NCBI GenBank assembly: GCA_028697205.1
Contig: JAQVFO010000004.1
Location: 1 to 45,241, forward strand
Origin: Candidatus Altimarinota bacterium
Lineage (GTDB): Bacteria > Patescibacteriota > Gracilibacteria > BD1-5 > UBA6164
DNA length: 45,241 nucleotides
Direction of reading: 5' to 3'
Numbering within the stretch: the first letter of the stretch is position 1; each line of letters begins with the position of its first letter. Shown in pieces: positions 1 through 45,241 of this stretch. Below the pieces are notes generated by a model, which did no database searches, was not told where the DNA came from, and saw only the letters and a list, made by a program, of their open reading frames with translations. The position numbers and the translations under genes are program-made.

Positions 1-1
1 A

Positions 2-2044
2 ACACAAAATGAATATACATACAGTATAACAAACCTAAAGACAGAATACCAAATCTGAGCAATACTAGAATGATGAAGTATACTATGATATAACAAACTA
101 ATAAACCAAGCCAATGCAGCCACACCATTAAAGAAAGCAACAGCTATGGTAGTATGAACATACAATGAAAAAATATTAAAAGTAAGTACATGAACAAGAG
201 ATTATATATTTGCAATACCAAGTATAATAAATAGTGATATAACAGATAATGATTTACTAAACATAATAAATAAGAAACAACTAGTATACAACAACTATAC
301 AAATCTACCAGATTCATACAAGAACCTATGATATAGTATGACATGATGATTTGATTTTATCCCAAATTGAAACATAATAGTATATAGTTGAAGTGTACAA
401 ACATTATCAGAATGATTAAATAAATTAGTATTTATAGATAATTTAAAATCAGTGTATAGTAATACAATACTACAATCAGAACCATTATATAATGATATAG
501 TAAATATAAATACAACAACAAATCAAGTAGAAGCATCAAACCTAGTAAATAATTATATAAAAAATAATGTATGATGATTATGATGAGTTACAGTATACAA
601 TGATTGTATATTGGATTGACAAACAATAATTCATTGAAGTACTATAACGGCATATAGTGAGAATAATATAATACAATCAGCACTATATTGATGTGTAGAT
701 AGAGAACAGCAAAGAACATGTACGAATTGAATATTAAGTTGAGATATTTCATATCAATATGCAAGTTGTGTAAAATGAACATTATCAAATTGTGTAGCAA
801 ATGCAAGTTATGTTTACAATACACATACATACTCAGTTCCACAAATAGATCATGGAAATACAGCAACAAATATAACATCAAGCCAAGTATCAGAGAATAA
901 TTGAATATTTACATATACTTTATCAAGTATAGAGTGTAATGATGGAACATATATAAACCAGATAGAAAATCCAACACCAATATTAGTAAGTTGTAATAGT
1001 TGATATATACAAAGTTGAAATAGTTGTGTAAGTTCTTATTTTGCTTGATCTTGAACAATTACTACTCCATGGACTAAATCTGATTGAAATGTGTTGCAAA
1101 ATTGTCAAGAATATAATCTACAAGCAACAACATTAAATTCTTGATCTCCAAGATGATCATGAACATGTTGAGACTGAACACAATGATGTTTAACGAGTTG
1201 AGTATATAGAATAGATCCAGATTTAACATGAACTGCATATTCTCCATTTAATGTTTATTGTGATATGACAAATACATGATGAGGTTGGACTTTGGTATGA
1301 GCATCTTGAGCAGGTGGTACTACGTCTGCACAATGAATGTGAAATAATAATGCTGTATGAACATTAACATCTCCTACTCAATGAACAAGTGCAAGACTTT
1401 CTCTTAATACTTGGAATGCAATATGAAATCTAACAAGATGGAAAAGAAATGATAATAGTGCTATATTTTATTCAAAACATGGGAGTAGTGCAGTAACGAT
1501 ATCAGGGTGGAATCCAAGTTATAATGCAGAACCACTTCCAAGTTGTTCAAGTTCGCCTACTTCTTGATTTGTAAATTGAAGAAGTTATCATTTTGCAGAT
1601 TGTTATAATGTAAATTCAAGTTATATATGATGGGGATGGAATTGAACTGGAGATGATTCTAGTGGTATAATGAATGCATCTAATTCTTCAGTGTGGGTTA
1701 ATACTGATTCAAGCATTGCATGAGGGAATTGTAGTGGAGGGTATAGTTTTAATGGATATTGTTGGAGAGTTGGAAATATAGGTGTTGCATCTTGTAATGT
1801 AGTTTGTTCTAGTGCAGGAGGTTCTTGTGTAGATAATTGGGGAAGTGTTATAAATACAAATTCAGTCTGTACACATTTTTTCCCAACTTATACAATATCA
1901 GTATCTGATATTCAAGAAAGACCTGCATATTATTGAACTAATTGTTGGTATACAACAACAAGGTCAGGACATTATGTAAACTCAAGTTATAATTGTGGAA
2001 CGAATAGTGGTGCTGGTTGACTTATATGTGCTTGTACAAAATAA
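2..2044 (+). CDS. Pilin-like surface protein with fibrinogen-like C-terminal domain (5' partial)
   Basis: The frame is open from the window edge to TAA at 2042-2044 when TGA is glycine; the start lies outside. Codons up to about 1030 align with codons of the pilin-like gene at 27116-29377 (position 8 matches 27479), including NEYTYSITN, KATAMVVGTYNEKILKVST and NITSSQVSENNG, so this is a paralogue and probably also begins with a type IV pilin helix. After a Cys-rich linker comes GVYRIDPDLTGTAYSPFNVY followed by CDMTNTGGGWTLV, the hallmark of fibrinogen-like domains, then a Trp/Cys-rich tail ending CACTK. Inferred role: exported adhesin or minor pilin carrying a binding domain. The domain match rests on motif recognition only. 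Confidence 0.8.
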
Positions 2045-2135
2045 TTAGACATACTATAATTGTTGTTAATATTTATAAATTATACTTATTTCATATCAAG
2101 AAATATTTTTTCTAATTGTTTTAAAAGTAGTGAAA

Positions 2136-3182
2136 ATGTTATATTCTATTAAATCAAAACATTTAAACTTAATAATTATATTATTTTTGTTTATACTTTT
2201 TAGCTTTTTTTATGCTAAAGAGTATTTTTTGTATCATACATGAATTGCAAAAACTAATTCAAATTTTGTTGATGTAAAAAAATCACTTTCAGATTTTTCT
2301 TTTGATAAAATAAGAGAAATAGATTGATTAGAAATATATAACACTCCAGATAAAAATCTATTAAAATTACTTGTAGAAAAGATAAGAAATGCAAAAACCA
2401 GAGTTTATATTGAAGCATATATTTTTACCGAGAAAGATTTAAGAGATGCTTTGATTAAAGCTAAAAAATCATGAATTGATGTAAAAGTAGAAATGGAAAA
2501 AAATGTTTATATGGCAGGAAATTTAAATAAAAATACATATAATGAACTTATTAAAAACAATATTGAAGTTGTATGGTCAGATTCATCAGATTATTCTTTA
2601 AACCACTCTAAATTTTTTATAATTGATGATGAAGTAGTTTTGTCTACTTGAAATTTTAGTTATTCTATGTTTACAAAAAATAGAGATTTTATACTTTTTA
2701 TCAATGATAAAATTATTTTAAAATCTTTGCTTGAAAACTTCTTATTGGATTTTAAAAAGGAAAGAGATTTTGTTTATGATGATAACTTAGTTTTATCTCC
2801 ATTTTTTTCTAGAGAAAAAATAGAATTTTTATTAAAAAATGCAAAAAGTGATATAAAACTTTATTTTCCTTATTTTGAAGATGATGTTTTATTAAAAATT
2901 TTGGAAGATAAGCTAAATTCTTGAACAAATATAGAGATAGTTACAGATAAAAATAATGAGAGAGTTAATGAGCTTAAAAATATATGATATAAAATAAAAG
3001 TTTTGGATAAATACACTGAGCATGCAAAGGCAATACTTATAGATTGAACTTATTTATATTTATGAAGTATAAATTTTTCAACATATAGTTTAGATAAAAA
3101 TAAGGAAACTTGAATAATTATAAAAGATAAAAATATAGTATCAAAGTTTTTAGATATTTATAAAGAAGATTTCAAGGAATAA
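2136..3182 (+). CDS. Phospholipase D-like protein, membrane anchored
   Basis: A 348-residue protein with an N-terminal hydrophobic segment (about residues 10-26) and two HxKxxxxD motifs: H156-K158-D163 in LNHSKFFIIDD and H295-K297-D302 in EHAKAILID, each followed by a GNFS or GSINFS stretch. This is the two-motif architecture of the phospholipase D superfamily (cardiolipin synthases, phosphatidyltransferases, Nuc-type nucleases), where the two histidines form one active site. The substrate cannot be told from sequence; cardiolipin synthase-like phospholipid exchange is the first guess and an exported nuclease the alternative. It sits 69 bp upstream of a large exported protein on the same strand. 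No Shine-Dalgarno precedes the ATG. Confidence 0.85.
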
Positions 3183-3251
3183 TTTGCAAAAAATACATAA
3201 AAAAATATACTTATTTTATATAAAATATATCTAGTTTTTATATTTAAAATT

Positions 3252-5984
3252 ATGTGAATTAAGATCTTTTTTTCAATTCTTTCATTATTGGTTATTTTTT
3301 TTGTATCATCCATAACTTTTTTTTGAGGTGAAGAAAAATCTTTGAGCTCATACTTTAATAATGAACTTATTAATAATGGATATTTTAGCATAACTAAGAC
3401 TTGAAGTTGAGATTATTTAGAAAAATCAAACAATGAAGAATGATTATTTAATATAATTAGATTTAATTATATTAATACAATTTTTTTAGATAAAAAAGAG
3501 GATAATATAAAAATTTCAACCTGATCATCTATAAGAATAAATGTGAATAAATGAAAATATTTTTTTTCATTTTGAGAAGCTAGAAAATATGAAGTATCTT
3601 GATCTTGATATAGGTTAATGATTAACTGACCAATAAATTTTTTTATAAATTCAGAAGATAGTAGTAATGTAAGTATTTTACCTCTTGATAATACAATTGA
3701 TTTAATTCTTTTGTGATTAGAAGATGGGGAAGAGAAAACTACAGTTAATTTATTTCCTCATATACTTTTTTCTTTTAAAACAAGTTTAAATAAAATTCTA
3801 TACAATTCAGATTTACTTAGAATTCAGCAATTAAATAGCCTTTCTTATATAAAAGATAGTTTATATTCTAAAAATCTTAGTCTAACAGATTATGAAAGAT
3901 TAGATAATAATTTTTTTAAAGATATATTAAATTATTTTAATTTTAAATATTTAAAAAATAAAGAAGAAGATTTAAATCAAAATACTAATTTCGATATATG
4001 AATGTATGATAATATAAAAAAATATTTTAGTATTTTTATAAATGAAAATAAAAAGGCAGCATATTATAAAGATTTAATTTATATTAATTTAATTAAAATA
4101 TGATATTTAGATATTTTAGATAAGAATTTATATAAGGAAACAGAAACTTATTTTCAAGAACTAAAAGATCTAAATAATTCAGATTATAATGAAATGTTAA
4201 AATATTTAATTTATTTTAAGGAAAAAAATTTATTTGATTATGATATAACTGATAATTATATAGCAGAAAAGAAAAATTATGATGAAATGTATTCAAGTAT
4301 TTTATGATTTCAATGAGTAAATTCAGACTACTTAATATATTCAATATTTAATTCATATGATTTGTGAGAAAAAGACAAGTTTTTTAATTGATTAGCAACT
4401 TTTTCAGATAATTTTTTATGAGCAAATTGAATAAAAATATCTAATAATAAGTTACTATGAGATACAGCCTCAAAAAATGTTAAATTATGATATTATATTT
4501 TATTTCTTGAGGATATAATTAAAGCAAATTTAACAACAGATTTTAATATTAATGATGTGAAGTATATATTTGATATTTTCAATAAATATTCGCTTTTAAG
4601 TGTTGATACTTACTCATCTCTTGATAATAATAAAAAGAAAACATTAATTGTATTTCACTTATGATTATTAAAAAATCTTGAGCAATTTTTTAGATATACT
4701 TTTTTTGATAAGAAATTAGAAAATGATAAGATTTTAGTAAAGAAATCATGAGTAGAAATATGAAATAATTTAGTTTTATCATTTGAAAAAAGTTTTAATG
4801 TTTTATTAGATTTTTATACTAAAAATAAGTTACTTTTTAACGAATCATTAGAAAAGGACTCATTATATTTAAAAGATTATAATGAAGTAATATGAAAATT
4901 TACTGAATATATAAGTGCATTGAAAGACTATGATAAGTATAAACTTGATAAGAATTATTTATGGGATGTTAATACAGTTCAAATAAACGACAATAAAGTT
5001 TATACAATATATGATATAACTGATTTTTTATCAAAATTTAATTGATTATATAATGATTCTTATAAAGTAAGCACTGTTGATAATAAAATTTATAGTGTAG
5101 ATATGAACCTGTGATGAAAAAATATAAAATTTGATTTATATCCTTATGATAGTTTCTATTTAAAAAATCTATATATTAATTGAGAGAAAAAGAGTGTAAG
5201 TTATAATTTAAACAATATAAAGGAAAAAATATTATGAGAACAACCTCAGACTAATGGAGAGAAAAATACAGATAGTTTTTCAAATTTCTTCATTGATACG
5301 TTTATAAATAATTCTGTAAAAAATAATGATAATAATGTAATAGTTGATGATACTACAAATAATACATGAACTATAAATAAGGAAGATATGTATATTTTAA
5401 TATTTAAAAGAGATAAATTATTATGACCAGCTTGAGAATTTAATATACTAAAAGACTTTACTAAAATTTCTGATAATAATGTTGATGTAAAATACAATAA
5501 TTGAGAATATCTGATAAAGATAAACAATTTAGAATTCTCTTTTAAATATTGAGATAGTATCTATTGAGCTTTTCTAAGTTCAGATTATAAATTATCAAAT
5601 ACTTCGCATTATTTCTATAATATGACATTAAAATTGTTTAGAGAAATCTGAGCAGTAAAATCTTATTGATTATGAAGTAAGCAAATTACAGTAAAATGAG
5701 AACTTGATATTCGTAATTTTGAAAAATATATGAATAGTATTTTGCTTAATTATCCTAATATTGCAAAAGCTTATGGTGCGCTATATAAAAAGAGCAATAA
5801 CATTAATGTAGTTTTATGAACAGATAATATTATTGTATATTCTTTTATATTTAATTGAAAAAATTTTGAAATTTCTTTAGATAAAGATAATATAGTTAGC
5901 ATAAAAGTTGATTGAAGTGAAAAATTAAAATCTCCTTTTAATATAGATAATTTAAATGATTATATTAATTTATTAGTTAAATAA
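3252..5984 (+). CDS. Large exported protein of unknown function (910 aa)
   Basis: One continuous frame of 910 codons when TGA is glycine. The N-terminus (MGIKIFFSILSLLVIFFVSS) is a signal peptide or membrane anchor; the remainder is rich in Lys, Asn, Asp, Ser and aromatic residues with alternating beta-like patterns and no further obvious membrane segment. I recognise no family or catalytic motif. The stop at 5982-5984 is five bases before the next ATG, so it is very likely cotranscribed with the small membrane protein downstream. The size and anchor suggest a cell-surface or cell-envelope protein; that is inference. Confidence 0.75.
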
Positions 5985-5989
5985 AATTT

Positions 5990-6205
5990 ATGAAAAGATG
6001 ATTACTGCCAAAAATAGCTGCATTTATAGCCTTATTTTGAATTGTTATTGGTATTTTATGAACTGCATTACTTTTTATACTTTCTCCTAAATGAGATATT
6101 AATAATAACAATAATGAGGAAATTAAATTAACTCCTGAACAGTTACAACAATTAAAAGATATATCTGGAAGTTGATCTCAAACTTCTAGTTGAACTTCAA
6201 AATAA
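5990..6205 (+). CDS. Small single-pass membrane protein
   Basis: 71 residues: a short basic N-terminus (MKRGLLPK), one hydrophobic segment at about residues 8-32 with several glycines written as TGA, then an acidic, Asn/Gln/Ser-rich tail (NNNNNEEIKLTPEQLQQL) predicted to be outside or in the cytoplasm depending on topology. It follows the 910-residue exported protein by five bases and is probably translated from the same message. No family recognised. The alternative that it is a spurious ORF is unlikely, given the clear membrane segment and tight spacing. Confidence 0.65.
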
Positions 6206-6276
6206 AATTGAATATTAAAAAAGTCGAAATGATTTTTCTAAATAATTCTACATTTCTAAATCCTATTACATAAAAT

Positions 6277-7938
6277 ATGAAATTAAATATAAGAGTAAGT
6301 TGACCTGCTTGACTTTGAATGAATTCAACAGCAGATATAATAGCCGATACATTTGCAATACTTTGATATGAGGTAATAACAAATATAGAGTATCAATCTA
6401 TTATTAAATGATGATTAAATCATTTTGATGTAAATATATCGGATACAAATAAAAGTCTATCAAAATATGCTGATATGTTAATTGTTTTTGATGACAAAAA
6501 TTTGGAAAGTAATTTAAAAACTTTAAGAGAATGAGCTTTTATTATAGCAAATAAAAAATTTATAGAAAAAGTAAGTTTAAAATGAATTGATTTATCTAAA
6601 TTTAAAGTTCTTGATATAGAAATAAATGATAAATATGATAATACTTATTTACTTTGAATTTTATTTAAACTTTTATGACTTAGTGTAGAAATAAGTTTTC
6701 AAAGTATAGAACATACTTTTGCAAAGAAATGAGAAGAAATAGTAATAAGAAATAAAGAAATTGTTGAAAATATTTATAAAAATTATGATTTATGAGATAT
6801 AAAATCATTTAATTTATGAAAAATATGAGAGAAAAAGAATATAAGTTATTGAAATAGAATGATAGCATATTGAGCTATTGATAACTGACTTGAGTTTTAT
6901 AGTGCATATCCTATGACTCCTGCTTCTACTATTTTGTCAGAAGTTATAAATTCAAAAAAAGTAACTTATCTTCAAGCTGAAGATGAAATAGCAGTTATGA
7001 ATGCTGCTTTATGAGCTTCATTTACTTGAGCTAGATCTATGGTATGAACTAGTTGATGATGATTTGCTTTGATGACAGAATGACTTAGTTTTGCACTTCA
7101 AGCTGAAATACCAATTGTTGCAGTTTTAGCTCAGAGAGCAGGTCCAAGCACATGAACTCCAACATGTTTAGAACAATGAGATATAAATTTTGCTCTAAAT
7201 CCTACATTTTGAGATTTTGAGCATATTCTTTTAACTCCTTCAACATTAGAGGATTGATATTATATGTCAGCATTAGCTTTAAATTTAGCACAAAAATATC
7301 AAACAATAGTTATAGTTTTAATAGATAAACAGTTTGCAGAAGGAAAATCATCATTTATAAAATTAGATAAACCAGAGATTAATAGAGGAAAATTACTTAT
7401 TAATCCTAGTGAAGATTATAAAAGATATGAATTAATTTCTGATGGTGTTTCCCCATATGTAAAAGTTTGAACTAAAAATGGTGATTTTATTGCAACAAGT
7501 TATGAACATGATGAATTTGGTGCAACGACAGAAGATTCAAAAATGAAAGTTTTAATGACTGAAAAAAGAGAAAAAAAATTAGAAAATTTCTTTGAAAAAG
7601 AATGATTTAAATGATATGAAATATATAATTCTTGAGCCAAAAAAATGATTATTACAACAAGTTTTATTACTTATACAGCACTTGATTTTATAAAAAGCAA
7701 CCCTGATTACTGACTTATTGTAATTAAATTTCTGAAGCCACTTGATTATAGACTTAGAGATGAAATTAATTGAAAAGAAGAAATTATATTTGTAGAACAT
7801 AATTATAGCTGACAAATTGAAAGTTATATTAGTGATAAATTATGACTTAGATTTATTGAATGACTAAAAATAAGTCATATGAGAAAATATGATTTAATGC
7901 CTTTTTATGTAGAGGATTTTGAAAATAATTTAAAATAA
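6277..7938 (+). CDS. korA: 2-oxoacid:ferredoxin oxidoreductase, fused gamma-alpha subunit
   Basis: 553 residues. Residues 1 to about 180 are the gamma domain (MKLNIRVSGPAGLGMNSTAD, then EYQSIIKGGLNHFDV); the rest is the alpha or pyrimidine-binding domain with GNRMIAYGAIDNGLEFYSAY, YPMTPAST, LQAEDEIAVMNAALGASFTG and SGGGFALMTEGLSFA. In the family this subunit pairs with a TPP- and Fe-S-binding beta subunit to oxidise a 2-oxoacid with CoA and ferredoxin. The partner is the next gene. The fused arrangement matches two-subunit KorA-type enzymes. Substrate (2-oxoglutarate, pyruvate or other) is not decided by sequence. Many family-conserved glycines are TGA codons. Confidence 0.9.
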
Positions 7939-8058
7939 AATAGACTCATTAATTAATAAAATAATTTAATTAAATAGAAATCTTAGTCATGATAATATAC
8001 ATATTTTACATAAATATATAAATGCTATTAAAAAAAACTTACTAATTAAAATTTTCTT

Positions 8059-8661
<603 letters not shown>

Positions 8662-8679
8662 TTATAATTTTTATTACTT

Positions 8680-9246
8680 ATGAATAAAAATGTTATGATT
8701 TTTTTAATTATTTGAGTTATTATGTTTATATTTTTATCATATATATTTTTATATAATAATGATAAAAATTCTAATTCAAATTCAGGAGTAGATGTAAAAA
8801 CCAATATTAAAAGTGATAATAATTGATTAAATTATAAGTTGAATATCATAAATAATAATTTGGTTATCTATGATCTTTCTTGGGATTATGTATTAAATAA
8901 CCAAAATTTATTCCCAAAAGTTGATTTCTGAGTTTCTTGAATTAGTAGTTTTTCACCTACAAAAGAGCAAGTTATAGAAGCTGAAAAAGATATATTGAAT
9001 GAAATGAAAAAAAGTTTACCAGAATCAGCTTTAAAATTTGATAAATATAAAAGACAATATTGGGGATTAAATACTTGAGATATTTCTCCTAATTATATGA
9101 TTTATTGACAATATTTTTTAATTGATAACATAGATATAACTAAATGAATACTTAATTCATTATCTGACTGATGAACAACTTATATTTTTGTTATATATAA
9201 TTTATCAACAAAACAAGTTGAAATAATTCCTAATTGACAAGCTTAA
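8680..9246 (+). CDS. Anchored or secreted protein of unknown function
   Basis: 188 residues beginning MNKNVMIFLIIGVIMFIFLS, an uncleaved signal anchor (about residues 4-25), then an Asn/Ser/Lys-rich linker and a compact domain of about 130 residues outside the membrane. It starts 18 bp after the oxidoreductase beta subunit and may share its transcript, but nothing in the sequence ties it to that enzyme. A perfect hairpin with a T-run follows at 9320. Family not recognised. Confidence 0.65.
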
Positions 9247-9319
9247 AAAGTTTTTAAGTTAGTATTATATATATCTATATTTTGTAAAGCTAAAATTTTT
9301 GCTTAAAGAATAAAAATAT

Positions 9320-9356
9320 GATTTAATTATTATAACTTAATAATTAAATCTTTTTT
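9320..9356 (+). terminator. Intrinsic terminator-like hairpin ending at the next start codon
   Basis: GATTTAATTATTA at 9320-9332 pairs with TAATAATTAAATC at 9338-9350 (13 bp, 5-base loop), followed by six T at 9351-9356. The ATG of the next small gene begins at 9357, so terminator and start codon abut. Confidence 0.65.
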
Positions 9357-9536
9357 ATGAGAGAAATTTATGAAAAATATGTTAATTTACTTGATGTAAA
9401 ATTTAGAAGTAATACATTAGTAATAATTATTATAAGTTTATTTATAATTGTAACTTGAACTTTTCTTCCTAAAAAAGCAGATTTAGCATATCAAAATTGT
9501 TTAAGTAATTCACAAATTTCTTATTATACAAAATAA
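9357..9536 (+). CDS. Small single-pass membrane protein
   Basis: 59 residues: cytosolic-looking N-terminus (MREIYEKYVNLLDVKFRSN), one hydrophobic helix at about residues 20-37, and a short tail with one cysteine (NCLSNSQISYYTK). The start codon directly follows the T-run of a terminator-like hairpin, leaving no ribosome-binding site. Its stop is inside a second terminator. Two readings remain: a real gene controlled by attenuation or internal initiation, or a chance ORF. The clear membrane segment favours a gene. Confidence 0.5.
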
Positions 9537-9561
9537 AAATTGGGGAATCCCCAATTTTTTT
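9536..9561. terminator. Bidirectional terminator between convergent genes
   Basis: AAATTGGGG (9537-9545) pairs with CCCCAATTT (9549-9557) around a 3-base loop, with a T-run on the plus side and an A-run before it, so it can serve the small gene on + and the DciA-like gene on -. Confidence 0.8.
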
Positions 9562-9844
9562 ATATATATCTTATTTCAAATTCTTCAAATCTTAATCATA
9601 TCTTTTTTAACTTTTCACTAATCTTATAATTTATTTTATCACTTAACATAAGAAGTTCTGTATTTAATATAGTTTTACTTGTTTTTATAATTATTCTGTT
9701 TCATTTGATCTGAATTGATACTAAATATGGAGTTATATCCATATTTTTTTCATATTTAAAAACTTCTATTATAGAATTCCAAATACTTGATTTTATAACT
9801 AACTCATTTAAATTTTTTTTATTTATTGATGTTGTTAATTTCAT
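9560..9844 (-). CDS. DUF721/DciA-like small protein
   Basis: 94 residues on the minus strand. A helical N-terminus (NELVIKSSIWNSIIEVF) is followed by a beta-rich stretch (LVSIQIKGNRIIIKTSKTIL) and a helix with NTELLMLSDKINYKISEKLK. This order, with a conserved Trp and an alternating hydrophobic strand leading into an EL..L helix, resembles DUF721/DciA proteins, which include bacterial replicative helicase loaders. The match is by pattern only and the protein is short. It lies 7 bp downstream of rsmI and is probably its operon partner. Function should be treated as tentative. Confidence 0.5.
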
Positions 9845-9851
9845 AAGAAGA

Positions 9852-10508
9852 TTATATTATTATCACATATTCTCATTTTTGTTTTTCTTTTTTAGAATAA
9901 ATTTCTATTGCTTCTTTTATATTTACTCTATTAAATTCTTCAAATTTTTTTGTTAATTCTCTTGCTATTACTATCTTTCTATCTTCTCATAAATACTCTT
10001 TTAAATCATTTAAAGTTCTTTCTATTCTATGAACTGATTCATAAAAAACTACAGTTTCTTCAACTCATTGAAGTTTCTTAAATAATGTTTGTCTTCATTT
10101 TTTTACTGGTAAAAATCCAAGATATAAAAAGTGGTTTATAGGTAATCCAGATGCTTGAAGAGCAGTTAAAAAAGCAGATACTCATGGAATTGGTACTATA
10201 TGAATATTATTTTTTAATGCTTCTTGTATAAGAGGATACCCAGGATCTGATATTCATGGAGTTCATGCATCAGATACTAGAGCTATATTTTTTCACTCAT
10301 TTAATAATCATATTATTTTATCAAGTTTAGCAACTCATGAGTAGGAATGGTAACTTAAAAGAGATTTTTTAATATCATAATGATTTAGTAAAGTAGCTGT
10401 AGTTCTTGTATCTTCACAAGCTATATAATCAACTTCTTTTAAAGTTTTTAAAGCTCTTAATGTAATATCTTCTAAATTTCAAATAGGTGTAGACACAATA
10501 TAAAGCAT
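9852..10508 (-). CDS. rsmI: 16S rRNA (cytidine-1402 2'-O)-methyltransferase RsmI
   Basis: 218 residues of the tetrapyrrole-methylase fold. It starts [20 protein letters not shown], then [57 protein letters not shown] and [10 protein letters not shown], which are the successive RsmI landmarks for SAM binding and substrate placement. In E. coli it methylates the 2'-OH of C1402 in the decoding centre together with RsmH. The C-terminal domain found in E. coli RsmI is mostly absent, so this is a short form. Most of the motif glycines are TGA. It is in a minus-strand group with the glycosyltransferase upstream (27 bp) and the DciA-like gene downstream. Confidence 0.93.
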
Positions 10509-10535
10509 TGAAAAAAATTAAATTATAAATTATTG

Positions 10536-11618
10536 TTATGAGTTCTGATTTTTTTCATTAATTATTTTGTTTAATTCACTAACATAATCTTGACTTGAAT
10601 TTTGATTTAATATTTCAGTGTAATCTTGGTTTTTTTTCTTTTTTAGAAATAGGTTTAATGCTTTACTTGTATCAGGATTTGATAAAGCATTAAAATATTC
10701 AATATTACTTCATAATATATTTTTTATAGATTCCATATTACTTGAAATAATTGGAATATCATATGATAGTGCAGTGTTTAATTCAAATGGAAATGTTTCA
10801 TATATACTTGGATAAATTATTCATAAACTTTGTTTATAATAACTTTCTTTTTCTTTAGGATCTACTTCTCATATAAAGTTTACTATATCACTTATTCCTA
10901 AGTCTAAAACTATTTTTCTAAATTCTAAGTTTTGACAAGCTTCAGTTGAAAGTATAAACAAACTTAAAATATTTCATTCATCTTTCATTTTTTTTAAGGC
11001 AAGCAATACTCTCTCTAGATTTTTAGTTCTAGCCTCTTTAGCATCATAAATAATGTAATCATTTTTAAGATTATGTTTGTTTTTTATATCTAATAATTGT
11101 ATTTTTTCATTTGATTTTTCAATTTTTATAGGAAAAAATCATTTAATTATTTCTATTTTCCATTCTTCTATATTTAATCTTTCATTTAAATCTGTAAATG
11201 TTTGTTTATCAAAACAAATTATTTTTTTAGCATTTTTTAAATTTGATGTAAGTAGTTTTAAATAATAGTGCTTACATAGTGAATTTTTGAATGGACCAAA
11301 AAAAAGTTTTTTTAGGCTTGGGAGAATAACGATGTAGTTTTTTTTATATGTAATAGGATTATATTCATTAAAAAAAATCATTAAATCAAAATTTTCTTGT
11401 TCAAATTTCTTTTTTAATGTAAAATTTTCTTTTATGCTTCATGGATTTTCGGATACAACTTTTACTTCACAATTTGGTAAAGATAAATCTAGTTTTTCAT
11501 TTGTATATAGGACTAAATTATACTTTCTTGATTTTATAAGCTCTTTAACAATTTCAAGTCAGAATAAAGAATATAAATTATCATCTGAAGCAAATCTTAA
11601 ATCTATTCAAATTTTCAT
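10536..11618 (-). CDS. Glycosyltransferase (GT4-like)
   Basis: 360 residues. The N-terminal half opens with MKIGIDLRFASDDNLYSLFG, typical of GT-B glycosyltransferases. The C-terminal half has YIIYDAKEARTKNLERVLLA, NFIGEVDPKEKESYYKQSL and IIYPSIYETFPFELNTALSY, where the E..F....E pattern contacts the nucleotide sugar in GT4/GT1 enzymes, followed by DIPIISSNMESIKNILG. Expected to build a glycolipid, capsule or glycoprotein in the cytoplasm or at the inner membrane face. Donor and acceptor are unknown. It precedes rsmI on the same strand by 27 bp. Confidence 0.83.
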
Positions 11619-11692
11619 TAATTTATAATTAAATATTTAAAATTTATAATTTCTTATATAATATATTATATTTAAAAATTAATCAAAATAAA

Positions 11693-11971
11693 ATGGATTT
11701 TAAAAACTATATTTTATCAAGTATAATAGATAATAAAGTAGTAATAAAATTAAAGGTTAGTTCTGGTGCAAAAAATACTGAATTCTTTGATATAATGTCT
11801 GATTGAGTAATAAAAGTAAGAGTAAAATCAATCAGGGAAAAGTGAAAAGCAAATAAAGAATTATTTTCTTATTTAAGTAAATACTTAGATATTAAGAATA
11901 GCCAAATTTCCTTTATTTCTTGAGAAACTGATAGTTTTAAAAACATTTTAATTGATTTTTCTAAAAAATAA
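11693..11971 (+). CDS. DUF167 (YggU-like) protein
   Basis: 92 residues matching the small DUF167/YggU family: VVIKLKVSSGAKNTEFF near the start, IKVRVKSIREKGKANKELFS in the middle (family pattern V.v.a.p..GkAN.el...l), then YLSKYLDIKNSQISFISGET at the end. The family folds as a small alpha-beta domain; its molecular role is unknown. It stands divergent from the glycosyltransferase, 74 bp away. Confidence 0.85.
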
Positions 11972-12009
11972 GTATTATTTTAGTAATTTTGCTTTTTAAT
12001 TACAAAAAT

Positions 12010-12228
12010 ATGGTATTAAAAATCACTTTAATTTTTTTGTATATCTTGTTTGTTTTAATCTTTTATACATTTGTAAGTAAAAGGTTAAAGTTTTTGAATG
12101 AAAAACATATTAGTCATACTTGAGTTTCATACCTTAGGGTAAATTATTTATTTATTATGAGTATAACTATGTTTTTAGCAACAATATCTGCTATCCTGTC
12201 GATTATTTTAATATTAACTCTACTATAA
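12010..12228 (+). CDS. Small two-helix membrane protein
   Basis: 72 residues with a hydrophobic helix at the N-terminus (LKITLIFLYILFVLIFYTF), a short basic loop (SKRLKFLNEKHISH) and a second hydrophobic helix (IMSITMFLATISAILSIILI). The stop TAA is one base before the ATG of the next membrane protein, so the two are almost certainly translated from one message. Family not recognised. Confidence 0.65.
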
Positions 12229-12229
12229 A

Positions 12230-12799
12230 ATGACTCATTATATAGAGAAAGATAATGCAATTATAGTTAAAAGACACTTTATATTGTTTTTTTGAAAACT
12301 AATAAAGTTTATATTTCTTTTAATTATTTCATTTTTTATATATTGGATTTATTTTATGTATTGACATAATTTTTCTGATTTAAATTATATTAATTATGTA
12401 TTTTTCATTTTATCATTTGTTATATTAAATTATGCGTTCATTAGCTTTATGTTTTATTGTATAGAGTACAATAATAATATAATAATAGTTTATAGAGATC
12501 ACATATATATAATTAGAAGTTCACTTATACTTATTGATGATATTGAGGTTTTGGATCCATATAGGATTATGAGAATGGATGTAGTTTGTCATTGATTAAT
12601 ATCAAATCTACTTGATTATTGAAATCTTATAATAGAGCAACAACAAGATGAGACAAAAGAATGAATAAGAACTTTTCATTTTGTACCAAATCCTTATAAG
12701 CTTTTATCAATCATAAAAGAACAAAGAAGAAGAGTTGTTGATGATAGAAGAAAAAAATACATAGTTTCATCAGAATGAGTAGAAAAAGAAATTAATTAA
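12230..12799 (+). CDS. Membrane protein with PH-like domain
   Basis: 189 residues. Two hydrophobic helices (about residues 20-45 and 55-77) are followed by a soluble part reading NIIIVYRDHIYIIRSSLILI, DDIEVLDPYRIMRMDVVCHG and LLDYGNLIIEQQQDE, with a final FVPNPYKLLSIIKEQRR. The sequence Y.dgi.v..g.......i.......I..v......g....G.l.i resembles bacterial PH-domain membrane proteins (bPH2/YdbT-like). Function is unknown. It begins one base after the preceding small membrane gene and its last 8 bp overlap the convergent gene. Confidence 0.6.
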
Positions 12800-13181
12800 T
12801 ATTATTCTTAAATAATTTTTTAACTTTATTTATTAAATTAGGGTATAGTATTTTATTAATATACTCATAGATTACTTTCTCTATATTATTATTAGAATTA
12901 AAACCTGTTGATGGAGTTTTAAATTGTTTTTCATAAATATATATTGTTTGAATTCATTCATCTCAAGAAAAAATTAAATCTATTTTTTCAGCATTTGGTC
13001 AAAATTTAATCATTGCATCTCAATTAGATGGAATTTTTCTTATCTCATCAATTATAAAATCAATTATAGTTTTATCATTAATTTTAATTGATTTTATTAT
13101 CTTTTTATTAGATATAGATTTATATTTAATAATTTCTAGGCTTGTATAATTTTTGTGATCAAACCATAATAAATTTTTCAT
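12792..13181 (-). CDS. Hypothetical protein
   Basis: 129 residues, soluble, Lys/Asn/Ile-rich, starting MKNLLWFDHKNYTSLEIIKY. Motif-like pieces are NGDAMIKFGPNAEKIDLIFS and EKQFKTPSTGFNSNN. No family recognised. The 3' end overlaps the convergent PH-like gene by 8 bp. The start lies 87 bp from mnmA, which runs the other way, so the two are divergent. Confidence 0.6.
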
Positions 13182-13268
13182 AGTTATATTTTGTTATAGA
13201 AATAGTAGATTTTTGAAACATTTTTATTATACTAAAAATTAGTTATATTCAATATTTTAAAATTACAA

Positions 13269-14318
<1,050 letters not shown>

Positions 14319-14337
14319 TATTTAATAACAAATTATT

Positions 14338-14652
14338 ATGAATTTACAAATATGTCCAAAATGTGGTAAAGAAAATAATTTCTGGAGGATTTATAAAGAT
14401 ATTAATTTTTATAAATTTAAATGATGAATAACTATTAAGTGTGGATTTTGTAAAAATAAAGAAAAAATTTGGAAAACTAAATGATGTAGTTTTATAAGAA
14501 TATTACATTGATTTTTATGGATGTTACCAGCTTTTATATTGATATATTTAGTTGTAGTTTGAAAAATTAATTACTTAATTGCAATATTGTTAATAACAAT
14601 TTATCATTTTCTTGCTATGTATTATATAATCAAATTTTGAAAATATAAATAA
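14338..14652 (+). CDS. Zinc-ribbon membrane protein
   Basis: 104 residues. The N-terminus carries two knuckles, CPKC at residues 6-9 and CGFC near 35-38, as in a zinc ribbon, followed by a basic stretch and two hydrophobic helices (HGFLWMLPAFILIYLVVVG and INYLIAILLITIYHFLAMYY). Probably a cytosolic zinc ribbon tethered to the membrane. Family and function unknown. It follows mnmA by 19 bp and is likely cotranscribed. Confidence 0.7.
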
Positions 14653-14653
14653 T

Positions 14654-14682
14654 TTGACATATTTTAAAAATGTTTATTATAT
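14654..14682 (+). promoter_or_regulatory. Sigma-70-like promoter
   Basis: A perfect TTGACA at 14654-14659, 17-base spacer, TTATAT at 14677-14682. It would drive the tiny ORF at 14709 and, through the terminator, possibly the acetyltransferase. Confidence 0.6.
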
Positions 14683-14708
14683 ATTTAATTAGTTTTAATA
14701 TTATTCTT

Positions 14709-14780
14709 ATGAAAAATATCTTTACACAATTAATAAATAGAAGAAGACTTTATGAAATTTCTCATGAGGTCGTTGTTTAG
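14709..14780 (+). CDS. Tiny ORF or small RNA unit (23 aa)
   Basis: A 23-codon ORF, MKNIFTQLINRRRLYEISHE plus VVV, sits 27 bases after a good promoter and 20 bases before a 13-bp terminator hairpin. The whole unit is about 170 bases. It could encode a leader peptide for attenuation of the downstream acetyltransferase, a stand-alone small protein, or simply lie within a small RNA. The sequence has no run of a single amino acid typical of amino acid attenuators. Start codon sequence context (TTAT before ATG) is like that of other genes here. Confidence 0.4.
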   Translation: MKNIFTQLINRRRLYEISHEVVV

Positions 14781-14800
14781 GTGTAAAAATATATTTAGAT

Positions 14801-14840
14801 AAAAACTTCAAGAGAAATTTCTTGAAGTTTTTATTTTTTA
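14801..14840 (+). terminator. Intrinsic terminator or attenuator
   Basis: AAAAACTTCAAGA (14801-14813) pairs perfectly with TCTTGAAGTTTTT (14820-14832) around a 6-base loop, followed by a T-rich tract. It lies between the tiny ORF and the acetyltransferase. Confidence 0.75.
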
Positions 14841-14888
14841 ATTTTCTTATTATGGAAAATATATTACCCAGAAAACACAAGTAAATCT

Positions 14889-15359
14889 GTGTTTAAAATA
14901 CCTTACTGGTCAACTGCTGTATGAAAATGATTTTCAGATTTTATATTAGATATAATTGATTGAGAGATTTATTTAGAGAATCTTAATTCTAGAGAAACAT
15001 TTAATTATATTTATAATCTTAATGTAAATGCATGAGATTGGAAAAAAAGAACAGAAGAAGAGATAGAAGAAATCTCTAAATGATACCTAGTGTTTAAAGT
15101 AAAATGAATAATAATCTGATGATGTTATATAAAGATATGAAATAGAAATTTTACTTATTCATCAATAATAGAATGTTTTTGGATAAGTGAAAAATGATGT
15201 TGATACTGAACAAAAGCTTTAAATAAAATAAAATCTATAGTTCATTCTCGGCCAATTTATACTTATTCTAAAAAATGATGATTTTTTGAAAAGAATTGAT
15301 TTAAAAAAGAAGAGTGAATAATTTCTACTACATGAGCACAAAGATATAAATTTTTATAG
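14889..15359 (+). CDS. GNAT-family N-acetyltransferase
   Basis: 156 residues if GTG at 14889 is the start. The core reads GYLVFKVKGIIIGGCYIKIG, SSIIECFWISEKGCGYGTKA and a closing PIYTYSKKGGFFEKNGFKKE, which fit GNAT motif A (acetyl-CoA pyrophosphate loop, here EKGCGYGTK) and motif B (FFEKNGF). The substrate is unknown. The frame is open upstream to about 14798 but contains no ATG there; an ATG at 14852 is in another frame and reaches TAA after ten codons. So either GTG or a rarer codon starts the gene, or a small indel hides the true ATG. Confidence 0.65.
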
Positions 15360-15360
15360 A

Positions 15361-15390
15361 AAATATCCTGCAATTTGCAGGATATTTTTA
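15361..15390 (+). terminator. Intrinsic terminator
   Basis: AAATATCCTGCA (15361-15372) pairs with TGCAGGATATTT (15376-15387) around a 3-base loop; T-run follows. It ends the acetyltransferase transcript. Confidence 0.85.
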
Positions 15391-15453
15391 AAATAATTTT
15401 GAAGTTAGTTATATTTAGATAACATATTTAAAATTTATTATAAATTTAAAATT

Positions 15454-16206
15454 ATGAAAAACATATTTAAAAAGAAATTATTTAAAGTTAATTCTAAGGT
15501 TAGAGTTTATGTTTATATATTTACTATTTTTTTTACTATAATTTTTCTTTGTATAATTTATTTAAGTCACCAAAATAGAATTTTATTAAATACAATTAAA
15601 TATTATTATCCTGTTGTTAATAATTCAAAAATTATCACAGAATTAGATTTTCAAAATGATGATTCTATAACAAAATTTGTGAATAATAAGGTAAGTTTTA
15701 ATAATTTATCATATATTCCTAGTGATTTAGAAAGTATTTCTTCAACTTACGTGTTTGATTCAAAATGAAATTCTAGGTTAAGAAGTGAAGCTAACTTAGC
15801 ATTACAAAACATGGCAAAAGACTTTTATAACTATTTTTGAAAAAAAATTGTTGTTGTAAGTGCATATAGAAGTTATTTATATCAAGTTTGAATTAAAGCT
15901 TGATGATGTAGTGACATATTTTGTGCTAAAGCTTGATTTTCAGAACATCAAACATGATTAGCCGTAGATTTATGGGAAGCAAGTAGTAAAGAAGAGTTTT
16001 TAAGTAAACAAGAATTAGTAACTTATTTTAATTGGCTTAAAAATAATGCATATAAGTATTGATTTAATAACTCATATCAAAAGTGATTAGAAGTAGATTG
16101 ATACAATATAGAACCTTGGCATTGGAGATATCTTTGATTGCCTTTAGCAAAAAAACTTTACGATAACAATCAAACATTTGCAGAATATTATCATAGTAAT
16201 AATTAA
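15454..16206 (+). CDS. D-alanyl-D-alanine carboxypeptidase, VanY type
   Basis: 250 residues. One N-terminal membrane anchor (about 18-37), then a peptidase M15B domain: VSAYRSYLYQ at 135-144, SEHQTGLAVDLW at 163-174 and EPWHWRY at 220-226. H165, D172 and H223 are the expected zinc ligands and E220 the catalytic base. The family removes or trims the terminal D-Ala (VanY) or cuts peptidoglycan cross-bridges on the outer face of the membrane, so this cell has peptidoglycan to remodel. A long terminator precedes it and it appears monocistronic. Confidence 0.9.
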
Positions 16207-16233
16207 TAAATATTATTGTAAATAGTTAAAATT

Positions 16234-16262
16234 TTGCAATTATTTTTAAAGTTATGTATAAT
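16234..16262 (+). promoter_or_regulatory. Sigma-70-like promoter of the secreted coiled-coil gene
   Basis: TTGCAA at 16234-16239, a 17-base spacer and a perfect TATAAT at 16257-16262. The start codon is at 16354, so the leader would be about 85 bases. Confidence 0.65.
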
Positions 16263-16274
16263 ATCACAGTTATT

Positions 16275-16319
16275 AATAATAATTAAAATTTTAAACTAAT
16301 TTTAAAGTTAATTATTATT
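16275..16319 (+). promoter_or_regulatory. Stem-loop in the 5' leader
   Basis: AATAATAATTAA (16275-16286) is exactly complementary to TTAATTATTATT (16308-16319). The pair closes a 21-base internal segment in the leader of the secreted coiled-coil gene. No T-run follows, so it is more likely a message-stabilising or regulatory structure than a terminator. Confidence 0.4.
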
Positions 16320-16353
16320 ATAATAATACTTTATATTTTAATTTTTCCAAAAA

Positions 16354-17211
16354 ATGAAAAAATTAAGTTTACTATTGGCTACATTGTTAATTGCAAGTGT
16401 TTCATTTGCTTATGCTGATGATAATAATACTTGATCTACAGATGATAATGATACAGAAACATCTACAGGTATGGAAGATTCAACTACTACAACAGAGTCT
16501 TGAAGTGCAACACCAACTCAATATAAAAATAGAGAGATGATGGAACAAAGAAATCAAGAAATGGAAGCATTAAAAGAACAAAAGAAAAATGAGATTGAAG
16601 CTAATAAAGAACAAATGCAAGCTAATAAAGAAGCTTATAAAGAAGCTAGATGAACTGGTTCTCTTGTATTAACAGATGAACAAAAAGTTCAATTAAAAGC
16701 TATTATGGATTCTCATAAAGCTCAAGCTGATGAAATTAGAAATATGATTTCAAGTGGTTCATTAACACAAGAAGAATGACAAGATAAATTGGAAGCATTA
16801 AGAGAAACAACTTATGAAAGTTTAAAAGCACTTTTATGAGATGAAGAAACAGCTCAAAGACTTCTTTGAATGAAAAAAGATATGTTAGATAAAAATCAAG
16901 AATTAAGACAAGATAATATGCAAATAAGACAAGATTATAACAATGCTAGACAAACTTTAAGAGTTAAATATAAAACTCAATTTATGTCAGCATTAGGAAC
17001 TAGATTAGATGCCTTTGATACTGCAAAATTACAACTTGTTTTAACTAGAATTGATGCTGCTATTGCTAATACTGAAGCAAATACAAATTTATCACAAACA
17101 AATAAAGATAAATTATTAGCTCAACTTGATGCGTTAAAAGAAATTATAAATGAAAAATTAGGTAATTTAGATCCAAATTCAAATATAGATATTAATTCTT
17201 TATTACAATAA
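16354..17211 (+). CDS. Secreted coiled-coil protein
   Basis: 285 residues. A classical signal peptide (MKKLSLLLATLLIASVSFAYA) is followed by an acidic Thr/Ser-rich linker (residues about 22-55) and a long charged helical region rich in Glu, Gln, Lys and Met (EMMEQRNQEMEALKEQKKNE, later RQDNMQIRQDYNNARQ). The heptad-like pattern suggests a periplasmic-type coiled coil. It loosely recalls Spy/CpxP-like helical chaperones but I see no LTxxQ pair that would settle this. It has its own promoter and a 16-bp terminator, which suggests strong expression. Confidence 0.75.
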
Positions 17212-17220
17212 TTTTATTTA

Positions 17221-17257
17221 TTACAAAAAAAAGACCAAATTGGTCTTTTTTTTGTAA
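17221..17257. terminator. Strong intrinsic terminator
   Basis: TTACAAAAAAAAGACC (17221-17236) pairs with GGTCTTTTTTTTGTAA (17242-17257) around a 5-base loop, giving 16 bp with an A/T-run on both sides. Confidence 0.9.
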
Positions 17258-17265
17258 TAAAATTT

Positions 17266-17292
17266 TTGAGAAAACCAAAAACATACTATAAT
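17266..17292 (+). promoter_or_regulatory. Possible promoter
   Basis: TTGAGA at 17266-17271 and a perfect TATAAT at 17287-17292 with a short 15-base spacer, 30 bases before the next start codon and just after a terminator. The short spacer lowers confidence. Confidence 0.4.
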
Positions 17293-17322
17293 TTATAATA
17301 ATTATTTTATAAATTACTTTTT

Positions 17323-17730
17323 ATGAATAAAGTTGCTTGAAATATAACATTTGAACAAAAGATTAAATTTGAAATCAAAGATATATATTTTGTAGAATCA
17401 GAAAATATAAATTGAACTTTTACTTATTTCTTTTATTGAAAAACATATATAAATTCTAGTAGTGAGTTACTAAAATCACTTGATGAAAAAGCTAATATAA
17501 ACTCTATAAATCATGATGTTTCTATATCAACAGAAGATAATATTGAAGTATATCAAGATAGGCCAATAGATTGAGTTTATACTATTACTTCAATAGAATG
17601 AAATGAGGAAAATTTTGATTCAGTTATTGAAAAATTTGCTGAAAGTTCTCCATTTATAGTTTCAATCAGAGAAGTTGAAAGTAGTTTAAGATTCTGAAAT
17701 AGAATTATAAGAATAGATATTGTAAATTAA
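17323..17730 (+). CDS. Hypothetical protein
   Basis: 135 residues, soluble, acidic, with alternating hydrophobic pattern (GTFTYFFYGKTYINSSSELL, FIVSIREVESSLRFGNRIIR). No membrane segment or known motif. It is 39 bp upstream of rlmH on the same strand and probably shares its promoter, so a housekeeping role is possible. Family not recognised. Confidence 0.6.
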
Positions 17731-17769
17731 AAATATAAAATACTTTTTTACCTATAAATTTAGCTTATT

Positions 17770-18222
17770 ATGATAAAAATTATTACTATTTGCGATAGTT
17801 ATAAACATTTTTGAGAAGCTATAAAAGAATATGAAAAAAGACTTTGAAAAAAAGTTGAAATTATCAAACTTAAACCAAGTAGAAAAGATAGTACAGAAGA
17901 AATAATTAGGGAAGAAACAGGATTTGTAAAAAATTATCTAGAAAAAGATAATTCTTATAAAATTGTTTTATCAATTAATTGAAAAACTTTTTCAACTACT
18001 TCATTTTTAGAATTAATAGAAAAAAAAGAACAGACTTTTCCATCTATTCTTTTTATTATATGATGACCTTTTTGATTAAATTATAAGGAATTAAAATCTC
18101 ATATTGATTTAGAATTTTCACTTTCTCAAATGACATTTCCTCATATAGAAGCACTTTTAATTATTTTAGAACAACTTTATAGAGTTGATACAATTAGGCA
18201 AGGGAAAAGTTATCATTATTAA
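17770..18222 (+). CDS. rlmH: 23S rRNA (pseudouridine-1915 N3)-methyltransferase RlmH
   Basis: 150 residues, close to the 155 typical of RlmH. The SPOUT-fold landmarks are present: an N-terminal IKIITICDSYKHFGEAIKEY, IVLSINGKTFSTTSFLELIE, FIIGGPFGLNYKELKSHIDL (trefoil-knot SAM site), FSLSQMTFPHIEALLIILEQ and the C-terminal LYRVDTIRQGKSYHY. It methylates pseudouridine 1915 in helix 69 of 23S rRNA. Its stop overlaps the convergent membrane-protein gene by four bases. Confidence 0.93.
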
Positions 18223-18941
18223 AAATTTCATCATTTTCAATATCTATTTCCTTTTCAATCTCACATTCAAAAATATGGAATTATTTTTTCAGCAATAAAT
18301 GTATTTTCATCTTGCATACTTCAAATTATTCTTATTTTTTCATCATTCAATAGTTTTACATTGTTTCAAATAAAACTATTTTTTGTATCTATTTCCCATG
18401 TTTTTCAACTTATATCTTTAAAAATTAATTTATCTTCTTTTGATTCAATAATTGTTCAAACCAACTTTCAAATTTTTGGATTATTCCATAAATTTTCTTG
18501 ATACACATAATTTTTTAAAAATGTTGAATTATTTACTAAGTCATCTTGGAAATATCTTCAGTAACTTGTAAAAATAAAAAAACTTCATAAAAAAACAGTA
18601 AGAACTGTGATAAATGATATAACTAAAAAATTACTTTGTTTGTATCAATATTTTGTTTTTCTATAATTAATAAATCATAAAATTAACAGAGTTATTATTA
18701 TACTTCACCAAAAAATATTTGGAATAAAAAATAATTTATTATTTTCATTATTTAATCAAACTTCATTAAAGTCTAATAAATCATTGTAAAGAAATGAAAA
18801 TATTATTCATAAAAAAATTAAGATTATTAAAATAATTAACCATAATAATCTATTTTTCCATGAAAAAAAACTTTTTGGAATTGGTTTAATGCTTTCTTTT
18901 TTTATTTTATTTATAATTTCTTTTTTTAAATCTTTTTTCAT
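18219..18941 (-). CDS. Membrane protein, probable anti-sigma partner
   Basis: 240 residues starting one base after the ECF sigma gene stops. A basic cytosolic N-terminus of about 30 residues is followed by three hydrophobic helices (about 31-50, 73-92, 103-127) and an extracytoplasmic domain ending in a Gly-rich tail (GMGDGKGNRYGKGGNF). Genes in this position next to an ECF sigma factor usually encode anti-sigma factors, but I see no zinc anti-sigma motif (HxxxCxxC), so the role is inferred from context only. The Gly residues of the tail are mostly TGA codons. The end overlaps rlmH by four bases. Confidence 0.55.
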
Positions 18942-18942
18942 A

Positions 18943-19509
18943 TTATATACATTTATTTTTTAAAATAATTTCTTTTAACATTTTTTTTCATCTATTAATT
19001 AAAGTTCAAACAGTTCATTCAGGTATCCTAAGTATATCACTAATTTCAGTATAATTTTTCTCTTCTATAAACTTAAATACTAAAATTTCTTTAAATTTTA
19101 AAGGAAGAGAACAAAGAGATTTTTGTATACAATTTATTAACTCTTTTTTATTTAATATTTCCTCAGGATTATTTCATTCATCAACAATATTTTCTATAAG
19201 TTTTTGTAATTCATCTTCATTTCAGTCATCTTCTATTCTACATGTATTTTTATTTTTTCTATGATAATCTATTACCAAATTATGAGCAATTCTGTAAATC
19301 CAGCTTGAAAAAGGGAATTTTGCATCATAATCATTTATATGTGTATAAACTTTTAGAAAAATATCTTGTAACAAATTTTCAGCTTCTTCTAAACTTACAT
19401 TTGTTATTTTTAGAATATATCTAAGAAGTTTTTTTTCATACATTTCAATAATTTCTGCAAAAAACTCTGGATTTTCTGAGATTTTTTTAATTATCTCTAT
19501 TTCATTCAT
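18943..19509 (-). CDS. ECF-family RNA polymerase sigma factor
   Basis: 188 residues. Region 2 is clear: EEAENLLQDIFLKVYTHI, then FSSWIYRIAHNLVIDYHRK, where the promoter -10 element is read. Region 4 is LPLKFKEILVFKFIEEKNYT then EISDILRIPEGTVGTLINRG and KKMLKE, the -35 helix-turn-helix; the glycines of EGTVGTL are TGA codons. There is no region 3 or 1, as expected for ECF (group 4) factors. It is followed after one base by a membrane protein. It is divergent from two secreted-protein genes, which are the first candidates for its targets. Confidence 0.9.
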
Positions 19510-19627
19510 AATACTTTACTTAGTTTTTATTTATCTTTTCTTAATACGAATAATACCAAAAAATCTTTCAAAAAAAAGTTTTTTAAAAAAAATGAAAGAA
19601 ATTATTTTTAAAAACGTAGTATGGGGT

Positions 19628-19646
19628 AAGTGACACAAAATCACTT
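19628..19646. promoter_or_regulatory. Inverted repeat between sigma factor and secreted protein
   Basis: AAGTGA (19628-19633) and TCACTT (19641-19646) form a 6-bp inverted repeat with a 7-base spacer, about 30 bases upstream of the + gene at 19675 and 119 bases from the sigma start. The bases just before it (AACGTAGTATGGGG) are unusually GC-rich for an intergenic stretch here, so this may be an operator or ECF promoter region. Confidence 0.35.
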
Positions 19647-19674
19647 TTAAATTTATTTTTTAATTTTATATATT

Positions 19675-19899
19675 ATGAAAACAACAATAATTACAGCTTC
19701 AATAATTTGAATCTTATGAGTTTTTTTAGTTTCATCAACTTATGCAGCTTGAGGATATAGGAGAAGTAATACTACTTATACTCCTTGAACAAATACATCA
19801 TCTGCAACTTTTGTTGATGCTAACAATGATTGAGTTTGTGATAACTATGTAAATAGACCACAAGATGGAACTTGAAAGAAATATGGAAGAAATAGATAA
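19675..19899 (+). CDS. Small secreted protein with a DxNxDG calcium-type motif
   Basis: 74 residues: signal peptide (MKTTIITASIIGILGVFLVS...STYA), a Ser/Thr/Gly-rich middle, then FVDANNDGVCDNYVNR, in which D-x-N-x-D-G-x-x-D is the loop pattern of dockerin and thrombospondin type 3 calcium sites. The tail is basic and Gly-rich. It lies 21 bp before the DUF2202 gene and may be cotranscribed. Exported or surface-bound; function unknown. Confidence 0.65.
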
Positions 19900-19920
19900 T
19901 TTATTATATAACTTATTAAA

Positions 19921-20969
19921 ATGAACAAATCAAATAAAATATATATAGCAATTGCTATATCACTAATTAGTTTAATGTCTATTGCATCAGCAAATGCAAT
20001 GAATTGAAATTGACAGTGACTTTGATATTGATCTTGAAATGGAAGTTGACAACAAATCAATCAACAAAATCATACTCCTTGAGATTTAATTTCTACTATA
20101 GCAACTTGATCTCTTTCTGAACAAGAGAAACTAGATTTGTATTACCAATATAATGAGGAAAAAGTAGCAAGAGATTTATATACTTATTTTTATTCACTTT
20201 ATGGTGCACAGATATTTCAAAATATTGCTGAAGCAGAACAACAACATATGGATTCAGTAAAAGTACTTTTAGATAGATATAATCTAGAAATACCATCAAA
20301 TTACTGAGAATTAGAAACTACATATAATACATTGAAAATTGAGTGAGAAATATGACTTAAAGAAGCATATGAAGTATGAATAAAAGTTAAATACTTGATG
20401 TTACTGATATTGTTGATACAATTAAATCAACTGATAATGATGATATAAAAGTTGTTTTAATAAACATATGAGGAGCTTCATATAATCATTTAAGATGATT
20501 TGTAAAAGCACTTTTAAATAATTGATTTACAACAACTATAGATTATAGTGCTTATCTAAGCCAAGATGATTTAAATTCAAAATGATCTTTGCAATATAAA
20601 TTAGCTGAAGTATTAGAGTCTGAGTGAGTTGTTTTACCAGATCAATCAACAAGTAACTATGTAAAAAATAATTGTATATATAATTGCCAATATAATTATT
20701 GATTAACATGACAATATCAAAATACTTTAAATAAAAATAGAAATCAAGCTTTTAATCAAAACAAGAATTTATATAAATCTCAAATTCAAGTAAAATATTG
20801 AAATATGATAAAAAATATGAATCAAAATAAATTAAATGCACTTGATTGAAAGTTAGATATGGTAATAGAAAGTGTTGAAAATAATCAAACAATGACACAA
20901 ACTATGAAAGACAAGTATCTAAGTTTATATTATGCACTTAAGGAGTATTTAGGAGAGTTGGTGAGATAA
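19921..20969 (+). pseudogene. DUF2202 ferritin-like secreted protein, one-base frameshift
   Basis: The 5' frame has a signal peptide (MNKSNKIYIAIAISLISLMS), a Gly/Gln/Asn linker, then YNEEKVARDLYTYFYSLYG and NIAEAEQQHMDSVKVLLDRY, where the E and ExxH residues resemble a ferritin-like diiron half-site. After GIKV the frame runs out at TAA 20446-20448. The family sequence continues in the next frame: ILDVTDIVDTIKSTDNDDIK, INIGGASYNHLRGFVKALL and on to TAA at 20967-20969. Restoring one G after 20388 gives GIKVEILDVTDIVD in a single frame of about 349 residues. Either a sequencing or assembly error or a real, recent inactivation. DUF2202 function is not established. Confidence 0.8.
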
Positions 20970-20988
20970 GATAAAAGGAATAATTTTT

Positions 20989-21022
20989 AAAAAATCTAGC
21001 AAGAATTTTTGCTAGATTTTTT
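20989..21022 (+). terminator. Intrinsic terminator
   Basis: AAAAAATCTAGCAA (20989-21002) pairs with TTGCTAGATTTTTT (21009-21022) around a 6-base loop; it ends the DUF2202 transcript and marks the last clearly native sequence before the foreign island. Confidence 0.85.
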
Positions 21023-21057
21023 GTGTTCATAAATGATATTAATAACGTTTGCTTCTA

Positions 21058-21215
21058 TGAGATGTTTTGCGAAGTGAAACGGAGCAAAATTTGGGTGAGG
21101 GGCGAGCCGAGTCCCGAACCGTATATTCCTTGTTATACGCCCCGACGACTGAAAGGAGGAGAGCGCAGCGTGGTCGGAGCGAAGCAGAGAAGTCGGCACG
21201 GGGCACGTCTTTTTT
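21058..21215. repeat. GC-rich structured intergenic element (left of island)
   Basis: A block of roughly 155 bases with well over half G+C by eye in a genome of very low GC. It holds several potential stems: TTTTGC/GCAAAA around 21066-21088, GGGGCG/CGCCCC enclosing GTATA/TATAC around 21099-21145, and CCGAC/GTCGG pairs after that. Short frames inside it on either strand have no protein-like character. It ends in a T-run just before the membrane gene on the minus strand. It looks like a non-coding structured repeat imported with the neighbouring genes. Confidence 0.55.
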
Positions 21216-21231
21216 ATATGAAAAAATTATT

Positions 21232-21588
21232 TTATTGATTTATACTATCCGAGATTATTTGTTGAACATCAACCCCAAATATATTCAAAACCATAAATAT
21301 AACTTGTTTTACGAGCACGTAAATTAACATAAAAATTGCTATAATTATTAATTTTCTTATCCACGGCTTTTGTCTGGAAAGAATAGGAAATTTTTTTCGT
21401 AAAAAATCATTAATTTTTGTATAAAGTTTACCCTTCAGTAAAACAAGCAATAAAATAACAATCCCAATTAAAATAATAAAATATAATGGGATGCCTAATC
21501 TATAAAACAAGAATAGTAACAGGATGAGTGTTAGGATAGAAATATATTTTTTCCATCCCATTTTTTTATTTTCTGCCATATTATTCAT
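21232..21588 (-). CDS. Foreign small multi-pass membrane protein
   Basis: 118 residues with basic ends and hydrophobic helices (about residues 15-32, 34-51 and 75-95). No family recognised. Its five glycines (for example in MGWKK, RLGIP, LIGIV, LKGKL, IFGVD) are all GGN and there is no TGA in the frame, unlike its code-25 neighbours. An AAGGA sits about 12 bases upstream of the ATG, one of the few Shine-Dalgarno-like sites in the window. It lies between two GC-rich structured elements. Both facts suggest import from a standard-code donor. Confidence 0.65.
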   Translation of the reverse strand: MNNMAENKKMGWKKYISILTLILLLFLFYRLGIPLYFIILIGIVILLLVLLKGKLYTKINDFLRKKFPILSRQKPWIRKLIIIAIFMLIYVLVKQVIFMVLNIFGVDVQQIISDSINQ

Positions 21589-21797
21589 AAAAATATCATT
21601 CCTTTTATAATTTTTGCATTTTTAGTGCCCCATGCCGATTGCGCACAACGTTTCAGTATATCTGATGTCCTCCGTAGTTTTAGCGAAGGAGGATATGGGT
21701 CGAGCGAGGGCACGAGTGAGCCAGATATACTGTGTTGTGCGAGGGTGATTTTCTGTAGTGCTAACGGAAGAAAATCAAGTGCAACGACCCCGAAGCG
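21589..21797. repeat. GC-rich structured intergenic element (between island genes)
   Basis: No convincing gene. From about 21624 the DNA turns GC-rich and folds on itself: CGCACAAC...CAGTATATCTG (21639-21662) pairs with CAGATATACTG...GTTGTGCG (21722-21741) over about 19 bp with a small bulge; TCCTCC/GGAGGA make an inner stem; GATTTTCT/AGAAAATC make a third; GGGTCG near 21699 can pair with CGACCC near 21786. The layout resembles a multi-branched RNA or a cruciform repeat. An ORF of about 60 codons can be drawn on + but its composition is that of the structure, not a protein. Confidence 0.5.
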
Positions 21798-21872
21798 TAT
21801 TTTTCAATAATTTTTCATTCCTTATTATTTTGTTGAAGAATTTTATTATTTTATTGGAATTTTTATTTTTTC
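21798..21872 (+). repeat. Left inverted repeat flanking the OLD-like gene
   Basis: Three blocks, TATTTTTCAATAATTTTT (21798-21815), ATTTTGTTGAAGAATTT (21827-21843) and AATTTTTATTTTTTC (21858-21872), recur without mismatch and in the same order, reverse-complemented, at 24046-24121. Spacers are similar in length (11 and 14 here, 13 and 13 there) but differ in sequence. Confidence 0.75.
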
Positions 21873-21924
21873 GTTTTTCTTTTTCCAAGAGGGGTTAGGG
21901 GTGAATTGGAAAAAGAAAAACACC

Positions 21925-23934
21925 TTATTCGCTTTCTTCCGAACTTGGATTTATAATTTCTCTAATTTTATTAAAAATATCTTCAAAAGTATTAAAGTCA
22001 AAATCTTCTATAAACCCACTATCTGTCTCTATTAACTGTGCAAAATCTGATTTTGAAAGGGCTACTGATGTACTTTGTTCCAAGTCTTCTTTTTTGTACA
22101 CCTTCTTATCAATAACACCATTAATGTCTACCTTATTCTGAATTTGTTCAATTTTTGTCTGATAATTTCCCTCTGTGCTATTTCCACTTTTATAAAATTC
22201 ACTTCCCAGAAATAGCCTTCTTCCCTCTAAATTTTCTTTTTTTAAAATACTTTTAGGGTAATAGTGTTCTATTGATATTTTATCACCATAAAACTCTCCA
22301 TTTTTTAATGGTATACAAAAAGCAAAAACATTATTTCCATATTTCTTAAATGATTGATTATCTTTTTCAATATCGTTAATTATCTCTGGAACATCTCTAT
22401 CAAAAATTCCGATAATTTCCCTTGATTGAGGTACTTTGGAGAGTTGTTCAAGAAGCTTTTTAAGGTGTGAATCACTCCAATCCTCAGTTATTTTATAAAA
22501 ATCAACATCTAAATTAGTAATATTCAATTTTTCTTTTGCCTTTTCAATATGCTGTCTATCTGTTTTCCCCTCCGTAATTATCAGAGGTTTTGAACCTTCT
22601 TTTATTTTTGTTTCCAATAATTCATACTTTTCTTTAAATCTCTCGTTTTCTCCAACCATCATTTCATAAACTTCTTTATATAAGTCGTTGGTTGTGGGAT
22701 CAGTCGAAATACCAAGATTATCTAAATCTATTATTTTTGATCTTTCTTGCAATTCTTCAGCCAATCCCATGCTCAAAAATGGAGAGTGAGAACTCACTAT
22801 AAATTGCACATTTTTAAATAGTTTAAAAAGTTTTGGCAAAACTTCTTTTTGTAATTTTATATGGAGATGTTTATCGACTTCATCAATGAGAACAATTCCC
22901 GTGATTTCATCTAACAAAATATTATTCTTATTAGTGTCAGCTTGCCTTAGAAGTTCTCAAAAAACACAAAGCAACGAGGCTTCACCAGAAGATAGATTGA
23001 ATATTGTAGGATATATCTGAAGTCCATCTTCAGCATTTACAATTTGAACTCTTGTCCCACCTAAATTACGTTCTCCTATACCAAATCTTGATGTATTAAA
23101 ACCTTTTGATTTTAAAATTTCTGTAATAATAAAGTTGGTTTTTTCTCTTATGTGAGATTTCAGATGAATGTTTATCTGTATAATGCTATTTATTAAATTA
23201 GATAGTTGATTCTTTTGAATAGGTTCTTGAATGTTTATACTTTCCAAACTTTTCTCAATATCTTCAGTTTTTACATTTAAATACTGGTTATCCAGTACAA
23301 GATCCATAATCCAATTCGCTAGTTGAGGTAATCCAGACAATACTTCAATAGGATTTGGCAAATATCCTGAAAAACCTGATTCTTTTTTAAAATTCAATTT
23401 TATCTTGTAAGGATCGTTTAAATATCCAGGTTGTTCATATCTGTATGCTGGAAAATATGTTATCAAATTATTTCTGAATATTTTTTCAGCCTTTTCTTTA
23501 TTGAAATTAGATGAAACTTTTTTGATATAATTTTCATTTTTTAGATCGTTTTGAACTTGATTAAAAGGAATTTTTTCATCAATAGAAATTGCATTATTAT
23601 ATTCCTCTTCTGTGCAGTTATTTCTAATATCAAGATAGTCAAAAGTTTCTTCACCTAAGTTGAATCTAAGATATACAAATGAGGGCTTGCTCTTATCTAA
23701 ATTGTGAATAGCAGAAGACACTCTATAAAATTTATTTTCTTTCCCTTCATATTCATTTTGAAAATGAGGTCTCGCTATCTCATGAAAAGCATCTACAAGA
23801 TGAGAAAGTATTGTTGTTTTCCCTTTTCCATTTACAGCAGAAAGAACTGAAATTTCATTTTCATAAAAATCTAACTCCAATTTATCAAATGGAGCTCTGT
23901 TTATAAAAATTGCTTTTTGTAGATATATTTTCAT
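21925..23934 (-). CDS. OLD-like ATP-dependent nuclease (AAA ATPase + TOPRIM)
   Basis: 669 residues from ATG at 23934 when one in-frame TGA (22957-22959, codon 326) is read as glycine. ATPase half: Walker A SAVNGKGKTT (32-41), signature LSSGEASLL (314-322), Walker B GIVLIDEVDKHLH (346-358), then FIVSSHSPF. C-terminal TOPRIM: IITEGKTD with E455, and IFDRD with D512 and D514 as metal ligands. This is the domain order of OLD-family nucleases, several of which (including GajA of Gabija) act in phage defence; no GajB-like helicase is adjacent. By my count glycine is about 31 GGN to one TGA, opposite to the host genes, so it was imported from a standard-code donor. TGA falls in VFGELLRQ just after the signature, a place where related ATPases have Gly. 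Confidence 0.85.
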
Positions 23935-24238
23935 AGTCTGTTTCAATAGATTGTAAATATTGTATCTGTTTTCCCTAAATTTTAAATGTCATTTTTTGTG
24001 GAGGAACGAAACAAAAAATATCTGATTATCCCCTCATAAAAATTAGAAAAAATAAAAATTTTATTCCTTTTTTAAATTCTTCAACAAAATTCCTTATTTG
24101 AGAAAAAATTATTGAAAAATATGTCGCACAACTACTCTCTATCAGAAATATAAATTTGATTTAATACTTAAAAGTAATAATATACGAAATATTTCCTATA
24201 GAGAAATAACTAAAAATATTATAATTAAAATCAATAAT
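23935..24238. other. Island right border, non-coding
   Basis: No gene seen. It contains a hairpin TTTTTTGT (23992-23999) with ACAAAAAA (24011-24018) around GGAGGAACG, similar in style to the structured blocks to the left, then the right inverted repeat (24046-24121) and TGTCGCACAAC, which echoes the CGCACAAC of the left block. From about 24135 the sequence returns to plain AT-rich leader before the recombinase. Confidence 0.5.
24046..24121 (-). repeat. Right inverted repeat flanking the OLD-like gene
   Basis: GAAAAAATAAAAATT (24046-24060), AAATTCTTCAACAAAAT (24074-24090) and AAAAATTATTGAAAAATA (24104-24121) are exact reverse complements of the three blocks at 21798-21872. Together the two copies bracket the nuclease gene with its full upstream region. 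Confidence 0.75.
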
Positions 24239-25015
24239 ATGCAAAACTATTTACTTGACCTGGAAAGAGAATTAAAATACAGAAATTATTCACCTAGAAC
24301 TATTGAAGTTTATATAAATTGTACAGAGTATTTTCTCAAATATATAAAAAATGACCTATCAAAAATTTCAAAAGAAACTATAATAGATTTTACTATTCAT
24401 TTACAAACAAAAAATAAAGCTCCAAAGACTATAAATCTCTATAAAGATGCAATTAAATTTTTCTTAAAAGAGGTATTAAAACTAAATCTGGATTTTGAAA
24501 TAAAGCTATCAAAAGAAGCAAAAAAGCTACCAGTAGTCTTATCAAAAGAAGAAATACAAAAAATTCTAGAAAATACAAATAATCCTAAACATAAATTACT
24601 TTTATCACTTTCTTATGCTTCCTGACTCAGAGTAAGTGAGATAATTAATCTAAAAGTTTGAGATATTAACTTAGAAGAACTTACAATTCATATTAAATGA
24701 GCTAAATGAAATAAAGATAGAATTACAGTTTTTTCTGAAAAACTTAAAAATGATTATCTTATAGAAAGTGAGAGATGATGAAAAATTACAGAGAGAACAG
24801 CTCAAATTATTTTTAAAAATGCTTTACAAAAAGCTTGAATAAAAAAAGAAGCAAGTTTTCATAGTTTGAGACATAGCTTTGCTACACATTTGCTTGAAAA
24901 TGGAACAGATATTAGATATATCCAAGAGCTTCTTTGACATGCTAGTATCAAAACAACGCAAATTTACACAAAGGTTGTGAATCCAAATTTAAAAAATATT
25001 ATTAGCCCTTTATAA
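24239..25015 (+). CDS. Tyrosine recombinase (XerC/D-like integrase)
   Basis: 258 residues. A SAM-like core-binding domain at the start ([20 protein letters not shown]) is followed by a catalytic domain with [17 protein letters not shown] (first Arg), KGAKGNKDRIT (beta-hairpin Lys), [16 protein letters not shown] (HxLR), [17 protein letters not shown] (H and the nucleophile Tyr). All catalytic residues R, K, H, R, H, Y are visible. At 258 residues it is shorter than XerC/XerD (about 300), as in archaeal XerA-like enzymes. Eight glycines are TGA and one GGA, so unlike the island beside it this gene is native in code use. It starts 118 bp after the right inverted repeat. It could be the cell's dimer-resolution recombinase or the agent that integrated the island. 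Confidence 0.92.
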
Positions 25016-25023
25016 AATAAATT

Positions 25024-27027
25024 ATGACAATAAAACAAAAAATCCTACAAGAATTACAAAATCCAAAAATGCTAGATCTAAAATTTCTTTTTTCAAAAGA
25101 AGTTTTGGATGTGTCTTTGGAAGTTTTACAAGAACTTCTAGATGAAGAGAAAAAAGATTTTGATGAAATATTGAAACTAACAAATGAAAAAATAACTTTT
25201 GAAACTTTTATGGATTTCTCAAAGTTAGACTTATTTTTTTCACTTTTAAATCACTTGCAAAATGTAAAATCAAGTGATGAAATAAGAAATATAATTGAAG
25301 ATTTTGAACCAAAATATGTAGATTTCGGGAATTATATAGCATATAATAAGAGGTACTATGATATGATTGTTTATTGTAAAAATAATTGTAACTTAGATAA
25401 TGAACAAAAACGTATTTTAGATTTATCAATTAAATCTTATGAAGTTAAGTGAATTAATTTAGAGGAAGAGAAACAAAATAGATTAAAAGAAATAAGTAAA
25501 AGATTATCAGAACTTTCTCAAAAGTTTTGAAATAATCTACTTGATAGTGAAAAAGAATTTAAATATGTTTTTGAAACTGATGAAACTATAAAAGATATTC
25601 CACAAAATGAGCTTGAAGAAGCAAAGATAAAAGCAGAAAAAGAGTGAAAAACATGATATTTGTTTGATTCTTCACCAGCAAGTTATATGGCAATTATGAA
25701 GTACTGTACAGAAAGTGATGTTAGAAAACATTTTTTTACTGAAAAACATAAATTTGCATCAAGTGGTAAGTTTGATAATAGAAAATTAGTTTTAGAGATT
25801 TTAAAACTTAGAGATGAAAAATCACATATCTTAGGATATAAAAATTATGCAGAATTATCATTAGTTTTTAAAATGGCAGATACCCCAGAAAATGTTATAA
25901 AATTAATTGATGAAGTTTCAATAAAAGCAAAAGATAAGGCTGAAACTGAAATAGTAGAATTTAAAAAGTATTTTAACTTAGCAGATTTTAATCCTTGGGA
26001 TTTGGCATATTACAGTAGAATCTACAAAGAAAAAGAATTTAATTTTGATGAAAGAGAATTAAAAAAATATTTTGAATTTGATAAAGTTTTGAACTGACTT
26101 TTTACAATTGCAAATAAACTTTATGGTATAGAGATGAGAGAAGTAGAAATTGATTCCTATTCATCTGATATAAGGTTTTATGAGGTTTACAAAGAGTGAA
26201 AACTTATTTCTTACTTTGTATGAGATTATTTTTATAACCAGGACAAAAGAAGTTGAGCTTGGTGTGATAATATGAGGCCAAAAATTGAATATAAATGAAA
26301 AACCTATATTCCTATTGTAGTAAATGTATGTGCTTTTTTAAATCAGTGAACGGGAAAAACTTTACTTAATTTTATTGATGTTGAAACTATGTTTCATGAG
26401 TTTGGTCATGCTCTTCATGAGATGCTTTCAAAAAGTAAATATAGTGATTTAAGTTGATTTAATGTTGAATGGGATTTTGTAGAACTACCATCACAACTCA
26501 TGGAAAACTGGTGCAATGAAGAAGAATCTTTAAAATTATTTGCAAAGCATAATGAAACATGAGAAGAAATTCCAAAATCTATGCTTGAAACTATGGATAA
26601 ACTTAAAAAGTACGGAACTTGAAATTTTACTTTGAGGCAAAATGAGTTTGCAAGTTTAGATATGCATTTACATAGCAAAGTTGTTCCAGATAATATTGAA
26701 AAGTTAGATGATTTTGTATTGGATTTTATTAATAATTACTGAATTTTTAAAAAAGATAAAGATTATAAAATGTATGCTTCTTTTTCTCATATATTTGATT
26801 GATGATATTGAGCTGGGTATTATAGTTATATGTGGGCAGAAATTATAGAAGCTCAAGTTTGGAGTATATTTAAAAATAAATGAATTTTTGATAAAGAAAC
26901 AGCTGATAGATTTCTAAAAACTATACTTTCAGCATGAACTACAAAAGATGCTTCTATGTTATTTGAAGATTTTGCTGGGGTTTCAATTTCTCCAAATGCT
27001 TTTTTAGATAGAAAAAAGTTTTTGTAG
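25024..27027 (+). CDS. M3 family zinc oligopeptidase (oligopeptidase A/Dcp-like)
   Basis: 667 residues, the size of M3A enzymes. The zinc site HEFGH is at residues 458-462 in [16 protein letters not shown], with the third ligand Glu in [19 protein letters not shown]. Other landmarks are [21 protein letters not shown] and the C-terminal [20 protein letters not shown], which forms the substrate cleft. It cleaves short peptides in the cytoplasm, consistent with recycling or use of scavenged peptides. It begins eight bases after the recombinase and may be cotranscribed. No signal peptide. Confidence 0.93.
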
Positions 27028-27065
27028 TATATATAGTTTCTTCGTCAACTTAAAATATTTGCAAG

Positions 27066-27105
27066 ATAACTAGAATTAAATATAATTTAAACTAGTTATT
27101 TTTTT
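27066..27105 (+). terminator. Intrinsic terminator
   Basis: ATAACTAG (27066-27073) pairs with CTAGTTAT (27092-27099) around an 18-base AT-rich loop, followed by a T-run to 27105. It lies 11 bp before the next start codon. Confidence 0.65.
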
Positions 27106-27115
27106 ATAAAAAAAT

Positions 27116-29377
27116 ATGCCAAAATGAAATAAAATCAAAAATGAAGAACTTATAAAAAAACAAAAAAAGAAAAAATGATTTACATTGGTTGAGTTAATCG
27201 TAGTTATTACCATTATAGCAATTTTGTGAACGATTGCATTTATATCAATTAATACATATACTATACATGCAAGAAATTGAGTAAGAATAGCAGATTTAAA
27301 TAATATAAAAAAAAGCTTAGAACTATTTATAGTTGAAAAAGGATTTTACCCAACTCCTGATTGATTAGTAAGTATAACTTATAGTTGAGCTACTGCATGG
27401 ACTCAGTGAACAATATGAGATACTGTTATAAGAAATCTTCAAAAATTAAATAAAAAACCAACAGATCCATTAACATGAAATGAATATACATATAGTATAA
27501 CAAACTTGAAGAGTGAATATCAACTTTGAACCATATATGAATGATGAGTATCTATATGATATACTCCAATAATTACAGAAAAAGCAAATGCAGCTTGAGA
27601 AAAGAAAGCTCTTGCTATGGTTATATGAACATATAATGAAAAAATCCTAAAAGTGAGTACTTGAAGTATTGATTATATATTAGCTGTTCCAAGTATAATA
27701 AATACAAATTTATATGATACAGATTTATTAAGTATCATAAACAATAAGAGTTTATCATATGATAAGTATTCAAATTTACCATCAAGTTATGAAAACAATT
27801 GATATACTATGACTTGATGATTTGATTTTGTTCCGTGATGAGATATAGTTGTGTATAGTTGAAGTACTCATAACTTAATTGAAAATAATGAAAAACTTGT
27901 ATTTATAGATAATCTAAAAAATGTATATTATGGGACTATATTGTGAACAAATGGAAATTATAGTGATATAACTTCGCTTGATACTGTTAATAATCAATGA
28001 TGATGAATTGAGTTAGCAAATAGTTATTTAAAAAATGATATATGATGAATTTGATGATGAATAAATCAACTTTATTTAGTAACAAATGATTGTACATTAG
28101 ATTGAAAAACTATATATGATTGACAAACAATTACAGCATATAGTGAAAATAATATCTGAGCACTTGAACCATATGAATGTGCAGATAGACAAACAACAAG
28201 AACATGTAATAATAGGACATTAAGCTGAGATATAAATTATCAATATACAAGTTGTGTTAAATGAACACCAGCGAATTGTTCAGCAAGTTGAAGTTACTCA
28301 TATAATTCACATACATATTCAATTCCAGCAGTAAATCACTGAGAACAAGCAATAAATATAACATCAAGCAGTGTAACAGAAAATAATTGAACATTTACAT
28401 ATACACTTACAAGTATAGATTGTAATGATGGAGGTTTAATAAATCCAAATGAAAATGTAACTCCAACAGTTGTAAGTTGTGATACAAATTATCATATAAG
28501 TGGAAATAGTTGTGTATTGGATACATATACAGTAAGTTGAAGCTTCTGAATAAATGCTAATTGAGCAACAATAAATGTGTGTGGAACAAATGTAACAGCA
28601 GATGCAAGTTGATGATTTTCAACTACAAGAAACTATGGATCAGTATGTAACGATATAACAGCAGCAAGAAGTTGATATACATGTACAACAACAATAAATT
28701 GACCAACAAGTTTAATATCTAATGTAACAAATATAGCTTGAAGCTGTAGTACAAACTTTACATGTTGAAATAGTATATCTTATGGTTGATATACATATAC
28801 TACAAAGACTTGATTAGATGGGAAATGTTGGACAACAACAAATATGAAACATTGATCTATGTTAGCAAATGGAGCATATCCATCAAGTATAAATACTATT
28901 GAAAAATGGTGTTATAATAATACTGCAAGTTATTGTAATACATACTGATGATTATATACTTGGTATGAGGCAATGGGATTACCTCAAAATTCATCATTAA
29001 CAACAGAAGATACAACTAAATCTGTTTGTTGAATTATGTGAGATGGGTGGCATCTACCTACAGATGCACAATTCTATAGTTTAGAAAATGCTTCAAAAAC
29101 AGCATGACAAACTTGTACATCATCAAGAACTTCATGGGAATGTAATTGAGCATGATGGATTTGAAATAAAGATAATTGAGTATTTACAGTATTAGGGGGA
29201 CATTTTTATTTATGAAGTACCTATCCATTAGATTCTACTTGATATTGGTGGTCTTCTACTCAAATCTCTTCAGCTAATGCATGGTATAGGTTAATGATGA
29301 ATACACAATCAACAATAAACCGTAGTGATGAAGTTAAAGCACAGTATTGATTTAGTATTGTATGTACAAGAAATTAA
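27116..29377 (+). CDS. Large pilin-like surface protein with FISUMP C-terminal domain
   Basis: 753 residues. The N-terminus is a type IV pilin signal: basic leader MPKGNKIKNEELIKKQKKKK, processing site G21|F22, then FTLVELIVVITIIAIL with Glu at +5. A middle region to about residue 465 (for example ATAWTQGTIGD, SIDYILAVPSI, CVKGTPANCSAS) is shared with the gene at position 2. The end is a Fib_succ_major (FISUMP) domain: DGKCWTTTNMKHG, GGLYTWYEAMG, GDGWHLPTDAQFYSLENA, GYWWSSTQISSANAWYRLMM, FSIVCTRN. Inferred role: minor pilin or pseudopilin carrying an adhesive or carbohydrate-binding tip. Many TGA codons occur, including at conserved domain glycines. Confidence 0.85.
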
Positions 29378-29457
29378 TGTAATACATTTTTAAATCTTTA
29401 TAAATATGTTTTTTACTAATTTTTCACATATTATTATTTGACTAAAGTTTAAATAAG

Positions 29458-29486
29458 ATTAAAATGAGAAGTCTTATCATTTTAAT
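29458..29486. other. Hairpin in intergenic spacer
   Basis: ATTAAAATGA (29458-29467) pairs with TCATTTTAAT (29477-29486) around 9 bases. No T-run follows on + but As precede it, so it might be a weak terminator. The rest of 29378-29592 shows no gene. Confidence 0.4.
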
Positions 29487-29592
29487 GATGATGAAAATAA
29501 AAAATCAAAATAAATAATATTTGTCACTTTTTTGAAGTACTTTTGTTTTATATATGTAAGCCTTAAAAGTTTTATTTCCTAACTTTTTACAT

Positions 29593-31893
29593 ATGAGAAA
29601 GATAATATTGTTCTTAGTAAGCTTATTTATCGTTCAATCAACTTTTGCAGCAGTAGATGATACACAAGTTATTGACGAGTTAAATAATCAAAATACTCAG
29701 GAGCTTAAGTTTGATTTCAAACTTAAAAAATTTCAAAGTTGTGATGATATGTCAAATGTATTAACAAATTTTATAAAAAAATATTATAAAGATAGACCAT
29801 ATTATTATAGAGGAGGGGGGCCAATTTTATATGATGCAGTTGGTACTACATCAGATATGGCAGTAGAAAAATCATCAATTGCATGAGCTACTCCAACTTC
29901 TGAATCTTCATCAAACTCTATTGATTATAGTCAAACAAATACTCAAGTTGCATGAGTTGATGAATCAGAAATTGTAAAAACTGACTGAAAATATATTTAT
30001 TATGCAGTTGATTCTTATGATTATAATACTTATAAATCAAGTAAGACTGTATTTATTGTAAAAAATGATAATTGAAATATGACTCTTGTAAAAAGAGTTA
30101 AATTACCAGATCATTTTTATAGCGTAGAATTGTATGTACAAGATTGAAGATTGATAGTACTTGCTAATTGATATCCAGTTAGAGATTTTCAAAAACAATT
30201 TTGGGTATGAAATGATCCAAAAACATATGTAATGGTTTTTGATACAAGTGATGTTGAAAATCTTAAATTACTTAAACTTTATATGACAGAATGAGCATAT
30301 ACTCAAACTAGATTAATTTGAGATAACTTATATGTTATTTGAAGTAAATATTTTAATTATTATACACTTTATTCTTGAGTAAATGAAGCTGATTTGAAAG
30401 TAAAACCAGAAGATGTAATATCAAATAAGCTTGATTTAACTTTTACAAATGATGTAGATAAACAAAATGTAACTGTGAAGTGAAAAGATCTACCTTATGA
30501 ATCAAATTTTTGAGAATCTGTAAAATGTAGTGATATAGAATATCTGCTTCCTGATGATGATACAATTAATAAGTATAGTTTTAATCCATCTTTTAATATA
30601 GTTTCAATAATAAATATAAAAGATGTAACAAAAGAAGTTAAAAATAAAGTAGTTTTTGGGGATGTTCATGAGATACATATGAGTCAAGATTCTTTATATT
30701 TAACAAATTATTTGTATACAAACTATGATTTTAGATGTGGTCCTTGATTTATGTGTCCTATGATTTGGTATCCAAGATGAGAAAATACTCTTATTCATAA
30801 ATTTGATATAAAAGATGATGCAGATTTATCATATAACAATAGTGCTGTAGTTTCGTGAAATCCATTAAATCAATATAGTATGGATGAATATAATACAGAT
30901 TTTAGAATTATAACTAGTTCTTGGTATCCAAATAGAGCAACTAACTTATTTGTATTGGATAAAGATTTATGATTAGTTTCTTCTCTTACTTGACTTGCAA
31001 AAGATGAAAATTTTCAATCATCAAGATTTATATGAGATAAATTATTCTTAGTAACATTTCAACAAATAGATCCATTATTTGTAATAGACTTAAAAGATAA
31101 TAAAAATCCTAAAGTAATTTGAGAGTTAAAGATTCCATGATATAGTACATATTTACATCCATATGATGAGAATCATCTTATAGGTTTATGATATGCTACG
31201 AAGATAAATCAATGGGGATGAACACAAAATGGATGAATTAAAGTTGATTTATATGAGGTAAATTATAATAAAAAATGTGGTGATTCTAATTTAACTATAG
31301 ATGAGCAAAAATTGTGTAGTGATTGAACTTATACATGAGTATTGGTTAAACAATTACATACACTTACAATTTGAGATGTGTGAAGTTATAGTGAAGCATT
31401 AAATAATCCACGTATGTTTGTATGGAATGATGCAAAAAAACTTCTTTTCTTACCTGCAAATATTTATTGAAGTTATGACGAGAAAACATATAGATACAAA
31501 GATTTTTATAGTTGATTATTTGTTATAAATATAGATAAGGATAAATGAATAAAGGAATTATTTAGAACTACACATATAGATGATAATATGTTTGCAGAAG
31601 AAAGAAAAAAGGAATGTGATAATTATATAGCACAAACTAAACAAGCTCAAGAATGTACTAAACTTATTGATTGATCTACTTATTGTCCTAATAATTATGT
31701 ATATGTTCCAGAATATTGTTATGAGTGAGCTAGTATTTCTGATTATGTTGCTCAATCTAGCTGGAAATATGGAAATTATTTTATAAAGAGAGCATTATAT
31801 ATATGAGATAATTTTTATTCTATATCAGATCAAAAAATAAAATCAAATAATATAAATACTTTCAAAGATGTATGAGTAGTTGATTTAAAATAA
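29593..31893 (+). CDS. Secreted beta-propeller domain protein
   Basis: 766 residues. Signal peptide MRKIILFLVSLFIVQSTFAA, then a short helical part, then a DYSQTNTQVAGVDESEIVKT stretch followed by DGKYIYYAVD, which is the signature entry of the secreted Beta_propel family (PF09826). Repeated blade-like segments follow (LYVQDGRLIVLAN, RLIGDNLYVIGS, DSLYLTNYLYT, RFIGDKLFLVTFQQIDPLFV, HLIGLGYATKINQWG). C-terminal cysteines (CDNYIAQ, QECTKLIDG, YCPNNYVYVPEYCYEG) may form disulfides outside the cell. Function of this family is not known. It follows the pilin-like gene but has its own 215-bp upstream region. Confidence 0.87.
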
Positions 31894-31894
31894 T

Positions 31895-31920
31895 AAAAAA
31901 GGACCAAATGGTCCTTTTTT
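31895..31920. terminator. Bidirectional terminator between convergent genes
   Basis: AAAAAAGGACC (31895-31905) pairs with GGTCCTTTTTT (31910-31920) around a 4-base loop; usable from both strands. Confidence 0.85.
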
Positions 31921-31923
31921 ATT

Positions 31924-32676
31924 TTACATACTATATCATCATTCTTCATATTTTTCTCTAAAATCTTTTATAAGAGCCCAAAATATATTTTCAGTATAAT
32001 TAGGTAGTATTTTTTCGTTTTCCCAGATAATTTCTTTTTTTATTTTATTTCTCATTGTATTTTCTCATACAGGACAAGAACAAGGAGAGTAAGGAATTTC
32101 TTTTTGTTGTACAAGTTTCAATATATCTTTTTCTCTTAGATAGGCTAAAGGTCTAATAAATGTTATATCTCACTTAGACATTTTATTTACTGGGGGCATA
32201 ATTTTTAATTTTCTTCACTGAATCATATTCATAAAAGTTGTAACAACTATATCATCCATATGATGTCAAAAAGCTATTTTTGTAGCATTATATTTCTTGC
32301 ATAGTTTCATCATAGCTATTCTTCTGGCATATGCACACCGCTGACAACTTTGTCATACTCAGTCATTTAATTTTGAATCTTCAGGTAAACTTATATTTAC
32401 TTTTTCTAATGGAATTCAAAGTGTATCTTCATAATATTTTCTTTTTTCTTCAAATTGTATATCACAATCTATTAAAAATTCTTTAAATATGTAAACTCAT
32501 CTAAGATTAAATTTATTTTTTATTGTTTTTCTGACTTCATTTAATATATATCATAATAACATACTATCTTTACCACCTGATACTCATAGAAGTACAGTTT
32601 CTCATTCTTTTATCATATCAAAATCATACATTGCTTTTTGAACATCTCTTTTTATATTCTTTTCTAAATTTCACAT
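31924..32676 (-). CDS. ttcA: TtcA-like tRNA 2-thiocytidine synthetase
   Basis: 250 residues. P-loop of the ATP-pyrophosphatase fold at GVSGGKDS (31-38), CQRCAYARRIA with C111 and C114, IAFGHHMDDI near 135-143, and PYSPCSCPVGEN with C199 and C201. The CxxC plus downstream cysteine pattern binds the [4Fe-4S] cluster of TtcA, which thiolates C32 of some tRNAs. A related TtuA-like specificity (U54) cannot be excluded, but TtuA has zinc fingers not seen here. Glycines of the motifs are partly TGA and partly GGT. Confidence 0.85.
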
Positions 32677-32758
32677 AAATTAAATAGAAGATAACAAATA
32701 AAAAATATTAAAGTTAATACTTATTTTTAAATATTTGGTAATATATTTATAAAAAGAA

Positions 32759-32788
32759 AAAAAGCTAGTTTTTTAATTCTAGCTTTTT
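32759..32788. terminator. Bidirectional terminator
   Basis: AAAAAGCTAG (32759-32768) pairs with CTAGCTTTTT (32779-32788) around 10 bases. The stop codon of the minus-strand gene is inside its right arm. Confidence 0.75.
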
Positions 32789-33057
32789 AAATTATAATTT
32801 TTTATTTCTTCTTCTATTTCGCTTTCGATTTCTTTTTGTGCCATAATTTGATTCAATATTTTTCTTTTCTTTCTTCACTCTAAACTATTTTTTCTTATTT
32901 TTCAGATTATTTCTTCGATAGGAATCATATAAAAAACAAGTGAAAATATAAAAATAATCATAATTATAAATATAATTATTTCCATAATTCAAAAATTAAT
33001 AATATAATTAGAATTATTATAGATTTCTTCGAATGATTTAGCTTTAAAATATAACAT
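32779..33057 (-). CDS. Small membrane protein with charged cytosolic tail
   Basis: 92 residues: short N-terminus (MLYFKAKSFEEIYNNSN), one long hydrophobic helix (about 19-44, IMEIIIFIIMIIFIFSLVFY), then a charged coiled-coil-like tail (RKNSLEGRKKRKILNQIM, EIESEIEEEIKNYN). No family recognised. It lies 44 bp downstream of the sortase gene on the same strand and may be its operon partner. Confidence 0.6.
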
Positions 33058-33101
33058 TATACTTAATAATTATTCTTTAAATATTTATTAATTAATCACA
33101 A

Positions 33102-34109
33102 TTATTGATTTATAGTAGCTACTTCTTTAGTAGTAATAGAATCTTTTTCTTCAACTAATTCTCAGCTTACAACTAGTCTGTTTAATGTTGTTCAGATTGG
33201 CCGACATGTCATTATGCTTACTTCTGATTTTGTCTTATTTCATTTTAATATAGAAACATTTCATGGTGAGATAACTGTTTTATTTCTAATTTTATAAGTA
33301 TATTTTTTTTGATTATAATATATTATTACTTCATCATCATATGATACTTTATCAAGTAAAGCAAAAACATCATTGTATTCTCATTTTATCCAAGGGAAGT
33401 TTGATGAATGTCAAAATATAAATGCATTTCATATATCTCAAGGTTTTGCACTTCAAGGATATCTAATTACTCAATTTTCTAACTCTTGCATGAATATATT
33501 ATTTAATTCAGATTGCCCAGAAACAGTTCTATTTTTTATATCTATAAGAGGGATATTTTTTCATATTTTTGGAATAATTATTCTATTTTCATATGGAGTA
33601 ATTGATATATCTAAACTTGGGTCTTCATTTTTTATGTTTGTATAAGTTCTAAATGAATTACTTATATTATTTAAAGTTTCATCTTTTTTAACAGGTTTTT
33701 TTTCAATATTTATATCATTTGAACTTGTTATATTAGTAGCTTCTACTGAATTTATAAGAGAATTTTCAGTTTGTTTCATCTGTCATTCATTTATATAACT
33801 ATCAGCAATATTTATATAAGCTTTATAATTTGTAGTTATTAATAATAAAAAGAATATTATTGTAGAAGTTGAAATATATTTTAGTATAAAAATTAAAATA
33901 CTTTTTAAACTTAATTTTTCATTACTTTCTAACTCACTATTCTCATCAATGAATAAAGTATTTAAAATATTAGTTTCTTCTTGTATTTCATTTGTAGAAG
34001 AAAAATTGTTATAAATAGTTTCTTTTTCTATTTTTATTTCTGTTTCTGCTTGAAAATCTAAAGAATTATCTTGTGATATTTCTTTTAATATATCAAAATT
34101 ATTATCCAT
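33102..34109 (-). CDS. Sortase, membrane anchored
   Basis: 335 residues. A cytosolic acidic N-terminus of about 68 residues, one membrane helix (70-93) and an extracytoplasmic sortase domain. H234 lies in NAFIFGHSSNFPW, C302 in SIMTCRPIG and R311 in TTLNRLVVSGEL, the His-Cys-Arg triad of sortases at the expected spacing (Arg nine residues after Cys). Sortases join surface proteins to the cell wall or polymerise pilins. No LPxTG-type substrate is evident in this window, so its targets are elsewhere or carry an unfamiliar motif. The frame crosses one in-frame TGA (NEGQMKQ). The long cytosolic N-terminus is unusual for sortases. Confidence 0.88.
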
Positions 34110-34254
34110 TTTTATTTTAATTAGTTTATATTTATTTTTGTTTTAATTATTGTATCATATTTATTTTGTGTAAGCAAAAAATATGATAAAGAATTTGTAT
34201 TTTTGACATTTTTGTTTATAGTAATGTAAATTTATCCCAAAAGTAGTTTAATTT

Positions 34255-34707
34255 ATGGCAAAAAGATATGAAAAAAGTTCATGAGGAGTCGTCTATCGTA
34301 AAAATAATTGAAAAATAGAAATTCTTCTTTTAAAATGGAAAAATTCTAAACAAGAAGAAGAGTATGTTATCCCTAAAGGGCATATTGAAGATTGAGAAAT
34401 TGCAAAAGTTGCAGCGCTTAGAGAAATAAATGAAGAAACTTGACTTAAAGAATCTGATTTAGAAGTAATTAAATTTATAACTAAAATAAGTTATACTTTT
34501 ACAGCATGATATTTAGAAGATAATCCGGTAATTGATAAAGATGTATATTTATTTTTAGTAAAATACAAATGAAATGATAGTCCAACTGTTCAAAAAGAAG
34601 AGAGGTTTACTTGATATGATTGGATTTGAATAGAGGAAATAAAAAATATGGATTTAAGGTTTGATTTAAATTGAATTATATCAAAAAATAGAACATATTT
34701 TATATAA
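34255..34707 (+). CDS. Nudix hydrolase
   Basis: 150 residues. The Nudix box is complete: G42-x5-E48-x7-R56-E57 followed by INEETGL, in GHIEDGEIAKVAALREINEE. The N-terminus SSGGVVYRKNNGKIEILLLK is typical of ADP-ribose, Ap4A or (d)NTP-cleaving members of about this size. Substrate not determined. It is the first gene after the divergent sortase and is followed 30 bp later by the MBL-like gene. Confidence 0.92.
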
Positions 34708-34737
34708 TTAAAATTTATTTATTATTTAAATGTATTT

Positions 34738-35205
34738 ATGGAATTTTTTTATAGAAATAACAACTTAGTAACACAAAGTTCTGCCAAGAAAGAAATTATT
34801 TTTAATTTGGAAACAAAAGATGTAAGTATAGATGATTTTTCAGTTTCAAATCAAGGAGAGTATGAGAAATCTGGAATACTTGTAGAGGTTAAAGACTATG
34901 AAAATAATTTCTTTTATAGTATATCAGTAGATTGATATCATGTATTTATAATTACAACTGATAGTTTTGAGTTAACAGAAGATATATTATCTTTTTTTGG
35001 AGATATAGATGTACTTCTATTACCTTGAAGTAAAAATAGTATAAAGATCTATGAGAACATAGAAGCAAAAGTAGTTATTCCTTATTGAGAAGGTAAAGAT
35101 GTATTCTTTGCAACAATATCTCAACATAAAGATGAGGTTGAAAATTTTAAAGTTAAGTGAGAGATTATGTGAGATGTTACTGAATTTGTTAATTTAAAAA
35201 ATTAA
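34738..35205 (+). CDS. Degenerate MBL-fold (metallo-beta-lactamase-like) protein
   Basis: 155 residues. The order QGEYEKSGILVEV, VDGYHVFIITTDS, LTEDILSFFGDIDVLLLPGS and EAKVVIPYGEG follows the MBL-fold hydrolases found in related small-genome bacteria (GEYE..GI.v, then a DVLLLP strand). The zinc-binding HxHxDH motif and later His ligands are absent, so it is probably not a metal hydrolase. The N-terminus is also short. It could be a structural relic or a binding protein. It shares a strand with the Nudix gene upstream. Confidence 0.5.
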
Positions 35206-35220
35206 TTTAAATATAAATAA

Positions 35221-35254
35221 AAAATGAGAAAATTTGAAAATTTTCTCATTTTTT
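35221..35254 (+). terminator. Intrinsic terminator
   Basis: AAAATGAGAAAATTT (35221-35235) pairs with AAATTTTCTCATTTT (35238-35252), 15 bp with a 2-base nominal loop, then T-run. Confidence 0.8.
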
Positions 35255-35258
35255 ATTA

Positions 35259-35273
35259 TGAGAATAATTCTCA
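35259..35273. promoter_or_regulatory. Fur-family-type operator, distal copy
   Basis: TGAGAATAATTCTCA is a perfect 7-1-7 palindrome. This is the geometry of Fur/PerR/Zur boxes (Fur consensus TGATAATNATTATCA), differing from that consensus at one position in each arm. Confidence 0.55.
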
Positions 35274-35316
35274 TTTTTAATTTGACTTATGAAAATAAAA
35301 AGATAAACTGTTTATA

Positions 35317-35331
35317 TGAGAATAATTCTCA
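35317..35331. promoter_or_regulatory. Fur-family-type operator, proximal copy
   Basis: Second identical TGAGAATAATTCTCA, 25 bases before the ATG at 35357 and 58 bp centre to centre from the first. A TTGACT at 35282-35287 lies between the two, so the palindromes bracket the probable promoter. Confidence 0.55.
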
Positions 35332-35356
35332 TTTTATTTCTTAATCTTTTAAAAAA

Positions 35357-35707
35357 ATGAAAAAATTATATACAAAAGCATTAGCAGCTTACCTTGAAAT
35401 GCTAGAAATTCATATAGATACAAAAACTAAAGATGTAACTTTTCATGAAAAAACAAATGTTTTTTATGATACTTTATTTGATGTTGCACATAAAATAGGG
35501 GAAAGATATGTTGATTCATGATGAGATCTTAGAACAGATTCACTTACTGAAAAAAAGAAAAGAGCAAATAAGATAATTTCTGACTTAAAAATGGAACTTG
35601 AGAAATATGATATAGATAATAATTTATCATTATGAACTCAAGATTTAATTGGTTGATTAGCTGATGAATTAGAAGATATTGAATGAACTTCTAAAGCATT
35701 TCTATAG
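35357..35707 (+). CDS. Small helical protein behind Fur-type operators
   Basis: 116 residues, predicted almost all helical and acidic: KALAAYLEMLEIHIDTKTKD, FHEKTNVFYDTLFDVAHKIG and a C-terminal LIGGLADELEDIEGTSKAFL. No family recognised. The placement behind two metal-regulator-type palindromes and the several Glu/His residues make a metal- or stress-linked role plausible, for example a small ferritin-like or Dps-like bundle, but no canonical ExxH pair is present. Monocistronic, bounded by terminators on both sides. Confidence 0.6.
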
Positions 35708-35708
35708 T

Positions 35709-35748
35709 TTATAAAAAACTAGTTTCAATTGAAACTAGTTTTTTATAA
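35709..35748. terminator. Strong bidirectional terminator
   Basis: TTATAAAAAACTAGTTTC (35709-35726) pairs perfectly with GAAACTAGTTTTTTATAA (35731-35748), 18 bp with a 4-base loop. The stop codon of ung on the minus strand lies in the right arm. Confidence 0.9.
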
Positions 35749-36420
35749 ACTCCAATCTATTTCTTTTTTTCAAAGTCTTCTTAAGATTTCATTAGTTTTA
35801 CTAAAAGGCTTGCTTCAAAAAAATCAATTATAAGCTGAAAATGGGGATGGATGAGCAGCTTCAATAACAAAATGTTTTTTTGTATCTATCAAACTTTTTT
35901 TGTTTCTTGCAAAGTTTCACCAAAGGATAAAAATAATTCATTCTTTTTTATCTGAAATTGTTTTTATAACTTGATCTGTAAATTTCTCCCATCAAATTTT
36001 TGAATGACTAGCTGGAAGTCATGATCTAACAGTTAAAATAGAATTTAACATAAAAACTCATGATTTAGCCCACTTTTCTAGATTTCCACTTTTTGGAATT
36101 GTTAATCATAAATCAGTATTTAATTCTTTAAAAATATTTTTTAAGCTTGGAGGAGGGGGTACTCAATCTTGCACAGAAAAACATAATCAATGTGCTTGGT
36201 TTTCTCAATGATAGGGGTCTTGTCATATAAGAACTACTTCAACTTTATCAAAAGTAGTTGTATTAAAAGCATTAAATATATTTTTAGGGTGAGGATAAAT
36301 TGTAATTCAATTTTCTATATCAGTTACTATTTCTTTTTTAATTTTTTTGAAATAATCTTTTTCAAATTCATCTTTTAAAACCTCTAGCCAATTAGGATCG
36401 ATTTTTATTTCTTGATTCAT
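35743..36420 (-). CDS. ung: Uracil-DNA glycosylase (family 1, UNG)
   Basis: 225 residues, the usual UNG length. Water-activating motif GQDPYHG at 66-72 with D68, uracil pocket LCFSV at 79-83, [13 protein letters not shown] loop, and the Leu-intercalation motif [13 protein letters not shown] with H190. It removes uracil from DNA to start base-excision repair; useful in a genome drifting to high AT through cytosine deamination. Conserved Gly in GQDPYHG is TGA. It sits between two strong hairpins and looks monocistronic. Confidence 0.95.
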
Positions 36421-36428
36421 CTGTAACG

Positions 36429-36469
36429 AAAAAAAGTAATATAATTTGAAAAATTATATTACTTTTTTT
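36429..36469. terminator. Strong bidirectional terminator-type hairpin
   Basis: AAAAAAAGTAATATAATTT (36429-36447) pairs perfectly with AAATTATATTACTTTTTTT (36451-36469), 19 bp with a 3-base loop. It lies between ung (starting at 36420 on -) and the stop of the next minus-strand gene, so it ends the latter's transcript. Confidence 0.85.
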
Positions 36470-36488
36470 CTGAATTCCAATTAATTTA

Positions 36489-36824
36489 TTAGTTTTTCCA
36501 CTTAGGGCAAATTCAATCAATTCTATTTAAAATTCATAAATGATTTCAAGATACTTCAGGATTATTACAAATTAATTCTTCTCTTGTATTATGTCATGAT
36601 GATTTACAATTATTGCATACAGCATCTGAAGGAAGTATAACTTCATCATTAGGAAAAACATTAGTAATTTGTATTCATTCACGAACTAACCAAAATACTC
36701 TTTTTTTTGTTCATTCTTTAGTATCTATGATTTGAGTTCAAACTATAGATTCTGGCATTTCTCAATTTATTCTTGATGCAAATAATTTAACTTCAGTAGT
36801 AGTTTCTTGTAGTGGTTCAGTCAT
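36489..36824 (-). CDS. Small cysteine-containing protein, possible zinc binder
   Basis: 111 residues. A beta-rich N-terminal part (EVKLFASRINGEMPESIVGT, KKRVFWLVREGIQITNVFP) is followed by a Cys/His cluster: CNNCKSSGHN, then ICNNPEVSGNH, then GICPKW. The spacing of C, C, H, C, H and C suggests one or two zinc sites. No family recognised. On its own between a terminator and the PRPP synthetase gene (88 bp away). Confidence 0.55.
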
Positions 36825-36912
36825 TATATTCATATATAGTTTATTTTGATTAATATATAGGATGTAATTTATAATAATATAATACTGTATGTCAAATATA
36901 ATTTTACATTTT

Positions 36913-37821
36913 TTACTCATCAATATGAAAGATGATTTTTTCTACAAGTGATTTTATACTTATAACTTGCATATTTAGAGTATTTTTAGCTCTTTCTATA
37001 TTTGCGGGGATTGAATCTGTTACTATCAATTTATCAAGTGATAAAGCTAAATCTATATGTGAATCATTTGGAAATACGCCATGAGTTGCATAGGCACTTA
37101 CACTTTTTGCTCACAGTTCTCTAAGTTTCTCTGCTGTTTTTTTGATAGTTCATCAAGTTTGTATTAAATCATCTATTATTATTACATCTTTTCATTTTGG
37201 ATCTCATTCCTTTATAGTTATTACTCTTTTATCTCATTCTCTTACTTTTGAACATACAATGGTATCAAATTCTCAAAAATCTTTTCAAAATCTTTTACTA
37301 GCTCATTCATCAGGAAATACTATAGTTCTTCACTCAATTTCTTGTTTTAATAAACTCATTGCAGTATGAATTTCTGCGTTTATTGTACGAGAATCAAATA
37401 AAAATCTTTCAACCAAGGCATGTATATCAAATATGTGTATAGAAGTTTTTCATTCACGAGCCGGAGGAAGTGAATTAAGTATATCTGCAAAATATTTTGC
37501 AGTTGCTACTTGTCACTTAGTATCAATTCTTTCCATAGTTCAAACAGGGAAGTATGGTAATATAATTCTTACTTTGTTTGCATAATAATCAATTATTCAC
37601 CTTATAATTGCATAATTTTGGAATAAATCTTCAGGATGAGAAAAATCTCATATATAAGTAACTTCTTTGTGCTCAACTAAATCTTTAACTTTTTCTATAA
37701 ATAAGTTTGGCCAAGAGTCTTCAAATTTATCAAAACTAACAGGAATTTGAGAAATTTTATTATCTTTTGCAATTTCTTTTCAAAGATAATCAAAATTTTG
37801 GTGAGTAATAATTGTTTTCAT
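36913..37821 (-). CDS. prs: Ribose-phosphate pyrophosphokinase-like protein (PRPP synthetase)
   Basis: 302 residues with the duplicated phosphoribosyltransferase fold of PRPP synthetases. Landmarks: YIGDFSHPEDLFQNYAIIRG, VRIILPYFPVGTMERIDTKG (flexible loop area), IHIFDIHALVERFLFDS, VVFPDEGASKRFG-like FPDEGASKRFGKDF, and the PRPP motif VIIIDDLIQTGGTI. It would make PRPP from ribose 5-phosphate and ATP. The protein is somewhat divergent from the E. coli enzyme (315 residues). It begins four bases after the MazG-APRT fusion, so maker and user of PRPP are encoded in one operon. Confidence 0.85.
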
Positions 37822-37825
37822 AATT

Positions 37826-38815
37826 TTAATTATAAGAAACTAAACTATCAATTTTATATCATTTTAATTTTTTTCTTGAATCTAAATTTACTAATCATTC
37901 TTCATCTAGGCTTATTACAAAAGCTATGTTTTGAACTTCTCATCAAATTCATTCAACTAAATCGATGGCAGCTTTTATAGTTCATCAGGTTGCTAGTAAG
38001 TCATCTATTATTGCAATTTTTTGTCATTTTTCTATACTTCAATCTTGAATTTCCAAGGTATCTTTTCAATACTCTAATCAGTAAGAAACTGATTTAGTGT
38101 TTCATGGTAATTTTCACTTTTTTCTAAGCATTACAAAAGGTACTCAAAGTTCTTTTGCTACAAGGCTTCAAAATATAAATCATCTAGCATCAAGTCATGC
38201 TATTACTTCAACTCACTTACATTTATTAACTAATTCCATAATTGCAAAATGTAGAGCATTTTTATCTTTTATAAGAGGAGAAATATCTTTAAAATTTATT
38301 CATGGTTTTGGAAAATTAGGATAACTAGCAATATAATCTTTTAAATTGATTTTTGGCTTGTAGAGATTTTTTCTTGATTCAAATTTTTCAACATTTCTTT
38401 TTAAAATATCTCATAAATTCATACTTGGATCACTATAATTTAATATAGCTTTTACAAAATTACTTGTAGTTTTACTTAATTCTTCAAAATTTACTTCTTT
38501 TCTAGAAAATTTTTTTCTTAAATCTTGTATTAAAGAATTCCATTGTCATAATAATATAATTAATTCAACATGAGTTTTTTTGTTATATTTTCATTCTGTT
38601 TCAAGATTTATATTAAGCTCATAACAAACTGAAAGTATGTTAGCAAGAACATCTCAAGCTTCTTTGTACATTTCTTCATTATCTCATATTATTGAAGCTT
38701 CTATTAATTCTCAAACTTCCTGAGTAACTTTGTTTAGTACATCATCTAAATTGATGTGTGAGTATTTTTCAAGTGACTTAATTTGTCAAACTTGTTCTTT
38801 TAATTGTGCGTTCAT
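37826..38815 (-). CDS. MazG-like NTP pyrophosphohydrolase fused to adenine phosphoribosyltransferase
   Basis: 329 residues in one frame. Residues 1 to about 150 are MazG-like: E33xxE36 in TQEVGELIEA and E52xxD55 in KEAGDVLANILS form the EExxE...ExxD metal site, and NLGDILKRNVEKFESR at about 133-148 is the usual closing segment. Residues about 157-329 are adenine phosphoribosyltransferase: YPNFPKPGINFKDISPLI, EVIAGLDARGFIFGSLVA, VPFVMLRKKGKLPG and the PRPP loop AIIDDLLATGGTI (268-280). APRT makes AMP from adenine and PRPP; MazG domains hydrolyse (d)NTPs to NMPs. Together they suggest a purine salvage or pool-cleaning enzyme. PRPP synthetase follows after four bases. Confidence 0.85.
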
Positions 38816-38837
38816 AGTTTTTAAATTAGAAATTAAA

Positions 38838-39155
38838 TTATTGTGGAATAGTAAACTTTATAAAGGTTTTTCATTCATAACTATCTCATCACCGTCAACA
38901 AGGAAAATCAGAGGTAACTTTTACATCTTTATATCACAGTCATACAACTAAATCATGTATTTTATCATCTGGATCTCTGCAAATTTTTTCTCAAAGAGTA
39001 ATTTCAACTTTATTTTTACAAGCAGCGACTGCTTTTCTTACTTCATTATCAATTGCATTTCTTGTTTTTTCACTTACTTCATTTTTCAAAGCATTAAATC
39101 TATCTTCTTGAGTCATATTCTTTAATAACTCTCAAGCTTCTTTTGCTGTAATCAT
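38838..39155 (-). CDS. Hypothetical protein, first gene of the purine-salvage operon
   Basis: 105 residues. A helical charged N-terminus (EAGELLKNMTQEDRFNALKN, then RNAIDNEVRKAVAACKNK) and a beta-rich C-terminus with two cysteines (EKICRDP, DFPCGRGGDSYEG). No family recognised. It ends 22 bp before the MazG-APRT gene and is likely part of the same transcript. Confidence 0.55.
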
Positions 39156-39314
39156 ATTTTTAAAATTAAATAATAAATCACTTGTAATAATAATGCTTAT
39201 TTAAGAAAAAGTTTTAAATATAATTATTATGTAACAAAATAATTTGTAAAACTTTAGTTTATGTTTAATATAGAGAGTATTAACTGTATTATATTTAGTA
39301 ACAATTTGTAACTT

Positions 39315-40049
39315 ATGAAAAATTTTATACCACTTTTAGAGTGAATTGGATTATCAAAAAATTCTGCAATTATTTATCTTACTCTTTTAGAACATTGAAA
39401 ACTTACTATTACAGAGCTTACAAATAAATCTTTACTTCATAGAGTACAGATTTATAGACTTTTACCTTATTTAATTGAATCTTGATTTATAATTGTTTCA
39501 AAATCCTGAAAGAAAAAATATTATTTTCCAGCAAATCCTTCTAAGATAAATGAAGCGTATATTGAACTTCAGGAAAGAAACAAGTGAAATATTTGAAAAC
39601 TGGTTGATATTTATCAAAACTTAGATAGAAAACCAAATGTAATTTATTCAGAGTGAAAAAAGTGAATTACTACTATTTTTAGTGATATTGTTGACACTTT
39701 AGGGAATTGAGATGTATTTTATCGTGTTACTTCTGAAATAGATACAGAAATAATAAATTCTGAGTATTTACCAAAAGATTATAGACAAAAAAGAGATAAA
39801 AAAGAGCTTGAAAGATATGTGATTATGTCATCAAATGCTGCAAATATAAAGAAGCCTAGACTTGAAAGGGAATTAAAAGTAATTCCTAAAAATATAGATG
39901 AATTTCAAGATAATATACTTATGACAATTTATGCTAATAAAGTTGCTTTTATTGATTTCAATACTGATTCATCAATACTGATAGAAAATAAACAAATAGC
40001 AGATTTTCAAAAAAAAATATTTAAATTACTTTTTAAGAGCTTGAAATAG
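39315..40049 (+). CDS. TrmB-like transcriptional regulator
   Basis: 244 residues. The N-terminal winged helix reads LEGIGLSKNSAIIYLTLLEH, GKLTITELTNKSLLHRVQIY and RLLPYLIESGFIIVSKSGKK, the TrmB pattern of a helix-turn-helix followed by a wing. The C-terminal part has PNVIYSEGKKGITTIFSDIV and VAFIDFNTDSSILIENKQIA, which is like TrmB effector domains. These regulators are best known from archaea, controlling sugar metabolism, but occur in several small-genome bacterial groups. Targets unknown. It is divergent from the purine-salvage operon (160 bp apart), which it may control. Confidence 0.75.
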
Positions 40050-40162
40050 ATATATTTTAAACTTAATTTAAACATATTTACTATATTAATAAGATAAAAT
40101 GTTTAATTGATTATTAAGTATAAATATATAAAATATTAATAAATTTCTTAAATTAAAACAAT

Positions 40163-40825
40163 ATGAAAATACTTGTAGTAGAAGATCATCCAAAGATAAG
40201 ACAAAATATAATTAAGTATTTAAATCTAAAATGATTTAGAGCTGAGGAGGCAATTCATGGGGAAGATGCTAAACAAAAGATTAAATCAAATGATTATGAT
40301 TTAATTGTTCTTGATATAAATATGCCACTTTTAAATTGAAAAGAATTTACAAAATTTGTAAGAGATTCTTGAAATAATATTCCAATAATTGCTTTAACTT
40401 CAAATAGTTTACTTGATGATAAATTAGAAATGTTTTCACTTTGAGTAGATGATTATATAACTAAACCGTTTGAATTTGAAGAATTAGAAGCGAGAATAAA
40501 AACAGTTTTAAAAAGGAAAGATAAAGAAATAAAAAATAATTTAAAAATAAGAGATATAGAACTTGATATAGATAAACATAAAGTATATAAAAATTGAATT
40601 GAAATAATTTTATGAAATAAAGAATATATGATTTTAGAATATCTATTTTTGAATCAAACTTATCCTAAAAGTAAGATTTCTATACTAGAACATGTATGGT
40701 GAGAACAAGAAGAAAATCTAGATTTATGATCTGTAACTCTTGAAGCACATATTTCTTTTCTTAGAAAAAAACTATGAAAAGATTTAATTAAAACTATTAA
40801 ATGAGTTGGATATGTAATAGAGTAA
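40163..40825 (+). CDS. OmpR-type response regulator
   Basis: 220 residues. Receiver domain with E7-D8, phosphoacceptor D51 in LIVLDINMP, T79 in IIALTS and K101 in DYITKPFE. The C-terminal winged helix (about 125-220) has EIILGNKEYMILEYLFLNQ, ISILEHVWGEQEE and DLGSVTLEAHISFLRKKL, then LIKTIKGVGYVIE as in OmpR/PhoB. The partner kinase starts 22 bp downstream. Target genes unknown. Confidence 0.95.
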
Positions 40826-40847
40826 AAAATAAAAATTATTTAGCAAT

Positions 40848-42026
40848 ATGATAGACTTAAAAACAACAACAAAAGAACTTGCTATAAAAATTACACTGAT
40901 AGTTTTTGTATTTTTTTATGTTTCATTTTTATCATTAATATTTTTACATCATTACAAGTTTTTGTACTCAGAAAAACAAATATTATTAGATATTTCAAAC
41001 GTAGCTAAAAGTGATGCATATTTTTTAATTAAAGCATTAGAGATAAGGTGTACATGATGAGATAATTGTACTACATTAAGAGAAATGACTAAAGATTTTT
41101 TAGTTATTAAGTGAGATAAAATTATATTAACAAGGGGAATTTATGATTTTATGGATATAAACAAGTTTCTAAATAATAATTTAGAAGAATGACTTGTTTA
41201 TGAATTAGAAACTGAAGATAAAGATTTCTATGTATTAAAAGTTTCATATGATGACTATGACATTTATTTTACTCGTGATATAAGTTTTCATGATAGTTAT
41301 GAAAAAAGTTTATTTCTAATTTTTTTACTTCTAAGTATTTTTTTAGCAATTTTTATTTTCTTAGTTTCGTATAAAATAGCTAAGATGAGCTTGGAACCAC
41401 TAAAAACTTATAATGAATCATTGAAACTTTATAATCATCATATTGCTCATGAGTTGAAAACTCCTCTCTCAGTTTTGAAATCTGATTTAGAACTTTTAAA
41501 AATGTGATATGATGAAGATACTTTAAAATCAAGTTTGGAAGAGGTTGATAATATGAGATCTGTTATTGATAGTATGTTATTTTTAAGTGAAAATGTTATA
41601 CTAAAAGAAAAAGAAAAAATAGATTTATTAGAAATAGTTGAAGAATTAGAAGATTTTTATAATTCAAAAAGTGATAAAAAATTTATAATTAAAAGTAAAA
41701 TAAAAAAATGATTAATTATTAATTGAGATAAACATTTAATTAAAACAATGATAAAAAATTTGTTTGAAAATGCTATAAAGTACTCAAATAGTGATAATAT
41801 AATAGTTAATTTAACAAAAGATAGTATAGAAATTTCCAATACTTTTGATTTCGATATAAAATCAGAACAAAAATCAAAATTATTTGAGGCTTTTTATAAA
41901 TTAAATTTTGATACAAACTCTTTCTGATTATGACTTTCTATTGTAAAAAAGATAGTTGAATTACATTCTTTTAAGATTGATTTAGAAATTTTAGATAAGG
42001 TATTTAAAATAAAAATAGAGTTTTAA
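40848..42026 (+). CDS. Sensor histidine kinase, partner of the upstream response regulator
   Basis: 392 residues. Two membrane helices (about 12-34 and 154-175) enclose an external sensor domain of about 120 residues that contains two cysteines close together (IRCTGGDNCTT). The H-box is NHHIAHELKTPLSVLKSDLE with H201 as phosphoacceptor; the N-box is NLFENAIKYSNS; the G2 region is NSFGLGLSIVKKI. The G1 box (DxGxG) is not recognisable: the stretch reads IEISNTFDFDIKSEQ, so ATP binding may be altered or simply divergent, as in some short kinases. Terminator downstream. Confidence 0.9.
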
Positions 42027-42058
42027 TTTAATGCTTGTTAATTAAAACTCTATTTTAT
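42012..42058. terminator. Bidirectional terminator between convergent genes
   Basis: AAAATAGAGTTTTAATT (42012-42028) pairs with AATTAAAACTCTATTTT (42040-42056), 17 bp around an 11-base loop. The kinase stop codon is in the left arm. Confidence 0.8.
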
Positions 42059-42076
42059 TTAAAAAATTTTGTAATA

Positions 42077-43186
42077 TTAATTAGGATTATGTTGATTTGT
42101 TTTAGAATAAAAATAACACATCTCTCATCAGTTGTAAAGTTTTCTTTTCTTATAATCAAATTTTAATAAATCTCAAAATTGGTAATTTGTAATTATTCAT
42201 CATTTTAATTCTTTATTTTTTGAAAAGATATTAGCAATATCTTTATAAAGTTTATCTAAATCTTCATCTTGAAGTCTAACTCAATAAGGAGGATTTGAAA
42301 CCATAGTTCATATTAATTTCTCATTATTATAATCTCTAAAATCTCTTAATTCAAATTTAATAATATCTCAGACTCAGGCATTTTCTGCATTCTTTGATGC
42401 TATTTCTAGGGCATTTTCATCTATATCAGAAGCTATTATACTATAATTTTTATTCATTATTTTTCATTTTGCTTTTTCTTTTTCTATTTCAAGTATTCAT
42501 GATTTTATAAATCTAAACTTTTCAAAGGCAAAATTTCTATGTAATCCTGGAGCTATATTTTTAGCTATTAATGCTGCTTCAATTGCTATAGTTCAACTTC
42601 AACAAAATATATCATAAAAGTTTTCAGAAAATCTCCAAGAAGATAATAAAACAAGTCATGCAGCAAGGTTCTCTCTAAGAGGAGCTTCTACACTTTGTTT
42701 TCTATATCATCTTTTATGAAGTGCAATTCAACTTGTATCTATAAGTATTTGACAAGTATCTTTTATTAAAACTGTTTCTATAAAAATAGTTGGAAATTTA
42801 TCATTTTCTCTTAAAAAAGAATCTGATAGTTTATCAACAATAGCTTTTTTGACAATTTTTTGAATAGCTGGAAGACTTTCTAATTTTGAATTTGTAGATG
42901 TAGCATTTACTATAATTGGATTCTCTTCAAGAATAATATCTTTCCATTTAATACTTTTAATTAAATCAAATAATTTATCAAAAGTATCTATTTTATCTTT
43001 TCTTACAAGTTCAATATAAACTTTGTTTCAGACTCTAGACCATAAATTTAGTTTTGCAATATTTTCATCACTAAAACTTGTTGTTATTTGTTTATCTTGA
43101 GAATGTAAAATCGGTAATCAAAGTAATTCTATTTCCTTTTTAGCAAGACTTTCAAGTCATAGAGGACAAGTTAACACTAAATTCAT
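42077..43186 (-). CDS. RlmL-like 23S rRNA guanine-N2 methyltransferase (THUMP + MTase)
   Basis: 369 residues. Starts MNLVLTCPLGLESLAKKEIE, the opening of the THUMP-containing RlmL/YcbY N-terminal half; then IDTSGIALHKRGYRKQSVEA and PLRENLAAGLVLLS, FCGSGTIAIEAALIAKNIAP (SAM site), IIASDIDENALEIASKNAEN and the catalytic SNPPYGVRLQ. In E. coli this half methylates G2445 of 23S rRNA and is fused to RlmK; here the RlmK half is absent, the common arrangement outside proteobacteria. Confidence 0.9.
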
Positions 43187-43323
43187 TATTTTAAACTTTA
43201 AATATTAAATTCTAAATTATTGTACTTAAAATATGTGTTTTTTAAAATTTACTTTTTTAATTAATTAAATAAAATCAAGCAATGTTAAAGTATATTTAAT
43301 ATTTATAATTTAAAATTTCTTTT

Positions 43324-44388
43324 GTGAATATTTCTATATTTGCATCAATTTGATGTCAAAACTTATGAGATGAGCTTATCTTAAAAAATGAAATAAATAT
43401 TTTTGAACAACTTTATAAAGATAAAAAAGTGAATTTTAAAGTTTTTTCTTATGATTATAAAAATCCATTTTATGTTAAAGATAATGTAAAATACATTGAA
43501 TATTTTCCAATCTGAATCAAAGATAAAAAAAATTTTTTTAGAAATTTAAGGAATTTTAAAAACTTTATAAATACTGTTTTTTGGAGTGATTTAATTATAA
43601 TTTGATGAGGTGGAATAATTTATGATAATGAAGTTCAAGCGAACAAAAACCCACTAGATCAATGGATTTTTAGAAATAAAATATTTAGATTTTTTGGAAA
43701 AAAAATAATATTTTATGCTGTTGGGATAAATATAACATATACTGAAAACTTATTTAAATTAAGACAAATTTTTAAATGAGCATATAAAATATTTGTAAGA
43801 GATAATTATAGTTTTGAAGTATTGAAAAACAATTGAATTAATGCTGAAATTATAGATGACCCTGTTTTTTATGATAATTCAGAAAATATAAAATTTATTG
43901 ACTGAAAAGCTATTTTGGATACAAAGCAAAAGAATTTATTAATTAAAAAAATTGATTCACATAATTTTAATTTAAAAGATTTAGAAAAAATAAATTTTCA
44001 AAATAAAAATATCTGAATTACATTTAGAGCTTGATATATAGGGAAGAGTTGAAACGAAAAGATTGAAATATTAATGATAAAAGAAATAGTTAATTTTTTA
44101 CTTATAAGAAATGCAAAAATTTTCTTTCTTCCACATAGTATTCATAATACAGATTTTAGATCAAATGATTTAGAATTTTACAATAAAGTAATTTCCTGAA
44201 ATTTAGAAAACAAAGTTTATATAGCAAAAAGTATCAAAGAAGTTTATGATGTGTATAAGGAGAAAAAAATTAATTTATGTTTATCTATGAGGTTACATAG
44301 TATGATACTTTCACAAGTTTATGATATTCCATTTATTGCATTTTCATATAGCAAAAAGACTGATGAACTTATAAAAAAGATAAAATAA
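43324..44388 (+). CDS. Polysaccharide pyruvyl transferase-like protein
   Basis: 354 residues from GTG at 43324; no ATG lies between it and the preceding in-frame TAA. It reads NISIFASIGCQNLGDELILK, SDLIIIGGGGIIYDN, FGKKIIFYAVGIN, IFVRDNYSFEVLKNNGINAE then IDDPVF, and closes with LSMRLHSMILSQVYDIPFIA followed by FSYSKKTDELI. This is the PS_pyruv_trans order (CsaB/WcaK-like), in which a pyruvyl group is added to a cell-wall polysaccharide. In Gram-positive bacteria CsaB modifies the polymer that anchors S-layer proteins, so a role in surface anchoring is possible here. Confidence 0.88.
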
Positions 44389-44495
44389 AAAAAGTATTAA
44401 AGTTTTAACTTTAATACTTTTTTTATTTAAATTAATTAGTGACATCAAGTGTAAGCAAGTTTTATAACTCAAGTTGCAGTAGCCACACCTCAAGT
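44369..44495. repeat. 127-bp exact direct repeat, first copy
   Basis: Identical to 45115-45241. It covers the last codons of the pyruvyl transferase gene, the terminator and the 3' end of the pilin gene. The base before the repeat differs (C at 44368, A at 45114). Confidence 0.9.
44387..44428. terminator. Bidirectional terminator
   Basis: AAAAAAAGTATTAAAGTT (44387-44404) pairs with AACTTTAATACTTTTTTT (44407-44424), 18 bp, between the convergent pyruvyl transferase and pilin genes. A second copy lies at 45133-45170. Confidence 0.85.
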
Positions 44496-45008
44496 TATAA
44501 GACGACATCAGCTTGATGTAATTGCTGCTGCTCTACTTGTATTATTAGCATCAATATCAATTCAAACTTCAAATCTTGTAGGATCATTTCAACCATCTCA
44601 AGCTCATCTACTAGTTTTATTTCAATCATTTTCAAATCAAGTAGATAATTCATATTCTCAATAAAGAATTCAAGTATTGTCTGGTCAAGTTACATAAATA
44701 TAATCACAAGCAGATCCATTACATTGTTGAGTAGATTTAGGATCAGAAGGGATTTTTTCCATATATGTTAATACATTTATAGTTGCTCAAGTCCAGAACT
44801 GATTACTATGTGGATATTCAGAAGTATCTTGATAAACTTGTTCTATAGCAGATTGCATAGCTTTAACATCATTAATTCTAACAGCATCTCTTCATTTTTG
44901 TATTTGAGCAGTATAGATAGCAGTAGCTCAAACAGCAAGGATTCAAATAATAGTAATTACAACTAGTAATTCTATAAGAGTAAAGGCTTTTTTTGATAAA
45001 CTTTTCAT
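44436..45008 (-). CDS. Type IV pilin
   Basis: 190 residues. Short basic leader MKSLSKKA, processing site A8|F9, then FTLIELLVVITIIGILAVGA with Glu at +5, the type IV pilin N-methylation signal and assembly helix. The globular part has DVKAMQSAIEQVYQDTSEYP, YMEKIPSDPKS, a disulfide pair candidate CNGSACDYIY, and ends RLITGGVATATGVIKLAYTG plus CH. This is the size of a major pilin or type II pseudopilin. A perfect TATAAT lies 36 bases upstream. The two glycines of the helix in IIGIL and AVGA are TGA codons. Confidence 0.92.
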
Positions 45009-45043
45009 ATGTTAATAGATTAAAAATAAAAATTAACATACAC

Positions 45044-45049
45044 ATTATA
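45044..45049 (-). promoter_or_regulatory. -10 element of the pilin promoter
   Basis: A perfect TATAAT on the minus strand 36 bases before the pilin start. The -35 region is AT-rich with no good TTGACA at 17 bases. Confidence 0.4.
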
Positions 45050-45092
45050 TTCAAAATTTAGAAAAAAATAAAATAATTGTTAATATAATCGC

Positions 45093-45121
45093 TTGACAAA
45101 ATGTATTAATTTAATTATAAA
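45093..45121 (+). promoter_or_regulatory. Promoter-like sequence pointing to the window end
   Basis: TTGACA at 45093-45098, 17-base spacer, TATAAA at 45116-45121 on the + strand. The -10 falls in the 127-bp repeat, so if that repeat is an assembly artefact the promoter is too. Confidence 0.3.
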
Positions 45122-45241
45122 AAAGATAAAATAAAAAAAGTATTAAAGTTTTAACTTTAATACTTTTTTTATTTAAATTAATTAGTGACATCAAGTGTAA
45201 GCAAGTTTTATAACTCAAGTTGCAGTAGCCACACCTCAAGT
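45115..45241. repeat. 127-bp exact direct repeat, second copy at window end
   Basis: Exact copy of 44369-44495 running to the last base of the window. A length of exactly 127 ending at a sequence edge is what a k=127 de Bruijn assembler leaves at a contig end or loop; a true tandem duplication of the pilin region would look the same here. Confidence 0.85.
45182..45241 (-). CDS. 3' fragment of a second pilin copy (partial)
   Basis: The last 19 codons and TAA of a pilin frame identical to the end of the gene at 44436-45008 (TGVIKLAYTGCH), cut by the window edge. It exists only because of the 127-bp repeat, so it may be an artefact. Confidence 0.4.

Follow-up and report, generated by a model that had tools for sequence, protein, structure and literature searches.

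A family of modular pilin genes with a shared body and differing C-terminal tips in a Candidatus Altimarinota bacterium

We found that the genome of a Candidatus Altimarinota bacterium holds about 18 genes of one modular pilin family, if each gene tail pairs with one head. The encoded proteins consist of a carrier, made up of a type IV pilin head and a body of ~300 residues, and of a C-terminal tip that varies between copies. Family members change from shared to unrelated sequence at sharp junctions, their bodies and tips have discordant histories, and orthologous loci in related genomes carry different tips. We consider it probable that these genes form a repertoire of modular minor pilins in which the carrier is kept alike by conversion and the tips, presumably cell-binding, are replaced as modules. 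Judging from the domain types and from the case of Saccharibacteria, the tips are presumably adhesive and may decide host choice; location on the filament and current exchange would be further features of this repertoire. The source genome (G000; 1.27 Mb, 19 contigs, 99.1% complete) was compared with relatives including G002, from the same genus, and G021, which is assembled as one contig. The stretch of DNA analysed first, hereafter the window, comprises the initial 45,241 of the 89,462 bases of contig C13. Its reading frames are open only under code 25 (TGA = Gly), and reading TGA as glycine is also typical of Gracilibacteria and Absconditabacteria. The organism is a tiny, probably host-dependent bacterium.

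Two family members, genes A and B, lie on the + strand of the window. Gene A (positions 2–2044, 680 aa under code 25) lacks its 5′ end at the contig break, its start lying on another contig, and comprises body, a shared Cys module and a fibrinogen-like tip. It retains a portion of the shared pilin body (2–580, profile positions 119–311), followed by the second shared module (602–1030), which is common to gene B and to the pilin at C14:37761 of the same genome, and by a fibrinogen-like YCDxxxxGGGW segment (1178–1306; Fibrinogen_C, NF040941). Gene B (27116–29377, 753 aa) is complete. It consists of the pilin head and shared body (27116–28048, profile positions 1–311), the second shared module as in A (28070–28516) and a FISUMP tip (28820–29365). 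Its class III (N_methyl) signal, with the leader ...KKKKG/FTLVEL, spans 27164–27241 and scores 35.7 bits against a cut-off of 21.2, so that the complete type IV pilin signal claimed for this gene in a sequence-only reading is borne out.

The same reading had aligned the first part of A with B. Positions 2–1030 of A indeed align with 27472–28516 of B (71.05% identity over 1064 columns, blastn), although these units are nucleotides and not codons as had been written, and the two proteins are 59.5% identical over 358 residues. The similarity is not confined to low-complexity segments, the outcome that would have spoken against a common scaffold, since the shared region has conserved columns. The C-termini, which had been called unrelated, match different domain models above cut-off. 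The end of A matches Fibrinogen_C at 26.3 bits (cut-off 22), covering model positions 10–49 of 221 only, and the NCBIfam model GGGWT_bact at 49.7 (cut-off 30), and the end of B matches Fib_succ_major at 41.3 (cut-off 33.9) and TIGR02145 at 60 (cut-off 41.65). The fibrinogen-like match of A spans only the first ~45 residues of a fold that measures ~220 residues in the full fibrinogen-related (FReD) lectin form, and among solved structures the tip weakly matches techylectin-5A and FIBCD1. AlphaFold models were too poor for use (mean pLDDT 31.4 and 28.5). With lengths of 680 and 753 aa, neither protein deserves the word 'giant' used earlier. The first 127 nt of A are identical to a contig-internal copy, C3:34970, and thus the head that belongs to A is not assignable.

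Gene B proved to be one of many. Its residues 1–482 match 39 places in the source genome, about 20 of them strongly, and the family of about 18 genes estimated from them goes far beyond the two members reported at first. Head and body occur together in the contig-internal copies B, C3:34970, C4:1555, C14:10495, C11:90875, C8:15014, C3:316952 and C14:56372. The C3:316952 copy is more distant, and C14:56372–57223 (L042) is interrupted by TAA and may be a pseudogene or else serve as a silent donor. The contig ends hold nine further heads and eight tails. One of the tails, on C18, has no body left; its FISUMP tip and its linker place it in the family. The end of contig C5 falls within the 5′ block of a further family head. 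The N_methyl cut-off was exceeded by all seven unbroken contig-internal copies, and the pilin motif is present in all nine head fragments at contig ends. In total, 18 of the 38 contig ends lie inside family copies, the first base of the window included. Exact 127-mers at several of these ends recur in other copies, and this probably caused the assembly to break at family genes. Such breaks conceal the repertoire.

Copies were also present in relatives, as the earlier reading had suggested checking. The body of B was matched at E 1e-20 or better in 29 of 40 genomes, the source genome included, and was without a match at this threshold in the other 11. With partial copies counted, the matches numbered 30 in G002, 24 in the single contig of G021, 21 in the source genome and 15 in G008. 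Across the class, nine of 145 genomes had a match at 1e-30, all from the same family or order, and 136 had none at that threshold. The closest body belongs to a named relative, the Candidatus Gracilibacteria MAG JAAXWG01.

The 3′ end is known for 15 family genes of the source genome. Six of these have a FISUMP tip, called by Pfam in B and C18:66661 and by a custom profile in C3:34970, C4:3, C15:80344 and C16:21455. LamG tips were found in three (C4:1555, C5:3 and C11:94845), and four tips occur once each: leucine-rich repeats (LRR, C14:10495), a beta-helix (C3:3), a regulator propeller (Reg_prop, C3:316952) and the fibrinogen-like tip of A. The tip of C11:90875 matches no assigned domain, and C8:15014 has almost no tip. 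Among 20 copies scanned in G021, we detected RCC1 (3), SBBP (2), regulator propeller, LamG, fibrinogen-like and other tips, together with one FISUMP tip above cut-off, two weak ones and a weak Lcl_C match. The extra C-terminal modules FISUMP, LamG, LRR, beta-helix, Reg_prop and fibrinogen-like are not specific to pilus biology, as is required of modular type IV pilins.

Putative machinery for a pilus is encoded in the source genome, with seven T2SSE matches over cut-off and one Peptidase_A24, and PF06750, the N-terminal prepilin-peptidase domain, was not found there. Two short GspG-like pilins lie side by side on the − strand (window 44436–45008 and C13:45182–45742) and are candidates for ordinary filament subunits. 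The heads of the modular proteins could also act as an export or membrane anchor only, as in a T2SS-like pseudopilin or surface protein, with tips that serve as nutrient-binding or enzyme domains for feeding. The head resembles GspG (TIGR01710, 37.5 bits, below the cut-off of 88.85), LamG, beta-helix and pullulanase-X25-like tips occur in enzymes too (e.g. arabinanase), and the best sequence matches among solved structures, a Geobacter pilin and other pilins, cover the N-terminal helix region only. However, this helix matches filament-building pilins, and most folds of the LRR, RCC1, propeller and fibrinogen-like kinds serve in binding. Furthermore, adhesive modular pilins exist, namely PilX2 of TM7x and PilB and PilC of Streptococcus sanguinis (PMC12206443, PMC8179133, PMC9934059). 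We therefore regard a pure anchor as unlikely.

Under the preferred reading of a minor pilin repertoire, the constant carrier has a prepilin signal, a pilin helix and a body of ~300 residues, often behind a shared 5′ block, and continues into a C-terminal module that can be exchanged. The prepilin peptidase of the genome would cleave the carrier, which would then be assembled into a type IV filament through its helix, and the tip would be displayed at the end of the filament or close to it and bind ligands, probably glycans or proteins of another cell. Homologous recombination between paralogues would keep the carriers alike within a genome, and older tips would be replaced as modules, mostly at the body end and at the end of an EGF-like linker. 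One carrier would thereby be available with a permanent choice of tips.

The histories of bodies and tips were compared in trees. In a body tree of 47 rows, the genome label changes eight times, compared with a minimum of four and a shuffled mean of 22 (0 of 200 shuffles as low). Bodies thus sort by genome although the source genome and G002 share a genus, with the exception of one G010 body inside the source-genome clade. In the FISUMP tip tree (22 rows), the eight label changes are close to the shuffled mean of 8.2, and 116 of 200 shuffles were as low. For the same 19 proteins, the body tree has two changes (0 of 200 as low) and the tip tree five (57 of 200). In addition, the AU test rejects a single clade for four source-genome tips (p 3.4e-6), for six (7e-75) and for 13 G002 tips (8e-58). 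Since bodies sort by genome and tips interleave, the tips are older than the present carriers.

Alignments within genomes show where the two parts meet. The junction set consists of 26 within-genome alignments of at least 88% identity that reach the body end, 24 of them from the source genome (one pair entered twice) and one each from G002 and G021. Most end at −34 to +6 or at +161 to +192 nt relative to the body end, the latter being the end of the EGF-like linker. As exceptions, two alignments of A fall ~190 nt short of the body end, that of the G021 pair ends at about +30, and two further alignments continue into related tips. The C5 and C3:3 copies are 99.8% identical over 400 nt and then pass into LamG and beta-helix, respectively, and C16 and C11:94845 are 95.9% identical up to the linker end and then carry a FISUMP-type and a LamG tip. 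These junctions are the places at which tips would have been replaced, as far as the sequences tell. A chimerisation of near-identical genes by the assembler would agree with the 18 of 38 contig ends that lie in family copies, but the same pattern appears in the contig-internal C3:34970 and C4:1555, which are 95.7% identical over 869 nt and then continue as FISUMP-type and LamG. It also appears in the one-contig G021, where copies 205085 and 227604 are 92.9% identical over 845 nt with unrelated tips; body identity with unrelated tips is therefore not an assembly effect, and we give an artefact hardly any weight.

To compare loci between genomes, we used reciprocal best flanking genes within 8 kb, over the available sequence stretches rather than whole genomes, and counted pairs with at least two shared genes on the same side, leaving out one-gene pairs. 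Nine pairs met this rule, and four were dropped: three pairs with short, ordinary, tipless pilins and one with C11:94848, a tandem neighbour of a counted locus. Of the five tip-bearing pairs retained, four differ in tip. C11:90878 and G021 1014412 share 10 genes on both flanks, and their bodies are 47% identical and their tips unrelated. C3:3 and G002 C61:36852 share seven genes and have a beta-helix and a FISUMP-type tip, respectively; B and G002 C19:6953 share two genes and have only a 69-residue linker in common; and G002 C22:5715 and G021 548418 share two genes and carry unrelated tips. At the fifth pair, C3:316955 and G002 C83:82563 (three genes shared), the propeller tip is kept (63.6% over 332 residues; body 52.6%). 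This locus serves as an internal control because it is distant and not homogenised. G021 1154229 (LamG) and G010 C8:121264 (beta-helix) had been linked with B by a looser comparison of flanks and were not counted, as each pair has at most one same-side gene under the stricter rule.

Similar bodies with dissimilar ends might also result if whole genes had been duplicated recently and their tips had then diverged fast through diversifying selection, with no recombination. Simple duplicates do exist, such as G021 819601 and 906766 (body 78%, tip 83%), and likewise G002 C98:17585 and C3:3861, which have related tips. As a general explanation, however, duplication is improbable in view of the different tip folds on bodies that are 95–99% identical, of the interleaving of tips between genomes in proteins whose bodies do not interleave, and of the PHI and tract tests. 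In the PHI test on complete bodies, values as low as those observed occurred in 0 of 1000 permutations for the source genome (6 rows), 0 of 500 for G002 (22 rows) and 4 of 500 for G021 (9 rows). A PHI run on positions 119–313 with nine rows (222 of 1000 as low) was set aside because it included the misassigned body of C11:94845. Runs of identity at third codon positions were significant after Bonferroni correction in four of 15 complete contig-internal pairs of the source genome and in three of 28 pairs of eight partial copies. We preferred third positions for this genome because its all-sites counts (14 of 28 and 5 of 15) may include conservation gradients. The all-sites tract test detected two of 231 pairs in G002 and none of 105 in G021. 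Gene conversion is thus firm in the source genome, moderate in G002 and weak in G021. The earlier proposal of a scaffold with exchangeable C-termini, diversified by recombination, accordingly gains support from the sharp junctions, the discordant trees, the tip differences at shared loci and the conversion tracts of the source genome.

A dedicated tip diversifier, either a diversity-generating retroelement or a shufflon-type invertase, was also considered. FISUMP-like folds are known targets of diversity-generating retroelements, and a Xer-type tyrosine recombinase is encoded 2 kb upstream of B. Against this, the sole RVT_1 match in the source genome is a Drt4-like defence protein and G021, with its 24 family matches, has none; the copies are dispersed complete genes and not adjacent invertible segments; and the recombinase near B resembles an ordinary XerA at cut-off. 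Such a device is very improbable here. The reverse transcriptase of the source genome (C11:14129–14545, L076) was classed by PADLOC with the Drt4 defence proteins (412.9 bits), and RVT_1 searches of G021, G008 and G020 found none. Five RVT_1 pieces were seen in contigs C24, C27 and C82 of G002, which has the most family matches. The XerA-like gene lies at window 24098–25015 on the + strand (NF040815, at cut-off), and an AAA ATPase at 21925–23946 on the − strand resembles PtuA and RT-Toprim defence proteins. Elsewhere in the window, the neighbouring + strand frames 19921–20448 and 20589–20969 resemble, by eye, one gene split by a frameshift, and 21020–21900 holds overlapping odd Arg/Ser-rich frames on both strands, unlike the remainder of the window; an Rfam search of that stretch gave no match.

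Many copies are preceded by a shared 5′ block. A start and a signal of its own were present in each of the 15 heads examined, in most of them together with this block, and eleven aligned heads share GTCAA..TA.AA upstream of the start. In B, the block (27044–27115, + strand) contains GTCAAYYTAAAA, TTGC and an imperfect palindrome. In nine heads of the source genome a 36-bp palindrome follows GTCAA..TA.AA (e.g. L038:1918–1953, L044:499–534 and L040:4630–4665); copies differ from one another on both arms, with complementarity kept, at seven of its 16 pair positions (ungapped 36-mers), and it overlaps a possible TTGCAA-16-TATAAT promoter. The RNA folds better than shuffled sequences in five of six blocks tested (z −2.6 to −8.4), and B is weak (z −1.5). 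An alignment-based RNA fold of the block returned no pairs, as the arms are displaced in the automatic alignment. C10, C11:1 and C4:1555, the second gene of a tandem, lack the block. Long palindromes as a feature of the whole family were rejected: they occur at heads versus other genes in 9/19 versus 6/244 cases in the source genome, 5/32 versus 10/155 in G002 and 0/18 versus 9/165 in G021. As to the role of the block, an operator that overlies a promoter, a leader hairpin and a travelling terminator are all conceivable.

A further, tentative idea, which we hold to be possible but doubtful, is that the family sustains ongoing adhesin variation and needs no dedicated recombinase. The near-identical carriers would then act as long homology arms for RecA-type exchange between dispersed copies, also with DNA taken up from neighbours, which would continually move tips on and off filaments and so alter the hosts that are gripped; the palindromic 5′ block, carried along with many copies, may limit or coordinate the choice of the tip that is produced. 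The family resembles a collection of grappling hooks that can be exchanged. Partner choice and attachment in Patescibacteria are largely open questions, for which the tip repertoire is a concrete and testable candidate for host range, and it comes with evidence on how tips are maintained and changed.

Among known systems, the pilE/pilS loci of Neisseria vary one expressed pilin by gene conversion from silent partial copies that lack a start or promoter. Both systems have conversion between dispersed pilin copies, but here the copies are complete genes, the constant part is converted and whole tip folds differ. TpsA-type proteins exchange domains at the 3′ end behind a conserved long N-terminus; they likewise have an exchangeable 3′ module, but belong to an unrelated protein family with an unrelated function. 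Our searches, which covered open papers, brought up no description of dispersed family members that have homogenised carriers but swapped tips, and no paper in them contained both FISUMP and pilin. In the PilV shufflon of IncI plasmids, a variable C-terminal adhesin selects the partner cell (PMC9045228). A constant pilin part joined to a variable C-terminal part is common to both; the shufflon as outlined in that source, however, is a single gene in which neighbouring segments with crossover sites are inverted by their own Rci-type recombinase, whereas here complete genes, spread over many contigs of the source genome and around G021, would exchange by homologous recombination. Vampirococcus, a predator that uses code 25, is described as rich in pilus proteins (PMC8080830). 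PilX2 of TM7x (Saccharibacteria) is a minor pilin with an RCC1 propeller required for normal host binding (PMC12206443); it resembles the present proteins as a beta-propeller-tipped minor pilin of an episymbiotic bacterium with a small genome, and G021 has three RCC1 tips, but there it is one gene, and the sections of that paper used here report no swapped-tip family. A close architecture is that of the modular type IV pilins of S. sanguinis, PilB with a vWA and PilC with a lectin module, both adhesive binding modules (PMC8179133, PMC9934059). PMC8179133 also lists LamG (PF13385) among pilin modules and a Gracilibacteria protein among 15 example architectures. These pilins and ours share a class III signal, a pilin module and an extra C-terminal module, which is a binding module in S. 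sanguinis; as presented in those sources they are single genes and a catalogue of architectures, whereas here ~18 paralogues share a converted long body, and their tips would be exchanged chiefly at two junctions. Extra binding modules on pilins are thus known, and the dispersed family with tip swapping looks like a new form of such pilins.

What the first reader, a model, noticed from the sequence alone, without database searches (positions are those of the whole stretch)
21058..24121. Imported island from a standard-code donor inside a code-25 genome
The two genes here spell glycine with GGN codons (about 36 GGN to one TGA by my count), while the next gene, the recombinase, has eight TGA to one GGA. 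Intergenic DNA is strikingly GC-rich. Code-25 cells can read a standard-code gene safely provided its stop is not TGA; both genes stop at TAA. Transfer into recoded bacteria is a rare chance to watch genes cross a code boundary.
Basis: partly seen in the sequence, partly recalled or inferred. Interest (0 to 1): 0.78.

Follow-up and report, generated by a model that had tools for sequence, protein, structure and literature searches.

The report
Integron cassettes crossing a genetic-code boundary
The odd island is two gene cassettes held by an integron-like gene-capture system, which let a bacterium that reads TGA as glycine take in ordinary-code genes; the same system, with an unusual stripped-down integrase, turns out to be common across this phylum of tiny bacteria.

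Summary
The two genes use 36 GGN and 1 TGA for glycine; the other 45 genes use 137 and 647 (p 6e-25).

The "recombinase" is the integrase. A conserved attI lies 107 bp upstream of it, and the array runs away from it. The "GC-rich intergenic DNA" is the two attC sites.

Cassette borders obey the integron rule: each cassette's 5' heptamer equals the complement of its own attC R'' box (27 of 36 exact). Relatives share cassettes cut exactly at G|TT. The nuclease gene's closest kin are Bacteroidota, and its cassette frame matches standard-code members of the same class. Its single TGA sits at a glycine that relatives spell GGA/GGT, which argues against a chimera.

The platform occurs in about 30% of sampled genomes of the class and 15% of the phylum. 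All integrases examined lack the IntI-specific (I2) domain. None of 65 scored attC stems shows the extrahelical base seen in 7 of 8 class-1 sites. I found no published report in the library I could search.

The parts
24239..25015 (+). Tyrosine integrase (P0003; the listed ORF begins at 24098, the likely start is ATG 24239). Insert-less family; this copy lacks about 12-14 further residues (LGKNILYKEKND) that relatives have.
   Evidence: PF00589 131 bits; NF040815 220.1 bits, cut-off 220; integron integrase TIGR02249 209 bits, cut-off 265; alignment; tree
24070..24194 (-). attI: conserved DNA (24132-24194) ending in AGTAG|TT; crossover between 24132 and 24131; beyond it each genome differs
   Evidence: attI table of 8 genomes; contig ends at this point in relatives
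21649..24131 (-). Cassette 1 (2483 bp): nuclease gene plus attC2; first seven bases GTTGTGC equal the complement of attC2 R'' GCACAAC
21925..23946 (-). AAA_21 ATPase with TOPRIM-like C-terminus, OLD/PtuA-like (P0001; likely start ATG 23934, 669 aa); one TGA at codon 330
21643..21740 (-). attC2, 98 bp: perfect R box, ungapped L stem, 1:4 internal loop
   Evidence: fold z -7.5 on the + (bottom) strand
21046..21648 (-). Cassette 2 (603 bp): membrane-protein gene plus attC1
   Evidence: border rule only 5/7
21232..21588 (-). 118-aa membrane protein of unknown family, 0 TGA and 5 GGN
21040..21138 (-). attC1, a hybrid: 5' half like the G035 site, 3' half (CATCTCATAGAAGCAAACGTT) like G007 sites; probably a fusion of two attCs that deleted a cassette
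   Evidence: does not fold as one hairpin
21798..21872 (.). Inverted repeat, trailer arm (partner 24046-24121), inside cassette 1
24046..24121 (.). Inverted repeat, leader arm (partner 21798-21872), inside cassette 1

Best explanation
The island is a two-cassette array of a chromosomal integron-type platform. The tyrosine integrase at 24239-25015 recombines the attC hairpin of a circular cassette with attI (24132/24131, G|TT), so new cassettes enter next to the integrase in fixed orientation and older ones are pushed outwards. Both cassettes carry genes that still look standard-code. The nuclease gene is of Bacteroidota-like ancestry and its cassette frame is that of standard-code members of the same class. 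It is safe in code 25 because it ends in TAA, and it has since gained one TGA glycine. Shown: codon usage, attI, attC sites, the cassette-border rule, sharing of cassettes between genomes, relatives' codons. Inferred: that this integrase family performs the reaction, that a cassette passed through a standard-code member of the class, and that the nuclease gives phage defence.
For: Glycine codons 1:36 against 647:137. Cassette 5' heptamer equals complement of own R'' in 27 of 36 cassettes, 29 at 6/7 or better; permutation mean 7.5, maximum 18. attI conserved up to AG|TT and divergent beyond in 8 genomes. Same 99 nt joined to attI in one contig and to an attC in another in G007; 2.8-kb cassette 98.4% identical in G002 and G007. 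45 of 45 same-contig attCs upstream and divergent in the class, 35 of 36 in the phylum sample. Integrase and attC co-occur: p 2e-15 in the class, 2e-10 outside it. attC pairs covary: score 0.357 against 0.124 shuffled and at most 0.049 slid (alignment fitted to the structure). Nuclease relatives in Bacteroidota. Cassette frame 89-95% identical to standard-code class members. TGA330 is GGA/GGT in relatives.
Against: No experiment. The integrase lacks the I2 domain held necessary in known integrons. attC1 is a hybrid and cassette 2 fits the border rule only 5/7. 25 class genomes have the integrase without detected attC and 24 the reverse, partly from broken contigs and the strict model. The co-occurrence tests are not corrected for shared descent. 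This integrase copy may be impaired.
Confidence: 0.92

Rival explanations
1. Assembly chimera: a piece of a Bacteroidota or other standard-code genome was joined into a code-25 contig.
For: Codon usage and GC differ; no coverage data were available.
Against: The gene carries TGA at a conserved glycine, which would truncate it in a standard-code cell. Borders fall on attI and attC points. The sites match those of relatives.
Confidence: 0.02
2. A conventional IntI with I2 domain, elsewhere in the genome or in another cell, moves the cassettes; the neighbouring compact recombinase is incidental.
For: Known integrons need the I2 domain (PMC9668308, PMC7790495). 24 class genomes have attC hits without a detected integrase.
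Against: No protein of the phylum sample reaches the IntI model cut-off (0 of 240), and none in this genome does. The compact integrase co-occurs with and adjoins the arrays. The attCs lack the base that I2 recognises.
Confidence: 0.04
3. Ordinary genomic island or transposon: the nuclease gene lies between 75-bp inverted repeats and came by transposition or illegitimate recombination.
For: Inverted repeats 21798-21872 and 24046-24121.
Against: No transposase. The repeats lie inside the cassette borders; other cassettes have their own different repeats. The border rule and attI are unexplained by this.
Confidence: 0.01
4. The recombinase is a phase-variation invertase acting on a neighbouring locus, not a cassette integrase.
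For: Tyrosine recombinases beside restriction genes often invert them; contigs break beside the recombinase.
Against: Arrays keep one orientation, 45 of 45. Junctions join different cassettes to attI rather than flipped copies.
Confidence: 0.01

Closest known systems
Integrons (class 1 and sedentary chromosomal integrons)
   Same: Integrase gene divergent from a cassette array; attI; attC with R and L boxes; G|TT crossover; cassette-border rule; lineage-like attC families; cassettes of accessory and defence genes.
   Different: Integrase lacks the IntI-specific I2 insert. attC L stem is ungapped with no extrahelical base and has an asymmetric 1:4 internal loop. Cassettes often carry inverted repeats flanking the gene.
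Archaeal integrons (Ghaly et al. 2022, PMC9668308)
   Same: Integrons found in metagenome-assembled genomes of an unexpected group.
   Different: Archaeal IntIs retain the IntI-specific domain according to that paper; these do not.
XerA / Xer tyrosine recombinases
   Same: Similar length and fold: closest solved structures are the XerC-like 4a8e (147 bits) and IntI4 2a3v (143.5 bits).
   Different: Forms its own clade apart from the cells' housekeeping Xer and adjoins attC arrays.
OLD-family / PtuA-like ATPase nucleases (the cassette gene)
   Same: AAA_21 ATPase (57.5 bits, cut-off 27) with a C-terminal TOPRIM-like region; the Bacteroidales relative sits beside a type I restriction gene.
   Different: Far below the PtuA equivalog cut-off (72.6 against 500); no HNH partner seen; single gene.

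Membership tests
Integron | Tyrosine recombinase with catalytic residues | tested here: met
   PF00589 131 bits; R134, H223, R226, H249, Y258 invariant with IntI1 (P0004 numbering)
Integron | IntI-specific additional (I2) domain | tested here: not met
   Gap at model positions 172-235; insert absent in the seven members aligned with IntI1 and those shown; 0 of 240 phylum genomes over the IntI cut-off
Integron | attI next to the integrase gene | tested here: met
   Conserved to AG|TT in 8 genomes
Integron | attC sites: R and L inverted boxes forming a hairpin | tested here: met
   attC2 meets it, attC1 is a hybrid
Integron | Extrahelical bases in attC | tested here: not met
   A bulge helps in 0 of 65 sites, against 7 of 8 class-1 sites
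Integron | Cassette borders at G|TT, 5' end complementary to own R'' | tested here: met
   27 of 36 exact
Integron | Array divergent from the integrase, uniform orientation | tested here: met
   45 of 45 and 35 of 36
Integron | Cassette mobility | tested here: met
   By comparison only; no experiment
Integron | Promoter Pc driving the cassettes | not tested
   Not examined
OLD-family nuclease | ATPase plus OLD-like TOPRIM domain | tested here: inconclusive
   AAA_21 met; TOPRIM 15 bits against cut-off 23.2
Septu (PtuA/PtuB) | PtuA equivalog with an HNH partner | tested here: not met
   72.6 bits against 500; the neighbouring gene is a membrane protein

The most novel reading that the evidence does not exclude
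Patescibacteria carry a widespread, unreported integron type whose integrase never acquired (or lost) the I2 domain and whose attC sites never acquired (or lost) extrahelical bases. Strand choice would then rest on the asymmetric 1:4 internal loop. It could be the intermediate thought missing in integron evolution or a separate route to hairpin recombination, and in code-25 members it works as a gateway for standard-code genes.
Probability: 0.6. Interest if true: 0.94.

Novelty: new variant of a known kind. Interest (0 to 1): 0.9.

Why it matters
First, it supplies a mechanism for genes crossing a genetic-code boundary and a graded series of cassettes in which the re-spelling of glycine can be followed. 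Second, it bears on an open question. Integron integrases are thought to have arisen when a Xer-like enzyme gained I2, matched by extrahelical bases in attC; Escudero et al. 2016 (PMC4792948) call the order of these events a chicken-and-egg paradox, and the eLife 2020 paper (PMC7790495) notes the lack of intermediates. A platform with attC arrays but neither I2 nor extrahelical bases makes that testable. Third, searches that require the IntI-specific profile and keep only complete integrons (as in the aquifer survey PMC12259885) would miss it.

Tried and rejected
Transposon reading of the inverted repeats: rejected, they lie inside cassette borders and each cassette has its own. Rfam: no family fits the hairpins. 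R2 model on class-1 integron DNA and on the Bacteroidota loci: no hits, so the model is specific to this clade and the Bacteroidota relatives of the gene are not in such arrays. Viral contigs: no relative of the nuclease. Plasmids: only distant partial matches. Phages: human-fecal fragments at 50-53%, not followed. Search of P0001 in Bacteroidota genomes was not possible. Septu membership rejected. Papers: nine searches on integrons with these taxa, codes or related terms found no report of integrons in Patescibacteria; the tenth gave the integrase-evolution papers. The library lacks preprints and most subscription journals.

Full report
OBSERVATION. Under code 25 the window is 80% coding (ORFs of 150 aa or more), under the standard code 4%. 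Forty-five ORFs use 647 TGA and 137 GGN for glycine; the two genes at 21232-21588 and 21925-23946 (both -) use 1 and 36. In a 425-kb sample of the same genome the larger gene is the second most GGN-biased of 330 ORFs.

WHAT IT IS. The recombinase (24239-25015, +) faces away from the two genes. In eight related genomes the roughly 60 bp before a fixed point, 107 bp upstream of the recombinase start, are alike and end in AG|TT; beyond that point the sequences differ. In four of them the contig ends within about 100 bp of it. In G007 the same 99 nt follow this point in one contig and an attC-like site in another, as expected if cells in the sample differ by recombination there. The GC-rich stretches of the window are two such sites. 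Site 2 (21643-21740) is a strong hairpin, better on the + strand, which is the bottom strand relative to the genes (z -7.5). Site 1 (21040-21138) combines the 5' half of one site type with the 3' half of another and does not fold as one hairpin. I read this as a fusion of two attCs that deleted a cassette (inference).

CASSETTE RULE. If cassettes are excised as circles at G|TT, each cassette's first seven bases must be the reverse complement of its own attC's R'' box. This held exactly in 27 of 36 cassettes with many different heptamers; 29 matched at 6/7 or better, against a mean of 7.5 and a maximum of 18 in 10,000 permutations. The window's cassette 1 fits 7/7; cassette 2 only 5/7, consistent with its hybrid site. 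A 2.8-kb cassette with a type IIG restriction-methylase gene and (in G007) a PDC-S46 gene is 98.4% identical in G002 (after attI) and G007 (after an attC).

HOW COMMON. With attC model R2 and the G003 integrase, 242 genomes of the class gave 49 with both, 25 integrase only, 24 attC only, 144 neither (p 2e-15); every one of 45 listed attCs on an integrase contig lay upstream and divergent. Across the phylum, 38 of 240 genomes have the sites and 35 the integrase; outside the class the association holds (p 2e-10), with 35 of 36 divergent. The association tests are not corrected for shared descent.

THE ENZYME AND SITES ARE UNUSUAL. In a tree of 53 proteins the 40 integrases form one group (SH-aLRT 94), apart from the housekeeping Xer (100); class 1 IntI falls on their side but on a long branch, so its place is unsure. 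None of the seven members aligned with IntI1, nor those displayed, has the IntI-specific insert. No phylum genome passes the IntI cut-off. In 59 of 65 sites the L stem is an ungapped run of 8 bp or more and in none does a bulge help; 50 have the same 1:4 internal loop. Seven of eight class-1 sites need a one-base bulge. According to PMC4792948 and PMC7790495, I2 recognises the extrahelical bases and the two evolved together; here both are absent. One caveat is that R2 was trained on this kind of site, so other kinds could be under-counted.

ORIGIN OF THE GENES. The nuclease's best matches are Bacteroidota, 61% (partial) and 53%; only two loci were found because the pattern scan is limited. Its single TGA (codon 330) is at the Gly of CVFGELLRQ, which is GGA in L050 and GGT in L051. 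The likely event is GGA to TGA after arrival, which is neutral in code 25. The non-coding frame of the cassette points to standard-code members of the same class. attC2 with flank (about 200 nt) is 91% identical to sites in G338 and G393 and 89% in G453. The start of the leader, from G|TT on (about 90% over 84 nt), and a 133-nt trailer (94.7%) match a cassette of G387 that carries other genes and reads equally well in both codes. Cassette frames and genes therefore appear to have recombined. Similar GGN-only genes occur in other code-25 arrays: 5 of 27 bounded cassette ORFs against 3 of 328 in the chromosome sample (p 8e-5; 3 of 25, p 0.005, without the window's own genes). The background comes from G000 alone and the counts are small.

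FUNCTION OF THE CARGO. The 669-673-aa protein has Walker A, LSSGE and Walker B motifs and a TOPRIM-like end. I expect an OLD-type nuclease with a defence role (inferred). The membrane protein has no assigned family.

WHAT IS NOT SHOWN. There is no recombination assay and there are no reads. This integrase copy lacks about 12-14 residues that relatives have, so the array may be frozen here, which could have given the TGA time to arise. By the usual definition (IntI-specific domain required) I do not file it as an integron in the strict sense; it works like one and is best called a new variant.

Noticed in passing
L060:13440-17380 (G000:C13:78440-82380, outside the window): A Gabija pair, GajA (929 bits) and GajB (791 bits), is also GGN-rich (7 TGA:14 GGN and 3:26): a second, partly re-spelled import in this genome, with no attC hit nearby.
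   Followed up: partly
window 21798-21872 / 24046-24121; L086, L154, L155, L157: Many cassettes carry inverted repeats in leader and trailer, so in the circle they flank the attC (own score mean 41 against 22 for mismatched pairs). Purpose unknown.
   Followed up: partly
window 24239-25015: This integrase copy lacks about 12-14 residues between two KND repeats that all relatives have; it may be impaired.
   Followed up: no
L087:907-5421 and L058:2567-5095: A type IIG restriction-methylase plus PDC-S46 cassette is shared at 98.4% by members of two genera.
   Followed up: yes
L056 (G035): This code-25 relative from another family uses few TGA glycines in its genes, unlike the window genome.
   Followed up: no
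L051, L050: The Bacteroidota relatives of the nuclease lie beside tellurium-resistance-like and type I restriction genes, with no R2 attC hit.
   Followed up: no
L170 (G181:C5): A more IntI-like recombinase (235 bits) in another Patescibacteria family that also has attC hits; it has an unrelated insertion.
   Followed up: no
window 25024-27027; L054:16451-18676; L052:3731-4771; L057:930-2129: The integrase is followed by an oligoendopeptidase-like gene in G000 and G001 but by a tRNA-thiouridylase-like gene in G003 and G022, so the platform has at least two chromosomal positions in the family.
   Followed up: no
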